DNA from: Sinorhizobium fredii NGR234 | GTDB taxonomy: Bacteria > Pseudomonadota > Alphaproteobacteria > Rhizobiales > Rhizobiaceae | DNA: 64,000 nt | NCBI RefSeq assembly: GCF_000018545.1 | Contig: NC_012586.1 | Location: 1,364,001-1,428,000 of the forward strand | Reading direction: 5' to 3' | Shown: piece by piece, positions 1 through 64,000 of the stretch | Position numbering within the stretch: the stretch's first letter is position 1 | Layout of the letters: every line of letters begins with the position of its first letter | The notes under the pieces: generated by a model | Seen by the model: only the letters and a program-made list of their open reading frames with translations | Database searches by the model: none | Told to the model about the DNA's origin: nothing | Translations under genes and position numbers: made by a program

Positions 1-107
1 ACATCGACGACGTCGGTGTCGCGACGGCCTTTCTCGCGCACGACGCGGCGCGGCTGATCACCGGCCAGGTTCTCTACGTCGACGGTGGCTATCACATCAT
101 CGATTGA
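1..107 (+). CDS. FabI-like enoyl-ACP reductase (SDR family), C-terminal fragment
   Basis: The reading frame enters at base 3 and ends at a TGA at 105-107, giving the last 34 residues of a protein whose start lies outside the window. The tail contains [16 protein letters not shown]. The pattern TG-x-V-x-YVD-x-GYHI is the C-terminal signature of FabI-type NADH-dependent enoyl-ACP reductases, which carry out the last step of each fatty acid elongation cycle. Other SDR oxidoreductases share the YVDGG part, but the GYHI ending favours FabI. Rhizobia often carry more than one FabI, so the exact paralogue cannot be named. It converges on gabD, whose stop is 28 bases away. Confidence 0.7.
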
Positions 108-135
108 TGGCGCTGGCCGAGGCCAATCGCATCTG

Positions 136-1611
136 TCAGATATTGCCCATGCAGAGATATTTCATCTCGAGATAATCCTCGAGACCGTGGCGCGAGCCCT
201 CGCGGCCGATGCCGGACTGCTTGATGCCGCCGAAGGGTGCCGCTTCCGAGGACATGCGGCCGGTGTTGATGCCGACCATGCCGTATTCCAGCGCCTCGGC
301 CACATGCCAGACCCGCTTCAGATTCTCGGCGTAGAAATAGGCGGCGAGGCCATAGATCGTGTCGTTCGCCTCGGCAACCACCTGTTCGGCGGTCTCGAAG
401 TGGATGATCGGAGCGATGGGCCCGAAGGTCTCTTCCTGGGCCGCACGCATGTCGTGTGAAATCCCGGTGAGTACGGTCGGCTCGAAGAAGGTCCCCTTCG
501 TGCCGATCCGCCCGCCGCCGCAGCGAAGTTCTGCTCCCTTGGCGAGCGCATCGGCAACATGCGCCTCGATCTTCTCGATCGCATGGCCATCGATCATCGG
601 ACCGATGGTCGCGTCCGGTGAAAATCCATCGCCGACGCGAAGCTCTCGCACCCGCGCGACGAATTTTTCCGCGAAGGCGTCGTGCACCGCCGATTGCACA
701 TAGATGCGGTTCGCCGAGACGCAGGTCTGGCCGGCATTGCGGAACTTCGCCTGGATCGCGCCGTCCACCGCCTCCTCGATGTCCGCATCGTCAAAGACGA
801 TGAAGGGGGCGTTGCCGCCGAGTTCGAGGCTGACCTTCTTGATCTGGTCGGAGCATTGCCGCATCAGCAGCCGTCCGACTTCGGTGGAGCCGGTGAAGCT
901 GATCTTGCGGACCTTCGGATTGCTGCAGAGCTCGCGCCCGATCGGCGCCCCTTCCGAGGCGTAGAGGAGATTGAGAACGCCTGCGGGAAAGCCAGCCTTC
1001 TCGGCAAGCACGAACATCGCTCCGGCGACAAGCGGCGTCTGTTCCGCCGGCTTCAGGACGATGGCGCAGCCAGCGGCAAGTGCCGGGGCGATCTTGCGCG
1101 CCACCATCGATGCGGGGAAATTCCACGGTGTGATCGTGCCGACGACGCCGACCGGCTGCTTGATGACCAGCATACGGCGGTCATTGGCAGGTGCCGGAAA
1201 CGTTTCGCCATAGATGCGTTTCGCCTCCTCCGCATACCACTCGATATAGGAGGCGGCATGCAGGACCTCGCCCTTCGCCTCGCCGAGCGGCTTGCCCATT
1301 TCGGCGGTCAGGATGGCGGCGAGATCGTCGGCATGGGCGACGATCAGGTCGTGCCAGCAGCGCAGGATCGCGCTTCGATCCTTGGCCGGCTTGCCCGCCC
1401 AGATCGGCTGCGCCTTGGCGGCTGCTTCGATCGCAGCATGTGCGTCCTCGATCCCCATGTCGGGAAGCGTCGCCAGCAATTCCCCGGTCGAAGGATTGAA
1501 GACGTCGAAGGTCGCGCCGTCCCATGCGCCGGACGCGTGTGTGAAGCTATCAAGCTTGGCGAATTGGTCCGCTGCCCGAAGGTGTTTCGTCAGTGCGGAT
1601 GTCAGGGCCAT
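136..1611 (-). CDS. gabD: NAD(P)-dependent succinate-semialdehyde dehydrogenase
   Basis: The 491-residue protein is a full-length aldehyde dehydrogenase. It shows the nucleotide-binding FTGSTEVGR (about 239-247), the general-base glutamate in LELGG (E263) and the catalytic cysteine in NAGQTC (C297). The family oxidises succinic semialdehyde to succinate, the second step of GABA breakdown. An in-frame start lies 27 bases upstream at 1638, but the ATG at 1611 is preferred because GGAGG sits seven bases before it and the product then begins MALTSALTKHL. gabT lies just upstream on the same strand, so both steps of the GABA shunt are together. GabD subtypes differ in cofactor preference, and this cannot be read from the sequence. 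Confidence 0.9.
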   Translation of the reverse strand: MALTSALTKHLRAADQFAKLDSFTHASGAWDGATFDVFNPSTGELLATLPDMGIEDAHAAIEAAAKAQPIWAGKPAKDRSAILRCWHDLIVAHADDLAAILTAEMGKPLGEAKGEVLHAASYIEWYAEEAKRIYGETFPAPANDRRMLVIKQPVGVVGTITPWNFPASMVARKIAPALAAGCAIVLKPAEQTPLVAGAMFVLAEKAGFPAGVLNLLYASEGAPIGRELCSNPKVRKISFTGSTEVGRLLMRQCSDQIKKVSLELGGNAPFIVFDDADIEEAVDGAIQAKFRNAGQTCVSANRIYVQSAVHDAFAEKFVARVRELRVGDGFSPDATIGPMIDGHAIEKIEAHVADALAKGAELRCGGGRIGTKGTFFEPTVLTGISHDMRAAQEETFGPIAPIIHFETAEQVVAEANDTIYGLAAYFYAENLKRVWHVAEALEYGMVGINTGRMSSEAAPFGGIKQSGIGREGSRHGLEDYLEMKYLCMGNI

Positions 1612-1670
1612 GGCGCGTCCTCCGGCGAGGCGGGCCACGGCTCAGCAAGCCTCGCTCTTTGTCTTATTGC

Positions 1671-1694
1671 GGGGCGCGCGGGTCTGCGCGCCCC
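1671..1694. promoter_or_regulatory. Perfect 9-bp hairpin in the gabT-gabD spacer
   Basis: GGGGCGCGC (1671-1679) pairs perfectly with GCGCGCCCC (1686-1694) across a six-base loop. It lies between gabT and gabD, which are read toward lower coordinates. In that direction it is followed by GCAATAAGAC rather than a run of T, so it is not a classic terminator. It could protect the gabT mRNA end or lower gabD expression relative to gabT. Confidence 0.5.
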
Positions 1695-1738
1695 GAGCCG
1701 GGGTCGAACAGGCGCGATAGCGGTCGCCCGGCCGGCCG

Positions 1739-3007
1739 TCAACCGCGCGCTTCGAGGATCGATGCCTCGAGGATATCGAGCGCCTCGGCAAAGACCTCGT
1801 CCTGGATGGTGATCGGCGCCAGGAAGCGGATAACATTGCCATGCACGCCGCAAGTCAGCAGGATCAATCCTTTTTCAAGGGCGATCAGGCGGACCTTGTT
1901 GGCGAATTCGGCGCTCGGCAGCTTCGTCTTCACGTCGTTGAATTCGACCGCGTTCATGAAGCCTGGACCACGAATGTCGACGATCTCGGGCGCCTTTTCG
2001 CGGATCTGCGCAAGACGCTGCTTCAGACGGTTGCCGAGCTGGTTGGCCCTCTCGCAAAGTTGTTCTTCCTCGATCACGTCGAGGACGGCATGCGCCGCGG
2101 CGATGCCGATCGGGTTGCCGCCATAGGTGCCGCCGAGACCGCCCGGTCCCGGCGCATCCATGATTTCGGCGCGGCCTGTGACCGCGGCAAGCGGGAAGCC
2201 GCCGGCAAGGCTCTTGGCCATCGTCATCAGGTCCGGAGCGACGTCGTGATGCTCCATCGCGAAGAGCTTGCCGGTCCGGGCAAAGCCGGTCTGGACTTCG
2301 TCGGCGATCAACAGGATGCCGTGCTGGTCGCAGATTTCGCGGAGCGCCTTCATGAATGCGGTCGGAGCTGGATAGAAGCCGCCTTCGCCCTGGACCGGCT
2401 CGAGGATGATCGCCGCGACGCGGCCCGGATCGACATCGGCGGCAAAGAGCTTCTTCAGCGCCGCCAACGACTGCTCGACGCTGACGCCGTGGAGCTCGAT
2501 CGGGAAGGGGGCATGGAACACGTCGGCCGGCATCGCGCCGAAGCCGACCTTGTAGGGCACCACCTTGCCGGTCAGCGCCATGCCCATGAAGGTGCGGCCG
2601 TGGAAGCCGCCGCCGAAGGCGATGACGGCCTGCCGTCCCGTCGCGGCGCGGGCGATCTTCACCGCGTTCTCGACCGCTTCGGCGCCGGTGGTGACGAAAA
2701 TCGTCTTCTTCGCGAACTTGCCGGGGGCCAGCGCGTTGAGGCGCTCGGCCAGATGCACGTAGTTCTCATAGGGGACCACCTGGTGGCAGGTGTGGGTGAA
2801 GCGGTCGAGCTGTGCCTTGACGGCAGCGATCACCTTCGGATGGCGGTGACCGGTGTTGACGACGGCGATACCCGCGGCGAAATCGATATAGCGATTGCTT
2901 TCCTTGTCCCAGATCTCTGCATTTTCGGCGCGGTCAGCGTAGATCTGCGTGGTCATTCCCACACCGCGGGATATGGCGGCGTTCTTGCGGTCGGTCAGGC
3001 TGGTCAT
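1739..3007 (-). CDS. gabT: 4-aminobutyrate aminotransferase (PLP-dependent, class III)
   Basis: The 422-residue protein has the class III aminotransferase layout. An N-terminal segment contains DFAAGIAVVNTGHRHP, the cofactor loop is TTGAEAVENAVK (106-117), the acid is in IADEVQTGF, and the PLP-binding lysine is in MTMAKSLAGGFPL (K265). It transfers the amino group of GABA to 2-oxoglutarate, giving succinic semialdehyde for GabD. The length matches family members. AGGA lies nine bases before the ATG. The upstream region shared with the divergent MerR-XRE-cupin gene holds two inverted repeats, so control by that regulator is plausible. Related ornithine-type aminotransferases are the main alternative, but gabD next door favours GABA. 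Confidence 0.92.
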   Translation of the reverse strand: MTSLTDRKNAAISRGVGMTTQIYADRAENAEIWDKESNRYIDFAAGIAVVNTGHRHPKVIAAVKAQLDRFTHTCHQVVPYENYVHLAERLNALAPGKFAKKTIFVTTGAEAVENAVKIARAATGRQAVIAFGGGFHGRTFMGMALTGKVVPYKVGFGAMPADVFHAPFPIELHGVSVEQSLAALKKLFAADVDPGRVAAIILEPVQGEGGFYPAPTAFMKALREICDQHGILLIADEVQTGFARTGKLFAMEHHDVAPDLMTMAKSLAGGFPLAAVTGRAEIMDAPGPGGLGGTYGGNPIGIAAAHAVLDVIEEEQLCERANQLGNRLKQRLAQIREKAPEIVDIRGPGFMNAVEFNDVKTKLPSAEFANKVRLIALEKGLILLTCGVHGNVIRFLAPITIQDEVFAEALDILEASILEARG

Positions 3008-3040
3008 CGTCGCTGTCCTGTGTAAGGGTTGGCAGATATG

Positions 3041-3057
3041 TTACATTTTTTCTGTAA
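3041..3057. promoter_or_regulatory. Inverted repeat TTACA-N7-TGTAA upstream of gabT
   Basis: TTACA (3041-3045) and TGTAA (3053-3057) form a symmetric site 34 bases upstream of the gabT start. A third copy of the half-site, TGTAA, lies at 3021-3025, inside the expected gabT leader. Repeated half-sites close to a start codon are typical of a repressor operator. Which protein binds is unknown; the divergent regulator is the obvious candidate. Confidence 0.45.
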
Positions 3058-3093
3058 GATTTTTTTGAAAGAGGTACATCTTTTGACATGGAA

Positions 3094-3110
3094 AGCAAAT
3101 CAAATTTGCT
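3094..3110. promoter_or_regulatory. Perfect 7-bp palindrome AGCAAAT-CAA-ATTTGCT in the gabT/regulator spacer
   Basis: AGCAAAT (3094-3100) and ATTTGCT (3104-3110) are a perfect inverted repeat with a three-base spacer. The site sits in an AT-rich stretch of an otherwise GC-rich region, 87 bases before gabT and 123 bases before the MerR-XRE-cupin gene. The symmetry and position fit the binding site of a dimeric regulator acting on one or both genes. Confidence 0.5.
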
Positions 3111-3232
3111 GATCGAGACAACACGACGACTGATGCCACGCCTTGTGTATCGGCAAGGCCCGCAGATAGATTGCCGCAAGCTGCCGAAGGCTGGGAATCG
3201 CGTCGTAGCCGGCGCCGGAAGGACAGGGACTG

Positions 3233-4060
3233 ATGAGCGGGGTGGGCAACATACGCTACAAGGTGGCCGAGGCGGCGCGGCTTGCCGGCGTCTCGGCTTC
3301 GACGCTGCGCCTGTGGGAAACCCAGGGGCTTGTCGTGCCCGAACGTTCGGCGACCGGGCACCGCCAATATACCGAGGCGGACCTGGCGCGGCTGAAGCGC
3401 ATCTCGTGGTTTCGAGCCGAACGCGGGCTTAACCCGGCCGCCATACGCGAAGCTCTGGAAGCGGAGAGCGCGGCAAATGACGAGCCCGGCGCCGGTTCGT
3501 CCGTGGAAGGCAATATCGACCTGCAGGTCGGTCGAAAACTGCGAAGCCTCAGACATGCGGGCGGCAAGACACTGGAACAGGTGGCCGGCGACGTCGGTAT
3601 TGCGCCGTCGGTACTGTCGACGCTGGAGCGGACGTCCCAAGGCGTCTCGGTTGCCGTGCTGCACAACCTTGCCGAATATTTCGGAACGACGGTCTCGAGC
3701 CTCTCCGGCGAGGAGGAGCCCCAATCGCGGACTCTTGTCCGCGCCGGCGAATGGCGCAATTGGCCGCGCACGACGCCGGGCGTGACGGTTCAACTGCTTG
3801 CGGAAGGCAAGAACCAGATGGATTGCCACCGCTTCGTGCTGGCACCCGGCGCATCCAGCGAGGGGGCCTATCGCCACGAGGGTGAGGAATTCGTCTACGT
3901 GCTTTCCGGTCGCGCCGAGTTCGTGCTCGACGGAGACCAGTTCTATGACCTTTATCCGGGCGATTCCCTCTATTTCGAGAGCCGCCGCAGACACGCCTGG
4001 TCGAACCGCCACGATGGCGAGACCGTTCTTTTGTGGATCAATACGCCGCCGACTTTCTAG
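3233..4060 (+). CDS. Three-domain transcriptional regulator (MerR HTH - XRE HTH - cupin)
   Basis: The 275-residue protein contains three recognisable parts. Residues about 5-75 are a MerR-type winged helix (YKVAEAARLAGVSASTLRLW, then a GHRQYTEADL turn). Residues about 100-155 are an XRE/HTH_3 helix-turn-helix (LRSLRHAGGKTLEQVAGDVG). Residues about 190-270 are a cupin_2 barrel (HEGEEFVYVLSGRAEFVLDG, PGDSLYFESRRRHAW). XRE-cupin regulators usually sense a small ligand, often an amine or amino acid derivative. The extra N-terminal MerR domain is unusual. Divergent placement from gabT suggests control of GABA use, which is inference. AGGA lies about ten bases before the ATG. Confidence 0.85.
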   Translation: MSGVGNIRYKVAEAARLAGVSASTLRLWETQGLVVPERSATGHRQYTEADLARLKRISWFRAERGLNPAAIREALEAESAANDEPGAGSSVEGNIDLQVGRKLRSLRHAGGKTLEQVAGDVGIAPSVLSTLERTSQGVSVAVLHNLAEYFGTTVSSLSGEEEPQSRTLVRAGEWRNWPRTTPGVTVQLLAEGKNQMDCHRFVLAPGASSEGAYRHEGEEFVYVLSGRAEFVLDGDQFYDLYPGDSLYFESRRRHAWSNRHDGETVLLWINTPPTF

Positions 4061-4438
4061 GCGGGTGGTCAACGACTTATCGCGAGAAATTAATGTAGTG
4101 GATCTCTGATTTGGATGCATATATCTAAGTGCATTGCCACAATTCTTGCACTTATTAAGATGCAGTCGCCGCGTCATATAGGTCAAATCCCGCTTCGCGC
4201 CGGCCGTTGCACCAGCAACACAACTCGATTCTGTTGATCTCTGGGGCGCAATTCTTGCGACAGCTGCGTCAAAGTTTGGCCCTATTCGCCAATACATTCG
4301 CCACGTCGCCTTACCCATCTTTCACCACCTCATCTTCTCAGAAGAGCGCCTGGCGACACGGCGGCAACAGTCATACCGGTCTTGGGAGTGATGCCACCAG
4401 GGGAGAATCCCGCAAAGATTTAACTCGGGGGGATGTTC
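4061..4438. promoter_or_regulatory. AT-richer upstream region of the surface-glycan operon, with an 8-bp inverted repeat
   Basis: No gene is seen in these 378 bases. TAAGTGCA (4126-4133) and TGCACTTA (4147-4154) form a perfect inverted repeat with a 13-base spacer. Overlapping it, bases 4134-4150 match the sigma-54 consensus YTGGCACG-N4-TTGCW at all fixed positions except two, including one G of the essential GG pair. The region drives the acyltransferase-glycosyltransferase-ABC operon, but the promoter itself is not proven. Confidence 0.35.
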
Positions 4439-5608
4439 ATGCAGATTGCGCGCGACCGACAGTTGGATGGCCTACGAGCCGTCGCCGTATCCTTGGTGCT
4501 CTACGCTCATTTCTTCGCGGCCGACGGATCGCATTGGGGCCATATCGGCGTTCGGCTGTTCTTCGTGCTTAGCGGCTTTCTGATCACCCGTTTGCTGCTG
4601 CAGGCGCGCGACGAAACGAGCTTCGAAACGGGGACAGCCCTTGGATCCTTCTACGCGCGCCGGGCGCTCCGCATCTTTCCTCCCTATTTTGCCGTGCTTG
4701 GATTCGTTTGGCTGATCGGCCTGGAGCATTCCAAGGAAGTGCTGGCCTGGCACGCGCTTTATCTTTCCAATTTCTGGTACGCGCTCCAGAACGAGTGGAC
4801 GCCTTGGGTTCTCTGCCACACCTGGAGCCTGAGCATCGAGGAGCAATTCTACATCGTCTGGCCGCTCATCGTCCTCGTCGCGCCGCGACGCTCGGTAGCC
4901 GAAATCTGCGTCGGGGTCATCGCGCTCTCGCTGGCCTACCGGTTCTACTGGCCCCTGACCGGAACGCCGTCACTGGCGCGGGATCTGCTGCCCCCGGCTT
5001 CGATGGACGCTTTGGCCGCGGGCGGGCTGTTGGCCGTTCATCGGTCGAAAAACGAAGCCTGGCCGCAATGGGTCCAGAGAAGCTGGATTCCGCTGCTGGC
5101 TCTCTCTTTGATCCTCCTGTGGCTTCGACCCGTGCCGAAGACGTCACTCCTCGAGTGGCTGGCGTGGATTGGGCTTGAGATTTCTCCGTTGGTGCCGCTG
5201 GTCATGCTCGTCGGCAGCTGTGCGCGCGGCATCGGAGGTTCCTTAGGGCGCCTCTTCGAGAGCGCGCCGATGACTGCCCTCGGCCGCATCAGCTACGGCG
5301 TCTATCTTTACCATGCCATCGTCCTCGCTGTCGTCGTCCAGGCGCAGTCCTTCATTCCCGTCAATGTCTCGGAGCAAGGGCTGGGGCGCTTTCTCGTCGC
5401 GGGCGCCGGTACGTTGCTCCTCGCCTCGATCTCGTGGTGCGCTTTCGAGCAGCCGCTGAACACGCTCAAGCGCCACTTCCCCTACGTTCGCCGGCAAGGC
5501 GGTGGGACCGCCGCGGTCCGCCCCGGAAGAGCGGACGAGGAGGCATCGATCTATCTGCGGGCGTCGGGCGATCGCGCCAAAACCTTGGAAATCTCCGATG
5601 TTCAATAA
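4439..5608 (+). CDS. Membrane acyltransferase of the acyltransferase_3 (OafA/YrhL) family
   Basis: The protein is about 389 residues and rich in hydrophobic helices. It begins QLDGLRAVAVSLVLYAHFF, the N-terminal signature of acyltransferase_3 enzymes with their conserved histidine, followed by GVRLFFVLSGFLITRLL and the luminal TWSLSIEEQFYIVWPL. Such enzymes move acetyl or other acyl groups onto surface sugars. The ATG at 4439 is preferred over 4433 because GGGGG then lies about six bases away instead of touching the start. It is the first gene of an overlapping operon with two glycosyltransferases and an MsbA-like exporter, so it probably decorates the glycan they make. From memory it corresponds to SMb21188 of S. 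meliloti. Confidence 0.85.
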   Translation: MQIARDRQLDGLRAVAVSLVLYAHFFAADGSHWGHIGVRLFFVLSGFLITRLLLQARDETSFETGTALGSFYARRALRIFPPYFAVLGFVWLIGLEHSKEVLAWHALYLSNFWYALQNEWTPWVLCHTWSLSIEEQFYIVWPLIVLVAPRRSVAEICVGVIALSLAYRFYWPLTGTPSLARDLLPPASMDALAAGGLLAVHRSKNEAWPQWVQRSWIPLLALSLILLWLRPVPKTSLLEWLAWIGLEISPLVPLVMLVGSCARGIGGSLGRLFESAPMTALGRISYGVYLYHAIVLAVVVQAQSFIPVNVSEQGLGRFLVAGAGTLLLASISWCAFEQPLNTLKRHFPYVRRQGGGTAAVRPGRADEEASIYLRASGDRAKTLEISDVQ

Positions 5609-6740
5609 GCACGCGAGCCGAACCATGCCCACCCCATTGGTGTCCGTCCTCCTGCCCGTCTACAACGGAGAACCCTATCTCGCCGCCGCGCTCGAGAGCA
5701 TTCTGCGTCAGGACTACAAGCACTTGGAGGTCGTCGCGATCGACGACGGATCGACGGATCGCTCGCTTGAAATCCTAGAGCGCTATCGCAAAGCCGATCG
5801 CCGTATTTCCATTCTTTCACGGGAAAACCGCGGCCTGATTGCGACCTTGAATGAGGGTCTCGGCTTGGCCAACGGCGACCTTGTGGCGCGGATGGATGCC
5901 GACGACGTCGCCTATCCGTCCCGCCTCTCCCGCCAGGTCGCGCTGTTTGCCGAAGAACCACAGCTTGCGCTCTGCGGCACGGGCATCGACACCCTGATCG
6001 GCGATCGCATCGCCCGCGGCAGACCGAGCCCGATCTATCGGCGGGACAGCATGCGCATCCTGTCGATGTTCTTCACCATCTTTCTCCACTCGACCGTGAT
6101 CTACAACCGCAAAGCCATTCCCGGCGACCTGCTCGTCTACGATCCGGACTATCCGCACGCGGAAGATTTCGATCTGTTCCGTCGGATCGCCGACCGCTTT
6201 CCGGCAGCGATGATCGACGAGCCGCTGGTTGCCTATCGGATCCATGAGGCCAGCGTGACCAGCAAGCACCAGCGGCAGATGCGTCAGACGCATCTGAAGA
6301 TCGTCGCGGAAAACCTTGAACGCAATGGTCTTTTTGTCGACGCAGGCCCGCTCCGCGACCTCGGAACCGCGGTGACGCGAGACACGGTCGGAACTGTTGC
6401 CGATTTCATCCTCTCTCTGGAGACCAAGATCTCCACCTGTCCCGCCGAAACGCGCAAAGCCTACGAAGACGGCATTCTGTGCTTCTTCTATTTCCTCTAC
6501 CAAATGATCGTCGATGAAGAGCGGCCGGAACTGACACACGCGTTTCTGACGCGGACAGGCAAATGGCAGCTTATTCGACGCCGGGAGCGGTACGGCCTGC
6601 TCGCCGGCGCGCGCCTACCCTGGTGCAGCCGCCTTTCCATTGCGGCGACCAGAAGAGTGGATTGGCTGGCGCGCTACATGCAGTCCGTGCCGGCGGCGAG
6701 CGTCCTTCCTCAGCATGGTGCGGTCTGCGATGGCGTTTGA
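5598..6740 (+). CDS. Family 2 glycosyltransferase
   Basis: The protein is about 380 residues with an N-terminal GT-A fold: VSVLLPVYNGEPYLAAALES, then IDDGSTDRS and the metal-binding ARMDADDVAYPSRL (a DxD-type motif). These mark an inverting GT2 enzyme that adds a sugar from a nucleotide-sugar donor on the cytoplasmic face. The chosen ATG at 5598 overlaps the acyltransferase stop by 11 bases and has a weak GGAA upstream. A second ATG at 5625 lies just before the fold and cannot be excluded. The C-terminal 120 residues carry no motif I recognise. The next gene also overlaps by 11 bases, so translation is likely coupled. Confidence 0.85.
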   Translation: MFNKHASRTMPTPLVSVLLPVYNGEPYLAAALESILRQDYKHLEVVAIDDGSTDRSLEILERYRKADRRISILSRENRGLIATLNEGLGLANGDLVARMDADDVAYPSRLSRQVALFAEEPQLALCGTGIDTLIGDRIARGRPSPIYRRDSMRILSMFFTIFLHSTVIYNRKAIPGDLLVYDPDYPHAEDFDLFRRIADRFPAAMIDEPLVAYRIHEASVTSKHQRQMRQTHLKIVAENLERNGLFVDAGPLRDLGTAVTRDTVGTVADFILSLETKISTCPAETRKAYEDGILCFFYFLYQMIVDEERPELTHAFLTRTGKWQLIRRRERYGLLAGARLPWCSRLSIAATRRVDWLARYMQSVPAASVLPQHGAVCDGV

Positions 6741-7752
6741 AGAGACCTTGAGAGCGGACAAGCGCGTCGGCGCCGTTGCCGCGCCGAAGGGCACGCGGCC
6801 TTTTGCGAGCTTCATCGTCTGTACCCGCGACCGGGTCCAGGCGCTTGTCGCATGCATCCGGTCGATCGAGGCGGCCTGCGCCGCATTCCCCGCCATCACC
6901 TGTGAGCTTGTCGTGGTCGATAACGGCTCGACCGACAACACGCCCGGCGAATTGCGCCGCGTCGCCGCGTCCTCGAGCATGGTGATGACGCTCGTCATCG
7001 AACCGCGACCGGGCCTTGCGGCTGCGCGCAACGCAGGAATGGAACGGGCTCGCGGCCGGATCCTCGTGTTCATCGACGATGATTGCGAAATCGGCCGAAC
7101 CTATCTGTCCGATCTGGCACGACACTATGCGAACGGCGACCAGCGGGTGGTCCGCGGCGGGCGCGTGGAACTCGGCAATCCCCTTGACCTCCCTTTTACG
7201 ATCAAACGATCGAAGACGCGCGAACGACTGACCAGGGACGTTCATCCCGGCGGCTTCGTGCTCGGTTGCAACATGACCATGCATCGCGAGGTGGCGGCAC
7301 TTGTCGGCCCCTTCGACGAGCGGTTCGGCGCCGGTGCGCCCCTGCAGTCCGCGGAGGACACCGACTATCTGGTGCGTGCCTATCACCTGGGCATTCCGGT
7401 CGAATACGTGCCTGACATGACGGTCTTCCACCATCACGGCCGAAAGGCCCGGGCAGCCATCGAGAAGCTTCATCGCAGCTATAGTCTGGGCAATGGCGCG
7501 CTCTGCCTGAAACATCTCTTCAGGGCACCTTGGCTCCTGCGACACTTCTGCTGGACCCTGCGGTCGGCGTGGTGCCAGTCGTTCGGCGGGGAAAGGTTCG
7601 ATCCCGAACTGCGGCTCTCCCATTGGCCCATCGTATCGATGAACCTGATGGGCGCGGCGAAGTTCGCATGCCTTGTCATGGCAAGCCGGGCCGAGCCGAC
7701 GGAATTGCGCCGTATCGGTGAGACGACACCGGGACTGGAGCGAGGTCGATGA
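6730..7752 (+). CDS. Family 2 glycosyltransferase
   Basis: The protein is about 340 residues with a GT-A fold: FIVCTRDRVQALVACIRSIE, VVDNGSTDNT, then RILVFIDDDCEIG (DxD region), and later FDERFGAGAPLQSAEDTDYL, which supplies the catalytic-base region of GT2 enzymes (ED). The start at 6730 overlaps the preceding gene by 11 bases; 6715 is also possible and neither has a clear ribosome binding site. The stop overlaps the ABC transporter start (ATGATG). A second GT2 enzyme in one operon suggests an oligosaccharide of at least two added sugars. Confidence 0.85.
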   Translation: MAFEETLRADKRVGAVAAPKGTRPFASFIVCTRDRVQALVACIRSIEAACAAFPAITCELVVVDNGSTDNTPGELRRVAASSSMVMTLVIEPRPGLAAARNAGMERARGRILVFIDDDCEIGRTYLSDLARHYANGDQRVVRGGRVELGNPLDLPFTIKRSKTRERLTRDVHPGGFVLGCNMTMHREVAALVGPFDERFGAGAPLQSAEDTDYLVRAYHLGIPVEYVPDMTVFHHHGRKARAAIEKLHRSYSLGNGALCLKHLFRAPWLLRHFCWTLRSAWCQSFGGERFDPELRLSHWPIVSMNLMGAAKFACLVMASRAEPTELRRIGETTPGLERGR

Positions 7753-9545
7753 TGTTGCGCTTCCTGATGCCGGGCTTGGAGCTGTTGCGCAATGCGCTCG
7801 GGCGGCAGGTGCGCCTGCTGCCGCTGGTCGTCATCCTTGGGCTCGCGAGCGCCGCCCTCGAAGGCGCCGGTATCGGCCTGATCATTCCGATGCTCGGCAT
7901 CATTGCCGGCAACGAAGATGCCGCCGGACTAAGCGGGATCTCCGCTGCCTTCCAGCAGGTAGGGGCCGGATTGGACCAGAGCGACAGGCTGCTGGTGATC
8001 GCGGCTGCGGTCCTCGCTCTGATCATCCTGAAAAACGTGCTCGCCTTTGCAAACACCGTGCTCACCACCTTCATCTACGGGAAGGCCAGCCATTCCATTC
8101 GAAGCGCGCTTTCGGACCAGCTCTTGAGGATTGGCTACCCCTTCTTCCTGCAGCAGAACCCCGGCCGCTTGCTCAACATCATCTCCAACGAATCCTGGCG
8201 CGCCTCCGACGCGATACAGACGGTGCTGGCGGCGATCGTGCACGGCTCGGCGACGATCATTCTGCTCGCCTGCCTGCTGCTCCTGTCGTGGCAGATGACG
8301 CTGTTCGTCGCGCTTGGCCTCGTCCTCGTCCAGATCGTCCATGCGGTGCTGTCGGCGACACTCAAGGCTCCCAGCCGCAACGTCACCTCATTCAACAGCG
8401 ACCTTGCAGCGCGAATGCTGCATCTCGTCCATGCCGGCCGGCTGATCCGAGTCTTCGGGCAGGAAAGCCGCGAAAAGACGGCCTTCGACGCCGCGTCGCA
8501 TTCCGTTCGCCACGCCGGCTTCGTGCTGCAGACCCGACAGGGAGCACTGCCGCCGCTCACCGAAGTTCTGCATTCCGCCCTGTTTCTTGCGGCGGTCGTC
8601 AGCGCCTGGTTCGCCGGTGTCAGCTTTCCGGTGATCGTCGCTTTCGTGGTGTTGCTCTATCGGCTGCAGCCGCATGTCCGCGCCCTGCAAATGTCCTGGA
8701 GCCAGATCCAGGGCTGGAGCGGATCGCTCGAAGAGGTGAGGTGGCTGCTGGACTCGTCGGACAAGCCGAAGCCACCGTCCGGCAGCAAGCCGGTCAAAGG
8801 CCTGCACAGCGGCATCGAATTCGATCGAGTGACCTTCAGATATCCCGGCTCGGACGCTCGCCCCGTCGTGCTGCGCTCCACCACCTTCGAAATCGCCAGT
8901 GGCCGCTCGACGGCGCTCATCGGCCGGTCCGGCGCCGGCAAGACGACGATCGTCAACCTGCTGTGCCGGTTCGTCGAGCCGGACGAAGGTCGCATCCTCA
9001 TCGACGGCGTGCCGCTCGACCAGATCGATCCCGCCCAGTGGCGACGCCAAATCGCCGTCGCCAGCCAGGATCTGGAGCTCGTGGATGGAAGCATTCACGA
9101 GAACATCACCTACGGTCAGGAGGCGACGGTAGCGGAAGTCGTTCGTGCGGCAAAATTGGCCGAGGCGCATGGCTTCATCGAAAAGCTGCCGCAGGGCTAC
9201 GAGACGGTGGTGGGCTACCGGGGAGCGAGCCTTTCCGCCGGGCAGCGCCAACGCATCGCGCTCGCCAGGGCGCTGGTGCGCGATCCGGCGATCCTCATCC
9301 TCGACGAAGCGACCAATGCCGTCGACGGACTTTCGGAAGCGGCAATCGTCGAGACGCTCAAACTGCGCGCCGGCCGGCGGACGACCATCGTCATCAGCCA
9401 TCACAGAAACACGATTTCGTTTTGCGACGACGTCGTGGTTCTCGGCAGCGGCCGCGTCAAAAGCCAGACGCGCCTTGCCGAGTTGGCGTCGCTCAGCATG
9501 GACCAGCTCTACGAGCACGAGGCCCCGCTGGAGAGCCAAAGCTGA
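7749..9545 (+). CDS. msbA2: MsbA-like ABC exporter (membrane and ATPase domains fused)
   Basis: The 598-residue half-transporter has about six membrane segments (residues 20-320) and a C-terminal ATPase. The ATPase carries the Walker A LIGRSGAGKTTI, signature LSAGQRQRIALARAL, Walker B ILILDEATNAVD and H-loop VISHHRN. A homodimer would flip a lipid-linked sugar or lipid across the inner membrane. The start overlaps the previous stop, so it belongs to the operon with two glycosyltransferases and an acyltransferase. The same gene order surrounds msbA2 in S. meliloti, reported as important for symbiosis; this is recalled, so the symbol is given by position and family. The substrate is unknown. 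Confidence 0.8.
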   Translation: MMLRFLMPGLELLRNALGRQVRLLPLVVILGLASAALEGAGIGLIIPMLGIIAGNEDAAGLSGISAAFQQVGAGLDQSDRLLVIAAAVLALIILKNVLAFANTVLTTFIYGKASHSIRSALSDQLLRIGYPFFLQQNPGRLLNIISNESWRASDAIQTVLAAIVHGSATIILLACLLLLSWQMTLFVALGLVLVQIVHAVLSATLKAPSRNVTSFNSDLAARMLHLVHAGRLIRVFGQESREKTAFDAASHSVRHAGFVLQTRQGALPPLTEVLHSALFLAAVVSAWFAGVSFPVIVAFVVLLYRLQPHVRALQMSWSQIQGWSGSLEEVRWLLDSSDKPKPPSGSKPVKGLHSGIEFDRVTFRYPGSDARPVVLRSTTFEIASGRSTALIGRSGAGKTTIVNLLCRFVEPDEGRILIDGVPLDQIDPAQWRRQIAVASQDLELVDGSIHENITYGQEATVAEVVRAAKLAEAHGFIEKLPQGYETVVGYRGASLSAGQRQRIALARALVRDPAILILDEATNAVDGLSEAAIVETLKLRAGRRTTIVISHHRNTISFCDDVVVLGSGRVKSQTRLAELASLSMDQLYEHEAPLESQS

Positions 9546-9591
9546 AAATAAAAAGCAATGCCGTGCGCCCTTGCGGGGTGCACGGCATTGC
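9544..9591 (-). terminator. Intrinsic terminator for the aldolase gene, possibly bidirectional
   Basis: GCAATGCCGTGC (9555-9566) pairs perfectly with GCACGGCATTGC (9580-9591). Read in the aldolase direction, the stem is followed by TTTTTATTTTC (complement of 9544-9554), a classic rho-independent layout. It lies between the ends of two converging genes and so insulates the surface-glycan operon from the aldolase. Confidence 0.85.
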
Positions 9592-9613
9592 AGTGTTCCA
9601 GCCTGGATGGGTG

Positions 9614-10660
9614 TCAGGCCGCCTTGGCGTAGCGCTTCGCCATTTCCGGCAGTCTCAGCACCCGGATCTTCGACGCCTGGCCGGCCGTACGGAAGGCCTC
9701 GAAACGCCCCTTGCAGACCTCGGTCATGTGGGCGATGGCGGGCTTCAGGTAGTTGCGCGGATCGAAATTGTCCGGGTGTTCGATATGGTGCTTGCGGATC
9801 TCGCCGGTGAAGGCGAGGCGGAGGTCGGTGTCGATGTTGACCTTGCGGACGCCGAGCGGGATGGCCTTCTGGATCTCCGAGACCGGAACGCCCCAGGTCT
9901 TCTTCATCTTGCCGCCATAGGCGTTGAAGAGTTCCTGGAGGTCGGCCGGCACGGAGGATGAGCCGTGCATGACGAGATGGGTGTTGGGCAGTCGCTTGTT
10001 GATCTTGGCGATCGTCTCGATCGAGAGGATTTCGCCGTCCGGCTCGCGGGTGAACTTGTAGGCGCCGTGGCTGGTGCCGATCGCCACCGCCAGCGCATCG
10101 ACGCCGGTCTTGGAGACGAAGTCGAACGCCTGGTCGGGGTCGGTCAGCAATTCCTCGCGCGACAGCTTGCCTTCGAAGCCGTGGCCGTCTTCCTTGTCGC
10201 CGGCGCCGGTCTCGAGGTTGCCGAGGCAGCCCAACTCGCCTTCGACCGAGACACCGGCCGCATGGGCGATCTTCACGACCTCGGCCGTAACCGCGACGTT
10301 ATATTCGTAGCTCGCGACTGTCTTGCCATCCTTTTCCAGCGAGCCGTCCATCATCACGGAGGTGAAGCCGTTGGTGATCGCGGAAATGCACGTCGACGGC
10401 TGGTCGCCGTGGTCGAGATGCAGACAGACGGGGATATGGGGATATTCTTCCGCCGCGCCGAGGATCAGGTGGCGCAGGAAGGCGTCACCGGCATAGGCGC
10501 GCGCGCCGCGGCTTGCCTGCAGGATCACCGGGGAATCGGTCGCGTCGGCGGCGCGCATGACCGACTGGATATATTCGAGATTGTTCACATTGAAGGCCGG
10601 CAGTGCATAGTCGTTCTCCGCCGCATGGTCGAGCAGTTGCCGCAACGTGATCAATGCCAT
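9614..10660 (-). CDS. cbbA: Class II fructose-bisphosphate aldolase, Calvin-cycle (CbbA) subtype
   Basis: The 348-residue zinc aldolase has LHLDHGDQ with the catalytic aspartate, [21 protein letters not shown] and VNIDTDLR, the ligand and phosphate-binding motifs of class II enzymes. The length and the ending LPEMAKRY fit the CbbA/Fba subtype of proteobacteria. It reversibly splits fructose 1,6-bisphosphate into dihydroxyacetone phosphate and glyceraldehyde 3-phosphate. GGGAG sits before the ATG. No other Calvin-cycle gene is in the window, so it may serve gluconeogenesis. In S. meliloti a second cbbA lies beside msbA2, as here (from memory). Confidence 0.9.
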
Positions 10661-11330
10661 TCGAAATCTCCCTGATACTGGTGCGCCTCACTCCCGGCGC
10701 CGCGAATTGATACGGGTTCATATATCGGCCGCCGAAGCACGCCGTTCATCGGCGATGCGGAGCGTCTGCGAGCGCAGTTCGATACCTCCGGAACCGGCGT
10801 GCCGGACCCAAGTCAAACGCACAATAATTGATGCAGACCGTTTGGCAACCGGGCCAAAGGGCGGTGCAGACACTTGATTGACGTGCGTCAGGGCCATTTG
10901 CTGTGGATGAAAACGCGCCCCGTCAAAAATCACCACATTCGCTTTCTGGTTGGTGGTGGCGTTGCGGGAAAGGGTTGCGGGAACGACGCGCGCTGGATCG
11001 CGCCTTCGCCTTGCAGCGGCCCATCGTTTTGGTTGCGGGTGAAGTCTGCCGATGACACGCAGTGCGCGCGCCCTCGCAAAAAGATTGCGAAAGGCGTTCG
11101 AAATTTTTCTGCATATTACGTAAAGTGCCGCATCTATTCATGAAGTTTGCACAGAGCCCCTGATTTGTCGTCACAGGACGGGGCGCGGCTCGAATTGCCT
11201 TCCAATCTAAATCGTTGCAGTTGCGGGTTTCCGGCGCATAATCCGATAGCTGAACATCTCGGACAGGCGACGGAATCCGTCGCAACGGCGCAATGCAACC
11301 ATCGCGATTATCAGAATCTCGTTTTATAAA
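10661..11330. other. Intergenic region without a credible gene, between the aldolase and oppA
   Basis: These 670 bases contain short open frames on both strands, but none has a good ribosome binding site with a plausible protein. The half next to oppA is AT-richer; around 11095-11145 it holds AAATTTTTCTGCATATTACG, a likely promoter region for opp. No tRNA-like or repeat structure was found. Confidence 0.5.
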
Positions 11331-11382
11331 GGAGGGTGCAAAATCGCCTTGCCTTTGGTGAGGATTTGCACTTCTCTCCTCC
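11331..11382 (+). promoter_or_regulatory. Long stem-loop in the oppA leader
   Basis: GGAGG (11331-11335) pairs with CCTCC (11378-11382), and GTGCAAAATC inside it pairs, with one bulge, with GATTTGCAC (11363-11371). The structure ends 38 bases before the oppA start and buries a sequence resembling a ribosome binding site (AAGGAGG). In rhizobia many solute-binding-protein mRNAs are repressed by small RNAs such as AbcR1 binding the leader; this leader could be such a target, which is inference. Confidence 0.4.
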
Positions 11383-11420
11383 GATCAACCACACTCAAAA
11401 CGAGGGGAAGGAGAAGAAAA

Positions 11421-13019
11421 ATGGCTTCACTGAAATTCAATCTCCGCACGGCCGCGCTGATCGGCTCGCTGCTTATCGGCGCGAGCCCGGCGCTCGCTGA
11501 AGCTGTGTTGCACCGCGGCAATGCCGGCGAGCCCCAGACGCTCGACCAGGCGCACACCTCCATCAACATCGAGGAATTCATCCTCAAGGACCTCTATGAG
11601 GGTCTGACGATCTACGATGCCGCCGGCAAGATCGTCCCGGGCGCCGCCGAAAGCTGGGAGCTTTCGGATGACGGTGTCGTCTATACGTTCAAGCTGCGCG
11701 CCGATGCCAAGTGGTCGGACGGCTCGCCGGTCACGGCCGAGGACTTCGCCTTCTCGTTCCGCCGGGTCGAGGATCCCAAGACAGCGGCCGAATACGCCAA
11801 TATTCTCTTCCCGATCAAGAATGCCGAGAAGGTCAATAAGGGTGAAGTGCCGGTCGACCAGCTCGGCGTCAAGGCCGTCGACGAAAAGACCTTCGAGGTC
11901 ACTCTCGAACGGCCGACACCCTTCTTCCTGGAACTGCTTGCACACCAGACGGCGCTGCCGGTCAGCAAGGCGAGCGTCGAGAAAAACGCCGCCGATTTCG
12001 TCAAGCCGGGCGTGATGGTTTCGAACGGCGCCTTCAAGCTGACGGCACATGTGCCGAACGACAGCCTGACGGTCGAGAAGAACGCCAGCTATTGGGATGC
12101 CGCCAACGTCAAGCTCGACAAGGTGATCTTCTACCCGATCGACGACCAGGCCGCCTCGGTACGCCGCTTCGAAGCCAAGGAAATGGACCTCGCCTACAAC
12201 TTCTCCGCCGACCAGATCGAGCGGCTGCGCACGTCCTATGGCGACCAGGTCCATGTCTCGCCGACGCTGGCGACCTATTACTACGCCTTCGACACGCGGC
12301 AGGAGCCCTATAGCGATGTCCGCGTCCGCCGGGCGTTGTCGATGGCGGTCGACCGCGACTTCCTCGCCAAGGAAATCTACAGCGGCTCGCAACTCCCCTC
12401 CTACTCGATGGTGCCGCCGGGAATCGAGGGCTACGGTGACCCTGCCAAGGCGGACTTTGCGGACAAGTCGCAGCTCGATCGCGAAGACGAAGCGGTTAAG
12501 CTGATGAAGGAAGCCGGCTACGGCGAGGGCGGCAAGCCGCTGAACATCGAGATCCGCTACAACACCAACCCGAACCACGAGCGGGTTGCAACGGCCGTCG
12601 CCGACATGTGGAAGAACACCTTCGGCGCCAAGGTTTCGCTCTCGAACCTCGACGTGTCGTCGCACTACGCCTACCTGCAGGAAGGCGGCAAGTTCAACGT
12701 TGCCCGCGCCGGCTGGGTGGCCGACTATGCGGATGCCGAGAACTTCCTGGCGCTGAGCGTCAGCTCCAACAAGACCTTCAACTATGGTCACTTCGAAAAC
12801 GCCGACTACGACGCGTTGATGAAGAAGTCCTATGAAGAACAGGATCCGACGGCGCGCTCGAAGATCCTGCACGAGGCCGAGACCCTGCTGATGAAGGAAC
12901 AGCCGATCGCGCCGTTCCTGACCCAGGCGGACCTGTGGCTCGTCTCGGGCCGCGTCAAGGGCTGGCAGGACAATGCGCCGAACGCGCATCTCAGCAAGTT
13001 CCTGAGCATCGCCGAATAA
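11421..13019 (+). CDS. oppA: Oligopeptide ABC transporter, periplasmic binding protein
   Basis: The 532-residue family 5 solute-binding protein begins with a signal peptide (a basic n-region, then hydrophobic TAALIGSLLIGASPALA, cleavage likely after ALA). The mature part has AGEPQTLDQAHTSINIEEF and the RVRRALSMAVDRDFLAKEIY block typical of OppA/DppA proteins. It captures peptides in the periplasm for OppBCDF. AAGGAG precedes the ATG by about eight bases. A TTG 72 bases upstream in frame has its own SD-like sequence but would put a long arginine-rich stretch before the signal peptide. An opp operon follows directly. Confidence 0.92.
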   Translation: MASLKFNLRTAALIGSLLIGASPALAEAVLHRGNAGEPQTLDQAHTSINIEEFILKDLYEGLTIYDAAGKIVPGAAESWELSDDGVVYTFKLRADAKWSDGSPVTAEDFAFSFRRVEDPKTAAEYANILFPIKNAEKVNKGEVPVDQLGVKAVDEKTFEVTLERPTPFFLELLAHQTALPVSKASVEKNAADFVKPGVMVSNGAFKLTAHVPNDSLTVEKNASYWDAANVKLDKVIFYPIDDQAASVRRFEAKEMDLAYNFSADQIERLRTSYGDQVHVSPTLATYYYAFDTRQEPYSDVRVRRALSMAVDRDFLAKEIYSGSQLPSYSMVPPGIEGYGDPAKADFADKSQLDREDEAVKLMKEAGYGEGGKPLNIEIRYNTNPNHERVATAVADMWKNTFGAKVSLSNLDVSSHYAYLQEGGKFNVARAGWVADYADAENFLALSVSSNKTFNYGHFENADYDALMKKSYEEQDPTARSKILHEAETLLMKEQPIAPFLTQADLWLVSGRVKGWQDNAPNAHLSKFLSIAE

Positions 13020-13025
13020 CGAACT

Positions 13026-13059
13026 GAGGCGACGCGCGGGCTGCCCCGCGCGTCGCCTC
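13026..13059 (+). terminator. Strong 15-bp hairpin between oppA and oppB
   Basis: GAGGCGACGCGCGGG (13026-13040) pairs perfectly with CCCGCGCGTCGCCTC (13045-13059) around a four-base loop. There is no T-run after it, and the oppB ribosome binding site begins one base later. Hairpins in this place usually cap and stabilise the binding-protein mRNA and reduce read-through, so OppA is made in excess over the membrane parts. Confidence 0.75.
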
Positions 13060-13072
13060 CGGAGCCAAGTCC

Positions 13073-13996
13073 ATGATCTCCTTCGTCCTTCGCCGGCTGG
13101 CGAGTGCGGTGCCGACGCTGTTCATCGTCGTCACCATATCCTTCTTCTTGATGCGGTTTGCCCCCGGCGGTCCCTTCAACCTCGAGCGTCCTCTCCCGCC
13201 CTCCACGATGGAGAACCTGATGAGGACCTATCACCTCGATCAGCCGCTCTGGCGCCAATACGGCATCTATCTCAGCAATGCGGTAACCGGCGACTTCGGT
13301 CCGAGCTACATATACCATGACAACAATGTCGCGCAGTTGATCGGCAAGGGCTTGCCCTATTCGATGGAGCTCGGCTTCTATGCGCTGATACTGGCCGTGG
13401 TCGGCGGCGTCATCGCCGGCACGATCGCGGCGCTTCGGCAGAACAGTTTCCTCGATTTCGCGATCATGTCGGTGTCGACGATCGGCGTCACCGTTCCGAA
13501 TTTCGTCGTGGGGCCCGTGCTGACCCTGATCTTCGCGATCATGCTGTCGTGGCTTCCCGCCGGCGGCTGGGGCGACGGGTCGTTCCGCTTCCTGATCCTG
13601 CCGATGATCGCCCTGGCGCTGCCGCAGCTTGCTGTCTTCGCCCGGCTGACGCGCGGTTCGATGATCGAGGCGCTCAACACGGACCATATCCGCACCGCAA
13701 AGGCCTATGGCCTGCCGTCGCACACGGTCGTGGTGACGCATGCGATGCGCGGCGCCCTGCTGCCGGTCGTTTCCTACCTGGCGCCCTGTGCGGCAGCCCT
13801 TCTCACCGGTTCGGCCGTGGTCGAGACCATCTTCACCATCCCTGGCGTCGGCCGCTATTTCGTTCTCGGTGCGATCAATCGTGACTACACCCTGGTGATG
13901 GGGACCGTGGTCCTCATTGCCATCTTCGTCATCGTCTTCAATCTCCTGGTCGATATTCTCTACGGCCTGCTCGATCCGAGGGTTCGCCATGACTGA
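13073..13996 (+). CDS. oppB: Oligopeptide ABC transporter permease
   Basis: The 307-residue membrane protein starts MISFVLRRLASAVPTLFIVV and has APGGPF and about six membrane segments, the standard OppB/DppB form. The coupling EAA-like loop reads TAKAYGLPSHTVVVTHAMRG around residues 205-224. With OppC it forms the inner-membrane channel for peptides. GGAG lies nine bases before the ATG, and the stop overlaps oppC. Confidence 0.93.
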   Translation: MISFVLRRLASAVPTLFIVVTISFFLMRFAPGGPFNLERPLPPSTMENLMRTYHLDQPLWRQYGIYLSNAVTGDFGPSYIYHDNNVAQLIGKGLPYSMELGFYALILAVVGGVIAGTIAALRQNSFLDFAIMSVSTIGVTVPNFVVGPVLTLIFAIMLSWLPAGGWGDGSFRFLILPMIALALPQLAVFARLTRGSMIEALNTDHIRTAKAYGLPSHTVVVTHAMRGALLPVVSYLAPCAAALLTGSAVVETIFTIPGVGRYFVLGAINRDYTLVMGTVVLIAIFVIVFNLLVDILYGLLDPRVRHD

Positions 13997-15119
13997 TATC
14001 GTCCAGGCGCCGCCGGGCTTGCCGGAAACCAAGGGGCGCAGCCTCTTCCAGCTTGCGGCGCTGCGCTTCCGCCGCAATCGTGCCGCCATGGCCGGCTGCA
14101 TCATGCTGGTGCTGATCGCGCTCTTTTCCTTTGTCGGGCCGCTGTTCTCGCCGCATAGCTACGATCAGGTCTTTCCGTCCTACGTGTCGATCGGCCCGAG
14201 CCTCGAGCCCCGGCCCGACACCTCGACGCTTCAGGAGGTGATGGAAAGTGTTGCGGCGCGCGCCCGTGTGACGCTCAAGGAATTCAAAGTCGAAGGCGAA
14301 GCCTTCACCGCCACGGTCATCTCCGAGCAGCCGATCGATCCGCGTGCCACGCGCTATTTCGACCGGGCCAACGAATTCGAGAACACCAAGGTGGTGGCAA
14401 CCGAGGACGATGGCCGGACGCTGAAGGTCGAGGGTCAGGTCGACCGCGAATACTTCCCGTTCGGCACCGATTCCAACGGGCGCGACCTGCTCGTGCGCGT
14501 CATGCTCGGCGGCCAGATCTCGATCGCCGTCGGCCTGCTGGCAAGCCTCGTCTCGCTCGGCATCGGCGTCGTCTACGGCGCCACGTCGGGCTATATCGGC
14601 GGGCGCGTCGACAACGTGATGATGCGCTTCGTCGAAATCCTCTATTCGCTACCCTTCGTCTTCCTCGTCGTGGTGCTCGTCGTCTTCTTCGGCCGCAGCT
14701 TCGTCTTGATCTTCCTGGTGATCGGCGCCGTCGAATGGTTGGACATGGCCCGCATCGTGCGCGGCCAGACGCTGGCTTTGAAACGGCGCGAATTCGTCGG
14801 GGCAGCGCAGGCCCTTGGGCTCACCGACTGGCAGATCATCCGGCGGCACATCATTCCGAACACCATCGGCCCGGTTATCGTCTTCGTGACCGTCGTCGTG
14901 CCGAAGGTGATCCTGCTCGAGAGCTTCCTGTCGTTCCTCGGCCTCGGCGTGCAGGCGCCGCTGACGAGCTGGGGCGCGCTGATCTCGGAGGGGGCAAACA
15001 ACATCCAGTCGGCGCCATGGCTGCTCATCTTCCCGGCCATCTTCTTCGTCGTCACGCTGTTCTCGCTGAATTTCGTCGGCGACGGCCTGCGCGATGCGCT
15101 CGACCCGAAGGACCGCTGA
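13989..15119 (+). CDS. oppC: Oligopeptide ABC transporter permease
   Basis: The 376-residue permease overlaps oppB by eight bases. After a cytoplasmic N-terminus and the first membrane segment (about residues 33-53) there is an unusually long periplasmic loop of roughly 100 residues, before FGTDSNGRDLLVRVMLGGQI, where the OppC membrane core resumes. The EAA loop is GAAQALGLTDWQIIRRHIIP. The insertion is longer than in E. coli OppC and could contact the binding protein. The downstream gene begins two bases after the stop. Confidence 0.92.
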   Translation: MTDIVQAPPGLPETKGRSLFQLAALRFRRNRAAMAGCIMLVLIALFSFVGPLFSPHSYDQVFPSYVSIGPSLEPRPDTSTLQEVMESVAARARVTLKEFKVEGEAFTATVISEQPIDPRATRYFDRANEFENTKVVATEDDGRTLKVEGQVDREYFPFGTDSNGRDLLVRVMLGGQISIAVGLLASLVSLGIGVVYGATSGYIGGRVDNVMMRFVEILYSLPFVFLVVVLVVFFGRSFVLIFLVIGAVEWLDMARIVRGQTLALKRREFVGAAQALGLTDWQIIRRHIIPNTIGPVIVFVTVVVPKVILLESFLSFLGLGVQAPLTSWGALISEGANNIQSAPWLLIFPAIFFVVTLFSLNFVGDGLRDALDPKDR

Positions 15120-15120
15120 C

Positions 15121-16722
15121 ATGACAGAGATGAAGGACTCGATTCTTGCCGTGCGCGGCCTCAAAGTGGATTTTTCGACCCCGGACGGCACGGTCGAGGC
15201 CGTCAAGGGCATCGGTCTCGATGTTCGCAGCGGCGAGACGCTGGCGGTCGTCGGCGAATCCGGCTCTGGCAAGAGCCAGACCATGATGGCCATTATGGGC
15301 CTGCTCGCCAAAAACGGCACGGTCAGCGGCTCGGCGCGCTACCGCGGCCAGGAACTGGTCGGCCTCCCGCCGAAGGCGCTGAACGACGTGCGCGGCTCGA
15401 AAATCACCATGATCTTCCAGGAGCCGATGACCTCGCTCGATCCGCTCTACCCGATCGGCCGGCAGATCTCCGAACCGATCGTCCATCACCGCGGCGGAAC
15501 ATTCAAGCAGGCGAAGAAGCGCGTCCTCGAACTCCTGGAGTTGGTCGGTATTCCGGAACCCGCTCGCCGCATCGACAGCTACCCGCACGAACTCTCGGGC
15601 GGTCAGCGTCAGCGCGTGATGATCGCCATGGCGCTTGCCAACGAGCCGGACATCCTGATCGCCGACGAGCCGACGACGGCGCTCGACGTGACCATCCAGG
15701 CGCAAATCCTCGATCTGCTTAAGTCGCTGCAGAAGCGCTTCGGCATGGCGATCGTGCTGATCAGCCACGATCTCGGCATCGTAAAGCACTTCGCCGATCG
15801 GGTCGCGGTGATGCGCCGCGGCGAGGTGGTGGAAGAGGGGAGTACGACCGAGATTTTCGAGCGTCCCAAGGCGGATTACACAAAGATGCTGCTCGCCGCC
15901 GAGCCGAGCGGCCGCAAGGCTCCGCCGGCCGGCGGCGCGCCGATCATTCTCGAGGGTCGAGACGTGGGGGTCGAATACGCCATCGGCAAGGGTCTATTCG
16001 GTGGTTCGGCCTCCGTCTTCCGGGCCGTTGACGGCGTCAACCTGCGCCTGCGGCAGGGCCAGACGATCGGTATCGTCGGCGAGTCCGGCTCGGGCAAATC
16101 GACCCTCGGTCGGGCGCTGTTGAGATTGTTGCCGAGCAGCGGCTACTACCGCTTCGGCGCGACCGACATCTCCGGTTTCGACCGAAGCGCCATGCGGTCC
16201 CTGCGCCGCGAACTACAGCTTGTCTTTCAGGATCCCTACGGCTCGCTTTCGCCGCGCCTGACGGTAGGCGAGATCATCACCGAGGGGCTGTATGTGCATG
16301 AGCCGGGGCTGAGCCGTGCCGAGCGTGATCGACGCGCCATTGCGGCCCTGAAGGAAGTCGGCCTCGACCCGGCCTGGCGCAACCGCTATCCGCACGAGTT
16401 CTCGGGCGGCCAACGTCAGCGCATCGCCATTGCCCGGGCGATGATTCTGAAGCCGAAGGTGGTGATCCTCGACGAGCCCACATCCGCTCTCGACCGGTCG
16501 GTACAGGGCCAGGTGATCGAATTGCTTCGCGACCTGCAAAACAAGCATGGCCTTTCCTACATCTTCATCAGCCACGATCTCTCCGTGGTGAAGGCGATGT
16601 CCGACTATGTGATCGTCATGAAAAACGGCCGCATCGTCGAAGAGGGGGAGACGGACGCGATCTTCCAATCCCCGAAGGAGCCTTACACGAAGACGCTGAT
16701 CGGGGCGGCGTTCAACGTGTGA
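15121..16722 (+). CDS. oppDF: Oligopeptide ABC transporter, fused double ATPase
   Basis: The 533-residue protein joins two complete ABC ATPases that are separate genes (oppD and oppF) in enterics. The first has [26 protein letters not shown] and [14 protein letters not shown]. The second has [26 protein letters not shown] and [14 protein letters not shown]. Both look catalytically complete. The protein powers peptide import through OppBC. AAGGA lies before the ATG at 15121, one base after the oppC stop. Fused OppDF is known in rhizobia. Confidence 0.93.
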
Positions 16723-16825
16723 CATCGCAGGCGAACGGCGAGGGTTATCCGCCTCGACGCCCTCAGATCGCCGAAAATCGGTCCCATGTGACGGTCTCGT
16801 GAAAGATTTGCTACAGGAGACCGTC

Positions 16826-17023
16826 GTGACTCAAGTTACGGATGAGGGACGCCCCGCAAATATCAGAGCACAGTCGGAATATCTGAACGGCATCGATGTG
16901 GCCACCGGCTCCAGGATCATGGCGGCTGTGGAAGAGATGCTCGAGTTGAATCCAGCACTTGTGCTCTTGTTCAACATTGGCCAGCAGAGCCGTCGCCTCT
17001 ACGACCCTCGTCTGGCGGACTGA
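16826..17023 (+). CDS. Small hypothetical protein (65 residues)
   Basis: A GTG start at 16826 is preceded by GGAG seven bases upstream. The product is mildly acidic and contains GSRIMAAVEEMLELNPALVL, a likely amphipathic helix. It matches no family I recognise. It lies 104 bases after oppDF and before the polysaccharide island, so it could be a real small gene or a leftover piece of a larger one. The good ribosome binding site is the main support. Confidence 0.4.
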   Translation: MTQVTDEGRPANIRAQSEYLNGIDVATGSRIMAAVEEMLELNPALVLLFNIGQQSRRLYDPRLAD

Positions 17024-17428
17024 AGCTGCTTCAATTTGGCAGACCGCCATCAACGGCGGCTCGAGGGGGGACACCGTTCCATCGCGCTCATCGAAACCGG
17101 TCAACTACAAGCGGCTTCCAAAATCAAGCGGCCGCCGAGCAAGAAAACGGACAGCGCCAGCTCCCCATGGCACGGAACACGCGCACTGTTTCTGCAACGG
17201 AATGGGCAAGCTTACGCCATTTGGCGGAGTTTTCGGATCCCCCCCGCGAAGCTAATCTGAACAGCGACGGCGCGGATAGTCGCAGGCTGGCAATCGACGT
17301 GCATGGATACTCCGCATGCCCAAATCGGATATGCGCAACTGGTCGAGACGCCCACTAGCGATATCCCAGCCGGCTGTAGTGGGAATGTGGCTCCGATCTG
17401 CGCAGCAAATTCCCGGGATTGTAGATGA
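17024..17428. other. Intergenic region at the left edge of the polysaccharide island
   Basis: These 405 bases carry only short overlapping frames with unlikely protein composition. Base use is less GC-biased at third positions than in the opp genes. The stretch may hold the promoter of the downstream co-polymerase gene and old mobile-element debris, but nothing in it can be identified. Confidence 0.4.
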
Positions 17429-19330
17429 ATGCGGGCGGAAGCAATGCTAGAGAGTCAGTGGTCGGCAGCGGCGAAGCAAAGCAACCCATACAGGCCGGAT
17501 AGCGATTCCGACTTTATCCGCTTTGCGGATATCACGTCATTTATCCGGCAGCGTATCTTTCTGATCATGTCGTGTCCGTTCATTGGACTGCTTGGCGCGG
17601 TCTTCTACGTTGCCACGACAGATTCGATATTCACGGCCCGAACCCAAATTCTCATCGAGCCGAAAATCCCCGAACTGCTACAGAAGCAATCCAGTGATAT
17701 CAATTTGTCGCTGGACACTTCCCAAGTTGAAACCCAACTCGCGGTCCTGCGGTCCGAGAAGATCGCTTCAATGGTGATCGATGAACTGGGCCTTGTCGAC
17801 GATCCAAGTTTCAAGCCCCTGCATAGCCCGAGCCTAACGGTACGTTTGGAGCGTATTGCAGGGATGGCCGTCGAAACGTTCGCTTTCAACGAGGTTACGC
17901 AACCTCCTACAGCGCCGCCCCCGTCAACTGCCCCAGACGCAGCGGAAACATCGGAACTCACGGCAGAATTGTTGGAATTTCAACGCAGGCGCCGGGTGGT
18001 TGAAACCTTCAGTCAAGGCTTGGGCGTCCAGCGCGTTGGCGTCTCCTATGCGATCGACATAACTTTCAACTCTTTGGATCCAGAATTGGCGGCAAAAGTC
18101 GCCAATGCGACGGCGGGAGCGTTCGTTCGCGAACAACTGGAGACGAGAGCTGCAGCTGCACGAGAAGGCGTGGAGTGGCTTGAGAAACGCATCGAGGAAG
18201 TACGTGTCCAAATGAACCTCGCCACGCAGATTACTCAAGAGTTTCGCGCTAAACATGACTACCGTGTCGGCCGTCAACCGGGAGCACCGATCGTCGACGG
18301 GCAAGTCGCGCCGTCTGGAGAAGGGGAGAGTACAACGCCCAGCGGCCCCACTCTCGAGGAACTTGAGGTCACCGCAGAGACGTACCGCAAGATGTATGAA
18401 AGCCTTCTGGCTGGCTTTACGAATTCTGTGAACCAACAACCGTTTTTGATCGCGGACGCCCGCGTTATCACGCCGGCCACGCGACCGCTCGCTCCAAGTT
18501 ATCCGCGGACGAAGTTGGTGCTAGCTTTGGGCGTGCTGGCGGGGCTGATGGCTGGTGTCGGGCTTGCTTTTGCACGCCACACGCTGGACCGGACGATCCG
18601 GACGCCACGCCAAATCAGGGATGAGCTGGGCCTCGACTGCATCGGCGAATTGCCAGCGGCGCGCTTCTTCCGAGGCTTTGGTCAGCTGGATGACGTGCTC
18701 AAACGCCCAGAGTCTCCGTTCAGCCGAAGTCTCAGAAGCACAAAAGCCGCCATTAGCATGGCCGAGGTGGCGCACCCATTGCGTTGTATCGGAATCACAT
18801 CGGTCGCGCCGGGTGAGGGAAAGAGCACGGTTGCGAGCAATCTCGCGGCGTTGTATGCGGCCTCCGGAGTGCGAACGCTCGTTATCGATGCCGATGTCTT
18901 CCACTCTGCGTTGACCAACCGCCTTCTCTATGCTCGGGCATCGACCGACGAGAACCTGGATGACATACGAGAGCAAATCAAATTCGTTCCAGGGCAGTAT
19001 TTCGATCTATTGCCAAGTGAGGTGTCTGCTGCACATCGCCTGATTACGCCCAAGAACATGGAAAAATTGCTCGACGAACTCGATAGCTACGAGGTCATCA
19101 TTGTTGACCTACCGGCGTTGGCGTCTGGAGTGCACGGTTTGACAGCTGCTTCCGTGCTCGACGGGGTGCTCATCGTTACTGAGTGGGGAAAAACTCCGTT
19201 CGAACTCGTCGCCGAGCTTTCGCGAGTATTGCAGGTCACAAAGACCAATGTGATAGGCGTAATCATGACCAAGGTTCGTAGTGTCTCGACAAGACAATAT
19301 CGCAGCCGTGCCACCCAAGCGGCGCGTTGA
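17429..19330 (+). CDS. Polysaccharide co-polymerase with BY-kinase-like ATPase domain (Wzc/ExoP-like)
   Basis: The 633-residue protein has an N-terminal Wzz domain with a first membrane segment at about 37-60 (FLIMSCPFIGLLGAVFYVAT), a long coiled periplasmic part, a second membrane segment at about 365-385 and a cytoplasmic ATPase. The ATPase shows VAPGEGKSTVASNLA (Walker A), LVIDADVF (Walker A') and VIIVDLPAL (Walker B). Such proteins control chain length and export of exopolysaccharide. The tyrosine-rich tail of true BY-kinases is missing; the end has a single tyrosine (RQYRSR). The start could instead be the ATG at 17444. Debris of two insertion sequences follows directly, separating it from the other exo-like genes. 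Confidence 0.85.
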   Translation: MRAEAMLESQWSAAAKQSNPYRPDSDSDFIRFADITSFIRQRIFLIMSCPFIGLLGAVFYVATTDSIFTARTQILIEPKIPELLQKQSSDINLSLDTSQVETQLAVLRSEKIASMVIDELGLVDDPSFKPLHSPSLTVRLERIAGMAVETFAFNEVTQPPTAPPPSTAPDAAETSELTAELLEFQRRRRVVETFSQGLGVQRVGVSYAIDITFNSLDPELAAKVANATAGAFVREQLETRAAAAREGVEWLEKRIEEVRVQMNLATQITQEFRAKHDYRVGRQPGAPIVDGQVAPSGEGESTTPSGPTLEELEVTAETYRKMYESLLAGFTNSVNQQPFLIADARVITPATRPLAPSYPRTKLVLALGVLAGLMAGVGLAFARHTLDRTIRTPRQIRDELGLDCIGELPAARFFRGFGQLDDVLKRPESPFSRSLRSTKAAISMAEVAHPLRCIGITSVAPGEGKSTVASNLAALYAASGVRTLVIDADVFHSALTNRLLYARASTDENLDDIREQIKFVPGQYFDLLPSEVSAAHRLITPKNMEKLLDELDSYEVIIVDLPALASGVHGLTAASVLDGVLIVTEWGKTPFELVAELSRVLQVTKTNVIGVIMTKVRSVSTRQYRSRATQAAR

Positions 19331-19429
19331 ATGGAAACGCTGTAGAAGCCGCACAGCAGGTCCTCGTCGTCGATCCTATAGAGCCTCAATGACGCGCCTC
19401 GCCGTGCTCGTAATACCAACGGGCGCCGA

Positions 19430-20096
19430 TCATGACTGATTTGCCCAGTCGCAGAGGCCGATGGACATGATGTTCCATGGCTGTCGACCAGCTTGTTCCA
19501 TGCGGCGCAGCAGTGGGCGACGATGTCCTCGCAGTCTTTGAACATACGGTCGGAGAGCCGCCAGTTGTCGCGCATGAAGGAGCTCTCGCATTACCAGCCT
19601 TGGTGGCACCTTGAGTTTCCGGACTGATCGAGTATCAGGAAGGCATGCGCACCCCATCGACGGCCTGGCTGAACTCGGCGACGTGTTCCTACATGGCCCC
19701 GGTGTCACAATACCGAAGTACGAAACCGGCGCCCTTACCCATCTTCGGGCAGATCGCCCGAAGATGAAGGCCCACATGGTGCCCTGATCATGCGGTGCGG
19801 AAGGTCGGGTTCTTCGCCGCACCCTACGCTGGGTGATCTTGTTCTTCTGGCCTATTCTGTCTTCCGCCGCCCACTAGATCTCGAAATCCGTGCCTGGCGG
19901 GCATGTCGCCTTGATTTCTGCCGGCAGGGAAGTCTTCTTAAAAACCTCTCCCTCAAGTTCGTTGGGCATCGTGCCGAGGCATAGCCGACAACTTCGCAAA
20001 GCCCATAGCTTTCAGTTCGCGTCCGTTCGTGGTTTCGTCGATGGATATCGGGAAGTCCTCAAAACAGCCACTGAACGAGGTCCTTGCGCCCCTGTA
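19430..20096 (-). pseudogene. IS630-family transposase, middle and C-terminal remnant
   Basis: Minus-strand pieces in several frames line up with the IS630 transposase order: KDLVQWLFEDFPISID, then GFAKLSA, GQKNKITQRR, FIFG with AICPKMGKGAGFVLR, MRDNWRLSDRMFKDCEDIV, AHCCAAWNKL and finally IMSIGLCDWA ending at a TGA at 19430-19432. The block with the last catalytic acid (ELNPVENIWQ in relatives) is deleted, and frameshifts and stops are frequent, so the gene is dead. It is the downstream half of a gene whose N-terminal half lies at 21641-21965; an IS110-family element sits between them. Confidence 0.75.
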
Positions 20097-21641
20097 CCCT
20101 TCTCATGCGGTTCTTAGGATGCTCGACGTGGGTCGCGCGACGTGAAGCGTGGCGGAACGTGGCGTGCACCATGGGCGACGGCCCGAATTGGCGTAGCCTT
20201 CCTGAACCGAGCCGATTCGTCGGCCTCGAGCACCTGGGGGGACACGTGCCCCGTCGGATTGGCCGTGATCGATGCCGCGTGGGGAGTTCGCGCCGGACCT
20301 GTGCTTTTCCGAGCGCCAGTACAGGGATCGGCGAAGATCGCGGTGGCTCGTATGCTCGAACGGGGAGAAGGCATGACTGATCAAAGACATTGTTACGCTG
20401 GCGTCGACTGGGCGTCGGAGAGCCATCATGTGTTCCTCACGGACGGCAATGGCCGAAAAATCGGCGAAAGGGTCTTCAGGCACGGCGGCGAAGGGCTCGC
20501 CGAAATGGCGGCCTGGCTGATGGCGGCGAGCGGCGCGGTTGAGGGGGACGAAATCCAGGACGCAATCTAGGTGCCGCACGGCCCCGTGGTCGAGACGCTG
20601 ATTGAGCGCGGGTTCAGGTGCATGCCATTAATCCAAAGCAAATGGATCGTTTCCGCGACCGCTTCACCCTGGCGGTGCCAAGGACGACAGCCGCGATGCC
20701 GAGGTGATGGCTTCCGCCCTGCGCACCGATCCGCGTTGCTTTCGGTTGCTCGCGGTCTCCGACCCCGTCGTCATCGAATTGCGCGAGTGGTCGCGCATCG
20801 CCGAAGACCTCAGCGCCGAGCGCAACCGTTTGACGAACCGTATGCGCGAGCAGCTCTGGCGCTACTTCCCCGCACTGCTTGAGCTCGAAAACGACCTCGG
20901 GGCAGAGTGGTTGCTCGATCTCTGGGACACCGTGCCGACGCCGGACAAAGCCGCGCGCATCCGCGAGGCGACGATCGCCAAGCTTCTCAAGCGCCATCGC
21001 ATCCGCCGCTTCGACGCCCCCCCTGTGCTCGATACATTGCGCGCGCCCGCTCAAGGTCGCCGCCGGAACCGACGAATCCGCCAGCGCCCACGTCACCACG
21101 CTCATTGCCTGCATCCGCCTCGTCAACCGGCAGCTCAAACAGGCGCATCATCGGCTCGATGGCCTGACCGCCAGCCTCATCGCAACCGCGCAGGTGGAGC
21201 CGGGGCAGAAGAAGCAGCATGACGTGGAGATCCTCGCATCCTTGCCGGGAGTGGGAAGGGTTGTCCTCGCCACGCTGCTCGCAGAAGCGTTCGATGCCCT
21301 GCAGCGACGTGACTACGCCGCCTTGCGCAGCTTGACAGGAGTCGCGCCGGTCACCAAGCGCTCGGGCAAGAGCTGCATCGTCGTCAGAAGACAGGCCTGC
21401 CATGACCGACTGGCCAACGCCATGTACCATTGGGCGCGCGTCGCCGTTCAACACGACCTCACAAGCCATTTGAAATACGCCGCCCTTCGAAGCCGAGGTC
21501 ACAGCCACGGTCGCGTCCTGCGATCAGTCGCCGACCGCCTCCTCGCCGTCGCCTGCGCCATGCTCAAAACTGGCACCACCTTCGACCCCTCTCTGGCCGC
21601 TCAAAAATCCGCTTGTTAAACGGTGGGAAGTCCCCCCGACA
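20097..21641 (+). mobile_element. Decayed IS110-family element inserted in an IS630 transposase gene
   Basis: The boundaries are estimated from where IS630 transposase homology stops on each side: KDLVQW ends near 20090 and IPAIHGVV resumes near 21641. TACC occurs at both junctions (20095-20098 and 21642-21645). The element would be about 1.5 kb, the usual IS110 size, with a long 5' non-coding leader (about 275 bases) and a very short 3' end. IS110 elements lack terminal inverted repeats, so exact ends need comparison with intact copies. Confidence 0.65.
20373..21619 (+). pseudogene. IS110-family (DEDD) transposase, broken
   Basis: The frame opens with an ATG at 20373 and reads YAGVDWASESHHVFLTDGNG, the first aspartate of the DEDD RNase H-like domain. 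It meets a TAG at 20568-20570, continues as VPHGPVVETLIERGF, then shifts near 20617 and 20678 (each consistent with loss of one G) and again near 21050. The C-terminal part, from VAAGTDESASAH to [11 protein letters not shown], carries the IS110 domain SLPGVGRVVLATLLAEAFDA. At least one nonsense and three frameshift changes make it inactive. It is different from the intact IS110 transposase at 37744. Confidence 0.85.
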
Positions 21642-21965
21642 TACCACACCGTGGATAGCAGGGATCGGACCGCTTGCGACGATCTTCGCGAGCGCGTGCC
21701 GTTGCGCGTCGTTCAGCTTCGTCCGTCCCCCCACCCGGCGCTTTTCCGTTGGTCAGCCCATCGGGAGCGCGCTCGTTGAACCGCACGAACCAGTCGCGCA
21801 CGATCTGCGCCGTCACGCTGCCGAGGCGAGCGGCCTCTGAACGAGAGCCACCGTCTTAAATCGACGCAAGCGCAAGCAAGCGCCGGTTTCGGCAGGACCC
21901 ATTTCCCGTCCAGATCCAAATAGAGCCGAGATCTGCACCGCGATCCGCCGAATTTGGCTGTGCTT
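21641..21965 (-). pseudogene. IS630-family transposase, N-terminal remnant
   Basis: On the minus strand the piece reads RRLLALASI, a stop (TAA, where relatives have a tyrosine codon), then DGGSRSEAARLG and VTAQIVRDWFVRFNERAPDG, and after a frameshift near 21730 it continues as [20 protein letters not shown]. This is the helix-turn-helix and linker part of an IS630 transposase. It stops at IHGVV exactly where the IS110 remnant begins and resumes at 20096 as KDLVQW. Order and strand fit one original gene. Confidence 0.75.
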
Positions 21966-22262
21966 GATTTGGATCCCTTTGCCGTAGAAAAAGATCTGCT
22001 TGAGGCGGGTCAAATGGCAGATCTCTGCTATCAGACGATGATCCAAAGGATGGGATCAACAGAGCGCTTAGTCGGGATGGGCGGCATCAGACTGGTGTGG
22101 AGCGACCGTCGAGCCGCATTCGAAGCGGGTATGCGATAGGGACTTAGGAGTAAGCGGCAGAAGCGATTGCGGCAAGCATTACGCCCTTTGCCTTTCTTGC
22201 CGCGTAGGGGGCCGCGGCGGAAAAATAGCTGTCAAAGATTTCCGTGGACATCGCTGAAGATC
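21966..22262. other. Region before the ExoY-like gene, no identified gene
   Basis: A 61-residue frame (21954-22139, plus) starts inside the IS630 remnant and resembles nothing I know. It is probably the outer edge of the old insertion plus the promoter region of the next gene. A palindromic GGCCGCGGC-type stretch occurs near 22210 but has no obvious role. Confidence 0.3.
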
Positions 22263-23114
22263 ATGACAGCCAACACTCCGGATATTCACCCGTTCCGTCG
22301 CAGAACCGTCTCAAGGAATTCAGGTGGCAGTCCCGCATTAATTACAGTGCGCCACTTTTTGTTTCCCGGCGTAGATTCGCGAGAGTGGTCGAGTTCCAAG
22401 CGGACTTATCGGCTTGGCTTCGATTTCAGCACTCGGACCGCCGCGGCTGCCGAGAACCAAGCTGCGGCCACCGGACCCGCGCAGGAACAGTATGTCGGTC
22501 CGCTTGGCAAATGGCCCAAGAGAGCGCTGGACCTCACCGTCGCGTCGGTGGCTCTAATTCTTGCAATGCCATTGATGCTGATAGTGGCGCTCCTCGTCGC
22601 CGTGATGATCGGCCGTCCGATCCTGTTCGTCCATCGTCGCATCGGCTTCAATGGCAGGCCGTTCGATTGCTACAAATTCCGCACGATGGTGGAGAATGCG
22701 GACAAGGTCCTGGAGGAGTATCTTGCCCGCAATCCACGAGCGGCCGAGGAGTGGCGGGCGACCCAGAAACTCAAGCACGACCCGCGCGTTACGCTGCTCG
22801 GCAAGATTCTGAGGAAGTCCAGCCTCGATGAGTTGCCGCAGCTCATGAACGTTCTGCGGGGCGAGATGAGTTGCGTGGGACCGCGCCCTATCGTTGCCGA
22901 GGAGCTATGCCGCTACGGCTCCACCGCGGAAGAATACTTGAAGACCCGCCCCGGGCTGACGGGCCTTTGGCAGATAAGCGGCAGGAACGATGTCGACTAT
23001 TCGCGCCGAGTTGCCCTTGACGCGCAATATGTACGAAGCTGGTCTATTTTGTCCGATCTGGCCATTCTGGCCCGGACGGCTGTAGCGGTCATGAGGTTCG
23101 ATCAGGCATCCTAG
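22263..23114 (+). CDS. ExoY-like undecaprenyl-phosphate sugar-1-phosphate transferase
   Basis: The protein of about 283 residues has one membrane segment (about 85-107) and the bacterial sugar transferase domain: KRALDLTVASVALILAMPL, HRRIGFNGRPFDCYKFRTM, LRKSSLDELPQLMNVLRGEM, SCVGPRPIV and RPGLTGLWQISGRND. It closely resembles ExoY, which starts succinoglycan repeat units by placing galactose-1-phosphate on the lipid carrier. Here it should start the repeat unit of the island's polysaccharide, but the sugar cannot be told. The ATG at 22263 has only a weak ribosome binding site. An upstream in-frame extension to 22167 is unlikely. Confidence 0.85.
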   Translation: MTANTPDIHPFRRRTVSRNSGGSPALITVRHFLFPGVDSREWSSSKRTYRLGFDFSTRTAAAAENQAAATGPAQEQYVGPLGKWPKRALDLTVASVALILAMPLMLIVALLVAVMIGRPILFVHRRIGFNGRPFDCYKFRTMVENADKVLEEYLARNPRAAEEWRATQKLKHDPRVTLLGKILRKSSLDELPQLMNVLRGEMSCVGPRPIVAEELCRYGSTAEEYLKTRPGLTGLWQISGRNDVDYSRRVALDAQYVRSWSILSDLAILARTAVAVMRFDQAS

Positions 23115-23160
23115 GAGACCTGTGCGCGGGTGTCTGGACTGGCGTATTGATCCTATGATT

Positions 23161-23187
23161 CCCTCAATCAATACAATGGATTGAGGG
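23161..23187. repeat. 9-bp inverted repeat just ahead of the IS5-family remnant
   Basis: CCCTCAATC (23161-23169) and GATTGAGGG (23179-23187) are perfect inverted copies nine bases apart, ending six bases before the transposase start codon. It may lie in or near the left end of the element or be a transcription control site of the transposase. No matching right copy was found near 24030-24100, so the right end seems lost. Confidence 0.45.
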
Positions 23188-23192
23188 ATGCG

Positions 23193-24030
23193 ATGTCACG
23201 TCGGCGCATGGGTCAGGAGAAGTTGGGGTTTGCCGTTGATCGCGGCCAGCAATTCGTCTTTGGATGCGCTTGCCAAACTGATTGACTGGTGCCGATCGAT
23301 CTGGCCCTTTGTGTGATTTCCTGCTCTGCGAAGGGCGAGCCTGCCTGGCCGCCAGAGGCCTTGTTCAAAGTGATGCTGCTGTCGATCTGGTACGACTTGT
23401 CCGACGTCAAGCTTGCCGAGGCGCTGGACGACCGAGGATCGTTCCGACGGTTCTGCGGGTTTTCGGCTCAAGAGCCGACACCGGAGTGAACGGCTTTCGT
23501 GCGTTTTCGAAAAGGCCTTGTCGCTCATGGTCTGGACAAGACGATGTTCGACGCGATCACCCGCCAGCTCGAGGCCAAGCGATCCAAGCGAAGACCGGCA
23601 CGTTGTCGATGCAACGATCATCGCCGCGGCCAGCGAGGATGATGAAGAGGGCCATTGGGTCAGGCAATATGGACCGACCAGCGGTTCATGGCTTCAAGGC
23701 CCATCTCGGTGCCGACGCCGATACGGCCCTGGTCGAGGAGATCGCCGTCACGCCCGCCAACATCAACGACGGCAAGGCCGGCCCCGATGCTCTGCCTGAC
23801 AATTCCGGCGAGGTGTTTGCCGACAGCGCCTATCGCGGCAACCATTTCGGCGACGCGGTACGTGACAAGGGTGGAACGCCACGCATCGTCGCCACCGGCA
23901 TGTGGGGACGGGACGAAACTGGCCCGCCTTGAGGCCTGGAACCAACTGATCCACCGCATTCGTGGCCGGATCGAGAAGATCTTCGGCACCTGGAAACGAA
24001 GCTACCGTTCGACAAGAAAGTCTGGCCACC
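23193..24030 (+). pseudogene. IS5-family transposase, frameshifted
   Basis: Pieces in several frames form the expected order of an IS5-family DDE transposase: SRRRMGQEKLGFAVDRGQQF, GEPAWPPEALFKVMLLSIWY, DLSDVKLAEALDDRGSFRRF, CGFSAQEPTPE, then VDATIIAAASEDDEEGHW, VHGFKAHLGADADTALVEEI, AVTPANINDGKAG, VFADSAYRGNHFGDAV and RGRIEKIFGTWKRSY. Several shifts separate them, and the C-terminus beyond GTWKRSY is replaced by unrelated sequence, so it cannot make transposase. It sits between the ExoY-like and ExoF-like genes, which point toward each other. Confidence 0.8.
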
Positions 24031-24086
24031 CGCGCGGCAGACATAAGCCGCTCGCTATACGTGCCAGTTTCGGGCAAAAAAGCCGT

Positions 24087-25544
24087 TCACTGAACGTTTG
24101 GTTCTCTAGATGTCGTTTGATCAATCGAAAGTGTAGTAATACCCGAAATCACCGAGGCGGGCCCAATTTCCCCAAAATCCTCGAGATCGGGCATGGGGAT
24201 TTCCACCTTGAGCGTGTCACCGGGTCTTACCACGGTTGACTCGGTTGCTGGCAGTTCTTCGCTCCGGCCGTTTGCGGTTCGAACAATCGTATAGACCGGC
24301 TTTGCCCTGGCGGCCTTCGCCCGAAGGGCCAAAAGCCGCGGCGCGGCGATTTCCGACTCGTGGAGCAGTTGTATCGCTGTTTCTGCCTTGCGACTGAGAG
24401 CATCGAGCTCTGCTTGCGTTTCGCGCAATGTCACGGTCACTTCGTTCGTGTACCGGTTACGCAACTCCAGAATAGTGATCTCGGTACGACTAATCTCCTG
24501 GCGCGCGCGAAGCAGGCTCGTTTCAGCTGTCAGCCGTTCACTTTGATATTGCGTGAGCGCGCGATCGAGCGACATCTCTCGTGGAGCGGCCGCCAGGCCC
24601 TTGGACACCAGGGATGAGACATCCGTTAGCTCTTTCTGAATCGAGCGTATCTGTTTGTCGTGGAAGACAAGCTGTGCATCTAGCGACGCGAGCTCCTTTT
24701 CCAGGAACTCACGGAGGTTCTCAAGCGCACGAACCTGTGTCTGCATCCCTTCACGACGAACCCGGGATATCGACTGTTCCTGTTCCATCAGAAGCGCGAC
24801 TGCCCGATCATTCTGACGCGCAACCAAGGAGGGTGGAAACTGAATGTTTTCAGCATTCTTAAGCTCGGCCTCCAATCGGGCCTTGCGTGCCAGGAGGCTG
24901 GTGTTTTCAAGCGCCAGGAGGTTGACGTCTCCCCGTCCTTGGATCACCTCCCGCTCGAATCTGGCAATGCTCTCCTCCCTCATCCTCAGGCCGCCGGCAA
25001 TGCTGAGCGCCTGGAGAACTGTAAGGTCCGGTCTGTAAGGGAATTCTCCCGGCTGCATCACATGCCCGACTATATAGAAGGGCCTATGCTGAACTACCTC
25101 AACCGATGCGTCCGGGCGCATTCCCAGTCCCATATTGCGCATCAGCTCATCGCTGATCGCATAGGCGAGACCGCTCGGAGTAAGACCGGCAGCACGGATT
25201 TCGCCGGCGAAGGGCAGTGACAATGATCCTCCCGCACTTATCGTGAAGTCGTCATTTAATCCGGTCCATTGGAAAATCTGATCACGTGAGGCGCGCCATT
25301 CATAGATTTTGATACGGACCTTATCTTGCGGTCCGAGGAGATATTCCTCAGTGGCCATGGAGATGGTCGGCGTGCCGATCGCGATGACGGAAAGCGCGGC
25401 CGCGAGACCGAGGGAGCGAAGCGAGCGCCCGATGCTGCTTGTCGAAACGCGAGCCGTCCAAGGAAACTGCGTGTCAGGGCAACGGGGTTCCTTCTTATTC
25501 CGTCGCTTGTGTCGGCTGGGTGCGCGTAGCAGCTTGTGCATCAT
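24087..25544 (-). CDS. ExoF-like outer-membrane polysaccharide export protein (OPX family)
   Basis: The 485-residue protein has a hydrophobic signal segment at about 42-63 and then EEYLLGPQDKVRIKIYEW, the start of a Poly_export/SLBB region (LPFAGEIRAAGLTPSGLAYA, FYIVGHVMQPGEFPYRP). After it comes a long coiled part (about 200-390) and a C-terminal domain, as in ExoF of succinoglycan export. Such proteins carry polysaccharide from the periplasm to the outside together with a Wzc/ExoP partner. The start at 25544 overlaps the stop of the upstream glycosyltransferase (ATGA) with GGAGG before it. The last residues run up to the IS5 remnant, so the C-terminus may have been altered. Confidence 0.85.
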   Translation of the reverse strand: MMHKLLRAPSRHKRRNKKEPRCPDTQFPWTARVSTSSIGRSLRSLGLAAALSVIAIGTPTISMATEEYLLGPQDKVRIKIYEWRASRDQIFQWTGLNDDFTISAGGSLSLPFAGEIRAAGLTPSGLAYAISDELMRNMGLGMRPDASVEVVQHRPFYIVGHVMQPGEFPYRPDLTVLQALSIAGGLRMREESIARFEREVIQGRGDVNLLALENTSLLARKARLEAELKNAENIQFPPSLVARQNDRAVALLMEQEQSISRVRREGMQTQVRALENLREFLEKELASLDAQLVFHDKQIRSIQKELTDVSSLVSKGLAAAPREMSLDRALTQYQSERLTAETSLLRARQEISRTEITILELRNRYTNEVTVTLRETQAELDALSRKAETAIQLLHESEIAAPRLLALRAKAARAKPVYTIVRTANGRSEELPATESTVVRPGDTLKVEIPMPDLEDFGEIGPASVISGITTLSIDQTTSREPNVQ

Positions 25545-26431
25545 CTGGCCTCCGCTGCGGCTATATGCTGAATGTATTCGGGCTCGATGCGTCCCTTTAA
25601 TACATGTGCGAGGGCTCTCAGGTTTCCGCGTAGTCGCCCGCGCCGATCGACATATGGCTCCGGCCAAAGACTGCGCACAAGATTGGCGGCGATGTTGCGT
25701 CCCATTAGCGGCAGCGCGAAACCTGCCGGCACGGTACCTTTTCTTATCAGGTAGATTGGGTTGGCCACTTGAGAGTAGCCGAAGCGCTCGCCACTCACGC
25801 GGCCCATTTTGAGCCCGAGGTGAACGCCGCGCAGCGTGCTTAGACCGATGACGCGGCCATGTCGCCTCAGCTGGCTTGTAAAATCGATGTCTTCCTGCCA
25901 GCCGTAAAGAACCAGCCGCTCGTCGAAGCGCAAATCGCCAATAAATTTCGCTCGGATTGACATGTTGCAGCCATAGGCGCCGACATGATCAACGACTTTC
26001 GATTCAATAGATATCTGCTCTCGCTCGACCGCCAGGACCTGAAGCCCCTCCGCCCAGTTGAGGCCTGCCGACCGAGCGCCGTCCTTCACGACGTGCCCCA
26101 TTACCACCGCCCAGTCCTGATGCTGCTGAAACGCCTCTTCGAGCAGTCGGAGATAATTGTCCTGTGGAATAAAGTCGTCATCGAAGAAGGTTATTACATC
26201 ATAGTGCTTCAACGCATGATCGAGCGCGTGGTTACGTTGTGCGCACAGGCCGCGCTTTCCGAAGACAGTTGAGACCGGAAAGCTGCCCCTTTCGCAGATC
26301 CCTACGTGCTCCTCGTCGGGCGCCGAGACGATCACTTCGTCCGGCAGCCTTTCTTGCCGTTCGAGATACTTCAAAAGGCGGGCAAGCTGCTCCTTCCGAC
26401 CGAAGGTCGCAATGATCACGACCAGTCTCAT
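25541..26431 (-). CDS. Family 2 glycosyltransferase
   Basis: The protein is about 296 residues: MRLVVIIATFGRKEQLARLL opens a GT-A fold, FFDDDFIPQDNYL provides the DxD metal site, and YGWQEDIDFTSQLRR the catalytic-base region (ED). It should add one sugar to the lipid-linked repeat unit. The ATG at 26431 fits the fold start; a GTG further up would add nine residues. It is translationally coupled to the ExoF-like gene and divergent from a GT4 gene, with a shared 300-base upstream region. Confidence 0.85.
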   Translation of the reverse strand: MRLVVIIATFGRKEQLARLLKYLERQERLPDEVIVSAPDEEHVGICERGSFPVSTVFGKRGLCAQRNHALDHALKHYDVITFFDDDFIPQDNYLRLLEEAFQQHQDWAVVMGHVVKDGARSAGLNWAEGLQVLAVEREQISIESKVVDHVGAYGCNMSIRAKFIGDLRFDERLVLYGWQEDIDFTSQLRRHGRVIGLSTLRGVHLGLKMGRVSGERFGYSQVANPIYLIRKGTVPAGFALPLMGRNIAANLVRSLWPEPYVDRRGRLRGNLRALAHVLKGRIEPEYIQHIAAAEAR

Positions 26432-26734
26432 CAATTGCTCGTTCTCCCACGCCGACACAAACCGCAGGCCTCTCGCGGCCCAGAGTTCGGGTATCCTAGG
26501 CTTGCGGGAGCGATCACACAGCCTGCGAATAAGGCTATAGAGGCGCTTGGAATTGAGCCGTCAGACGTAGCCACCATAGGCAATTGGACTATGCCCGCTG
26601 CGCAGCACAAAAGGGCGTACCCCCGATTGTCAGCTTGCCGGGGTCAGCCGCCGAACCCAAGCTGTTGGTTGCTTGCTCCAGATCAGCATTACGTGGAGAT
26701 ACTGGAGCCCGAGTTGCAGAGCGGGGGTTGCCAT

Positions 26735-27970
26735 ATGCATCATATGCGCCGGGCAGAACTGGAAACGATAGCCCGCCCAAAGGGACTGCAGAGGCGAGTC
26801 GGCAGCAAATTGCCGCTCGCTCTGGCGGATCGCAACGCAAAGATCGCCATCGTACACGATTGGTGTCCAGATTTTCGTGGTGGTGAGCGTGTGCTCTCAC
26901 GCATATGTAAGATATTCCCGAACGCAGAGGTCTTCACCCTGTTCGATTTTTTGCCGAAGGACATAAAGGACCAATATTTCCAGGACGTTGCATTTCATTC
27001 TTCGGTCGCAAATCGGTTGCCGATGGTGCAGAGCTACTACCGCGCACTTTTTTTCCTCTGCCCTTTTCTTATCGAGCAATTCGATGTCACTGGCTACGAT
27101 GCCGTCATCTCGTCCTCCGCTGCTTTCGCGCGCGGCGTCATTACACGGCCTGATCAGCCGCATTTGTGCTATGTGCACAGCCCCATTCGCTATGCATGGG
27201 ACGAGCAGTTTTCCTATCTGGAGCAGGGCCGGCTCGGATTTGGTCCGAAGGGTCTAGTCTACCGCTATATGTTGCATCACCTGAGGACCTGGGATACGCG
27301 AACCGCCCACGGACCGGATCTCATGCTGGCGAATTCGAGCTATGTACGCTCGCGGATCCAGCGCATCTATGGCCGGGAATCCCAAGTCGTGTTCCCGCCC
27401 GTCGCCATCGACGAGCTCGAATTTGTCGCCGACAAGGACGACTACTACGTTACGGCATCCTTCCTTGCGCCGTACAAGCGCACGGATCTCATCATCAAGG
27501 CTTTCAACGACATGCCTTCCCGGCGGCTGGTTGTGGTGGGAGAGGGCCAACAGTCGCAGGGTCTCCGTTCCATGGCGGGCGCCAATGTCGTCTTCACAGG
27601 CTACCTGCCACGACGAGAATTTGTGAGAACCGTCGCCAAGGCCAAAGCAATGGTGTTTGCTGGATGCGAGGATTTCGGAATCGCTCTGGCGGAAGCGCAG
27701 GCCTGCGGGACGCCATTGGTCGCTTTCGGTCGCGGGGGCGCGTTCGATATTGTACGGCCGTTCGGCGACATCGAGGACCCGACTGGCATCCTCTTCGGCC
27801 GCCAGTCGGTGGAGTGCCTTAAGGAGGCAATCGAAGTCTTCGAGCGGAACGAGACATTGATCACACCGCAGGCGTGCCGATTCAATGCGGCGAGGTTCTC
27901 GGAAGACCGCTTCGACTTGGCGATGCTCAAGGCCCTTGCAATCGCTCAAAGCTTTCACGTCAGACGTTAG
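26735..27970 (+). CDS. Family 4 glycosyltransferase
   Basis: The protein is about 411 residues. The N-terminal Rossmann domain starts KIAIVHDWCPDFRGGERVLS, followed by YVHSPIRYAWDEQF. The C-terminal domain has PYKRTDLIIKAFN, VVVGEGQQSQGLR and the donor-binding FAGCEDFGIALAEAQACGTP, the E-x7-E type motif of retaining GT4 enzymes. The start at 26735 has GGGGG eight bases before it; a longer frame reaches back to 26306 but that part looks non-coding. Its stop overlaps the stop of the next, opposite gene by four bases. Confidence 0.85.
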   Translation: MHHMRRAELETIARPKGLQRRVGSKLPLALADRNAKIAIVHDWCPDFRGGERVLSRICKIFPNAEVFTLFDFLPKDIKDQYFQDVAFHSSVANRLPMVQSYYRALFFLCPFLIEQFDVTGYDAVISSSAAFARGVITRPDQPHLCYVHSPIRYAWDEQFSYLEQGRLGFGPKGLVYRYMLHHLRTWDTRTAHGPDLMLANSSYVRSRIQRIYGRESQVVFPPVAIDELEFVADKDDYYVTASFLAPYKRTDLIIKAFNDMPSRRLVVVGEGQQSQGLRSMAGANVVFTGYLPRREFVRTVAKAKAMVFAGCEDFGIALAEAQACGTPLVAFGRGGAFDIVRPFGDIEDPTGILFGRQSVECLKEAIEVFERNETLITPQACRFNAARFSEDRFDLAMLKALAIAQSFHVRR

Positions 27971-29085
27971 ACGGCAACGGCCTCACGGGACGGCACGGAT
28001 AGCCCGTCCAAGGCGGCCATTGTTTCGAGGTATCGGCCTGCCGAAGCCTTCCACTGGTAGTGCGACGCTCTCGTCTTGCCGAGCCTAATCATCGTTTCGC
28101 GCACATCAGGCATGTTGCGCACCTGCATGAAGCGCTCGAACCAAGCATCGGGATCCTCAGGAGAAGCATAGAGCGCGGCTCCGGCACAGATCTCCGGCAA
28201 ACTGGCGCGATCCGATGAGACCACTGGGCACCCGAGAGCCATGGCTTCGAGCGGAGGCAGGCCGAAACCTTCGACGAAAGAGGGAAACGCGAGGCAGAGA
28301 CAGTCCTGCAGCAGCGCCGCCAGTTCCTCGTCCGAAAGCCTTCCCAGCCAAGTGACATTGCTGAACGAAGCCTGTTGACCCGCGACCTTGAAAACGCGGG
28401 CGTCTGACATGCCCACCACCGCTATCTTTAAACCCACGGAGGCAAGCTTTTCGGCCATGCCGATGATTAGAGCGATGTTCTTGTGTGGAATTGCACTTCC
28501 AACGACCACGATCGTGTCCCGTCCTGCGACGGCCTGCGTCGGCTCGGAATGCCGCGGCTTCCAGCGGGTCGCGTGCTCGTGCCCATTTGGAATGACGGTG
28601 ATCTTGGCTGATTTGCATATTCGATGGCGGACGAGTTCGCCGGCAGAGTAGTCGGAGACGGTAGCGATTGCCGCGACGCTCCGGCCTAGAATAGGGATCA
28701 AGAAGTCGTAAAGCAGCCGGAACGGAAGCGAATAGCTCTGCGGACAGGTGCGCGTGTTTACATCGTGTATGCACAGGATCTGCTTGCGAACCTTCAGCGG
28801 GCCGGTATTGCAGAAGCTGAGAAGCCCGCCTCGAACGTGACTTGCGAGCGCCGTTTGCTCCCAGAGCTGCCCATACATTGGCGCGACGGTGCGACTGTGA
28901 ATCGCTTTCAAGGAAGGGACGCTCGTCTCTACGGGCACGAGCAGCTCGATCCGGAGCCCCCTGGCGGTCGGTGGCTGCTCGACGAGCAGTTCGTCCAAGG
29001 CATGCAGGATCTCATGGGCGTATCGCTGGACACCCGTAACCGGTTGCGCCAGAAAGCGTCCGTTGATAGTCCACGAGCGTTCCAT
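27967..29085 (-). CDS. Family 4 glycosyltransferase (paralogue of 29524-30846)
   Basis: The 372-residue protein shares its opening WTINGRFLAQPVTGVQRYAH with the divergent gene at 29524, as well as HVRGGLLSFCN, ILCIHDVNTR and CPQSY. The C-terminal domain has GSAIPHKNIALII and FPSFVEGFGLPPLEAMALGC, the retaining GT4 donor site. The two genes are clearly an inverted duplicate that has diverged. Ribosome binding is weak at the 29085 ATG. Both may act on the same glycan at successive positions. Confidence 0.85.
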   Translation of the reverse strand: MERSWTINGRFLAQPVTGVQRYAHEILHALDELLVEQPPTARGLRIELLVPVETSVPSLKAIHSRTVAPMYGQLWEQTALASHVRGGLLSFCNTGPLKVRKQILCIHDVNTRTCPQSYSLPFRLLYDFLIPILGRSVAAIATVSDYSAGELVRHRICKSAKITVIPNGHEHATRWKPRHSEPTQAVAGRDTIVVVGSAIPHKNIALIIGMAEKLASVGLKIAVVGMSDARVFKVAGQQASFSNVTWLGRLSDEELAALLQDCLCLAFPSFVEGFGLPPLEAMALGCPVVSSDRASLPEICAGAALYASPEDPDAWFERFMQVRNMPDVRETMIRLGKTRASHYQWKASAGRYLETMAALDGLSVPSREAVAV

Positions 29086-29523
29086 AGTTCGCCATCACTC
29101 ACATCACAGAGGCATTCAAGCTTAGCGCAAACCACTGCCCCCCGCTCCTGGTGCACACTCAGCCTTTGGGTGAGCCGCAAATGCCTGCTTGGTTCGTTTC
29201 CGGCGGGGGCCGTACGAGCGGTTTCAGCCGAAAGGCTTTCCTCGCCACCATCGTTTGACTGAGGCTCTTGCCCGTCGACGTTAAGATTGCCGAGGGCAGC
29301 ACGTTGACGACGTTTCGGCGCGCGCCGCGCTACGCCGAATGGCTTTGTTTCGAGAACGCACGTGTAGAGATAGCTTCTCACTGCACGAAAGCCGATATTC
29401 GTCTGCTTGACGACGAAACGGCCGAGCGATTGACGCCGCCCATTCGACGACAGCTAATGCCTGGTCATCGAAGGCGCCTCTCGCGCTGGACCACTGCCGT
29501 TGTCGCCGGGTGGAGTAGTAGAG
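29086..29523. promoter_or_regulatory. Divergent intergenic region between paired GT4 genes
   Basis: These 438 bases separate two head-to-head glycosyltransferase genes and must hold promoters for both. A 90-residue plus-strand frame (29268-29540) is present but lacks a ribosome binding site and overlaps the next start. No palindrome stands out. Confidence 0.4.
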
Positions 29524-30846
29524 ATGGCCGATTTCAGTAGCGTTGACCCCATAGTGCCGCCCAGCATTCCGGCGATGGCGGCGCCATCATACGAGGTGTG
29601 GCCGGAACGTCACAAGGAAGGTCTACCTCTCGAAGCTTTTCTTGCGAATGGCCATCGAACCTGGACCATCAACGGCGACTTTCTCGGCTTGTCGCCAAAT
29701 GGAGTTGCCCGTTATGCACGAGAAGTGACCCTGGCGCTCGACACGCTGATGATGGAGCATCACCCGCTGGCGCAAGGACTCCAACTAGTTATTGTCGCGC
29801 CCCAAGAACCGCCTGGAGATTTCCGCTTGAACTCGATCCCGGTGCGAGTGGTGCGGGAGTACAGTCGACCCAGGCTGCCCCAGTTCTGGGTGCAGGCGCA
29901 ATTGCCCTTAAACGTGAGGGGCGGATTGCTGAGCTTCTGCAACCTCGCTCCGGTGGCAGTGCGGCGACAGATCGTATGCATTCACGACTTACATACACGC
30001 TTAATGCCGCAAAGCTACGGGCGACTGTTTCGTTGGACGCACAGGTTGGTGCTGCCTGTCCTGGGGCGCAGAGCGGCGGCGATCACGACCGTATCGGCCT
30101 TCTCGCGCGATCACATCGTGGGCCTTCGCGTGGCGGCTTCGGAAAAAATTGCTATCACCTACAATGGCAGCGATCATGTCGCTCGATGGGATCCCGCTCG
30201 ATCTTCCATCTCCGTGGGCCCGCGGCCTTTCGTCTTTTGCCTTGGCCAGCGCCAGAAATACAAGAACACAGAACTTCTTCTGAAACTCGCTCCTGCGTTG
30301 GATCGGATGGGGCTCGATCTGTATATGGCTGGAGACGTGGACCCTGCTTTGCTGGAGCAACTTGCACCGCAGAGACCAGCGAATCTCCAACTTCTAGGCC
30401 GTGTCAGTGATGACGATCTGGCCAAAGCGCTTTCGCAGGCGCTATGCTTCCTTTTCCCCTCCCGCATCGAAGGATTTGGTTTGCCTGCCATCGAAGCCAT
30501 GGCATTTGGTTGTCCTCTTATCGCCTCGACCGCTCCCTGTCTGCCGGAGATTTGTGCTGACGCCGTCCTCTACGCCGACCCGGAAGATGCTGAATCTTGG
30601 GTCCATGCGATCAACCGCCTTTGCACCGAGGACGGGCTGCGTCGCCGCTTGATAGACAAAGCCAGAGCGCGAGCAAAAGCCTTTTCCTGGCGTGTGATCG
30701 CTGAGACATATCTGCACCTAATGGCTGATATCGACGCCCGGCAGGGTGCATTGGGGCGCGAACCGTTCGGAGTAAAGGGTGACTTAGTTACCGTCTTTCA
30801 TCGGGTGAGCGTTACTGCGTGTTCCCTCAAATCAACCTCGATTTGA
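29524..30846 (+). CDS. Family 4 glycosyltransferase (paralogue of 27967-29085)
   Basis: The protein is about 440 residues. After a 45-residue leader it reads TWTINGDFLGLSPNGVARYA, then NVRGGLLSFCN, IVCIHDLHTRLMPQSYG, GQRQKYKNTELLLKLAP and FPSRIEGFGLPAIEAMAFGC, again the retaining GT4 donor motif. The start at 29524 has GGAG eight bases upstream. The last 30 residues run into a long hairpin. It is longer than its twin at both ends. Confidence 0.85.
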   Translation: MADFSSVDPIVPPSIPAMAAPSYEVWPERHKEGLPLEAFLANGHRTWTINGDFLGLSPNGVARYAREVTLALDTLMMEHHPLAQGLQLVIVAPQEPPGDFRLNSIPVRVVREYSRPRLPQFWVQAQLPLNVRGGLLSFCNLAPVAVRRQIVCIHDLHTRLMPQSYGRLFRWTHRLVLPVLGRRAAAITTVSAFSRDHIVGLRVAASEKIAITYNGSDHVARWDPARSSISVGPRPFVFCLGQRQKYKNTELLLKLAPALDRMGLDLYMAGDVDPALLEQLAPQRPANLQLLGRVSDDDLAKALSQALCFLFPSRIEGFGLPAIEAMAFGCPLIASTAPCLPEICADAVLYADPEDAESWVHAINRLCTEDGLRRRLIDKARARAKAFSWRVIAETYLHLMADIDARQGALGREPFGVKGDLVTVFHRVSVTACSLKSTSI

Positions 30847-30862
30847 GGGCGAAAACACGCAG
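30815..30862. terminator. Two-storey hairpin overlapping the end of the GT4 gene
   Basis: CTGCGTGTT (30815-30823) pairs with AACACGCAG (30854-30862), and inside it CCCTCAAATC (30824-30833) pairs with GATTTGAGGG (30840-30849) around the loop AACCTC. That gives 19 base pairs with a four-base bulge on one side. The last ten codons of the gene lie in the left part. No T-run follows, so it could terminate with help from Rho, or be the end of a lost mobile element. Confidence 0.6.
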
Positions 30863-31336
30863 CAATTCAAGGTGATACGGCGGCGGCGCTGTAGGCCAGT
30901 TAATCCAGACTCTCAAGAAAGCCCGATACTGAATTCGCATTAGTACATTTTAGCAATCTTACGTCGAATTCTACTCGATGTATCATGCAAGCGTAGAGGA
31001 AGGAGGTGTCGCGCAAATGGCCTTTGCGTCACATTTCCGCAGGCATTTGGCCCGGAGCTTTTGGCGAGACCGAAAAGCCCTAAGTCGCTTTTTATTGAAT
31101 CCGCATTCATACACAGAAGACCAGCTTAACTAAAATCACTTTGCGCCTTTATGCAACGTATGCGTTTTGCATTTTAGAATTTAATTGAACCGGGAAAATA
31201 TAGTATTTTGAAACCATGTTTTATTTAGTGATCATGCCGGGTCCCATTTGCAAGATGCGCCTCTGGAATACAAATACAAGTCGCATTAACGCCGCCCTCC
31301 CGGTTTAAGAAACTGATGTATCGGGGAGAGTATACT
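30863..31336. promoter_or_regulatory. AT-rich upstream region of the LuxR-type regulator
   Basis: Base composition falls sharply here, most around 31130-31250. Apart from the small open frame at 31017-31133, no gene is seen. Several A/T runs (TTTAATTG, AAAATATAGTATTTTG) fit a promoter region and possibly binding of MucR/Ros-type or H-NS-like proteins that act on AT-rich DNA near exopolysaccharide genes in rhizobia; that part is inference. Confidence 0.4.
31017..31133 (+). CDS. Possible small basic protein (38 residues)
   Basis: The frame runs from ATG at 31017 to TAA at 31131-31133. AAGGAGGTG lies about nine bases before the start, one of the best ribosome binding sites in the window. The product opens MAFASHFRRHLARSFWRDRK and ends SYTEDQLN: a basic, aromatic amphipathic N-terminal half and a polar tail. 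No family is recognised. It stands between the exo glycosyltransferases and their likely regulator. A chance match in an AT-rich spacer is possible, but the ribosome binding site argues for translation. Confidence 0.45.
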   Translation: MAFASHFRRHLARSFWRDRKALSRFLLNPHSYTEDQLN

Positions 31337-32137
31337 ATGCCTTCTGTAAATCATTCTTACGACAATACCCCTCTAGATTTTAAGCCACTCGACGACTCTT
31401 TACTTGAGAAGGACTTCAATCAAACCCGCGACAAGCCGGAGAGGGAGTCGGCTCTGCTCATTTTGGACAATCGCACGCTCGATAGAGAATGTCTTGCCCA
31501 ATGCCTGGTGCTGCACGGCGTCGGTCTTAAGGTGTTGGCCTTCGGATCAATTGATGAATGGCAGAAGGACAATGATCTTCACCTACCTGTGGCGGCGATC
31601 CTCATAAACATAGGTAGCCGAAAAGTCACCGATCCTGCCATTGCGGCCGACATAGCGCAGCTGGTGACGGAGTTTAGCCCGAAGCCCATTGTGGTACTGT
31701 CCGATATTGATGAGCTGGAACAAGTCCTAAGCGCGCTGGAGAGCGGGGCCCGAGGTTATGTCCCATCCACGATAGGCTTGGAAGTTTGTGTGAAGGCCAT
31801 AAGCCTAGCGCTGGCAGGGGGCACGTTCGTTCCCGCCAGCAGTGTCCTCGGGCGAACCGTCGCAGGCGCCGGCGAGGAATTGGCACGGCCTGGCGCGGGC
31901 ATGTTCACGCACCGACAAGAAGAGGTCATCCAGGAGCTCAGGCGCGGCAAGGCAAACAAGATCATTGCCTATGATCTCAACCTGCATGAGAGCACTGTCA
32001 AGGTGCACATCCGGAACATCATGAAAAAGCTGGGGGCCACGAACAGGACAGAGGTGGCTTATAAAGCCAGCCAGATGTTCTCAGCCAAGGTTGGGACACT
32101 GGACCAGCCAGGGCTGCTGCGACCACGCGTTTGTTAA
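31337..32137 (+). CDS. LuxR/NarL-type regulator with a pseudo-receiver domain
   Basis: The 266-residue protein has an N-terminal tail, a receiver-like domain (about 40-165) and a C-terminal LuxR helix-turn-helix (about 195-250: FTHRQEEVIQELRRGKANKI, ESTVKVHIRNIMKKL). In the receiver the usual phosphorylated aspartate on strand 3 is replaced: the strand reads AAILINIGSRK with N91 near the expected place. It is therefore unlikely to be controlled by normal phosphorylation. GGAGAG precedes the ATG at 31337. It lies between the glycosyltransferases and the GDP-mannose genes and is the best candidate for island control. Confidence 0.8.
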   Translation: MPSVNHSYDNTPLDFKPLDDSLLEKDFNQTRDKPERESALLILDNRTLDRECLAQCLVLHGVGLKVLAFGSIDEWQKDNDLHLPVAAILINIGSRKVTDPAIAADIAQLVTEFSPKPIVVLSDIDELEQVLSALESGARGYVPSTIGLEVCVKAISLALAGGTFVPASSVLGRTVAGAGEELARPGAGMFTHRQEEVIQELRRGKANKIIAYDLNLHESTVKVHIRNIMKKLGATNRTEVAYKASQMFSAKVGTLDQPGLLRPRVC

Positions 32138-32164
32138 CTTCTTCAACAACTGACGGTGAGCGAG

Positions 32165-33721
32165 ATGGCGCAGGTGGAGTTTGCTCGTATTGACCCAGGC
32201 TCGTCTTACGAGCCGCTACACGAATCCGGACCGGACCGGTTTACCCTTGAAACGAGTGCTTTGATAAGGCCGACAGGGTTTCGGGAGTATGACGCGCGAT
32301 GGTGGTTCGGTCGCCCGGATGACGGGAAGGCGCCGGATTTGAACCTGATGGGCGTGCAGGCTCTGGGCATGGGGCTCGGCACCTTCATGCGGCGCTCGGG
32401 CGCCGGCCCGGAGATTGTAACGGGACATGATTTCCGTTCCTATTCGCTGGGCATCAAGCTCGCCTTGGTCAGCGGGCTATTGGCTGCGGGCGCGCGGGTC
32501 CGCGACATTGGCCTGGCACTGTCGCCGATGGCCTATTTCGCGCAGTTCGCGCTCGACGTGCCGTCGGTAGCGATGGTGACCGCCTCGCACAACGAGAACG
32601 GTTGGACCGGCGTCAAAATGGGCACGGCTCGGCCGCTGACCTTCGGACCCGACGAGATGGCGGAGCTGAAAAGGATTGTGCTGGAGGCCGACTTCGACCT
32701 GACCGGTGGCGGCGCCTATGAATTCATCGCGGACTTCCGGCAGCGCTATATCGACGATCTCACCCGCGACAGGCGCATCGCCCGCAAGCTGAAGGTCGTT
32801 GTGGCCTGCGGAAACGGCACGGCCGGCGCCTTTGCACCGCATGTGCTGGAGAGGATCGGCTGCGAGGTGATTCCGCTCGACTGCGAGCTCGACCATTCGT
32901 TCCCACATTATAATCCCAATCCCGAGGACCTGGCGATGCTCCATGCCATCAGGGACAAGGTGCTGGAAAGCGGCGCCGATGTCGGCTTGGGTTTCGACGG
33001 CGACGGCGACCGCTGCGGGGTGGTCGACAACGAAGGCCGTGAGATTTTCGCCGACAAGATCGGCGTGATGCTGGCACGGGATCTCTCCGCTTTGCATCCC
33101 AACTCGGTGTTCGTCGTCGACGTGAAATCGACCGGTCTGTTCGCCTCAGATCCGGTGCTTAAGGCAAGCGGCGCCCACACGGACTACTGGAAGACGGGCC
33201 ATTCCTATATCAAGCGCAGAGTCGCGGAACTCGGCGCGCTGGCGGGCTTCGAAAAGTCGGGGCACTTTTTCTTCAACCCGCCTCTCGGGCGCGGCTATGA
33301 CGACGGGCTGATCACCGCGCTCGCGGTCTGCGAGATGCTCGACCGCAATCCAGGCATGAGCATGGCTGAGCTCTACCGGTCGCTGCCGGTGACCTGGGGC
33401 TCGCCGACCATGTCGCCGCATTGCGACGATGAAGTGAAATATGCCGTGGTCGAGCGTGTGGTGGAGCGGTTCAGGACGATGCAGCGCGACGGGCTGCCGG
33501 TCGCGGGCCAGCAGATCGCCAACCTCGTCACCGTTAACGGCGTCCGCGTGGTGGTCGAGGACGGCACCTGGGGACTGGTGCGGGCCTCCTCCAACAAGCC
33601 GGAGCTTGTCGTCGTGGTGGAAAGCCCGGTCTCGGAAGCGCGCCAACGCGCCATGTTCGCGGCAGTCGACGGCGTGCTCAGGGAGCATGCGGAGGTCGGT
33701 GCCTACAATCAGACCATCTAG
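32165..33721 (+). CDS. manB: Phosphomannomutase / phosphoglucomutase
   Basis: The 518-residue alpha-D-phosphohexomutase has the catalytic serine in VTASHNENGWTGVKMG (S141), the metal loop GFDGDGDRCG (near 275) and the sugar-binding loop EKSGHFFF. It converts mannose-6-phosphate to mannose-1-phosphate. The next gene encodes mannose-1-phosphate guanylyltransferase, so the pair makes GDP-mannose. The NoeK proteins of broad-host-range rhizobia belong to this type. The start may be the ATG at 32165 or a GTG three codons up; neither has a strong ribosome binding site. Phosphoglucomutase activity cannot be ruled out. Confidence 0.85.
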   Translation: MAQVEFARIDPGSSYEPLHESGPDRFTLETSALIRPTGFREYDARWWFGRPDDGKAPDLNLMGVQALGMGLGTFMRRSGAGPEIVTGHDFRSYSLGIKLALVSGLLAAGARVRDIGLALSPMAYFAQFALDVPSVAMVTASHNENGWTGVKMGTARPLTFGPDEMAELKRIVLEADFDLTGGGAYEFIADFRQRYIDDLTRDRRIARKLKVVVACGNGTAGAFAPHVLERIGCEVIPLDCELDHSFPHYNPNPEDLAMLHAIRDKVLESGADVGLGFDGDGDRCGVVDNEGREIFADKIGVMLARDLSALHPNSVFVVDVKSTGLFASDPVLKASGAHTDYWKTGHSYIKRRVAELGALAGFEKSGHFFFNPPLGRGYDDGLITALAVCEMLDRNPGMSMAELYRSLPVTWGSPTMSPHCDDEVKYAVVERVVERFRTMQRDGLPVAGQQIANLVTVNGVRVVVEDGTWGLVRASSNKPELVVVVESPVSEARQRAMFAAVDGVLREHAEVGAYNQTI

Positions 33722-33750
33722 CTGCCGGCGGCAACGAAAGGGGCGACAGA

Positions 33751-36063
33751 ATGGTTGCGCGGATTTCCTGTTTTGTAATGAGCGGCGGCGTCGGCTCGCG
33801 GCTTTGGCCGCTGTCGCGCGAGGACAATCCCAAGCAGTTCCATGACCTTGCCGGCAACGGTTCGATGCTGGTCAGGACCTTGCTGCGGCTGAGAGCGCGG
33901 CCGGCCGGCGACACGCCGGTGCATCTGATCGCCTCGGAGCGCCATGCCGAACGAGTGCGTACCGATATGGCCAACATCGATCTGGCAGGCGGCCGCGCGA
34001 TATTCGAGCCGATCGGCCGCAACACCGCGGCTGCCGTAGCGGTAGCCGCACTCGAGACCATCGCCGCCCACGGCGACGGCCTGGTTCTGGTGGTGCCCTC
34101 CGACCACGAGATTTCAACGGACGAGCAGTTTTGGGAAACCGTGGAAAAGGGCGTGCCGGCCGCCGAAGCCGGCAGGCTTGTCATCTTCGGCATCCCGCCG
34201 GGCCAGCCGGAAACAGGCTACGGCTATATCGAGACAAGCGGAGAGGGCGATGTCCGCGACGTGGCGCGCTTCGTCGAAAAGCCGGACCTGGAGACGGCCA
34301 AGGCTTATGTCGCGGCCGGAACCTTCTACTGGAATGCCGGCATCTTCCTGTTCCGCGCCGATACCATGCGCGCGGCGTTCCGGAAGCATCAGCCGGCAAT
34401 CTGGGAAAAGGCGGAACGCGCCTTCGCGGCGGCGGCAACCGAGGTGTCGGGCACCTATCTGCCGCTCGGGCTCTATTCGGCAATCCCCTCGGTATCGATC
34501 GACTATGCCATCATGGAGCATGCCGACGGCATCGCCATGGTGCCGGCGAGCTTCCGCTGGAGCGATCTCGGCTCCTGGCAGTCGCTGCTCGACGTCAGCC
34601 CGACCGAAGCGAGCGGAAATGTGGTGATCGGCGACGTCGTCGCGATTGACTGCGAGCACTCCTACCTGCGCAGCCAGGGCCGGCTGCTGTCGGTGATCGG
34701 GCTTAAGGACATCGCGATCGTGGCGACGGCTGACGCGACCTTTGTGGCGCCGGTGGACAAGAGCCAGGAAGTCAAACGCATCGTCGAGCAGCTGGAAAAG
34801 AGCGGGCGGCTGGAAACGAAGTTCACGCCGGCCCACGACCGCGTGCTGCTGCCCGGCGTCTGGCGGCAGCGGGTCGCCCACTGGCTCTTCGAGGAGACGC
34901 TGCCGCTGTGGTCGACGGCGGGTGTCGACGAGCGCCATGGCGGCTTCCACGAAACGCTGAGCTTCGAGGCCGCTCCGCTGATCAGACCGAAGCGGATGCG
35001 TACCATGGCCCGTCAGGTCTACGCCTTTTCCGTGGCTAAGCTGCGCGGCTGGAACGGCGATGCCGATCGGCTGATCGCGCACGGCATCGAATTCATGCAG
35101 AAGGGCCGTACGAGACGCGGCGGCTGGGCGCGGGTGCTTCATGTCGACGGCACGATCGCCGACGCCTGCGAGGACGCCTACGATCATGCCTGCGTCCTCC
35201 TCGCCCTCGCATACGCCTATCAGGCAGGCAATCCGGACGCGTTGCGGCTCGGCCAGGAGACCTTCGCCTTCCTCGACGCGCATCTGGAGGACGAGCGGCT
35301 GACCGGCTTCCTGGAGACCTCCGACGGCACCGAACTGCGCCGCACGAACCCGCACATGCACCTGCTCGAAGCCTTCCTGGCCTGGCACACGGCGACCGGC
35401 GAGCGCGGCTATCTGCGCCGGGCTGCCCGCATCATCGACCTGTTCCGCAGCCACTTCTTCGACGTCGATAGCTGGACCCTCGGGGAATATTTCGACGATG
35501 CCTGGAGACCGGCGACGGGCGAGAAGGGCCAGTGGACCGAGCCCGGCCATCACTTCGAATGGGCCTCGCTGCTCGTCGAGTTCGTCTCCAAAAGCAGGCA
35601 GACCGATCTGATCCCCTTTGCCCGCAAACTCTACGCCTCCGCGATCGCCAACGGCCTCAACCGTTCGACCGGACTGGCCTATGGCGCCGTCTCGCGCTCT
35701 GCCCTTCCGCTCGATCTCATCTCGCGCAGCTGGCCGCAGGCCGAGGCGATCAAGGCCGCGATCGCGCTCGAAGGCACAGGCGGTCCGGACCTCAAGCCGG
35801 AGATCGAGGCGCGCGTTGGCCACCTGTTCCGCTGGCACATCGACCCGGCCCCGCTCGGCATGTGGATCGACCGCATCGACGAAAAGGGCAGGGTCGTCGC
35901 GCCCGAAGTCCCGGCTTCCGTCTTTTATCACCTCGTAACGGCGCTCATGCAGTATCTCGACAAGACGGAAGGGGCAGTGATTTTCTACCAATTGCCTGCT
36001 TGTTCACAAAGCACTCCCGCCGCTGCGGAGCCTCCTGCCGCGTTTGACAAGGCAACAGCGTGA
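33751..36063 (+). CDS. Mannose-1-phosphate guanylyltransferase fused to an AGE/mannose isomerase-type domain
   Basis: Residues 1-350 are a GDP-mannose pyrophosphorylase: FVMSGGVGSRLWPLSREDNP, then FVEKPDLETAKAYVAAG and FYWNAGIFLF. Residues about 370-750 form an (alpha/alpha)6 barrel of the N-acylglucosamine 2-epimerase / mannose isomerase type, with NPHMHLLEAFLAWH and EPGHHFEWASLLVEF carrying conserved histidines. Common bifunctional ManC proteins instead end in a cupin-type phosphomannose isomerase, so this fusion is a different solution. The likely role is fructose-6-phosphate to mannose-6-phosphate plus GDP-mannose formation. AAAGGGG lies before the ATG. It ends the island. Confidence 0.85.
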   Translation: MVARISCFVMSGGVGSRLWPLSREDNPKQFHDLAGNGSMLVRTLLRLRARPAGDTPVHLIASERHAERVRTDMANIDLAGGRAIFEPIGRNTAAAVAVAALETIAAHGDGLVLVVPSDHEISTDEQFWETVEKGVPAAEAGRLVIFGIPPGQPETGYGYIETSGEGDVRDVARFVEKPDLETAKAYVAAGTFYWNAGIFLFRADTMRAAFRKHQPAIWEKAERAFAAAATEVSGTYLPLGLYSAIPSVSIDYAIMEHADGIAMVPASFRWSDLGSWQSLLDVSPTEASGNVVIGDVVAIDCEHSYLRSQGRLLSVIGLKDIAIVATADATFVAPVDKSQEVKRIVEQLEKSGRLETKFTPAHDRVLLPGVWRQRVAHWLFEETLPLWSTAGVDERHGGFHETLSFEAAPLIRPKRMRTMARQVYAFSVAKLRGWNGDADRLIAHGIEFMQKGRTRRGGWARVLHVDGTIADACEDAYDHACVLLALAYAYQAGNPDALRLGQETFAFLDAHLEDERLTGFLETSDGTELRRTNPHMHLLEAFLAWHTATGERGYLRRAARIIDLFRSHFFDVDSWTLGEYFDDAWRPATGEKGQWTEPGHHFEWASLLVEFVSKSRQTDLIPFARKLYASAIANGLNRSTGLAYGAVSRSALPLDLISRSWPQAEAIKAAIALEGTGGPDLKPEIEARVGHLFRWHIDPAPLGMWIDRIDEKGRVVAPEVPASVFYHLVTALMQYLDKTEGAVIFYQLPACSQSTPAAAEPPAAFDKATA

Positions 36064-36188
36064 AAATCGTTTCCAGCGGCCTGCTTTTGGATCGTCGCCG
36101 ATTTAAGAGCAGCCGCAATTCAAGGTGCGACAGACCCGACTGATAAGACGCGCCGCGCTGCAGTGTTGCTGAGCGATACCACCTCGCC

Positions 36189-37523
36189 CTACGCCTCATC
36201 CGTCAGCGATTTCTTGTCGAGGCCTAGCTTCTGCATCTTCTCGTAAAGCGTCTTGCGTGAGATGCCGAGCGATTCATAGACCGGCTTCAGTGCGCCGCCA
36301 TGCGCCGCGATCGCACTGGCGATGACGCTTTTTTCGAAAGCCGCGACCCTGTCGGCGAGGCGCAAGCCGTTTGCCGGCGAGGCTGCATCGGTTTCCAGCC
36401 CGAGCACCAGGCGCTCGGCCGCATTGCGCAGTTCGCGGACGTTGCCTGGCCAATCGCGGGTTGCCATTTCAGAGGCGAGCGTCGGCGAGATCTCGATGTC
36501 ATCGCGGCCATAGCGGGCGGCGGATTCTCGCACGAGCTGCATGAAGAGCAACGGGATATCGGAGCGACGCTCCGCCAGAGACGGGACGCGCAGCGTCGCG
36601 ACGTTCAGTCGATAGAGCAGGTCGGCGCGGAAGCGTCCCGCGGCGACCTCCGGCTCCAGTTCCAGCTTGCTGGTCGCGATGAAGCGTACGTCGAGCGGCA
36701 CGTGTTCGTTCGAGCCGAGCCGGGTTATCACCCTTTCCTGCAGCACGCGCAGGAATTTCGCCTGGAGATCGACAGGCATCGAGCCGATTTCGTCGAGCAG
36801 GATCGTGCCGCCGCGCCCGTGCTCGAACTTGCCGTAGCGTGGCCTGAGCGCACCCGGAAAGGCTCCGGGCTCATGGCCGAAGAGCTCGCTTTCGATCAGG
36901 TTCTCGGGGAGTGCGGCGCAGTTGATGGCGATGAAAGGGCTGTTTGCCCGGCTGCTCAGATCATGGAGGGCGCGGGCGACGACTTCCTTGCCGGCGCCGG
37001 TATCGCCGATGATCAGCGTGTCGGCGTCCGATGCGCCGATGGCGCGCACCCGGTAGCGCAGGTCGACCATGACCTGGCTTCGTCCGGGCAAGCGCTGCTC
37101 GATGTCGTCGCGTTTTCCGGCGACGGCCCGCAAGCGTCGGTTTTCGAGCACGAGGCCACGCCAGTCGAGGGCGCGCCGGATGGTGCCGGCGAGCGCCTGC
37201 GCCGTAAAAGGTTTCTCGACGAAGTCGTAGGCGCCCTCGCGCATCGCCCGCACGGCCAGTTGGACGTCGCCATGCCCGGTCACCAGGATCACCGGAACTT
37301 CCGGGTCGATCTCGCGGATCCGCTGCAGGAAGGTCATACCGTCCATGCCCGGCATGCGGATATCGCTGATGACGACGCCGGAAAAGCTGAAGCTGATGAA
37401 TTCGAGCGCCCGCTCGGCGCTGGCGAAGGTATCGACGCGGAAGCCGGCAAGCTCCAGCGCCTGCGCGCTCGAGCGACGAAGCTCCTCCTCGTCGTCGACA
37501 AGCAGGACGCGGCTTTCACTCAT
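36189..37523 (-). CDS. DctD-like NtrC-family response regulator with GAFPGA variant
   Basis: The 444-residue protein has a receiver (phosphorylated D54 in VVISDIRMPGMDG), an AAA+ domain (Walker A GDTGAGKEV, Walker B GGTILLDEI, arginine finger region FRADLLYRLN) and a Fis-type DNA-binding end (LGISRKTLYEKMQKLGL). It resembles DctD, which switches on sigma-54 promoters for C4-dicarboxylate transport. The loop that touches sigma-54 reads GAFPGA (220-225) instead of GAFTGA; the CCG codon is at 36855-36857. AAGGCGGA precedes the start. Its partner kinase gene lies upstream beyond an IS110 insertion. No dctA is in the window, so the target is unknown. Confidence 0.85.
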   Translation of the reverse strand: MSESRVLLVDDEEELRRSSAQALELAGFRVDTFASAERALEFISFSFSGVVISDIRMPGMDGMTFLQRIREIDPEVPVILVTGHGDVQLAVRAMREGAYDFVEKPFTAQALAGTIRRALDWRGLVLENRRLRAVAGKRDDIEQRLPGRSQVMVDLRYRVRAIGASDADTLIIGDTGAGKEVVARALHDLSSRANSPFIAINCAALPENLIESELFGHEPGAFPGALRPRYGKFEHGRGGTILLDEIGSMPVDLQAKFLRVLQERVITRLGSNEHVPLDVRFIATSKLELEPEVAAGRFRADLLYRLNVATLRVPSLAERRSDIPLLFMQLVRESAARYGRDDIEISPTLASEMATRDWPGNVRELRNAAERLVLGLETDAASPANGLRLADRVAAFEKSVIASAIAAHGGALKPVYESLGISRKTLYEKMQKLGLDKKSLTDEA

Positions 37524-37543
37524 TCCGCCTTACCCCTTTTCAT

Positions 37544-37743
37544 AGTGCCTACTGCGGTGCGAAGCTGCTTAGGCGCAGGTGATGCGGGTATGGTTGTCAT
37601 TCTGGCTGTCCTTGATGGCTCCGGCGGCTGAGCCGCCCGCTTCACCGACCTGGATCGACCGCTGATTGCTCGATGCCCGCGATGGCTATGTAAGGCGATG
37701 TCGGCGTGTCCGGGCCTGCGCGGTCGCCACGTCATGCGAGGTC
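37544..37743 (+). ncRNA. Candidate bridge RNA region of the IS110-family element
   Basis: IS110-group elements are known to make a structured bridge RNA from the non-coding DNA ahead of the transposase; its two loops pair with donor and target DNA. This leader fits by position and size. It contains a perfect GGCGGC-TGA-GCCGCC hairpin (37623-37637) and further pairable blocks (GGCGA near 37695 with TCGCC near 37730). No expression or loop-target pairing has been shown here. Confidence 0.4.
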
Positions 37744-38922
37744 ATGGAGATTTACGTTGGAATAGATGTTGCCAAGGAAACCCATTGGGCCTGCGCTCTC
37801 GATGCGCGCGCGCAGGTTCTGCTCGACCGCGCGGTCGATAACGATCAGGCCGCGATCGAGCGCTTCGTCGCCGACCTGCGCGGCCTCGGCGGCGATGTCG
37901 TGGTCGGGCTGGACATCACCGGATCGCTGGCGCGCTTCCTGGAGGCCATCCTCCTGGCCGAGGGGTTGCGTCTCGTCCATGTGCCCGGCATCGCCGTCAA
38001 CCGGGCCGGACAGGGCTTTCCCGGCGGAGAGAGCAAGTCCGACCCGCGCGATGCGCGCACCATCGCCGAGCTGGTCCGGACGCGTGATCTGCGCCCGATC
38101 CTGCCAGACGACGAGACCGCCATCGCACTGCGCCTCAAAGTCACGCGACGCCGCGAACTCAGCGACGACCAGACGCGCCGCATCTCCCGCATGCGCCAGC
38201 TCCTGGGCGCTATCCACCCCGGCCTCGAACGCCGGCTCGACCTGACGGCCAAGGGACCGCTCGTCCTTGTCACCCGCTACGTCACGCCGACCGAGATCCG
38301 CCGGGCCGGCCTCAAACGGCTCATGGCGCATCTCAAGCGAACACCTCACCTGCACGCCGTCGAGGCACTGGCCCAACGCGCCCTCGAAGCCGCCGAGGGC
38401 CAGAGCATCGCCGTTCCCGGCGAGGCCAGCTTCGCCGACATGATCCGCGAGCTCGCCGCTGAGGCCCTGCGGGCGCGCGAGGCGATCGCCCGCATCGACC
38501 GCGACTTGGAGGCCCTGCTCGAGCGCCACCCTGACGGCGCCCTCATCCGCTCGCTGCCGGGGATGGGGGCTGTGCTGTCGGCAGAACTCATCGCCAACAT
38601 CGGCACCATCGAGCGATTCCACTCGGCCGACGCCCTGGCCAGCGCCGCAGGCCTGACCCCCGTCATCCGCCAATCCGGAAAATCCAGGAACTGGCGCCGC
38701 GCATTTGGCGGCGACAAGGCCCTCAAGCGGGTATTCTTCCAGAGTGCCTTCTGCGCCGTCTCTACCAGAGACCCGCTCTCCAAAGCCTTCTACGACCGAA
38801 AACGGCGAGAGGGAAAACATCACACCCAGGCCATCATCGCCTTGGCCCGCCGACGCGTCACCGTCCTGTGGACAATGCTCCGGACCAGGCAAACCTTCGA
38901 TCCAACTCAAAAAGCCGCTTGA
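37744..38922 (+). CDS. IS110-family (DEDD) transposase, apparently intact
   Basis: The 392-residue recombinase starts MEIYVGIDVAKETHWACALD, giving the first aspartate of the RuvC-like DEDD domain. SKSDPRDARTIAELV carries a later acidic site, and the C-terminal half has RSLPGMGAVLSAELIANIGT and SAAGLTPVIRQSGKS, the conserved IS110 part that includes the serine nucleophile region. No stop or frameshift interrupts it, so it may be active. The ATG at 37744 gives the natural N-terminus; the upstream extension to 37666 lies in the leader. It is not a close copy of the broken IS110 transposase at 20373. Confidence 0.92.
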   Translation: MEIYVGIDVAKETHWACALDARAQVLLDRAVDNDQAAIERFVADLRGLGGDVVVGLDITGSLARFLEAILLAEGLRLVHVPGIAVNRAGQGFPGGESKSDPRDARTIAELVRTRDLRPILPDDETAIALRLKVTRRRELSDDQTRRISRMRQLLGAIHPGLERRLDLTAKGPLVLVTRYVTPTEIRRAGLKRLMAHLKRTPHLHAVEALAQRALEAAEGQSIAVPGEASFADMIRELAAEALRAREAIARIDRDLEALLERHPDGALIRSLPGMGAVLSAELIANIGTIERFHSADALASAAGLTPVIRQSGKSRNWRRAFGGDKALKRVFFQSAFCAVSTRDPLSKAFYDRKRREGKHHTQAIIALARRRVTVLWTMLRTRQTFDPTQKAA

Positions 38923-38930
38923 CTTGCGCA

Positions 38931-40757
38931 TTACTCAGCCGCCTCCCGCTCGGATTCCGGAACGGCGACAAGTTCGATGCGGAACACCGCTCCTCCTTCG
39001 GCATGGTTCGCCACCGTCAGGCTGCCGCCGAAATCCTTGACGATGTTGTAGGAAATGGAAAGGCCGAGCCCCAGGCCCTTGCCCACGCCCTTTGTCGTGT
39101 AGAAGGGGTCGAAGATGCGCTCTGCGATGGCGGGCGGCACCCCAGGGCCGCGGTCGCGCACGGTTATTACCGCCCTGTCATCCTCGCGCCAGGCACGCAC
39201 CAGGATCATACGATCCTCGAGGCCTTCGACGGCATCGGCGGCATTGGAGATGACGTTGACGAGCACCTGCTGCAGCCGTACCGAACCGGCCCGCACGATC
39301 AGCGGCTCGGAACCGAGATCGATATCGATTGCCGCGTTCGCCGTCTTCAACCGCGTCGCGACGATCTCCATCGTATCGTGCATCACGTCTTCGACCGGAA
39401 CGGCGCCGAGCTTTTCATTCGGCTTGCGCGCGAAGTTGCGCAGATGCCGGCTGATCGCCGCCATGCGGTCGATGAGGCCGGAGATGCGCCTGACATTGTC
39501 GCTCGCTTCGTTCGTTCGCCCCCGCTCGATCAAAAGTGCCGCGCTGTCGGCATAGGTCTTGGCGGCGGCGAGCGGCTGGTTGAACTCATGCGAAAGGGCG
39601 GCCGACATCTGGCCGAGCCCCGCGAGCTTGCCGGCCTGGACGAGATCCGCCTGCGTCTGGCGCAATTGCTGCTCGGTAAGCCGCCGTTCGGCGATCTCCG
39701 CCTCGATCTGCACGTTGACGCGAGCAAGATCGGCGGTGCGCTCCTCGACCCGGCGCTCCAGTTCCTCCTGCGCCTGCTCCTGCATCAGTATACGCTCGCG
39801 CAGCCGCGCCCGTCGCTGGATGAGGATGGCGACCGCCAATCCGGCCAGACAGAGCAACAGGATGGCGGCCGCGACCGTGGTCAGCGCTTGGGTCCTGACC
39901 GAGGCCGTGTCGGTCAGGACGTTCACCGTCCAGTCGGCGTCCGGCATGTAGTGCGAGAGGACCAGGTATTCCCGGGCGTTGTCGCGGCCCGAAACGGTCA
40001 TCAAGGCGTGGCCGTCAACCTCGCGGCGAGCGACCGGCAAGGGGTGGAGGATGGCATTGGCATAGCGCCGCGAAGCTTCCGTCCGGGCAAGGCGCTCGGG
40101 CGTCAAGGGCAGGATGCCGGCGTAGAGCCATTCCGGGTTTCCGCTCATGAAGATGATGCCTTCCGGATCGGAAACGAAGATCCTGTACTCGCCGCCCTGC
40201 CAGGAGGATTCGATGGTCTCGATATCGACCTTGAAGACGATGACACCGCGGATTTCGTCGCCGACGCGCACGGGCGAGCCGAAATAATAGCCCCGCTTCA
40301 GAGAGGTCGTGCCGAGCGCATAGAAGCGGGACTGCTCCCCCTTGAGCGCATCCTGGAAATAGGGGCGGTAGCTGAAATTCTGGCCGACAAAGCTTGCGGG
40401 CCCGTCGTAGTTGCTGGCGGCGATCGTGTCGCCATCCGGTGTGATGACGTAGATGTCTGAGGATTTCAGCAGCCCGTTGATGTCTTTCAGATAACCGTTG
40501 ACGGCGTCGCGCAACCGTCGATCCCGAGGGCGGGTCACGATCTCCTTGATATCGTCATGATCGGCGATGAGAGCGGGCAGCGCCTGATAACGATTGAGGT
40601 GGCCGCTGAGTGCGGCGACGGACAGCCTGAGGGCCGTATTCGCCTGCGCCGAGGCTTCCTGCATATAGCTGCGGGTGGCGACGACATTCCCCTGCACGGC
40701 GAGCATCACGACGGCGGCCGGCAGGACCAACAACATAAACAGGAAACGGTATTTCAC
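38931..40757 (-). CDS. DctB-like sensor histidine kinase
   Basis: The protein is about 608 residues from a GTG at 40757. It has a first membrane segment (FMLLVLPAAVVMLAVQ), a periplasmic double-PAS/dCache-like sensor (SSDIYVITPDGDTIAASNYD, FSYRPYFQDALKG), a second membrane segment (AAAILLLCLAGLAVAILI), a coiled linker and a kinase core. The core shows the H-box SHEFNQPLAAAKTYAD, N-box NVISNAADAV, RDRGPGVP and GKGLGLGLSIS. This is the DctB layout, sensing C4-dicarboxylates or similar acids. Longer in-frame starts reach 40940 but lack a sensor signal. Its regulator gene is downstream but separated by the IS110 element. Confidence 0.85.
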   Translation of the reverse strand: MKYRFLFMLLVLPAAVVMLAVQGNVVATRSYMQEASAQANTALRLSVAALSGHLNRYQALPALIADHDDIKEIVTRPRDRRLRDAVNGYLKDINGLLKSSDIYVITPDGDTIAASNYDGPASFVGQNFSYRPYFQDALKGEQSRFYALGTTSLKRGYYFGSPVRVGDEIRGVIVFKVDIETIESSWQGGEYRIFVSDPEGIIFMSGNPEWLYAGILPLTPERLARTEASRRYANAILHPLPVARREVDGHALMTVSGRDNAREYLVLSHYMPDADWTVNVLTDTASVRTQALTTVAAAILLLCLAGLAVAILIQRRARLRERILMQEQAQEELERRVEERTADLARVNVQIEAEIAERRLTEQQLRQTQADLVQAGKLAGLGQMSAALSHEFNQPLAAAKTYADSAALLIERGRTNEASDNVRRISGLIDRMAAISRHLRNFARKPNEKLGAVPVEDVMHDTMEIVATRLKTANAAIDIDLGSEPLIVRAGSVRLQQVLVNVISNAADAVEGLEDRMILVRAWREDDRAVITVRDRGPGVPPAIAERIFDPFYTTKGVGKGLGLGLSISYNIVKDFGGSLTVANHAEGGAVFRIELVAVPESEREAAE

Positions 40758-40875
40758 GGTATGCCCGGGCTCCTCCTCCCGCGCGCTTAACGAGCGGTTC
40801 GGATCGTAAGAGCCCGCTCGACTCGTGGCAAGCCGCCTATGAACTTCGTCCGAAGATAAACGATTGCCTATGGGC

Positions 40876-40892
40876 GTCAACGAAACGTTGAC
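40876..40892. promoter_or_regulatory. 17-bp palindrome GTCAACG-AAA-CGTTGAC
   Basis: The perfect inverted repeat lies in the spacer between the dctB-like gene (119 bases away) and the MhqO-like gene (101 bases away), which are divergent. It has the form of a dimeric repressor site. MarR-type regulators control MhqO/MhqD-like genes in other bacteria, and such a protein may bind here, but none is encoded next to it. Confidence 0.5.
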
Positions 40893-40992
40893 AATGCGTT
40901 TGTTGGCGCTGGCCTTTCGCGCTTGGCCGGAAGAGAGCATCTATCCGGGCATCGACAAGCCCGAAGACAAACGGGCAGAAAGGCAGCGACAA

Positions 40993-41925
40993 ATGCTCGA
41001 CCAGATCAGAGGCCTGCATCACGTGACGTCCATGGCGGACGATGCCCGCACCAACAATCACTTCTTCACCAGCACGCTTGGGCTGCGCCGTGTCAAGAAG
41101 ACGGTGAATTTCGACTCGCCGGACGTCTACCATCTCTACTACGGCGACACGGCCGGCACGCCTGGAACGGTGATGACCTATTTCCCCTTTCCACGGATGC
41201 CGCGCGGCCGTGCCGGCACCGGAGAGGTGGGGACGACTGTCTTTTCCGTTCCGAAGGGGTCGCTTGGCTTCTGGCACGACCGGCTGGCGGGGCTCGGCGT
41301 GACTGGGCTCAAGGCCGAGGAGACTTTCGGCGAGAAGCGACTGAACTTCGCCGGACCCGACGGCGACGGCTTTGCCTTCGTCGAGGTCGAGGGCGATCCA
41401 CGCACGCCGTGGACTGAAGGCGGCATTTCCGGGGATCACGCAATCCGCGGCTTCCACTCGGTCTCGATGCGGCTGCGTGACGAGGGCGCAACCGCGGAAC
41501 TGTTGAAGTTCATGGGCTACGAAGAACTGGACCGCAGGGATGGGGTCACGCGGCTGATCGTGCCTGGCGGCAATGGCGCAAGTCTTGTCGACCTTGAAAC
41601 GCTGCCGAGCATCAATCGCGCCGCACAAGGGGCTGGCTCCGTGCACCACGTCGCCTTCGCCGTCGAGAACCGCGAGAAACAGCTCGAAGTGCGCAAAGCG
41701 CTGATGGATACAGGCTATCAGGTCACGCCGGTCATCGACCGCGACTATTTCTGGGCGATCTATTTCCGCACGCCGGGCGGTGTACTGTTCGAGATCGCCA
41801 CGAATGAACCGGGCTTCGACCGCGACGAGGAAATCGCCCATCTCGGCGAGGCGCTGAAACTGCCGCAGCAGCACAAGCACCTGCGGCCGATTCTCGAAAG
41901 CCATTTGCAGAAGCTCGAGGGATAG
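40993..41925 (+). CDS. Ring-cleaving dioxygenase of the VOC family (MhqO-like)
   Basis: The 310-residue protein consists of two glyoxalase/dioxygenase modules. GLHHVTSMADDARTNNHFFT opens the first; HHVAFAVEN and VLFEIATNEPGF lie in the second and supply the metal ligands (His, His, Glu). MhqO/LinE-type enzymes open hydroquinone or related rings. The length matches the family. The next gene is a MhqD-like hydrolase, as in the mhqO-mhqD pairs of Bacillus, so the two may detoxify quinones or aromatics. AAGG lies about eleven bases before the ATG at 40993. The substrate is inferred from the family. Confidence 0.85.
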   Translation: MLDQIRGLHHVTSMADDARTNNHFFTSTLGLRRVKKTVNFDSPDVYHLYYGDTAGTPGTVMTYFPFPRMPRGRAGTGEVGTTVFSVPKGSLGFWHDRLAGLGVTGLKAEETFGEKRLNFAGPDGDGFAFVEVEGDPRTPWTEGGISGDHAIRGFHSVSMRLRDEGATAELLKFMGYEELDRRDGVTRLIVPGGNGASLVDLETLPSINRAAQGAGSVHHVAFAVENREKQLEVRKALMDTGYQVTPVIDRDYFWAIYFRTPGGVLFEIATNEPGFDRDEEIAHLGEALKLPQQHKHLRPILESHLQKLEG

Positions 41926-42037
41926 AGACATCTGCTGCGCTCGGCCCTCCTTCATCGTAATCGAAAGAGGGCCAAGCGACATTTAAAGTCGAGTATCTCA
42001 AACGCCCGCTGAGTTATTGGCGGCAAAGGAGAATTCA

Positions 42038-42640
42038 ATGGCCGACCATGGCTATGTGCATAAGCTGAAAACCGGCAAGCCCGGCAATCCGATCCTCTTT
42101 GTCCTGCACGGAACGGGAGGCGACGAGAACCAGTTCTTCGGTTTCGGCGCCGAGCTCTTGCCGGAGGCGACCATCGTCTCGCCGCGCGGCGACGTGTCGG
42201 AATATGGGGCTGCGCGGTTCTTCAGGCGGACGGGCGAGGGGGTCTACGACATGGCGGACCTGGCGCGCGCCACCGGGAAGATGGCGAACTTCGTGAAGAC
42301 GCTCGCCGCCGAACATCAGGCTTCGGAAATCATCGGGCTTGGCTATTCGAACGGCGCCAATATCCTCGCCAACGTGCTGATCGAAGAGGGCGTCTTCGAC
42401 AAGGCGGTGCTCATGCATCCGCTGATCCCGTTCCGCCCGAAGGACAATCCGGCGCTGGAGGGCCGGAAGATACTGATCACCGCCGGGGAACGCGACCCGA
42501 TCTGCCCGGCGCCGCTGACGCAGGCGCTTGCCGACTATTTCACGACTCAGAAGGCGAATGTGGAGCTCGAATGGCATTCCGGCGGCCACGATATTCGCCA
42601 GAACGAGATCGCGGCGATCGGCCGGTTCTTGAAGGGATAA
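42038..42640 (+). CDS. Carboxylesterase/phospholipase-type alpha/beta hydrolase (MhqD-like)
   Basis: The 200-residue hydrolase has the oxyanion part FVLHGTGGDENQFF, nucleophile elbow GLGYSNGANI (serine), the aspartate in TAGERDPICP and the histidine in WHSGGHDI. AAAGGAG sits six bases before the ATG. Together with the VOC dioxygenase it resembles mhqO-mhqD. It may hydrolyse the product of ring cleavage or an ester; the substrate is not known. Confidence 0.88.
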   Translation: MADHGYVHKLKTGKPGNPILFVLHGTGGDENQFFGFGAELLPEATIVSPRGDVSEYGAARFFRRTGEGVYDMADLARATGKMANFVKTLAAEHQASEIIGLGYSNGANILANVLIEEGVFDKAVLMHPLIPFRPKDNPALEGRKILITAGERDPICPAPLTQALADYFTTQKANVELEWHSGGHDIRQNEIAAIGRFLKG

Positions 42641-42670
42641 TATCCGACTGTCTTGAATAGACACGCCAGA

Positions 42671-42697
42671 TAGACTAAGTTTAGTAAACTAAGTCTA
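42671..42697. promoter_or_regulatory. Palindromic operator of the toxin-antitoxin module
   Basis: TAGACTAAGTTT (42671-42682) and AAACTAAGTCTA (42686-42697) are inverted copies with one mismatch and a three-base spacer, ending 14 bases before the antitoxin start. Phd/YefM antitoxins, alone or with toxin, repress their own promoter through such a palindrome, so this is very likely the autoregulation site. Confidence 0.75.
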
Positions 42698-42711
42698 TCT
42701 GGAGGCACTCG

Positions 42712-42951
42712 GTGGAAACGGTCAACATTCACGAGGCAAAGACTCATCTGTCGCGGCTAATCGAGAAAGCTGCGAAGGGAGAACCCTTCATTATTGCCAA
42801 GGCAGGAAAACCGATGGTGAAGGTGGTCCCGATCGACCAACCTGCAGAGGCAGAACAGCGCCGGCTCGGCTTCATGATGGGCCAGATCGTTGTCCCGGAC
42901 GATTTCGATCGCATGGGCCGTGACGAGATCGAAGATCTCTTCGGCGCATGA
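42712..42951 (+). CDS. Phd/YefM-family antitoxin
   Basis: The 79-residue protein starts from GTG with GGAGG before it. METVNIHEAKTHLSRLIEKA is the DNA-binding Phd fold, and PFIIAKAGKPMVKVVPID completes it. The C-terminal acidic part (DDFDRMGRDEIEDLFGA) would wrap and block the toxin. The toxin gene overlaps by four bases. The pairing of Phd-type antitoxin with PIN toxin is common in rhizobia. Confidence 0.9.
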   Translation: METVNIHEAKTHLSRLIEKAAKGEPFIIAKAGKPMVKVVPIDQPAEAEQRRLGFMMGQIVVPDDFDRMGRDEIEDLFGA

Positions 42952-43334
42952 ACATTCTTCTGGATACGCACATCCTTCTATGGGCGGCCGGCAATCCCGG
43001 CCGCTTGTCGAAGGAAGCACATGCGCTCATCTCGGACCCTGAAAATGTGCTCTATTTCAGTGCGGCGAGCCTGTGGGAAATCGCCATCAAGCGCGGCCTC
43101 GGACGTACCGATTTCGAGGCCGATCCCCGGCTGCTGCGTCGCGGACTGCTGGACAACGGCTATGCGGAACTGTCCATAAACAGCGCCCACGCTGCAGCGC
43201 TCGACCAGCTTCCTCCGATCCACAAGGACCCATTCGACCGCATTCTCATCGCTCAATCGATTGTCGAAGGTTTGGTGCTGGTCACGGCCGACGAAATGAT
43301 CGGCCGTTATCCGGGTCCCGTCCGCCTCGTCTGA
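42948..43334 (+). CDS. PIN-domain toxin (VapC-like ribonuclease)
   Basis: The 128-residue PIN protein opens MNILLDTHILLWAAG with the first catalytic aspartate; FSAASLWEIAIKRGLG supplies the glutamate and HKDPFDRILIAQSI the third and fourth acidic residues, so the metal site is complete. Such toxins cut specific RNAs when freed from antitoxin. Overlap with the antitoxin stop (ATGA) ensures coupled synthesis. The gene ends five bases before the converging exporter operon. Confidence 0.92.
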   Translation: MNILLDTHILLWAAGNPGRLSKEAHALISDPENVLYFSAASLWEIAIKRGLGRTDFEADPRLLRRGLLDNGYAELSINSAHAAALDQLPPIHKDPFDRILIAQSIVEGLVLVTADEMIGRYPGPVRLV

Positions 43335-43338
43335 CTTT

Positions 43339-44451
43339 TCACTCTAGCCGGCGGCGGAAGAGCCAGGCGGCGGACGAGAGCGTCACGACGGCGATCAGGC
43401 ACAGCGGCAGTGTCTGGTGCACGACTTCGGCGAGCGGGATATCCTTGAGGAACACACCCTTCACGATCACCAGGAAATAACGCAGCGGATTGATCAGCGT
43501 CACTGGCTGCAGCCAGCTCGGCATGTTCTCGATCGGCGTGGCGAAGCCCGACAACAGCATTGCTGGCACCATGAACAGGAAGGCCCCGAGGATCGCCTGT
43601 TGCTGGGTCATCGACAGAGCCGAGATGAACAGGCCGAGCCCGACCACCGCGGCGAGATAGAAGATGGCGCTGCCATAGAGCAGCAGGAGAGAGCCGCGCA
43701 GCGGCACGCCGAAGATGAAGACGGCGGCAAGGATGTAGATGGTGATATGGAGGAGCCCGATCATCATCGGCGGAATGAGCTTGCCGATGAGGATTTCGTG
43801 CGTGCGCAACGGCGAGACGATGAGCTGGTCGAAGGTGCCGAGTTCCCGCTCGCGCGCGACCGATAGCGCGGTGACGATCAGCCCGATCAACAGGGCGATG
43901 CTCGCCACCAGGTTGGGCACCATGAACCACTGAAAGGTGAGGTTGGCGTTGAACCAGTTGCGCGCCTCGACCCTGATCGTATCGGACGCGGCGCGCTCGC
44001 CGGCCGGTGTTTCTGCCGCGAGCGTACCGACGATGCGGCTCAGATAACCGGACACGATCTGCGAGGCGTTGGAGCGCCGACCGTCGAGGATCATCTGCAC
44101 CTCGGCGGGCTTGCCCGCCTCGATATCGCGGGAGAAGGTGGGGCCGATTTCGAGCGCCGCCAGCACTTGCTGATTGTCGATCGCGAACTGGATCTCGGCG
44201 GGGCTGTTGGCAAGCCGGATCGAGCGGAAGGTCGGCGAGCCGCCGATCTGTTGGACGAGTTCCTGGCTCCAGCGGCCGTGGTCGCGGTCCAACACCATGA
44301 GATCGACATTCTTGACCTCGAGCGTCGCCGCATAGGAGAAGATGAGCAACTGGATGATCGGCGGGCCGATCAGGACCGTGCGGCCCTTCGGATCCCTGAG
44401 CACGGCAAGCAGTTCCTTGACGATCAACGCCCTCAGTCGGCCCCACCACAT
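43339..44451 (-). CDS. ybhR: ABC-2 type exporter permease (YbhR-like)
   Basis: The 370-residue protein has an N-terminal membrane segment with the basic RVKELLAVLRDPKGR-like entry (LIVKELLAVLRDPKGRTVLI), a periplasmic part and five C-terminal membrane segments (about 175-360, e.g. GTFDQLIVSPLRTHEILIGK at the coupling region). With the adjacent permease, double ATPase and fusion protein it matches the gene order ybhG-ybhF-ybhS-ybhR of E. coli, a drug/sodium exporter. It is the last gene, beginning one base after the previous stop. Confidence 0.85.
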   Translation of the reverse strand: MWWGRLRALIVKELLAVLRDPKGRTVLIGPPIIQLLIFSYAATLEVKNVDLMVLDRDHGRWSQELVQQIGGSPTFRSIRLANSPAEIQFAIDNQQVLAALEIGPTFSRDIEAGKPAEVQMILDGRRSNASQIVSGYLSRIVGTLAAETPAGERAASDTIRVEARNWFNANLTFQWFMVPNLVASIALLIGLIVTALSVARERELGTFDQLIVSPLRTHEILIGKLIPPMMIGLLHITIYILAAVFIFGVPLRGSLLLLYGSAIFYLAAVVGLGLFISALSMTQQQAILGAFLFMVPAMLLSGFATPIENMPSWLQPVTLINPLRYFLVIVKGVFLKDIPLAEVVHQTLPLCLIAVVTLSSAAWLFRRRLE

Positions 44452-45603
44452 CTATCCGATCCTCTTTCTGGTGCTGCGCGCAGCGAGCGCGAAGAAAACA
44501 CAGCCGATCAGGAACATCACCGCGATCGCGCGGCCGAACATCGGCCAGATGTCACCGGCGAGAAACACCGTCTGCAGGCTGGGGATGAGGTAGCGTGCGG
44601 GGACGATGAAGGTGATCCACTGGATGACGGTCGGCATCGAGTTGATCTCGAACAGGAAGCCGGACAGCAGGAAGGCCGGCAGGAAGGCGGTGATCAGCGC
44701 GAGCTGCGAGGCCAGGAACTGGTTCTTGGTGACGGCCGAAATCACCAGTCCTTGGCCGAGTGCCGGCATCAGAAAGACCGCCGACAGCGCATAAAGGGCG
44801 ACCACCGAACCGCGGAAGGGGACTCCGAACAGAAACACGGCGAGAAGCACGCAGAGCGTCATCGAGCTGAGGCCGAGGATGAAATAGGGCAGCAGCTTGC
44901 CGGCCAGGAGTTCGGCTGCGGAGACGGGGGTCGCCATCATCGCCTCCATGGTGCCGCGCTCCCACTCACGGGCGACGACAAGCGAAGTCAGCAGCGTGCC
45001 GACAAGCGTCATGACGATGGCGATCGATCCCGGCACGAGGAAGTTCCGGCTCGTCAGTTCCGGGTTGAACCAGAAGCGCTGTTCGGAAGCGATCGCCGGC
45101 GGTTGGGCCAGGCCCTCGCTCGCGAGCTGCCGCTCCCAATTGCCGACCGTTCCCTGCACATAGTTCTGCACGAAATTCGCCGTGTTCGGATCGGAGCCAT
45201 CGACGATCACCTGCACCACGGGATGGCGCCCCGCCGCATGGTCGGCGGCGAAGCCTGCCGGGATTGCGACAATGCCGCGCACCCGCCCGAGGACAAGGTC
45301 ATCCTCGAATTCGCGGCGGTCGTGACCATTGACGACGGCGAAGTAGCGCGACGCCTGAAAGCTCGCGGCGAGGTCGCGCGTCAGCGGCGTCGCCTCTTCG
45401 ACGACCAGGCCGATCCGGGTCTGCGTCGTGTCGAGCGAGACGCCATAGCCGAACAGGAAGAGCAGGATGAGCGGCAGCACGAAGGCGATCAGGATACTGC
45501 TCGGGTCGCGCACCACCTGATAGCTTTCCTTGCGCACGAGGGCTGCAAAGCGCCTTGTGCGGCCAGAGTGCTCGGGCTTTAGCTTCTTCGGGTCGGCGTT
45601 CAT
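44452..45603 (-). CDS. ybhS: ABC-2 type exporter permease (YbhS-like)
   Basis: The 383-residue protein starts with a basic cytoplasmic tail and FAALVRKESYQVVRDPSSIL before the first membrane segment, then has a periplasmic domain and five membrane segments (about 180-375). EWERGTMEAMMATPVSAAEL is the cytoplasmic coupling loop typical of ABC-2 permeases. It pairs with YbhR. The start overlaps the ATPase stop by four bases. Confidence 0.85.
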   Translation of the reverse strand: MNADPKKLKPEHSGRTRRFAALVRKESYQVVRDPSSILIAFVLPLILLFLFGYGVSLDTTQTRIGLVVEEATPLTRDLAASFQASRYFAVVNGHDRREFEDDLVLGRVRGIVAIPAGFAADHAAGRHPVVQVIVDGSDPNTANFVQNYVQGTVGNWERQLASEGLAQPPAIASEQRFWFNPELTSRNFLVPGSIAIVMTLVGTLLTSLVVAREWERGTMEAMMATPVSAAELLAGKLLPYFILGLSSMTLCVLLAVFLFGVPFRGSVVALYALSAVFLMPALGQGLVISAVTKNQFLASQLALITAFLPAFLLSGFLFEINSMPTVIQWITFIVPARYLIPSLQTVFLAGDIWPMFGRAIAVMFLIGCVFFALAARSTRKRIG

Positions 45604-47345
45604 GCCGCCTCCTTTGCCTCAGAGCCCTGCACGAGGGCGATGAAGGCGTCCTCCATGGTCGGATCCGGGAGGTCCTTGTCGGCGACGCGCGCCTTCATCT
45701 CGTCCGGCGAGCCGAGGGCGATCGACCGGCCCCGATAGATCAGCGAAATGCGGTCGCAATATTCCGCCTCGTCCATGAAGTGTGTCGTGACGAGCACCGT
45801 CACGCCCTTTTCGACGAGGCCGTTGATATGGGTCCAGAACTCGCGCCGGGTGATCGGATCGACACCGGAGGTCGGCTCATCGAGGAAGAGCACTTCCGGC
45901 TCGTGCAGGACGGCACAGGCGAGCGCCAGGCGCTGCTTGAGGCCGAGCGGCAGGTCCTTCGCCGACATGTCGTGGATGGCGCGGAAATCGAAGATCTCAG
46001 TCATGAGCTCGATTCTCTCGCGCTTTCTGGCGCCGGAAAGGCCGTAGACGCCCGCGAAGAAATTCAAGTTCTGCAGGACGCTCAGATCGCCGTAGAGGGA
46101 GAATTTCTGCGCCATGTAGCCGAGCCGGTTGCGCGCCTCGGCGGCGTCGCGCCTCAGATCGAAGCCGGCGACGCGTCCTTCGCCGGCGGTCGGCTTCAAA
46201 AGCCCGCACAGCATCTTGAAAGTGGTCGACTTGCCGGCGCCGTTCGGCCCGAGCAGGCCGAAAATCTCACCGCGCGGGATGTCGAAGGTGATGTTGTCGG
46301 CAGCGGTGAAATCGCCGAAGCGCTTTGTGAGTCCGCGTGCTTCGATCACCGGCCGGCCCCCATCGGCGGCGAACGGCCGCTGTGTTTCGGCAAGCCGAGA
46401 CCGCCCGCCCGGACCGCCGCCGAGCATATCGACGAAGGCGTCTTCGAAGCGCGGCGGCGTCGCCGTGGCGCTGCCGGACGATGATCCCTCGATCAAGGGA
46501 GGGGTGCGCCCTTGCTTCATCACCAGCCTTATCGTTTCGCCTTGGATGACTCCGTCGACGACGCCGTCCTGATCAAGCAGGCGTGCCAGCCTCTCGCGCC
46601 GGCGCCCGGTCGTGCCGGAAAGGCGGAAGACGCGATCCTCGACGCGACCGGTCATCTCCTGGGGTGAGCCGGCAAACAGCAGCTTGCCCTGGTTGAGCAG
46701 CAGGACATGATCGCAGGCTTCGGCTTCGTCGAGATACGCCGTCGACCAGAGGACGCCGATGCCTTCCGCCGTCAGATTCTCGACCATCTTCCAGAGATCG
46801 CGCCGCGAGATCGGATCGACACCGACGCCGGGTTCGTCGAGGAGCAGCAGCCGCGGTTTGCGCAGCAAAGCGCAGGCAAGGCCGAGCTTCTGCTTCATAC
46901 CGCCCGAGAGCTTGCCGGCGAGCCGCGTTGTGAAACGGGCGAGATCGGTGAATTCGAGCAGTTCGGCGAAGGTGTGGCGGCGTTCCGAGAGCGGCAGGCC
47001 GCGCAGGTCGGCATAGAGATCGAGGTTTTCCTGAACCGACAGGTCCTCATAGAGCCCGAAGCGCTGCGGCATGTAGCCGATGGCCGCCTGGATGCTGGCC
47101 GGATCCTTGCGCGTGTCGAAGCCGAGCACTTCGACCGTGCCTTGATCCGGCAGCATCAGTCCGGTCATCAATCGGATCAGCGTCGTCTTGCCGGCGCCAT
47201 CCGGGCCGACGAGACCGGTGATCCGTCCGCCTGCGATGACGCCATTGATGGAGTCGAGGGCAGGGGGCGCCGCGCCGAACCGTTTGAAGACGCCAGCCAG
47301 CCGCACGAAGGGAGCGGCGGCTCCGGTATCAGCCCCGGAAGTCAT
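45600..47345 (-). CDS. ybhF: Double ABC ATPase of the exporter (YbhF-like)
   Basis: The 581-residue protein holds two ABC ATPase domains. The first has [30 protein letters not shown] and [13 protein letters not shown]. The second has [29 protein letters not shown] and [13 protein letters not shown]. In the second the signature motif is LPLGLKQR rather than LSGGxxQ, as in YbhF/RbbA-like proteins. The length equals that of E. coli YbhF. The frame overlaps both neighbours by four bases. Confidence 0.9.
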
Positions 47346-48346
47346 GTGCCGGCCTCCGGGCTTGGCAGGTGCACGGTGACCGGCATGCCCTGGCGCAGAT
47401 CGGTGCCCGGCTTGGCGATGACGATCCTGAGCCGGTAGACGAGATCGGTTCTGAGCTCGGGCGTTTCCACCGATTTCGGCGTGAATTCGGCCACCGGCGA
47501 AATGAAGCCGATGGTTCCTTCATAGCCGTGTCCAGGGTTGGTATCAGAGGTCACCTTGACCTTCATTCCCGGGTGAACGCGGCCAAGATTGGGCTCGGCG
47601 ACATAGGCACGGACCCAGACGGGCTCCGTCAGTGAGAGCACGTAGACCGTGTCGGCGGGCGAGACCACTGCCCCGACCTCTCGGACGCGCGAAAGAATGA
47701 CGCCGGCACTTGGTGCGACGAGTTCGACGTCCTTGAGCGCGGTGCGGGCGCTCGCGGCCTTGGCTGTTGCGGCATTCGCCTGCGCTTCTGCCGTGGCAAT
47801 GTCCTCCACGCGGCTTCCCTCTTCGAGCAGAGCCAAGGCCTCGCGTGCCGAGGCGGCGCGGGCGGTCGCCGCCGCACGGGTCGCAATCGCCTGGTCGAGT
47901 TCGGCCTGCGAAATCGTTCCGGCCGGCCGCAGTCGCTGCGCCCGCTGATAGGCGAGCTCGGCATTCTGCAGTTCGGCAAGACGTTCGTCGTGGGCGGCGC
48001 GGGCCTGGGCGATTTCAGTGGGCCGAGCGCCTGCCTTGAGCTTTGCGAGCGTGGCGCGGAGCGCCTCGGCGTCCGCCTCGGCCGCATCCAGCGCCTGCTG
48101 GAACGGCTCCGCATCGAGCCTGGCGATCACGTCGCCGGCCTTGATGGCATCGCCCTCGTCGACGCGCAGTTCGGCGATGCGTCCGCTGACCCGGAAGCCG
48201 AGCGACACCTGCCGGATATCGACATTGCCGTAAAGGACCGTGCTCCTGTTGTCTTCGGCCCAGCCGAGCCGCGCGGGCAGGTCCAGCCACCAGGCGCCGG
48301 CTGCGCCCGCCGCGATGAGCAGGGTGATGAGTGCAATCTTCTTCAT
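47342..48346 (-). CDS. ybhG: HlyD-type membrane fusion protein (YbhG-like)
   Basis: The 334-residue protein has an N-terminal signal anchor ([20 protein letters not shown]), a biotinyl-lipoyl half ([20 protein letters not shown]), a coiled-coil hairpin (about 75-210) and the barrel part ([20 protein letters not shown]). It links the inner-membrane exporter to the outer layers. A start at 48346 fits; a longer frame overlaps the regulator gene. It overlaps the cecR stop by four bases. Confidence 0.9.
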
Positions 48347-49047
48347 GGCTGGCGGTCCTTCTCCGCACCGAGTATGGCCACGAGTTCGGCCGCGTGCCGG
48401 TGCAATGTCTCGATCTCCTTCGGCCCGGCGCTTTCCCATTCGAGCTGCGCATAAACGGCCGCGTGCGCCATGCGGAAGACGAGCACGCTGCCGACGAAGG
48501 ACAGGGTTCGGAGCCGGATGTGTTCGGAGGCCGGATCGTCCTCCAGGATGGCACCGATCAGCCGACGCGCCATTTCGATCATCGGCCGCATGATGTTGCC
48601 GTAGATCCGTTTGAAGGCTTCGGTCGGTTCCATCTGCTCGCGAATGATGAAGCGCGCCCAGCTTTCCGATTGCTTACTGACGAAGAGGACGATCATCCTC
48701 TGGACCATCTGGGTGAGAAAGGTGCGCGCTTCTGCGGAGTTCAGCGGCTTGCCCTGTCCATCGAGCTCAGCAAGGCGGCCAAGGATGGTGGTGCGCAGAT
48801 CTCGGACATGGTTGCCGATCAGAGCCGCGAGGTGCTCCGCCGCGGCGATGTAGAGGCCTTCCTTGCCGCCGAAATAATAGGGGATCGCCTGCAGGTTGAC
48901 GCCCGCCGCATCGGCGAGCTTTCGCGTCGTGGCTCCGTCGAAGCCATAGCGGCCAAAGATGTCGATCGCTGCTGAGAGAAGCTTCTCTCGCGTTGCGTCG
49001 CCGCGCTCTGCCTTGAGCTGTGTAGTGGTGTCGCTGTTTTTCATCAT
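48343..49047 (-). CDS. cecR: TetR-family regulator (CecR/YbiH-like) of the exporter operon
   Basis: The 234-residue protein has a TetR helix-turn-helix ([38 protein letters not shown]) and a C-terminal ligand domain of the DUF1956/CecR type. The gene order cecR-ybhG-ybhF-ybhS-ybhR is the same as in E. coli, where CecR controls the exporter. A -10 element TATAAT ends only eight bases before the ATG, with TTGACT about 15 bases ahead of it; an inverted repeat overlaps this promoter, so autoregulation and perhaps a leaderless mRNA are likely. Confidence 0.9.
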
Positions 49048-49055
49048 CTGCTTAA

Positions 49056-49093
49056 ATTATATCATTCATTCGAATAAGTCAATCGATCGAATG
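49056..49093 (-). promoter_or_regulatory. cecR promoter overlapped by an inverted-repeat operator
   Basis: On the minus strand TTGACT (82-77 of 490xx) and TATAAT (61-56 of 490xx) have a 15-base gap, or 16 if the -35 is read as ATTGAC. CATTCGA (49067-49073) and TCGAATG (49087-49093) form a perfect inverted repeat with a 13-base spacer lying across the -35 and spacer. A TetR-type repressor bound there would block RNA polymerase. Confidence 0.7.
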
Positions 49094-49201
49094 ATTTCGC
49101 AGCAAGCGCTAGAAGATGGAACCGGTCGCGGGCATAGAGCGTGACTGAACAAACGGTCCCGTGCGGCGAAACCGCGTGCATAGATTCTGATTATCGCGCG
49201 T

Positions 49202-50374
49202 TCAGGCGACTTGCTGCACCGCATCGAGGCGCCGCTGAAACAGCGCCGCAATCAGGTCCGACTGGGTGACGATGCCAACGACGCGGTTGTCGGCATCCAC
49301 GATCGGCATGTGGTGCAGGCCCATGTCCGCCATGGGCGGCACCAGCTTGGCGACCATCGTTTCCGGAAGCGCCGATTGGACGCGGGTTGTCATGATTTCG
49401 GAAACGAACCGTGGCGATTTGGCCGGCAGGCCGATGATATTGCCGATCCGCTCGCGAAGGCCGATCTGCAACCGGCCATCCGGCGTCAGGGTCGTGTGCT
49501 TCATGAAGTCCGTTTGGGTGAGAATGCCGACCATACCGTCCTTTTCGGTGACGACCGGCAAGGCCTGGATACGGTGTTCAACGAGCATCCGCCAGGCCTT
49601 GCGCAGCGTTGTCTCCGGCGCAACGGTCAGCACATCGCGCGACATGATTTCGCCGCAGGTGATTTCGCCGGACCGGCGGGTGAAGGCGCGGATTTGCGCC
49701 TGATGGATGAAACTGTCGAGTTCTTCGGGACTGATGTCGACGACCTCGCCATATTGCGCCAGTACCGCCTGTAGGTCGTCCGGGACGACGCCGAGGCGCT
49801 GGCTCGGCAGGGGGTCCACGGTTCGGTGCGGGTTCGGGGCAGGGGCAAGATGCGGATAGCGGCGGCCGGTGAGATTGTTGAAGATGAGCGCGGCCGTCAG
49901 GATGACCAGTGAATTGATGGCGACAGGGGAAAGGACGAAGGCATAGCCGGCCTCACGGATGACCGGGCCGCCGAGAACGGCGGTCAGGGCGACGGCTCCG
50001 CTCGGCGGGTGCAGGCAGCCAAGGAGCAGCATGACGCCGATTGCCAGCGCGATGGCGATGGCGGCCGCCATCACCGGGTTGGGGATGAGCAAGGCGCAGG
50101 TGACGCCGACCGTCGCGGAAACGACATTGCCGCCGACGATCGACCAGGGCTGGGCGAGCGGGCTCGACGGCGCGGCGAAAAGCAGCACCGCGGAGGCACC
50201 CATCGGCGCGATGAGCAAAGGCAGGCTGGCGTCGGCGCCGACGGCAACCGTGCTGATGAAACCTGTCGACAGTACCCCTATGAGCGCGCCGCAGGATGCG
50301 CGCAGGCGCTCCCAGCCGCTGACCGGCACAAGGGAGGGCATGAAGCGTCGGAGGAGGACTGCGGCCTTGGACAT
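49202..50374 (-). CDS. HPP-family membrane protein with two CBS domains
   Basis: The protein is about 390 residues. The N-terminal part has about four to five membrane segments with LLIAPMGASAVLLFAAP and the hallmark GCLHPPSGAVAL that names the HPP family. The C-terminal part is a CBS pair (MSRDVLTVAPETTLRKAWRM, PVVTEKDGMVGILTQTDFM, MTTRVQSALPETMVAKLVPP, PIVDADNRVVGIVTQSDLI), which usually binds adenosine nucleotides. Some HPP proteins carry nitrite in plant chloroplasts; the bacterial substrate is open. The start at 50374 is chosen at the first ATG before the membrane part; no strong ribosome binding site is seen. Confidence 0.85.
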   Translation of the reverse strand: MSKAAVLLRRFMPSLVPVSGWERLRASCGALIGVLSTGFISTVAVGADASLPLLIAPMGASAVLLFAAPSSPLAQPWSIVGGNVVSATVGVTCALLIPNPVMAAAIAIALAIGVMLLLGCLHPPSGAVALTAVLGGPVIREAGYAFVLSPVAINSLVILTAALIFNNLTGRRYPHLAPAPNPHRTVDPLPSQRLGVVPDDLQAVLAQYGEVVDISPEELDSFIHQAQIRAFTRRSGEITCGEIMSRDVLTVAPETTLRKAWRMLVEHRIQALPVVTEKDGMVGILTQTDFMKHTTLTPDGRLQIGLRERIGNIIGLPAKSPRFVSEIMTTRVQSALPETMVAKLVPPMADMGLHHMPIVDADNRVVGIVTQSDLIAALFQRRLDAVQQVA

Positions 50375-50533
50375 GGATGCTCGTGAGCGCTGCGGGAGGG
50401 GACGGAGACGGATGCACAGCGCAATAGCATGTGACCGGAGATTGGGCACGCAATCTGCATCCAAGAATGCGCTCCGGATTAAAAAATATGCATTGTGCCC
50501 AATAAGTATACGTCGCCCGAACGATATCCGATT

Positions 50534-51886
50534 TCAATCTGATGGCGCGAAATCGATCGTAACCCTGGTGCCGCGATCGGGCGCCGTGTCGATCGTAAGT
50601 CTCGCCTTGTGAAGCTCGGCGATCCGATGGACGATCTTGAGGCCGAGACCGAGCTGGCCGGAGCGCTTGACGTAACCGAGGTCCTGGTTGAGTTCCGGCA
50701 GATCGACCAGGCCTTTGCCATCATCCTCGACGGAGACCTGCCGACCGGGGCCGCAGGTCAGGATGATGCGGGTGCCCGGCGGATTGTGCTTTACCGCATT
50801 CTCGATCAGGTTTCTGAGCATGTTCTCGACAAGCGCCGGTATCACTCTCACGGGCATTGTGCCGTGGTCGACGAACTCGATCGACTTTCCGTGGTCAAAG
50901 ACGAATGGAGCCGTCGCTTGCGCCACTTCTGCCCCGATTCCGGAGAGGCTGGCCTGCCCATAGGCCGAGGGGTCTACGGCGTCCGCCCGCGCCAGCGACG
51001 TCAGTTGCTCGAGAATGTGTGTCAGCGCGTCGAGATCCCGCTCGGCATTGCGCGCTCGGGGATCGTCGATGCGGCTCAGCTCCATCTTGGCGATCGAAAC
51101 CGGCGTGCGTATCTCATGCGCGATCGAAGACGAGAAGACCTTCTGGGACTGAACGAGATCGGCGACGCGGGCAAGCAGGCGATTGACGGCGCTGACCAGG
51201 CGCTCGATCTCCTGAGGCATGCGCGTTATCGGCAGGCGGGCGCCGCTGTCGCGCGGATCTATGCCGTCCGCAGCCTGGACCGCCAACGCTACCGGCCGAA
51301 GCGCGCTTCGGATTGACCAAATCGTCGCGCAGATGACCAGGCAGAAAAGCAGCGTCATCGGTACGATCATCGAATCGAACATCTCATGCAGCAGGGCACT
51401 GTACATGAAGCCGTTCGGGTCCTTGAAAATCGCAAGTTCCACAAGCACGGATTCGCCGCCACGTTCAAAGGACTGGCCGCCTGCGACACTGAAGGGCTTG
51501 CCTTCCTCGATTGTTCGCTTCCAGAAGCTCGGCGCATTGACGCTCAACGGCAGAAAATGCTCGGCGCATTCCGCCGAGCAATTGGAAAAGAGCACCGAAC
51601 CGGTAGCAGAGCGGACCCGGACATAGATCGCCCCTGGACGCCCTTCCATTTCGAGGTAGCGTTTCCGAACCTCGTGATCGGGTTCGTAGCCGAGCAGCCC
51701 GTCCTGCGTCGTGATCGCCTTTGACAGGATCTCCGTTTCCTGCTGCAGCATCAGGACGCTGAGCTTGTCGTCGTCGAACCAGTAATCGGCAAAGACCACG
51801 CCGATCTGCAGGACCATGGCAAGCAGCGAAAAGGCGATGATGCGCCGCGCCACGATGCCGATCAGCGACGGAGGGCGCTTTCTCAT
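50534..51886 (-). CDS. Sensor histidine kinase (PmrB/QseC-like)
   Basis: The 450-residue kinase has a membrane segment at 12-33, a periplasmic domain of about 130 residues containing two close cysteines (FSNCSAECAEHF), a second membrane segment (about 175-195), HAMP, and a kinase core with SSSIAHEIRTPVSIAKMELS, NLIENAVKHNPPG, VEDDGKGL and GQLGLGLKIVHRIAELH. The start overlaps the regulator stop by four bases. The eptA-like gene divergent from the pair suggests a PmrAB-type role in lipid A modification. Confidence 0.88.
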   Translation of the reverse strand: MRKRPPSLIGIVARRIIAFSLLAMVLQIGVVFADYWFDDDKLSVLMLQQETEILSKAITTQDGLLGYEPDHEVRKRYLEMEGRPGAIYVRVRSATGSVLFSNCSAECAEHFLPLSVNAPSFWKRTIEEGKPFSVAGGQSFERGGESVLVELAIFKDPNGFMYSALLHEMFDSMIVPMTLLFCLVICATIWSIRSALRPVALAVQAADGIDPRDSGARLPITRMPQEIERLVSAVNRLLARVADLVQSQKVFSSSIAHEIRTPVSIAKMELSRIDDPRARNAERDLDALTHILEQLTSLARADAVDPSAYGQASLSGIGAEVAQATAPFVFDHGKSIEFVDHGTMPVRVIPALVENMLRNLIENAVKHNPPGTRIILTCGPGRQVSVEDDGKGLVDLPELNQDLGYVKRSGQLGLGLKIVHRIAELHKARLTIDTAPDRGTRVTIDFAPSD

Positions 51887-52557
51887 GCAACCGTCCGCAG
51901 GAGGTAGCCGATGCCGCGCACCGTTTCGATCTGCACGCCGGTATCGAGCGGCTGCAGGCGCTTGCGAACCCTGGAAACGGCAAGTTCGAGCGCATTGGAA
52001 CTGAGCTCCTGCCCATATTCCGAAAGGGCCGTCTCAAGCCGACGCTTCGGAACGACGCGCCCGACCTCGCGCATCAAAATCTCGATCAGCGACCGCTCGC
52101 GCGGGGGGAGAGCGATCATCGCCCCCTCACAGGTGAGTTCTGCGGTGGCCGGATCGAAGCGCAACGCGCCGGCCTCGAGCACCGGTTGTATGGCGTGTGG
52201 ATTGCGCCTCAGCATAGCCCGGCAGCGGGAAAGCAATTCGCGATGGTGGAACGGCTTCACCAGATAGTCGTCCGCACCGGCATCGAGCCCCTGGACCCGC
52301 TCGTCGACCGAGCCGCGGGCGGTGATGACCAGGACCGGCAACCCGGCGTGCTCCTGCCTCATCCATCTCAGAAGATCGAGTCCATCGCCATCCGGCAGGC
52401 CCAGGTCGAGAAGGACGAGATCGTGCTCCCGCGCGGCGATCGCCACCTCGGCTTCGCCGACGGTCGAGACCGCGTCGAGCCGCCAGCCCGCATCACGCAT
52501 GGTTTCGCCGACAAGCTCGATGAGGCGGGGGCTGTCTTCGACGAGCAGCAGGCGCAT
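51883..52557 (-). CDS. OmpR/PhoB-family response regulator (PmrA/QseB-like)
   Basis: The 224-residue regulator has a receiver (MRLLLVEDSPRLIELVGETM, phosphorylated aspartate in DLVLLDLGLPDGDG) and a C-terminal winged helix (LPPREKS-like LPPRERSLIEILMREVG, then SNALELAVSRVRKRL). The ATG at 52557 starts the receiver; upstream in-frame codons are unlikely. The kinase gene follows with a four-base overlap. It probably controls the divergent phosphoethanolamine transferase gene and itself. Confidence 0.9.
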   Translation of the reverse strand: MRLLLVEDSPRLIELVGETMRDAGWRLDAVSTVGEAEVAIAAREHDLVLLDLGLPDGDGLDLLRWMRQEHAGLPVLVITARGSVDERVQGLDAGADDYLVKPFHHRELLSRCRAMLRRNPHAIQPVLEAGALRFDPATAELTCEGAMIALPPRERSLIEILMREVGRVVPKRRLETALSEYGQELSSNALELAVSRVRKRLQPLDTGVQIETVRGIGYLLRTVA

Positions 52558-52663
52558 GTATTTTCCTGATCTCTTGGCAACTTGCGGCGTGGGGCGCCGA
52601 CCATAGGAGTTTTTCCGCAAGGTGCCAACGTTCGCTGGCAGCCGCCAGCGACGTAGCCCTTTG

Positions 52664-52758
52664 AAGCTGTCGAAGACCTGTCTGCCTCGCGATGTCATGG
52701 ACCCGACGCGGCCGACCGGACATCGTCGGTCATCGTCTCGACAGCGCTTCGACAGCTT
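52664..52758. promoter_or_regulatory. 12-bp inverted repeat in the regulator/eptA spacer
   Basis: AAGCTGTCGAAG (52664-52675) and CTTCGACAGCTT (52747-52758) are perfect inverted copies, 71 bases apart, between the divergent response regulator and eptA-like genes. Two such sites in opposite orientation, one toward each gene, could bind the response regulator. They could also pair in RNA. No sequence resembling the enteric PmrA box was noted. Confidence 0.5.
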
Positions 52759-52844
52759 GGCCGCGGTACTGGCAGAAGTGTCGGCTGGAAATGCCGGAAC
52801 GAAACCAATGAGAGCAGTGGCGCCAATTCTCGGAGATACGTATC

Positions 52845-54542
52845 TTGGTTGTCATCAGAATTCGCCGGCCGCAGATCGGCAGCATCACCTTGAGCGCGCT
52901 TGCCACCCTTTACCTGCTGATCCTCACCAATAATTCCTTCTGGAGCCACGCGGTGACCTATTTCGATCACGCGTGGATCGCCATGCTGTCGCTCGGCGCA
53001 GCACTCGCTTTGACGATGTTTTCCGTCCTGACCTCGCTGTCGATGAAATATGTCATGAAGCCGGTGCTGATCCTGCTGACCGTCATATCGGCAGCGGCCT
53101 CCTATTTCACCGACAGCTTCGGCGTGGTCATCGACAAAGGCATGATCGGCACTGCCGCCGTCACCACCGGTCCCGAGGCGGGCCATCTGCTGACCGGCGG
53201 CCTCGCGCTTCATCTTGCGCTTTACGCTCTCATACCCACGCTTCTCGTCGCCTGGGTCAAGGTCAAGCACCGGCGATTTTTCTCAAAGGCCGCCGTCAAT
53301 TTCCTCTTCATTGCTCCGGCGCTAGCCCTCAGCGGCGTGCTCATCTACGCCAACTTTGCCGGGATCGCCTATGCGCTGCGGGAACATCGGGACCTGATGG
53401 TCCGGTTCAATCCGGCCGGGCCGATCTCGTCGGCGGTGCGCTACGGTCTTTCCACCTATCGCGAACGCAATCTGGTCGTGCAGCCACTCGGGACCGACGC
53501 CAGGGAGGGTTCCCGCATCGCCGCGGCCGGCAAGCCCGTGGTCGTCGTCGTGGTCGCGGGCGAAACCGCGCGGGCGATGAATTTCTCCCTCAATGGTTAT
53601 CACCGCGAGACAAATCCGGAGCTGACGGCACTCGGCGTGGTCAACTACCGCGATACGAAGAGCTGCGGAACGGCGACAGCCGTCTCGTTGCCCTGCATGT
53701 TTTCCGTCTACCCACGCAAGCAATATAGCGACTGGAAGGCGCGCTCGACGGAAAACCTCGTCAACGTCCTGACGCATGCGGGCGTCTCCGTTACCTGGTG
53801 GGACAACAACACGGGCAGCAAGGGCATCGCCGACCTTATCAGCTTCGCCAGCATGACGCATCGCAAGGACAGTCCTCTCTGCAACGACGGCGAATGTCTC
53901 GACGAAATCTTCCTCGACGAACTGGACAGGAAGCTAGGCGCAACGACGAAGAACAGCGTGATCGTCCTGCATCAGATCGGGAGCCACGGGCCGGCCTATT
54001 ACCAGCGCTATCCCGCGGCGTTCCGCCGGTTCACCCCGGACTGCCGCACGCCGGAACTGATGACCTGCTCGACCGAGGAGATCACCAACGCCTATGACAA
54101 CACGATCCTCTATACGGACCATGTTCTCGCGAGCGTCGCGGCATTGCTCGAAAAGCATCAGGATCGGATCGCCGGCGCGATGATCTACATGTCGGACCAC
54201 GGTGAATCGCTTGGGGAGAACGGTATCTACCTGCATGGCGCGCCTTATGCGATCGCACCGAAGGAACAAACGCAGGTTCCCTTCATCGCCTGGTTTTCGA
54301 GGCCCTATCAGGCGGCGATGGGGCTAGATGCCGCCTGTCTCTCCAGAGATCAGGACGCCCCGAGATCGCACGACAACCTCTTCCATACGGTGCTCGGCAT
54401 GATGGATGTGCAAACGCGCGTCTACAATCATTCCCTCGACGCTTTCGCGGCCTGCACACGACCGGCGGAGCGGAAGGACGGGGCACCGGGTTACCACGCA
54501 GCGGAGCGTAGCCTGCGATCCGGACCGGGCGGCGTTCTGTAA
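52845..54542 (+). CDS. eptA: Lipid A phosphoethanolamine transferase (EptA/MCR type)
   Basis: The 565-residue protein has five N-terminal membrane segments (about 12-175) and a periplasmic sulfatase-like domain. The zinc/nucleophile motif is VAGETARAMNFSLNGY (E240, T241), and SDHGESLGENGIYLHG gives further metal ligands; several cysteines (SCGTATAVSLPC, CNDGEC) match the disulfides of EptA. It moves phosphoethanolamine from phosphatidylethanolamine to lipid A and so lowers the negative charge of the cell surface. The start is a TTG at 52845, with GGAG nine bases before it. Divergence from a PmrAB-like pair supports the role. Confidence 0.9.
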   Translation: MVVIRIRRPQIGSITLSALATLYLLILTNNSFWSHAVTYFDHAWIAMLSLGAALALTMFSVLTSLSMKYVMKPVLILLTVISAAASYFTDSFGVVIDKGMIGTAAVTTGPEAGHLLTGGLALHLALYALIPTLLVAWVKVKHRRFFSKAAVNFLFIAPALALSGVLIYANFAGIAYALREHRDLMVRFNPAGPISSAVRYGLSTYRERNLVVQPLGTDAREGSRIAAAGKPVVVVVVAGETARAMNFSLNGYHRETNPELTALGVVNYRDTKSCGTATAVSLPCMFSVYPRKQYSDWKARSTENLVNVLTHAGVSVTWWDNNTGSKGIADLISFASMTHRKDSPLCNDGECLDEIFLDELDRKLGATTKNSVIVLHQIGSHGPAYYQRYPAAFRRFTPDCRTPELMTCSTEEITNAYDNTILYTDHVLASVAALLEKHQDRIAGAMIYMSDHGESLGENGIYLHGAPYAIAPKEQTQVPFIAWFSRPYQAAMGLDAACLSRDQDAPRSHDNLFHTVLGMMDVQTRVYNHSLDAFAACTRPAERKDGAPGYHAAERSLRSGPGGVL

Positions 54543-54612
54543 CTTCGCGGACGCGACTGCCGCCGACGCAAGGAACGAACTGTCGGCATGCCGGTAAATC
54601 TGTTAGACTTGA

Positions 54613-55056
<444 letters not shown>

Positions 55057-55301
55057 CCTGCGCGTACACTGCTGACGGCCGCCGCAATTCGCCTGTTTGC
55101 TTTCGGCTCCCCTCGCGCCCGATTAACCAACATAGTGCGTTTTTTGCGCCGAAAGCGTTTTCGGTCGATATTGGAATGCGATAGTGCTGCGAAGCGAACC
55201 CTGCCGCAGCGATTCATCGCGCGGCTTGAGACGAGTGACGATCGATCCTCGTCCACATCCATGGAGAAAGCCGTCTTGAACGCCAACGGGAGCACCGCTT
55301 C

Positions 55302-55961
55302 ATGAATGGCCGACGCCTCACATTCGCGGTCGGCGACATTCACGGCTGTCTCGCGCAGCTCGACACGCTGTTGGACGCAATCGAGTCCTCCGCGCCCGGG
55401 GGCCGGGTCATTTTCCTCGGCGATCTCGTCGATCGTGGCCCGGAGAGCCGAGGCGTCGTCGAACGGATCATGGCGGGCCCGCCCAAGGCCGGCTGGCAAT
55501 GGATGACGCTCAAGGGCAATCATGAGGACATGCTGCTCGCGGCCCGCAAGGGTCACGCCGAGATGAGCTCGTGGCTGATGAACGGCGGCGACGAGACCCT
55601 CGACTCCTACGGCGGCGCCATACCCCTGAGCCATCTGGTCTGGATGGCCGAGCTTCCGTCGATCATCGTCGAGCCCTATCGGATCTTCGTCCATGCCGGG
55701 GTGGATGACGCAATCCCGCTCGAGGAACAGGATGACGATATTCTGCTCTGGATGCGCACCGAGCCGAACTATTCCGGCCATTACTGGGGCAGGCATGTCT
55801 GCCACGGACATACGCCGAGCCGCAGCAATCCCAGGACCGTCGGCAACCGGACCAATGTCGACTCGGGCGCCGTCTTCGGCGGCGTGCTTTCCTGCGCCGT
55901 CTTCGACGACGACGTGCCGGGCGGGCCGATCGATTTTCTCATCGCCGGCAGGCGTCGCTAA
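55302..55961 (+). CDS. PPP-family metallophosphatase
   Basis: The 219-residue protein has all PPP motifs in order: VGDIHGCLAQL, LGDLVDRGPES, LKGNHEDM, and histidines in FVHAGVDD and CHGHTPS. Bacterial members remove phosphate from serine/threonine or split diadenosine tetraphosphate. Length and lack of extra domains fit a stand-alone enzyme. A GGGAG lies before the ATG. A HAD phosphatase follows 91 bases later but is not clearly in the same operon. Confidence 0.88.
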   Translation: MNGRRLTFAVGDIHGCLAQLDTLLDAIESSAPGGRVIFLGDLVDRGPESRGVVERIMAGPPKAGWQWMTLKGNHEDMLLAARKGHAEMSSWLMNGGDETLDSYGGAIPLSHLVWMAELPSIIVEPYRIFVHAGVDDAIPLEEQDDDILLWMRTEPNYSGHYWGRHVCHGHTPSRSNPRTVGNRTNVDSGAVFGGVLSCAVFDDDVPGGPIDFLIAGRRR

Positions 55962-56052
55962 ATATCCAGTGAAGAAGGTTGTGCGGCGGTCGGTCCGGCG
56001 CTAGTTGTGCGAACCCGCACGATACGCCACACCCTCATCCTACGGAGCCGGC

Positions 56053-56721
56053 TTGGATACGTTGACGACTGCGATATTCCCGAGAAAGTTCGCTGCTTTG
56101 CTGTTCGACATGGATGGCACCCTGCTCAACTCCATGGCCGTCGTCGAGCGGGTCTGGGGCGCCTGGGCCGTCCGCAACGGACTCGATCCCTACGAACTGA
56201 TGAAATCGGTGCACGGGGTGCGCGCGTCGGATGTGATCCGCCAGCTCGGTCTCGCTGTCGATCCGAACGTTGAGGCGCACGCGGTTGCCGCAGCGGAAAT
56301 CGCCGATGTGGAAGGGATCGTCGAAATACCCGGGGCGGTCGCCTTCCTCGAGTCGCTGCCGCCGGAGCGCTGGACGATCGTCACTTCGGCGCCGCTCGAA
56401 CTCGCTCACCGCCGCCTTGCCGCGGCCGGCATTCCGGTTCCGCTCCACATGGTCACCGGAGAGGATGTCATGGCGGGCAAGCCCGATCCGCAGGGATACC
56501 TTCTCGCTGCCGAGAGGCTTGGCGTGCGCGCCGAGGACTGCCTCGTCTTCGAGGATGCTCCTGCCGGAATACTCGCGGGCAGCTCGGCTGGCGCCGAGGT
56601 GGCGGTGATCACCGGAGCTCACGCCGCGGCAGAGGGGACGCCGCACCTGACTTTGGGGCATTACACGGACGTCGAGGCCCGAATTGGTATCGACGGCTGG
56701 CTTTCGCTGCATCGACGCTAG
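56053..56721 (+). CDS. HAD-family sugar-phosphatase-like hydrolase
   Basis: The 222-residue HAD protein has FDMDGTLLNS (nucleophile and acid aspartates), TIVTSAP (motif II), the lysine in MAGKPDPQGY and VFEDAPAG (motif IV), with a helical cap after motif I, as in sugar-phosphate phosphatases. The TTG at 56053 is preferred because GGAG lies six bases upstream; a TTG at 56005 has no such site. Substrate unknown. Confidence 0.85.
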   Translation: MDTLTTAIFPRKFAALLFDMDGTLLNSMAVVERVWGAWAVRNGLDPYELMKSVHGVRASDVIRQLGLAVDPNVEAHAVAAAEIADVEGIVEIPGAVAFLESLPPERWTIVTSAPLELAHRRLAAAGIPVPLHMVTGEDVMAGKPDPQGYLLAAERLGVRAEDCLVFEDAPAGILAGSSAGAEVAVITGAHAAAEGTPHLTLGHYTDVEARIGIDGWLSLHRR

Positions 56722-56906
56722 CGCTGATCTGTCGGGCTGCGTATTGAAGCGATGGTTCGTGCGGCATGTATTTCGGACGCGCGGCATATTTTTCTAGTAT
56801 TTTTATAGAGAATAAATCTTCGTTTCTTACCTTCGCTCCTGCCGGCGGGCACAATCTCCGCATGAACCTTTCCTTTTGCGGCAACCGGACGCGGGGAGCG
56901 AATGCA

Positions 56907-57521
56907 ATGGTGAAGACGCTGATCCTTCCGGGGTTGTTCGGATCGGGCGAGGGGCACTGGCAGCGCTATTGGCTCGATGATCATCCCGAGGCGGTACTCG
57001 TCGAGCAAGGCGATTGGAACCGACCGGCACTTGCCGCCTGGCGAAGTGCTCTGGAGGCTGAAATCGAGAGGCATCCCTCGGTCGATATCGTCGCCCACAG
57101 CCTGGGTTGCCTGTTGGTCGCGAGCATGGCGCGCCGGCCGATCGCCGAGCGGATCCGAAGCGTGCTCCTCGTCGCGCCTTGCGATCTCGAAGAGACGGAA
57201 CGCCTGCATCCAGGGGCGATCGATTTCGGCATCATACCGCGACTGCGCCTCGGCTTTCCGAGCCTCGTCGTCGGCAGTCTCAACGATCCCTACATGCGAT
57301 TTGACCGTTTGCAGGCCCTTTGCGGAAGATGGAACAGCCGTCTCATCGATCTCGGCCATGCCGGCCATATCAACATCGCGAGCGGCTTCGGCCGCTGGCC
57401 GGCCGGTTACGATCTCCTCAAGGTGCTGAACGGCATGGTCAAGGACGACCACCCGGTCGTTACCCCGGCAATGCCGGTCCGCCAGCCGACGCTGGCGGGC
57501 AGACAAAGGACATCTCCCTAA
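56907..57521 (+). CDS. RBBP9/YdeN-type serine hydrolase
   Basis: The 204-residue protein opens VKTLILPGLFGSGEGHWQRY and has the nucleophile elbow VAHSLGCLLV, an aspartate in GSLNDPYM and a histidine in GHAGHIN, the catalytic triad of the small RBBP9/YdeN alpha/beta hydrolases. The start at 56907 has GGAG about eight bases ahead; longer frames to 56766 look non-coding. Its stop overlaps the stop of the converging helicase gene by four bases. Confidence 0.85.
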   Translation: MVKTLILPGLFGSGEGHWQRYWLDDHPEAVLVEQGDWNRPALAAWRSALEAEIERHPSVDIVAHSLGCLLVASMARRPIAERIRSVLLVAPCDLEETERLHPGAIDFGIIPRLRLGFPSLVVGSLNDPYMRFDRLQALCGRWNSRLIDLGHAGHINIASGFGRWPAGYDLLKVLNGMVKDDHPVVTPAMPVRQPTLAGRQRTSP

Positions 57522-59584
57522 CGCCACATGCCGCGCATGCGGGCTCGGACGTCGACGCGCATCTGCTGCGCATCGCGCTGGCCGGCCGCGGCCGGCGCGG
57601 CAACGGGCCATGCCGAACACTCGAAGAACTGCAGAAGCGTTGCGGGCAGGAAGCGGCTTCGCGAGGCGTAGACATGCCGGTCGCCCTGGGCATTTTGTCC
57701 GTGCGTGAAAAAGCGCTGCGGCGTGATCAAATGCAGACTGTCCCTGGCGCGGGTCATGGCTACGTAAAGCAGACGCCGCTCCTCCTCGATCTCCGCCGTG
57801 CTGCCGACCCCAAGGTCGGAGGGAATGCATCCGTCGACGCAATTGAGGACGAAAACCGATTTCCATTCCTGCCCCTTGGCAGAGTGGATGGTCGACAGAA
57901 TGAGATAGTCCTCGTCGAGCAGCGGCACGCCGGCCTGATCGCTGGTGGCGTCCGGCGGGTCGAGCGTGAGTTCGGTCAGGAAGCGCTCACGCGACGGATA
58001 GCCGGTGGCGATCTGCTCGAGTTGCAGGAGATCGGCCTTGCGCATCTCGGCATCCTCGTGGATCCGCTCGAGATGTGGCTCGTACCAGTTGCGAGCCGTG
58101 CCGATTTCGGACGGCCAGCCGGCCCGACCGGGCCGCAGGGCTTCCAGCATATCGACGAAGGATGTCCAGTCATTACCGGACCGGGGAGGGGCCGGTATCT
58201 CGGAAAGCGTTGTCAGCGGTTCCGGGTCAGCGGCGATCGCGTCGAGGATCCGTCCGGCCGTCTGTGGACCGACCCCCGGCAGCAGTTGCATCAGCCGGAA
58301 TCCGGCCACCCGGTCGCGCGGATTTTGGGCAAAACGCAGGGCCGCCAACATGTCTTTCACATGGGCGCTGTCCAGGAACTTGAGGCCGCCGAACTTCACG
58401 AAGGGAATGTTGCGGCGGGTCAGTTCGACTTCGAGCGAGCCGCTGTGGTGCGAGGTGCGGAAGAGCACCGCCTGCTGCTTCAGCAGCATTCCGCCTTCGC
58501 GGTTCTGCAACACCTGTTCGACGACGTAGTTGGCTTGCACCGACTCGTCGCGCACGGTGACGAGGCGCGGGCGTTCGGCTGATTCCCGCTCGGTCCAGAG
58601 GTTCTTGGTGAAGCGCTCGCGAGCGAGTTCGATCACCCCATTGGCGGCAGCGAGGATCGGCTGCGTCGAGCGATAGTTCCGATCGAGCGTGATGACCTCT
58701 GCAGCAGGCGTGAAGGTCGCCGGAAAATCGAGAATGTTGCGCACCGTCGCGGCGCGGAACGAGTAGATCGACTGGGCGTCGTCGCCGACGACCGTGAGGC
58801 CGCGTCCTTCCGGCTTCATCGCCAACAGGATCGAAGCCTGCAGTCGGTTGGTATCCTGGTATTCATCGACCAGCACGTGATCGAACCGGCCGCCGGCCTC
58901 CTCGGCAAGCACGGCGTCACCCATCATCTGTGCCCAGTAGAGTAGCAGGTCGTCGTAATCGAGAACGTTCTGCGCCTGCTTGGCGTCGACATAGGCACCG
59001 AAAAGTTCGCGCAGCTGCTTTTCCCAGGCGCTGCACCAGGGAAAACTGTCGCGCAGGACTTCATCGAGCGGCTGTTCGGCATTGACGGCCCGCGAATAGG
59101 TCGCAAGGCAGGTTGCCTTGGTCGGGAATCGGCTCTCGGTCTTCGAGAATCCAAGCTCATGCCGGACGATGTTCATCAGATCGGCGCTGTCTTCCCGATC
59201 GTGAATGGTGAAACTCGGATCGATGCCGATTTCCGTGGCATGTTCGCGCAGAAGTCGCGCACCGATGCCGTGAAACGTTCCCGCCCAGGCAAGCGCGTCG
59301 GAAAAGCTCCCTGCCTTTGCGCCGAGCACCTGGCTGCAGATGCGCTCGACCCTGCGGCCCATTTCGGCGGCCGCCCGACGCGAGAAGGTCATCAGGAGGA
59401 TCCGTCGGGGATCCGCGCCGTTGACGATGAGATGCGCGACCCGGTGGGCAAGCGTGTTGGTCTTGCCCGAGCCGGCGCCGGCGATGATGAGAAGCGGACC
59501 GCCGCTATCGACACCAGATGCGACACCGTGTTCGACGGCGCTGCGCTGCCGTTCGTTCAGTTTCTCCAGGTATGCCGCGCTCAT
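57518..59584 (-). CDS. UvrD/Rep-family ATP-dependent DNA helicase
   Basis: The 688-residue superfamily 1 helicase has IIAGAGSGKTNTLAHRVAHL (motif I), MTFSRRAAAEM (Ia), VDEYQDTNRLQ (II), VGDDAQSIYSFRAA (III), LDRNYRST (IV), STIHSAKGQEWKSVFV (V) and LLYVAMTRARD (VI). It should unwind DNA in 3' to 5' direction in repair or replication restart. GGAGG lies before the ATG at 59584. It is shorter than classical UvrD (about 720) and lacks its C-terminal Tudor-like end. The next gene upstream on the strand encodes a HARP-like repeat protein. Confidence 0.9.
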   Translation of the reverse strand: MSAAYLEKLNERQRSAVEHGVASGVDSGGPLLIIAGAGSGKTNTLAHRVAHLIVNGADPRRILLMTFSRRAAAEMGRRVERICSQVLGAKAGSFSDALAWAGTFHGIGARLLREHATEIGIDPSFTIHDREDSADLMNIVRHELGFSKTESRFPTKATCLATYSRAVNAEQPLDEVLRDSFPWCSAWEKQLRELFGAYVDAKQAQNVLDYDDLLLYWAQMMGDAVLAEEAGGRFDHVLVDEYQDTNRLQASILLAMKPEGRGLTVVGDDAQSIYSFRAATVRNILDFPATFTPAAEVITLDRNYRSTQPILAAANGVIELARERFTKNLWTERESAERPRLVTVRDESVQANYVVEQVLQNREGGMLLKQQAVLFRTSHHSGSLEVELTRRNIPFVKFGGLKFLDSAHVKDMLAALRFAQNPRDRVAGFRLMQLLPGVGPQTAGRILDAIAADPEPLTTLSEIPAPPRSGNDWTSFVDMLEALRPGRAGWPSEIGTARNWYEPHLERIHEDAEMRKADLLQLEQIATGYPSRERFLTELTLDPPDATSDQAGVPLLDEDYLILSTIHSAKGQEWKSVFVLNCVDGCIPSDLGVGSTAEIEEERRLLYVAMTRARDSLHLITPQRFFTHGQNAQGDRHVYASRSRFLPATLLQFFECSAWPVAAPAAAGQRDAQQMRVDVRARMRGMWR

Positions 59585-59749
59585 CCAGCCTCCGGGTATA
59601 CTCGCGCGACGGGAACAGGCGCGCCCGTAAAGGCTGCGGGACTGCCGCGAATCGCGCGAGAACGGATAAGGAACATAGCCGCAGTTGGACAGACTGCAAA
59701 GCCGCGCAGCAAACAAACCGGCACGCGCTTCGAAGGACTTACCGCCTCG

Positions 59750-60661
59750 CTAATGGACGCGCGTCCCTTGTCCGTCGGCACCTGCCGGCTTCCTCGCACG
59801 CTGGCGCCGCGCCATGGATCGGGCGTTTCTACGGGCAATCCTCAATTCGGCCAGGGTCGGCTGCCACCACCCCCTGGAGAGCGCCTCGGGGCCGGGCTCC
59901 CGGCGGGCAGGCCATGCCGCTACGAGTTCGGCAAGGCTCGGGACGCGCCACCGTCCCCAGACATGATCGACGGTGCGGTCGGCATGGGGATAGTGTTCGG
60001 CCAGTTCTGCAGTCTCCGCGACTTCGCCGGAGAATTCGACGAAGACGACGATTCCATACTGCCCGGTTGCAACCGGACGCCCGGCGGGCGGCGGGTCGTC
60101 AGCGGGCAGCGGATAGCGGCGCCGGCGACGTTCCGCGGAGCGCGCATTGGCCGCTCTCTGTTTTTCAGAGTCTTTTTCCGCATTTCGGCGACGCTTCTTC
60201 TCCTCGGGCTCGTTTCGCCGCGCGGCCGCCTCGATCCTGGGCCAACGTCGCCGCAATTCCTCATAGGATCGGAAGGGCACCCGCCAGGCCCGCAGATCTT
60301 CGTCCCAGTGTGCCCAGGGAATTGCGCGCAGCATTTCAATCAGCGATTTCGAATAGGGCGTTCGAATGCACAGGTCATCGCCGACTTCGAGATATCGGCT
60401 GACGATGGGCTCGAAATCATAGGCGTCGCGGCCCTTGATATCGCCATGGATGTCGTTGTGCGCTGCTTCCCGAGCCAGCCATCGCTCGATGCGACGGGCG
60501 GCCGTCTTGCCGGGCACGAACCAGCTCTTGCGTTCGTCGTTCCATCGGGCGCGTGGAAACGCCTGGCGAAACCGCTCGACGGCGCTCCGATCATAGGGGA
60601 AGGCCGCAAAATCGCCCTGCCGGGCTTCCTTTGGGCGCGTCCGCTGATTGTGCTGAACCAT
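59750..60661 (-). CDS. Protein with three HARP-like repeats, function unknown
   Basis: The 303-residue basic protein shows three similar modules: FPYDRSAVERFRQAFPRARW ending WFVP (about 20-63), IRTPYSKSLIEMLRAIPWAH ending WRVP (about 98-140) and ELAEHYPHADRTVDHVWGRW ending WRVP (about 230-265). They resemble the HARP domain of SMARCAL1-type annealing helicases, which binds branched DNA, but there is no ATPase. A charged Lys/Arg linker (about 145-185) lies between modules two and three. GGGAG precedes the ATG at 60661. It sits 165 bases upstream of the UvrD-like gene on the same strand, suggesting a DNA-repair role; this is inference. Confidence 0.7.
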   Translation of the reverse strand: MVQHNQRTRPKEARQGDFAAFPYDRSAVERFRQAFPRARWNDERKSWFVPGKTAARRIERWLAREAAHNDIHGDIKGRDAYDFEPIVSRYLEVGDDLCIRTPYSKSLIEMLRAIPWAHWDEDLRAWRVPFRSYEELRRRWPRIEAAARRNEPEEKKRRRNAEKDSEKQRAANARSAERRRRRYPLPADDPPPAGRPVATGQYGIVVFVEFSGEVAETAELAEHYPHADRTVDHVWGRWRVPSLAELVAAWPARREPGPEALSRGWWQPTLAELRIARRNARSMARRQRARKPAGADGQGTRVH

Positions 60662-60806
60662 GATCGTCTCCCGGCTGTCGACAGTAACGCCACGCCCGGC
60701 CGCTTTGTTCGTCTCGACGCCGCTTCCCGCCGTCCCATGCATTTCGACGCGGCCCAATGGAACCCGCCTCGTCGTCCGGGAGTTTCTTCTTGCACTAGGA
60801 GGACCG

Positions 60807-61046
60807 ATGCCCAAGCTCACCGACACGATCACCCAACCCCAGCCAACCGACCGCCAGCTAGAGTGCGAGCGTGCGCTGGAAGAGGATTTTCAAATTTTCA
60901 CAAGCTTGGCGGAGGGCGCCGGTTGGTCGTGGCAGGAGATCGCGCTTGCGCTCATGGAACTCACTGAAGACTATGTCATGGCGATGCGCATGAATACGAA
61001 GATTGCCGAAAGTACGGCGGTCCCCGCGAGCAAGACTCTGCACTAA
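60807..61046 (+). CDS. Small hypothetical protein (79 residues)
   Basis: A perfect AGGAGG lies five bases before the ATG at 60807. The product is acidic and mostly helical (ALEEDFQIFTSLAEGAGWSW, ALALMELTEDYVMAMRMNT). It matches no family that I recognise. It is divergent from the HARP-like gene with a 145-base spacer. The ribosome binding site makes it a likely real gene. Confidence 0.65.
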   Translation: MPKLTDTITQPQPTDRQLECERALEEDFQIFTSLAEGAGWSWQEIALALMELTEDYVMAMRMNTKIAESTAVPASKTLH

Positions 61047-61178
61047 CGGGCTGGTCGCCACCCCCCGATACGAAAACGGCCCAAGAAGTGGTGCAGACCA
61101 CAGAACAAAGCCGTGCCCAGTTCACCAGGACTAAAAGCTCTTCAAGACGGAAGGCGGCGGGCGCCCGTTACGCGGAAA

Positions 61179-61385
61179 TCAATCCCGCGGTCGCATGGAC
61201 AACTTCTTGAGCAATTCGATGTCGCGCACACCGGATTGATAGACGGAGATCAACCTTGCAGCGATTTCATTTGCCTTGTCGCCGCTGCTGTCTACGCCCC
61301 TTTCCTCCAGGATCTGTTCGAATATGTTGTGCAGCAAATCCACCTCCGTTGGGCCGAAAGTGCTGCACCGGTCGCGAGACGGCAT
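61179..61385 (-). CDS. Small hypothetical protein (68 residues)
   Basis: The ATG at 61385 has GGAGGAG about seven bases upstream. The product reads EVDLLHNIFEQILEERGVDS and ANEIAARLISVYQSGVRDIE, a two-helix pattern found in many short rhizobial hypothetical proteins. No function is known. It converges on the 79-residue gene. Confidence 0.65.
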   Translation of the reverse strand: MPSRDRCSTFGPTEVDLLHNIFEQILEERGVDSSGDKANEIAARLISVYQSGVRDIELLKKLSMRPRD

Positions 61386-61730
61386 GGTTCATCTCCTCCC
61401 GACGGCGGCGAGTTCGCGCATCCGCCAGCGCCCCGAGCGTGTGCCGGAAACGATCAGTGTATGCCTGATTGAGACGATGACGAGTCACTGCTGGTAGCGG
61501 CGTAGCAGCAATGCGCAAGTGCTGGTTTCCCTCCTTGAACCAAGCCGCCCGAGGGCGCATCCGCCTGCGATCACCGCGGAGGATCGGATCTTGTCGTTGC
61601 GGGAGCATTTCCCCCTTCGGTCTTCCCTGTTAAGGGATGCGCCGTTGCAGCCGTTTTCTCGACAAGTTCAGGTGCAGTGATACCGCCGGCTTGGTGCTTG
61701 CATTAACGAAGAACGTCTAAAGTCAAGGAC
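61386..61730. other. Intergenic region ahead of the GGDEF gene
   Basis: In these 345 bases the only sizeable frame is on the minus strand (from 61608 running across the 68-residue gene in another frame); it is arginine-rich and probably a shadow. No promoter can be placed with certainty. Confidence 0.35.
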
Positions 61731-62663
61731 ATGGCGAAGGATATCAGGCGACTCTTTGAACTCTTCGAGACCTCTCCGGTTCTCGTTGCGGCCTACGACG
61801 AATTCGACCGGCTACGCTACGCCAACGCGGCTTTCCGCTCGGCCTATTTCCTGGAACCGGACGAGATGCCCCTGTGGCCGGATCTGATGCGGCGGAATTT
61901 TCATGCCCGGCGAGGAACGGTCATCTGCATCGCAGACTTTGAAGAGTGGCTGCGATCGACCCAGTCGCGCCGTGGCAAGGTCGGCTACAGGGCATTTGAA
62001 ACCGATCTGTTCGACGGGCGCTGGCTTTGGATGACCGAAACCGTCGAGAAAGATGGGTGGATGCTTTGCGTCGCCACCGATGTGACCGGCCTCAAGGCCA
62101 AGACGCGCGCCGTACGACAGGACCGCGACCTGGCCATCAAGGCTTCATACACCGATGAACTGACCGGGGTCGCTAATCGCCGCTTCGTGACGGCGAGAAT
62201 TGACGATATGTTGCAGCAACCCGTCGGCCAAACCTCCCCAGGCTGCCTCTGCGTGCTGGACATCGATCGTTTCAAGAGCATCAACGACCAGTTCGGCCAT
62301 CAGACCGGCGATACGATCCTGCGGGACTTCGCCATGCGCATTCACCGCCTGGTGCGGCGCACCGATTGCTTCGGAAGGGTCGGCGGCGAGGAATTCGTGC
62401 TCACCCTGCCGGCCACACCCGTCGAGCAGGCCAAATTGATCCTCGAACGGATGCTCGCCTCAGTGCGCAAGTCCCGTCCGCTTCAGGGGCGACCCGATTT
62501 CGGATATACGTTTTCAGCGGGTATCGCGGGTGCTCAGCCAGGCGACACGGCGATCAGCCTTTATGCTCGCGCGGACCGGGCTCTATACATGGCCAAGCTC
62601 GCCGGCCGGGACCGAATTCACTTGGACGAGACCGACCCCGACCGATCTGCAGTCGCAGGATAA
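61731..62663 (+). CDS. PAS-GGDEF diguanylate cyclase
   Basis: The 310-residue protein has a PAS-like domain (about 10-120: FETSPVLVAAYDEFDRLRYA) and a GGDEF domain (about 135-300: DELTGVANRRF, LDIDRFKSINDQFGH, RVGGEEFVLTLPA). The active-site form GGEEF (218-222) is functional in the family, and an RxxD inhibitory site lies five residues before it (R209-D212), so product feedback is expected. It makes cyclic di-GMP, which often controls exopolysaccharide production and motility. No membrane segment is present. Confidence 0.9.
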   Translation: MAKDIRRLFELFETSPVLVAAYDEFDRLRYANAAFRSAYFLEPDEMPLWPDLMRRNFHARRGTVICIADFEEWLRSTQSRRGKVGYRAFETDLFDGRWLWMTETVEKDGWMLCVATDVTGLKAKTRAVRQDRDLAIKASYTDELTGVANRRFVTARIDDMLQQPVGQTSPGCLCVLDIDRFKSINDQFGHQTGDTILRDFAMRIHRLVRRTDCFGRVGGEEFVLTLPATPVEQAKLILERMLASVRKSRPLQGRPDFGYTFSAGIAGAQPGDTAISLYARADRALYMAKLAGRDRIHLDETDPDRSAVAG

Positions 62664-62826
62664 CTCCGCCGCAGGACTCTTTGATAAACCAAAAGGCGAC
62701 CGTTGCCGCGATACGGGCTGTGTATGTGCGGAACGCGATTTCGGCTCCTGCTTCACGGCGAAGCCGAGATCGGCCGAGAACAAATTCGACCCGTTGCAGG
62801 TTCAAGCGGTGTGAGAGGAAGCGCGA

Positions 62827-63219
62827 ATGTCATGGGAACGAGTCAAGCAATGGGCACGCAATCTGAAGCGCGACGTCGTGGCGCTGTGGATAGCTGCCCG
62901 TGACCCACGAACACCTTGGTATGCAAAGGCGGCGGCGGGAGCTGTCGCAGCCTACGCCCTGAGCCCGATCGACCTCATCCCCGATTTCATCCCGATTCTG
63001 GGCTACTTGGACGAGTTGTTCATTCTCCCCATCGCCATTGCACTCACGGTCCGTCTTGTTCCAGCGGATCTGATGGCCGAGTTCAGGAGGACGGCGGCCA
63101 TCCGCGAAAGGAAACCTTACAGCATCTTAGCAGCCGTCGTTATCGTCTCTATCTGGATGCTTGCGCTGTTTGCACTCGCCTACCTGGCCTATCGTATGCC
63201 CGCTAAGGGCCTCTTGTGA
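62827..63219 (+). CDS. YkvA/DUF1232-family small membrane protein
   Basis: The 130-residue protein has the DUF1232 motif YALSPIDLIPDFIPILGYLD (about 43-62), followed by LFILPIAIALTVRLVP, and a C-terminal membrane segment (about 99-122). GAGGAAG lies before the ATG. Family function is not known. Confidence 0.85.
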   Translation: MSWERVKQWARNLKRDVVALWIAARDPRTPWYAKAAAGAVAAYALSPIDLIPDFIPILGYLDELFILPIAIALTVRLVPADLMAEFRRTAAIRERKPYSILAAVVIVSIWMLALFALAYLAYRMPAKGLL

Positions 63220-63459
63220 GTGCACCAGCACCGGGCCGTCCTCCCGGGACCGCCGCGCATCGGTTGGAATTGTTCGGCGCAGATTCTGCTGGATTCTCTT
63301 TCGCGGCCATGGAAGTTAGCGATACAGTTCTATACGAGGATAGAAACTTCTAGGTGTTCCGCGCGTTGCAGAGAAGTTGTCGCCCGCGCGAATGCGAACT
63401 GTTCGACAGGCGTGCATCGCGCGTCCTTTACTCCGGGGCCTTTCTGACGTGGAGAATCC
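63220..63459. promoter_or_regulatory. Spacer ahead of kup
   Basis: No credible gene is seen in these 240 bases. An AT-richer stretch at 63315-63360 (GATACAGTTCTATACGAGGA) is the likely kup promoter region. Confidence 0.35.
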
Positions 63460-64000
63460 ATGACCGCCTCCGTCGATCATGTACCGGCACGGGCCAATAG
63501 TCTGCGCCAGTTTCTCGGCCTCATGCTTGGGTCCGTGGGAGTCGTCTATGGCGACATTGGCACCAGCCCGCTCTATGCGTTTCGCGAGGCACTGCGCCCC
63601 TTTGCCGCGGGCGGCGTCGACCGAGCAGAGATCATCGGCCTCATCTCGTTGGTCATCTGGACGCTGACGATCATCGTGACGATCAAATACGTGATCCTGC
63701 TGCTTCGCGCCGACAACAATGGCGAAGGCGGCACTTTGGCCCTTCTTGCGCTGCTGATGAAGAAGGGCACCAAATATCCCGTACTGATGTTCTTTACCGG
63801 CATTTTTGGCGCCTCTCTGTTCATCGGTGACGCCATGATCACGCCGGCGCTGTCGGTGCTCTCGGCCGTCGAGGGGCTGAAGCTGGTGACGCCGGATCTG
63901 CATAACTACGTGCTGCCGATCTCCGTCGCGATCATGGTGCTGCTGTTTGCCGTCCAGTCACGTGGCACCGGCGCCGTCGCGGTCTTCTTCGGGCCGATCA
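63460..64000 (+). CDS. kup: Kup/Trk-D family potassium uptake protein, N-terminal part
   Basis: The first 180 residues are present; the gene runs off the window. After a short tail it reads [20 protein letters not shown], the Kup signature, followed by [27 protein letters not shown] and [20 protein letters not shown], with about four membrane segments so far. Kup proteins import K+ with protons at low pH. GGAG lies six bases before the ATG. Rhizobia have more than one kup, so the number is not given. Confidence 0.92.

Follow-up and report, generated by a model that had tools for sequence, protein, structure and literature searches.

A predicted bridge RNA of an IS110-group element in Sinorhizobium fredii NGR234 matches a translation-initiation junction inside a dct-like operon

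Bridge-RNA elements of the IS110 group are established (PMC11208160, PMC11208158 and PMC11187229), and PMC11208160 reports that IS110 circles form a promoter at the circle junction. The nearest precedent for the element described here is IS900, an IS110-family member of Mycobacterium avium subsp. paratuberculosis, for which PMC8141618 reports CATGNNNNNNTCTCCTT as the motif targeted and describes hed, an ORF whose function is unknown and which spans the element on the other strand. We read the motif as a start codon plus the complement of a Shine-Dalgarno (SD) sequence, and the likeness to the present element lies in the translation-signal target and, for 17 of 25 clade copies but only in part for the copy described here, in a spanning antisense frame.

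We analyzed a window of 64,000 nucleotides from Sinorhizobium fredii NGR234 (NC_012586.1, positions 1,364,001 to 1,428,000; host genome of 6.89 Mb in three contigs), in which an element of this IS900/bridge-RNA kind lies between a dctB-like and a dctD-like gene. It is set apart by its target and by a putative relay of translation across the element. In contrast to IS900, the element described here targets the point where the stop of one operon gene overlaps the start of the next, its right end gives a stop codon to the upstream gene and an ATG to an antisense frame that usually ends at a host TGA, the predicted bridge RNA is tied to parts of the target by covariation, and the hosts are mostly alphaproteobacteria. 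The recombinase is 39% identical to that of an M. avium relative (L076), which stands in for IS900 in this comparison and is not IS900 itself.

The element belongs to the IS110 group. Its recombinase gene (37744-38922, plus strand), found in the ORF listing, encodes an intact frame of 392 aa that scores 228.9 bits against NCBIfam NF033542 (cut-off 140), 125.1 bits against Pfam PF01548 (DEDD, RuvC-like) and 75.5 bits against PF02371 (Transposase_20), and it matches the solved structures of ISCro4 (1.8e-16) and IS621 (1.2e-15), so that the uninterrupted DEDD transposase frame noticed in a preliminary description of this DNA is borne out. The second acidic residue of the catalytic motif is Asp in the 14 aligned sequences here, a difference from IS621. 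Elsewhere in the window, positions 21206-21595 hold a partial IS110-like match with 32% identity to the C-terminal part of the recombinase, in an open frame of 261 aa (L017), and contig C3 of the same genome carries nine copies of a second IS110-like family (L003-L011; residues 2-388, about 27% identity).

Relatives were gathered as 31 loci from genome contigs and 64 plasmid records. Close relatives are sparse: with the own genome counted, a search at E 1e-120 finds them in 4 of the 297 genomes of the family, and one at 1e-100 in 1 of 397 order genomes and 2 of 385 class genomes. Ends were found with the motifs GCC[CTG]TACC (left) and TGAC-N(3-6)-CATTA[CG] (right), so the tabulated right ends were located by a motif that itself includes CATTA[CG]; L039, L036 and L049 were placed by hand. 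A near-identical second copy in NGR234 (G000:C2:442651-444067) differs at two bases within the element (37570 and 37905) and, because it adjoins different genes, allows the ends to be read from two insertions. The stretch common to both copies (37520-38944) is longer than the element, and the agreement of the core between the ends across relatives, together with empty sites, sets the limits at 37524-38934 (plus strand; 1411 bp, left core through the base before the right core), which corrects the earlier 37544-38930. The core dinucleotide TC stands at 37524-37525, again at 38935-38936 and in the empty site; otherwise, there is no target-site duplication. Lineages fall into those with a TC core and those with a GC core, and left and right ends agree (TC/TC in the window and L038, GC/GC in L041 and L024), with the exceptions of L045 (TT/TC), L044 (GC/CC), L039, whose left end is partly missing, and L049, first read as AG/GC and later re-read as a copy without one left-end base. 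In L039, the copy of R. mesoamericanum, four bases beside the core are missing at the left end. We had considered a core CAT duplicated at both ends, which was rejected in favor of TC/GC on the evidence of the nearest empty site, L030, and of left and right ends that agree in T or G; a reading of the target as TAATGA fell with it, as it rested on the wrong CAT core, which made the right-end CATTAC look like target. The near-identical copy and the empty sites in near relatives make recent mobility of the element probable, which lends support to the earlier suggestion that it may be active.

As previously described, a dctB-like and a dctD-like gene flank the element, both on the minus strand. 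The upstream gene (38931-40940), delimited from the ORF listing, domain profiles and empty sites, resembles a sensor kinase and receives its TAA from the element; the downstream gene (36189-37523) resembles a sigma-54 response regulator by domain profiles and a PDB match. Both ORFs are complete after insertion. The DctD receiver match reaches 149.5 bits and the DctB sensor match 107.8 bits, and for each of the two genes another PDB entry scores higher. We call the pair no more than dct-like. Among the matches listed, the best plasmid matches of the dctD-like gene are from S. fredii.

The preliminary description had the two genes rejoin with a 20-base spacer once the element is removed, and it named strains with an empty site and a different spacer as counting against its reading. 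Such strains were found: the genes overlap in all 13 element-free relatives read (13 of the 20 records listed, among 287 matching records), with GAATGA (4-nt overlap, ATGA) in 11 and GAGTAATG (1-nt overlap) in 2. The 20 bases belong to the element, since the spacer appears only when bases of its own ends are counted as host. The empty site of S. fredii GR64 (L030), CACTCAT-TC-AGCCGCCTCCCG, agrees letter for letter with the prediction made from the corrected ends. At the second insertion site, relative G1072 reads GCGAAATGACC, likewise with an ATGA overlap; among the seven loci read for this check, L079 alone was clearly informative, stop and start are apart in the distant L081, and the remaining loci were paralogs or not alignable.

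The two deviating junctions belong to S. americanum CCGM7 and CFNEI 73 (L031 and L143), which read GAGTAATGAGC in place of the GAATGA of the other 11. The three extra bases are the remainder expected if a copy were lost between the right-end AATG and the left-junction AATG, and elsewhere these strains have stretches that match part of a related element (L035, L037); the junction is a possible excision footprint.

A leader of 220 bases precedes the recombinase gene in the window's copy. The preliminary description saw a structured leader of 200 bases there and proposed that it encodes a bridge RNA. Folded alone, the leader does not stand out (z -0.60, a value equalled by 52 of 200 shuffles), and Rfam gave no match at gathering level in the window and one chance match otherwise. 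Of 23 leaders extracted from relatives, 21 were aligned, and these yield a consensus with two loops, in which 95.5% of 441 cells are paired over 21 tested pairs (0 of 500 shuffles equal this) and 13 pairs have changed on both sides (65 cells). The structure thus rests on covariation, as the single-sequence fold carries no signal. The target-binding loop (37580-37644, plus strand, like all leader features) is closed by a stem of 37580-37588 with 37636-37644, in which 7 of 9 pairs changed on both sides and 97.9% of cells are paired. By its match to the target, GUCAU-UC at 37596-37602 is the predicted left target guide (LTG), and GGCGGCUGAG at 37623-37632, complementary to TC-AGCCGCC and covarying with the target, the right target guide (RTG). 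Consensus and covariation likewise delimit the donor-binding loop (37649-37714; stem 37649-37660 with 37703-37714, hairpin 37675-37677/37684-37686), which holds a left donor guide (LDG; GAUUGC-UC, 37664-37671) in the same sense as the right end CATTAC-TC with one G for A, and a right donor guide (RDG; GUAAGGCGAUG, 37690-37700) complementary to the left end CGCCTTAC.

The RTG tracks the target across relatives, as seen in the target/guide pairs AGCCGCC/GGCGGCU, AGCCCTC/GAGGGCU, AGCCACC/GGUGGCU and TGCCTCC/GGAGGCA. Over 16 distinct combinations out of 20 rows, 120 of 128 positions pair (wobbles allowed) against 100.0 for shuffled partners, and none of 20,000 shuffles was as good. The other guides match well, yet vary too little for strong covariation tests: the LTG pairs at 64 of 77 positions (759 of 20,000 shuffles as good; L049, out of register, scored 0/7), the LDG at 39 of 42 (1947 of 20,000) and the RDG at 61 of 64 (338 of 20,000; L049 left out). 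These data support a predicted bridge RNA encoded in the leader, with guides for target and donor alike, as the preliminary description had expected from a comparison of loops with junctions. Its further suggestion that the element may be reprogrammable finds support only insofar as the guides of natural relatives differ and fit targets that differ with them.

The four guides are positioned as in the IS621 scheme set out in the available parts of PMC11208160 and PMC11208158. As there, the leader lies upstream of the recombinase gene, the target loop comes before the donor loop, LTG and LDG are in top-strand sense, RTG and RDG are complementary, the core is included, and a circle-junction promoter is predicted. 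The present elements differ from IS621 in a core of TC or GC in place of CT, and in targeting a translation-initiation junction where IS621 targets REP elements. They also resemble the seekRNA systems of IS1111/IS110, in which a non-coding RNA picks the target and an IS110 member has its seekRNA upstream of tnp; gene-junction targeting is not seen there, as far as the available text of PMC11187229 goes.

Joining of the ends in a circle (38919-38934 to 37524-37560) would place TTGACT (38919-38924), which overlaps the recombinase stop and belongs to a TTGAC recurring in right ends, 17 nt from TACCCC (37531-37536, a weak match), both on the plus strand. We take these by promoter consensus to be a possible -35 and -10, which would form a weak promoter-like pair spanning the core.

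On the operon strand, the dctB/dctD target reads GGGAGGCGGCT-GA-ATGAG and thus comprises the SD stretch, the last codons, the stop/start overlap and the start codon. The left target flank CACTCAT (37517-37523, plus strand), identified by the empty site and the guide match, is the ATGAG start of dctD on the minus strand; the right target flank (38937-38947, minus strand GGGAGGCGGCT), identified by anti-SD pairing and empty-site junctions, is the end of dctB with the native SD stretch of dctD. The SD of dctD is strong (-10.6 kcal/mol). Over 20 sites, the native 22 nt pair with the anti-SD at a mean of -8.45 kcal/mol against -3.29 for random 22-mers; 12 sites fall within the strongest 5% of random 22-mers, and 5 are at -5.2 or weaker.

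The left junction is ATGA or GTGA in 26 of the 28 copies having both ends. This set leaves out L022 (genome and site of L038), the left-only L035 and L036, nine right-only loci, the fragments L037, L073 and L074, and relatives outside the clade. In 23 of the 28, the upstream ORF lies in the frame ending at that TGA, extends over at least 60 codons and is the longest of three frames; a downstream ORF starts there in 21, and both hold in 19; L055, L040, L044, L054, L024, L025, L027, L049 and L047 fail on one or both sides. With the nine right-only copies added, 7 of which pass, the upstream test is passed by 30 of 37. As to guide-matching sequence, the host genome holds 35 TCATKCAGCC 10-mers (2 for the reversed pattern), and of the 30 examined none passes the two-sided test and 3, counted by eye, pass the upstream test. 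In 33 genomes, 19 unoccupied TCATTCAGCCGCC 13-mers were found, none of them in the host genome, and 7 pass the junction test; the reversed pattern gave 2 sites. Occupied sites exceed these in the upstream test (Fisher, p = 0.002 against 7/19 and p = 4e-9 against 3/30), and in the two-sided test the contrast of 19/28 with 7/19 is weak (p = 0.043). Because sequence that matches the guides is not junction-specific by itself, something beyond guide choice, be it selection or another factor, must contribute, and guide choice and the survival of harmless insertions probably act jointly.

At the right end, CATTAC (38929-38934) reads G-TAA-TG on the minus strand, that is, the last base of a synonymous dctB codon, a stop codon and the ATG of an antisense frame, as judged from the comparison of ends. 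After insertion, the upstream gene ends GA|G TAA, in which Glu is kept, or GC|G or GC|C TAA, in which Ala is kept. TAATG opens a frame on the strand opposite the recombinase. CATTA[CG], which is TAATG on the operon strand, is also what the clade's complete right ends show when loci are anchored by the recombinase and not by the end motif. The left end (37526-37542), which complements the RDG on the donor side, places a purine-rich, SD-like GAAAAGGGGTAAGGCGG before the dctD ATG when read outward on the minus strand. In 17 of 25 copies examined, among them that of Ensifer sp. USDA 6670 (L038), the antisense frame runs through both the recombinase gene and the bridge-RNA leader as far as the host TGA of the downstream start (14 ATGA, 2 GTGA and 1 TTGA). 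Five of the 17 (L024-L028) are near-identical or closely related; the lineages are not independent. In L039, the frame ends 32 nt inside the downstream gene, and it falls short of the downstream gene in seven copies, namely those of the window, L048, L046, L049, L054, L023 and L070, with the recombinase frame shortened in L054 and L070 and shifted in L023. Leader lengths in the 17 full-length copies are 221, 224, 230, 245 and 248 nt, all 2 mod 3, as are 21 of 25 overall. The window's leader of 220 nt is shorter just before the recombinase ATG, and its antisense frame of 399 codons (37732-38931, minus strand; ORF listing and frame reading), which starts in the TAATG shared with dctB, stops at 37732 and leaves 208 nt to the start of dctD; in the second copy, the frame is identical. 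Among actinobacterial relatives outside the clade, the six scored (L050-L053, L058 and L059) lack such a frame, with 5 to 299 codons; L077 was not scorable, and L056 and L060 are not given. The M. avium relative L076 has an antisense frame of 481 codons from right end to left end.

Because the antisense frame lies codon-on-codon with the recombinase gene, only TTA, CTA and TCA codons of the latter would close it. A synonymous-codon shuffle as antisense null was nearly uninformative, since in this layout it cannot create these stops, and was replaced by counts of codon avoidance with host and outside controls. In 12 alphaproteobacterial recombinases of the clade, none of the 633 CTN and TCN codons is CTA or TCA, where the frequency of other A-ending codons in each gene predicts 67.8; the L046 recombinase has one TTA. 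The corresponding counts are 22 of 678 (51.1 expected) in 12 upstream host genes at the same loci and 21 of 529 (54.5 expected) in ten IS110 relatives outside the clade. Fisher tests of the clade gave p = 5e-7 against host genes and p = 5e-8 against outside relatives, values that are optimistic because the lineages share ancestry. All 12 clade genes are free of CTA and TCA, compared with 2 of 12 host genes and 2 of 10 outside relatives. Two actinobacterial clade members kept out of the 633 likewise have none (L075, 0/60; L049, 0/51), and three IS110-like genes of the own genome, outside the pooled ten, have 0/46 (L003), 2/38 (L012) and 1/18 (L017).

These counts bear on the reading that this is an ordinary IS110 insertion, with an antisense frame incidental to high-GC codon bias and neat junctions that are merely the survivors sparing both genes. 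Such a reading fits the avoidance of TTA, CTA and TCA in host genes, which is also apparent (22 CTA and TCA codons where 51 are expected), the absence of both in L003, a gene outside the clade, a guide motif that is not junction-specific, and the expectation that selection would purge gene-disrupting insertions. We nevertheless consider it unlikely, because the comparable controls, 21/529 and 22/678, are not empty as the clade is, the frame is kept through leader lengths from 221 to 248 nt with 21 of 25 copies at 2 mod 3, and the CATTA[CG] right ends recur in listings anchored on the recombinase alone. Still less probable, in our judgment, is that the antisense frame encodes a functional protein. 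This would have parallels in hed, which spans the whole of IS900 on the complementary strand (PMC8141618), and in the 481 codons of L076, and codon identity at conserved residues is indeed above the expectation from usage (0.514 vs 0.435; 0.487 vs 0.430 in the 52 pairs under 60% identity), an excess that could be common ancestry or weak constraint on an antisense protein. At residues with differing synonymous codons, however, the antisense amino acids show no likeness beyond that predicted by codon usage (87 pairs, mean z -0.01, 47 above zero). A frame that stays open while its sequence is not clearly conserved suggests that the trait is translation itself.

The preliminary description further held it probable that regulator and kinase are expressed separately once the element is inserted. 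For the window's copy, this is conceivable but doubtful: with 208 nt between the end of the antisense frame and dctD, some uncoupling is possible, and the untranslated stretch could permit polarity or lost coupling, whereas dctD retains its ATG and gains an SD-like left end with a moderate anti-SD pairing of -7.9 kcal/mol (native, -10.6), and the argument from a 20-base spacer fails as the native genes overlap. Shuffled left ends of the window pair as well as the real one (average -8.1 kcal/mol), and an SD function of the left end thus rests on composition and position only. Across the clade, the ends and the antisense frame look as if built to keep the downstream gene translated.

We therefore favor, and consider likely as a whole, a bridge RNA programmed to the translation-initiation junction inside operons, together with a relay that limits polarity. 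In this proposal, the left target TCAT would be the downstream start ATGA, followed by the core TC or GC, and the right target the 3' end of the upstream gene, often with the SD stretch of the downstream gene. Recombination at the core would divide the ATGA overlap and leave both ORFs undamaged; the right end closes the upstream gene with a synonymous codon and TAA, TAATG gives the ATG of the operon-strand frame, located behind the host's SD, and the left end sets a purine-rich stretch ahead of the downstream ATG. In most relatives examined, the frame then spans the element and halts at the host TGA, restoring the overlap. The ends, core, guide matches, covariation, junction architecture and openness of the frame are legible in the DNA itself; for translation of the frame and its function as a relay, we infer from them that ribosomes from the upstream gene may restart at TAATG, traverse the element and restart at ATGA. 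Such a relay would keep the transcript free of Rho, retain coupling, limit polarity and hide the insertion from selection; in both copies of this genome, it would be truncated.

A broader reading, for and against which we see equal weight, is that the clade evolved to pass as an operon gene, with guides that read the SD and the stop/start overlap, a right end that closes the upstream gene and opens a junk frame, an opposite strand translatable over the full element, including the guide-RNA gene, as far as the ATGA of the next gene, and ribosomes that are relayed across so that polarity is avoided, and that hed of IS900 is a relay and not a protein gene. In the literature covered, which was available in part and had subscription papers and preprints outside its scope, we found no paper that links a bridge RNA to translation signals or hed to a relay. 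The proposal ties together natural bridge-RNA programming, IS900-type landing at translation signals and a possible purpose of long antisense frames like hed, and the natural guide/target pairs are supplied for IS110 engineering. If it is true, translation of the host operon would have shaped the guide, the ends and the non-coding leader of a mobile element that is guided by RNA, and the proposal would give a simple, testable account of near-silent insertion into operons.
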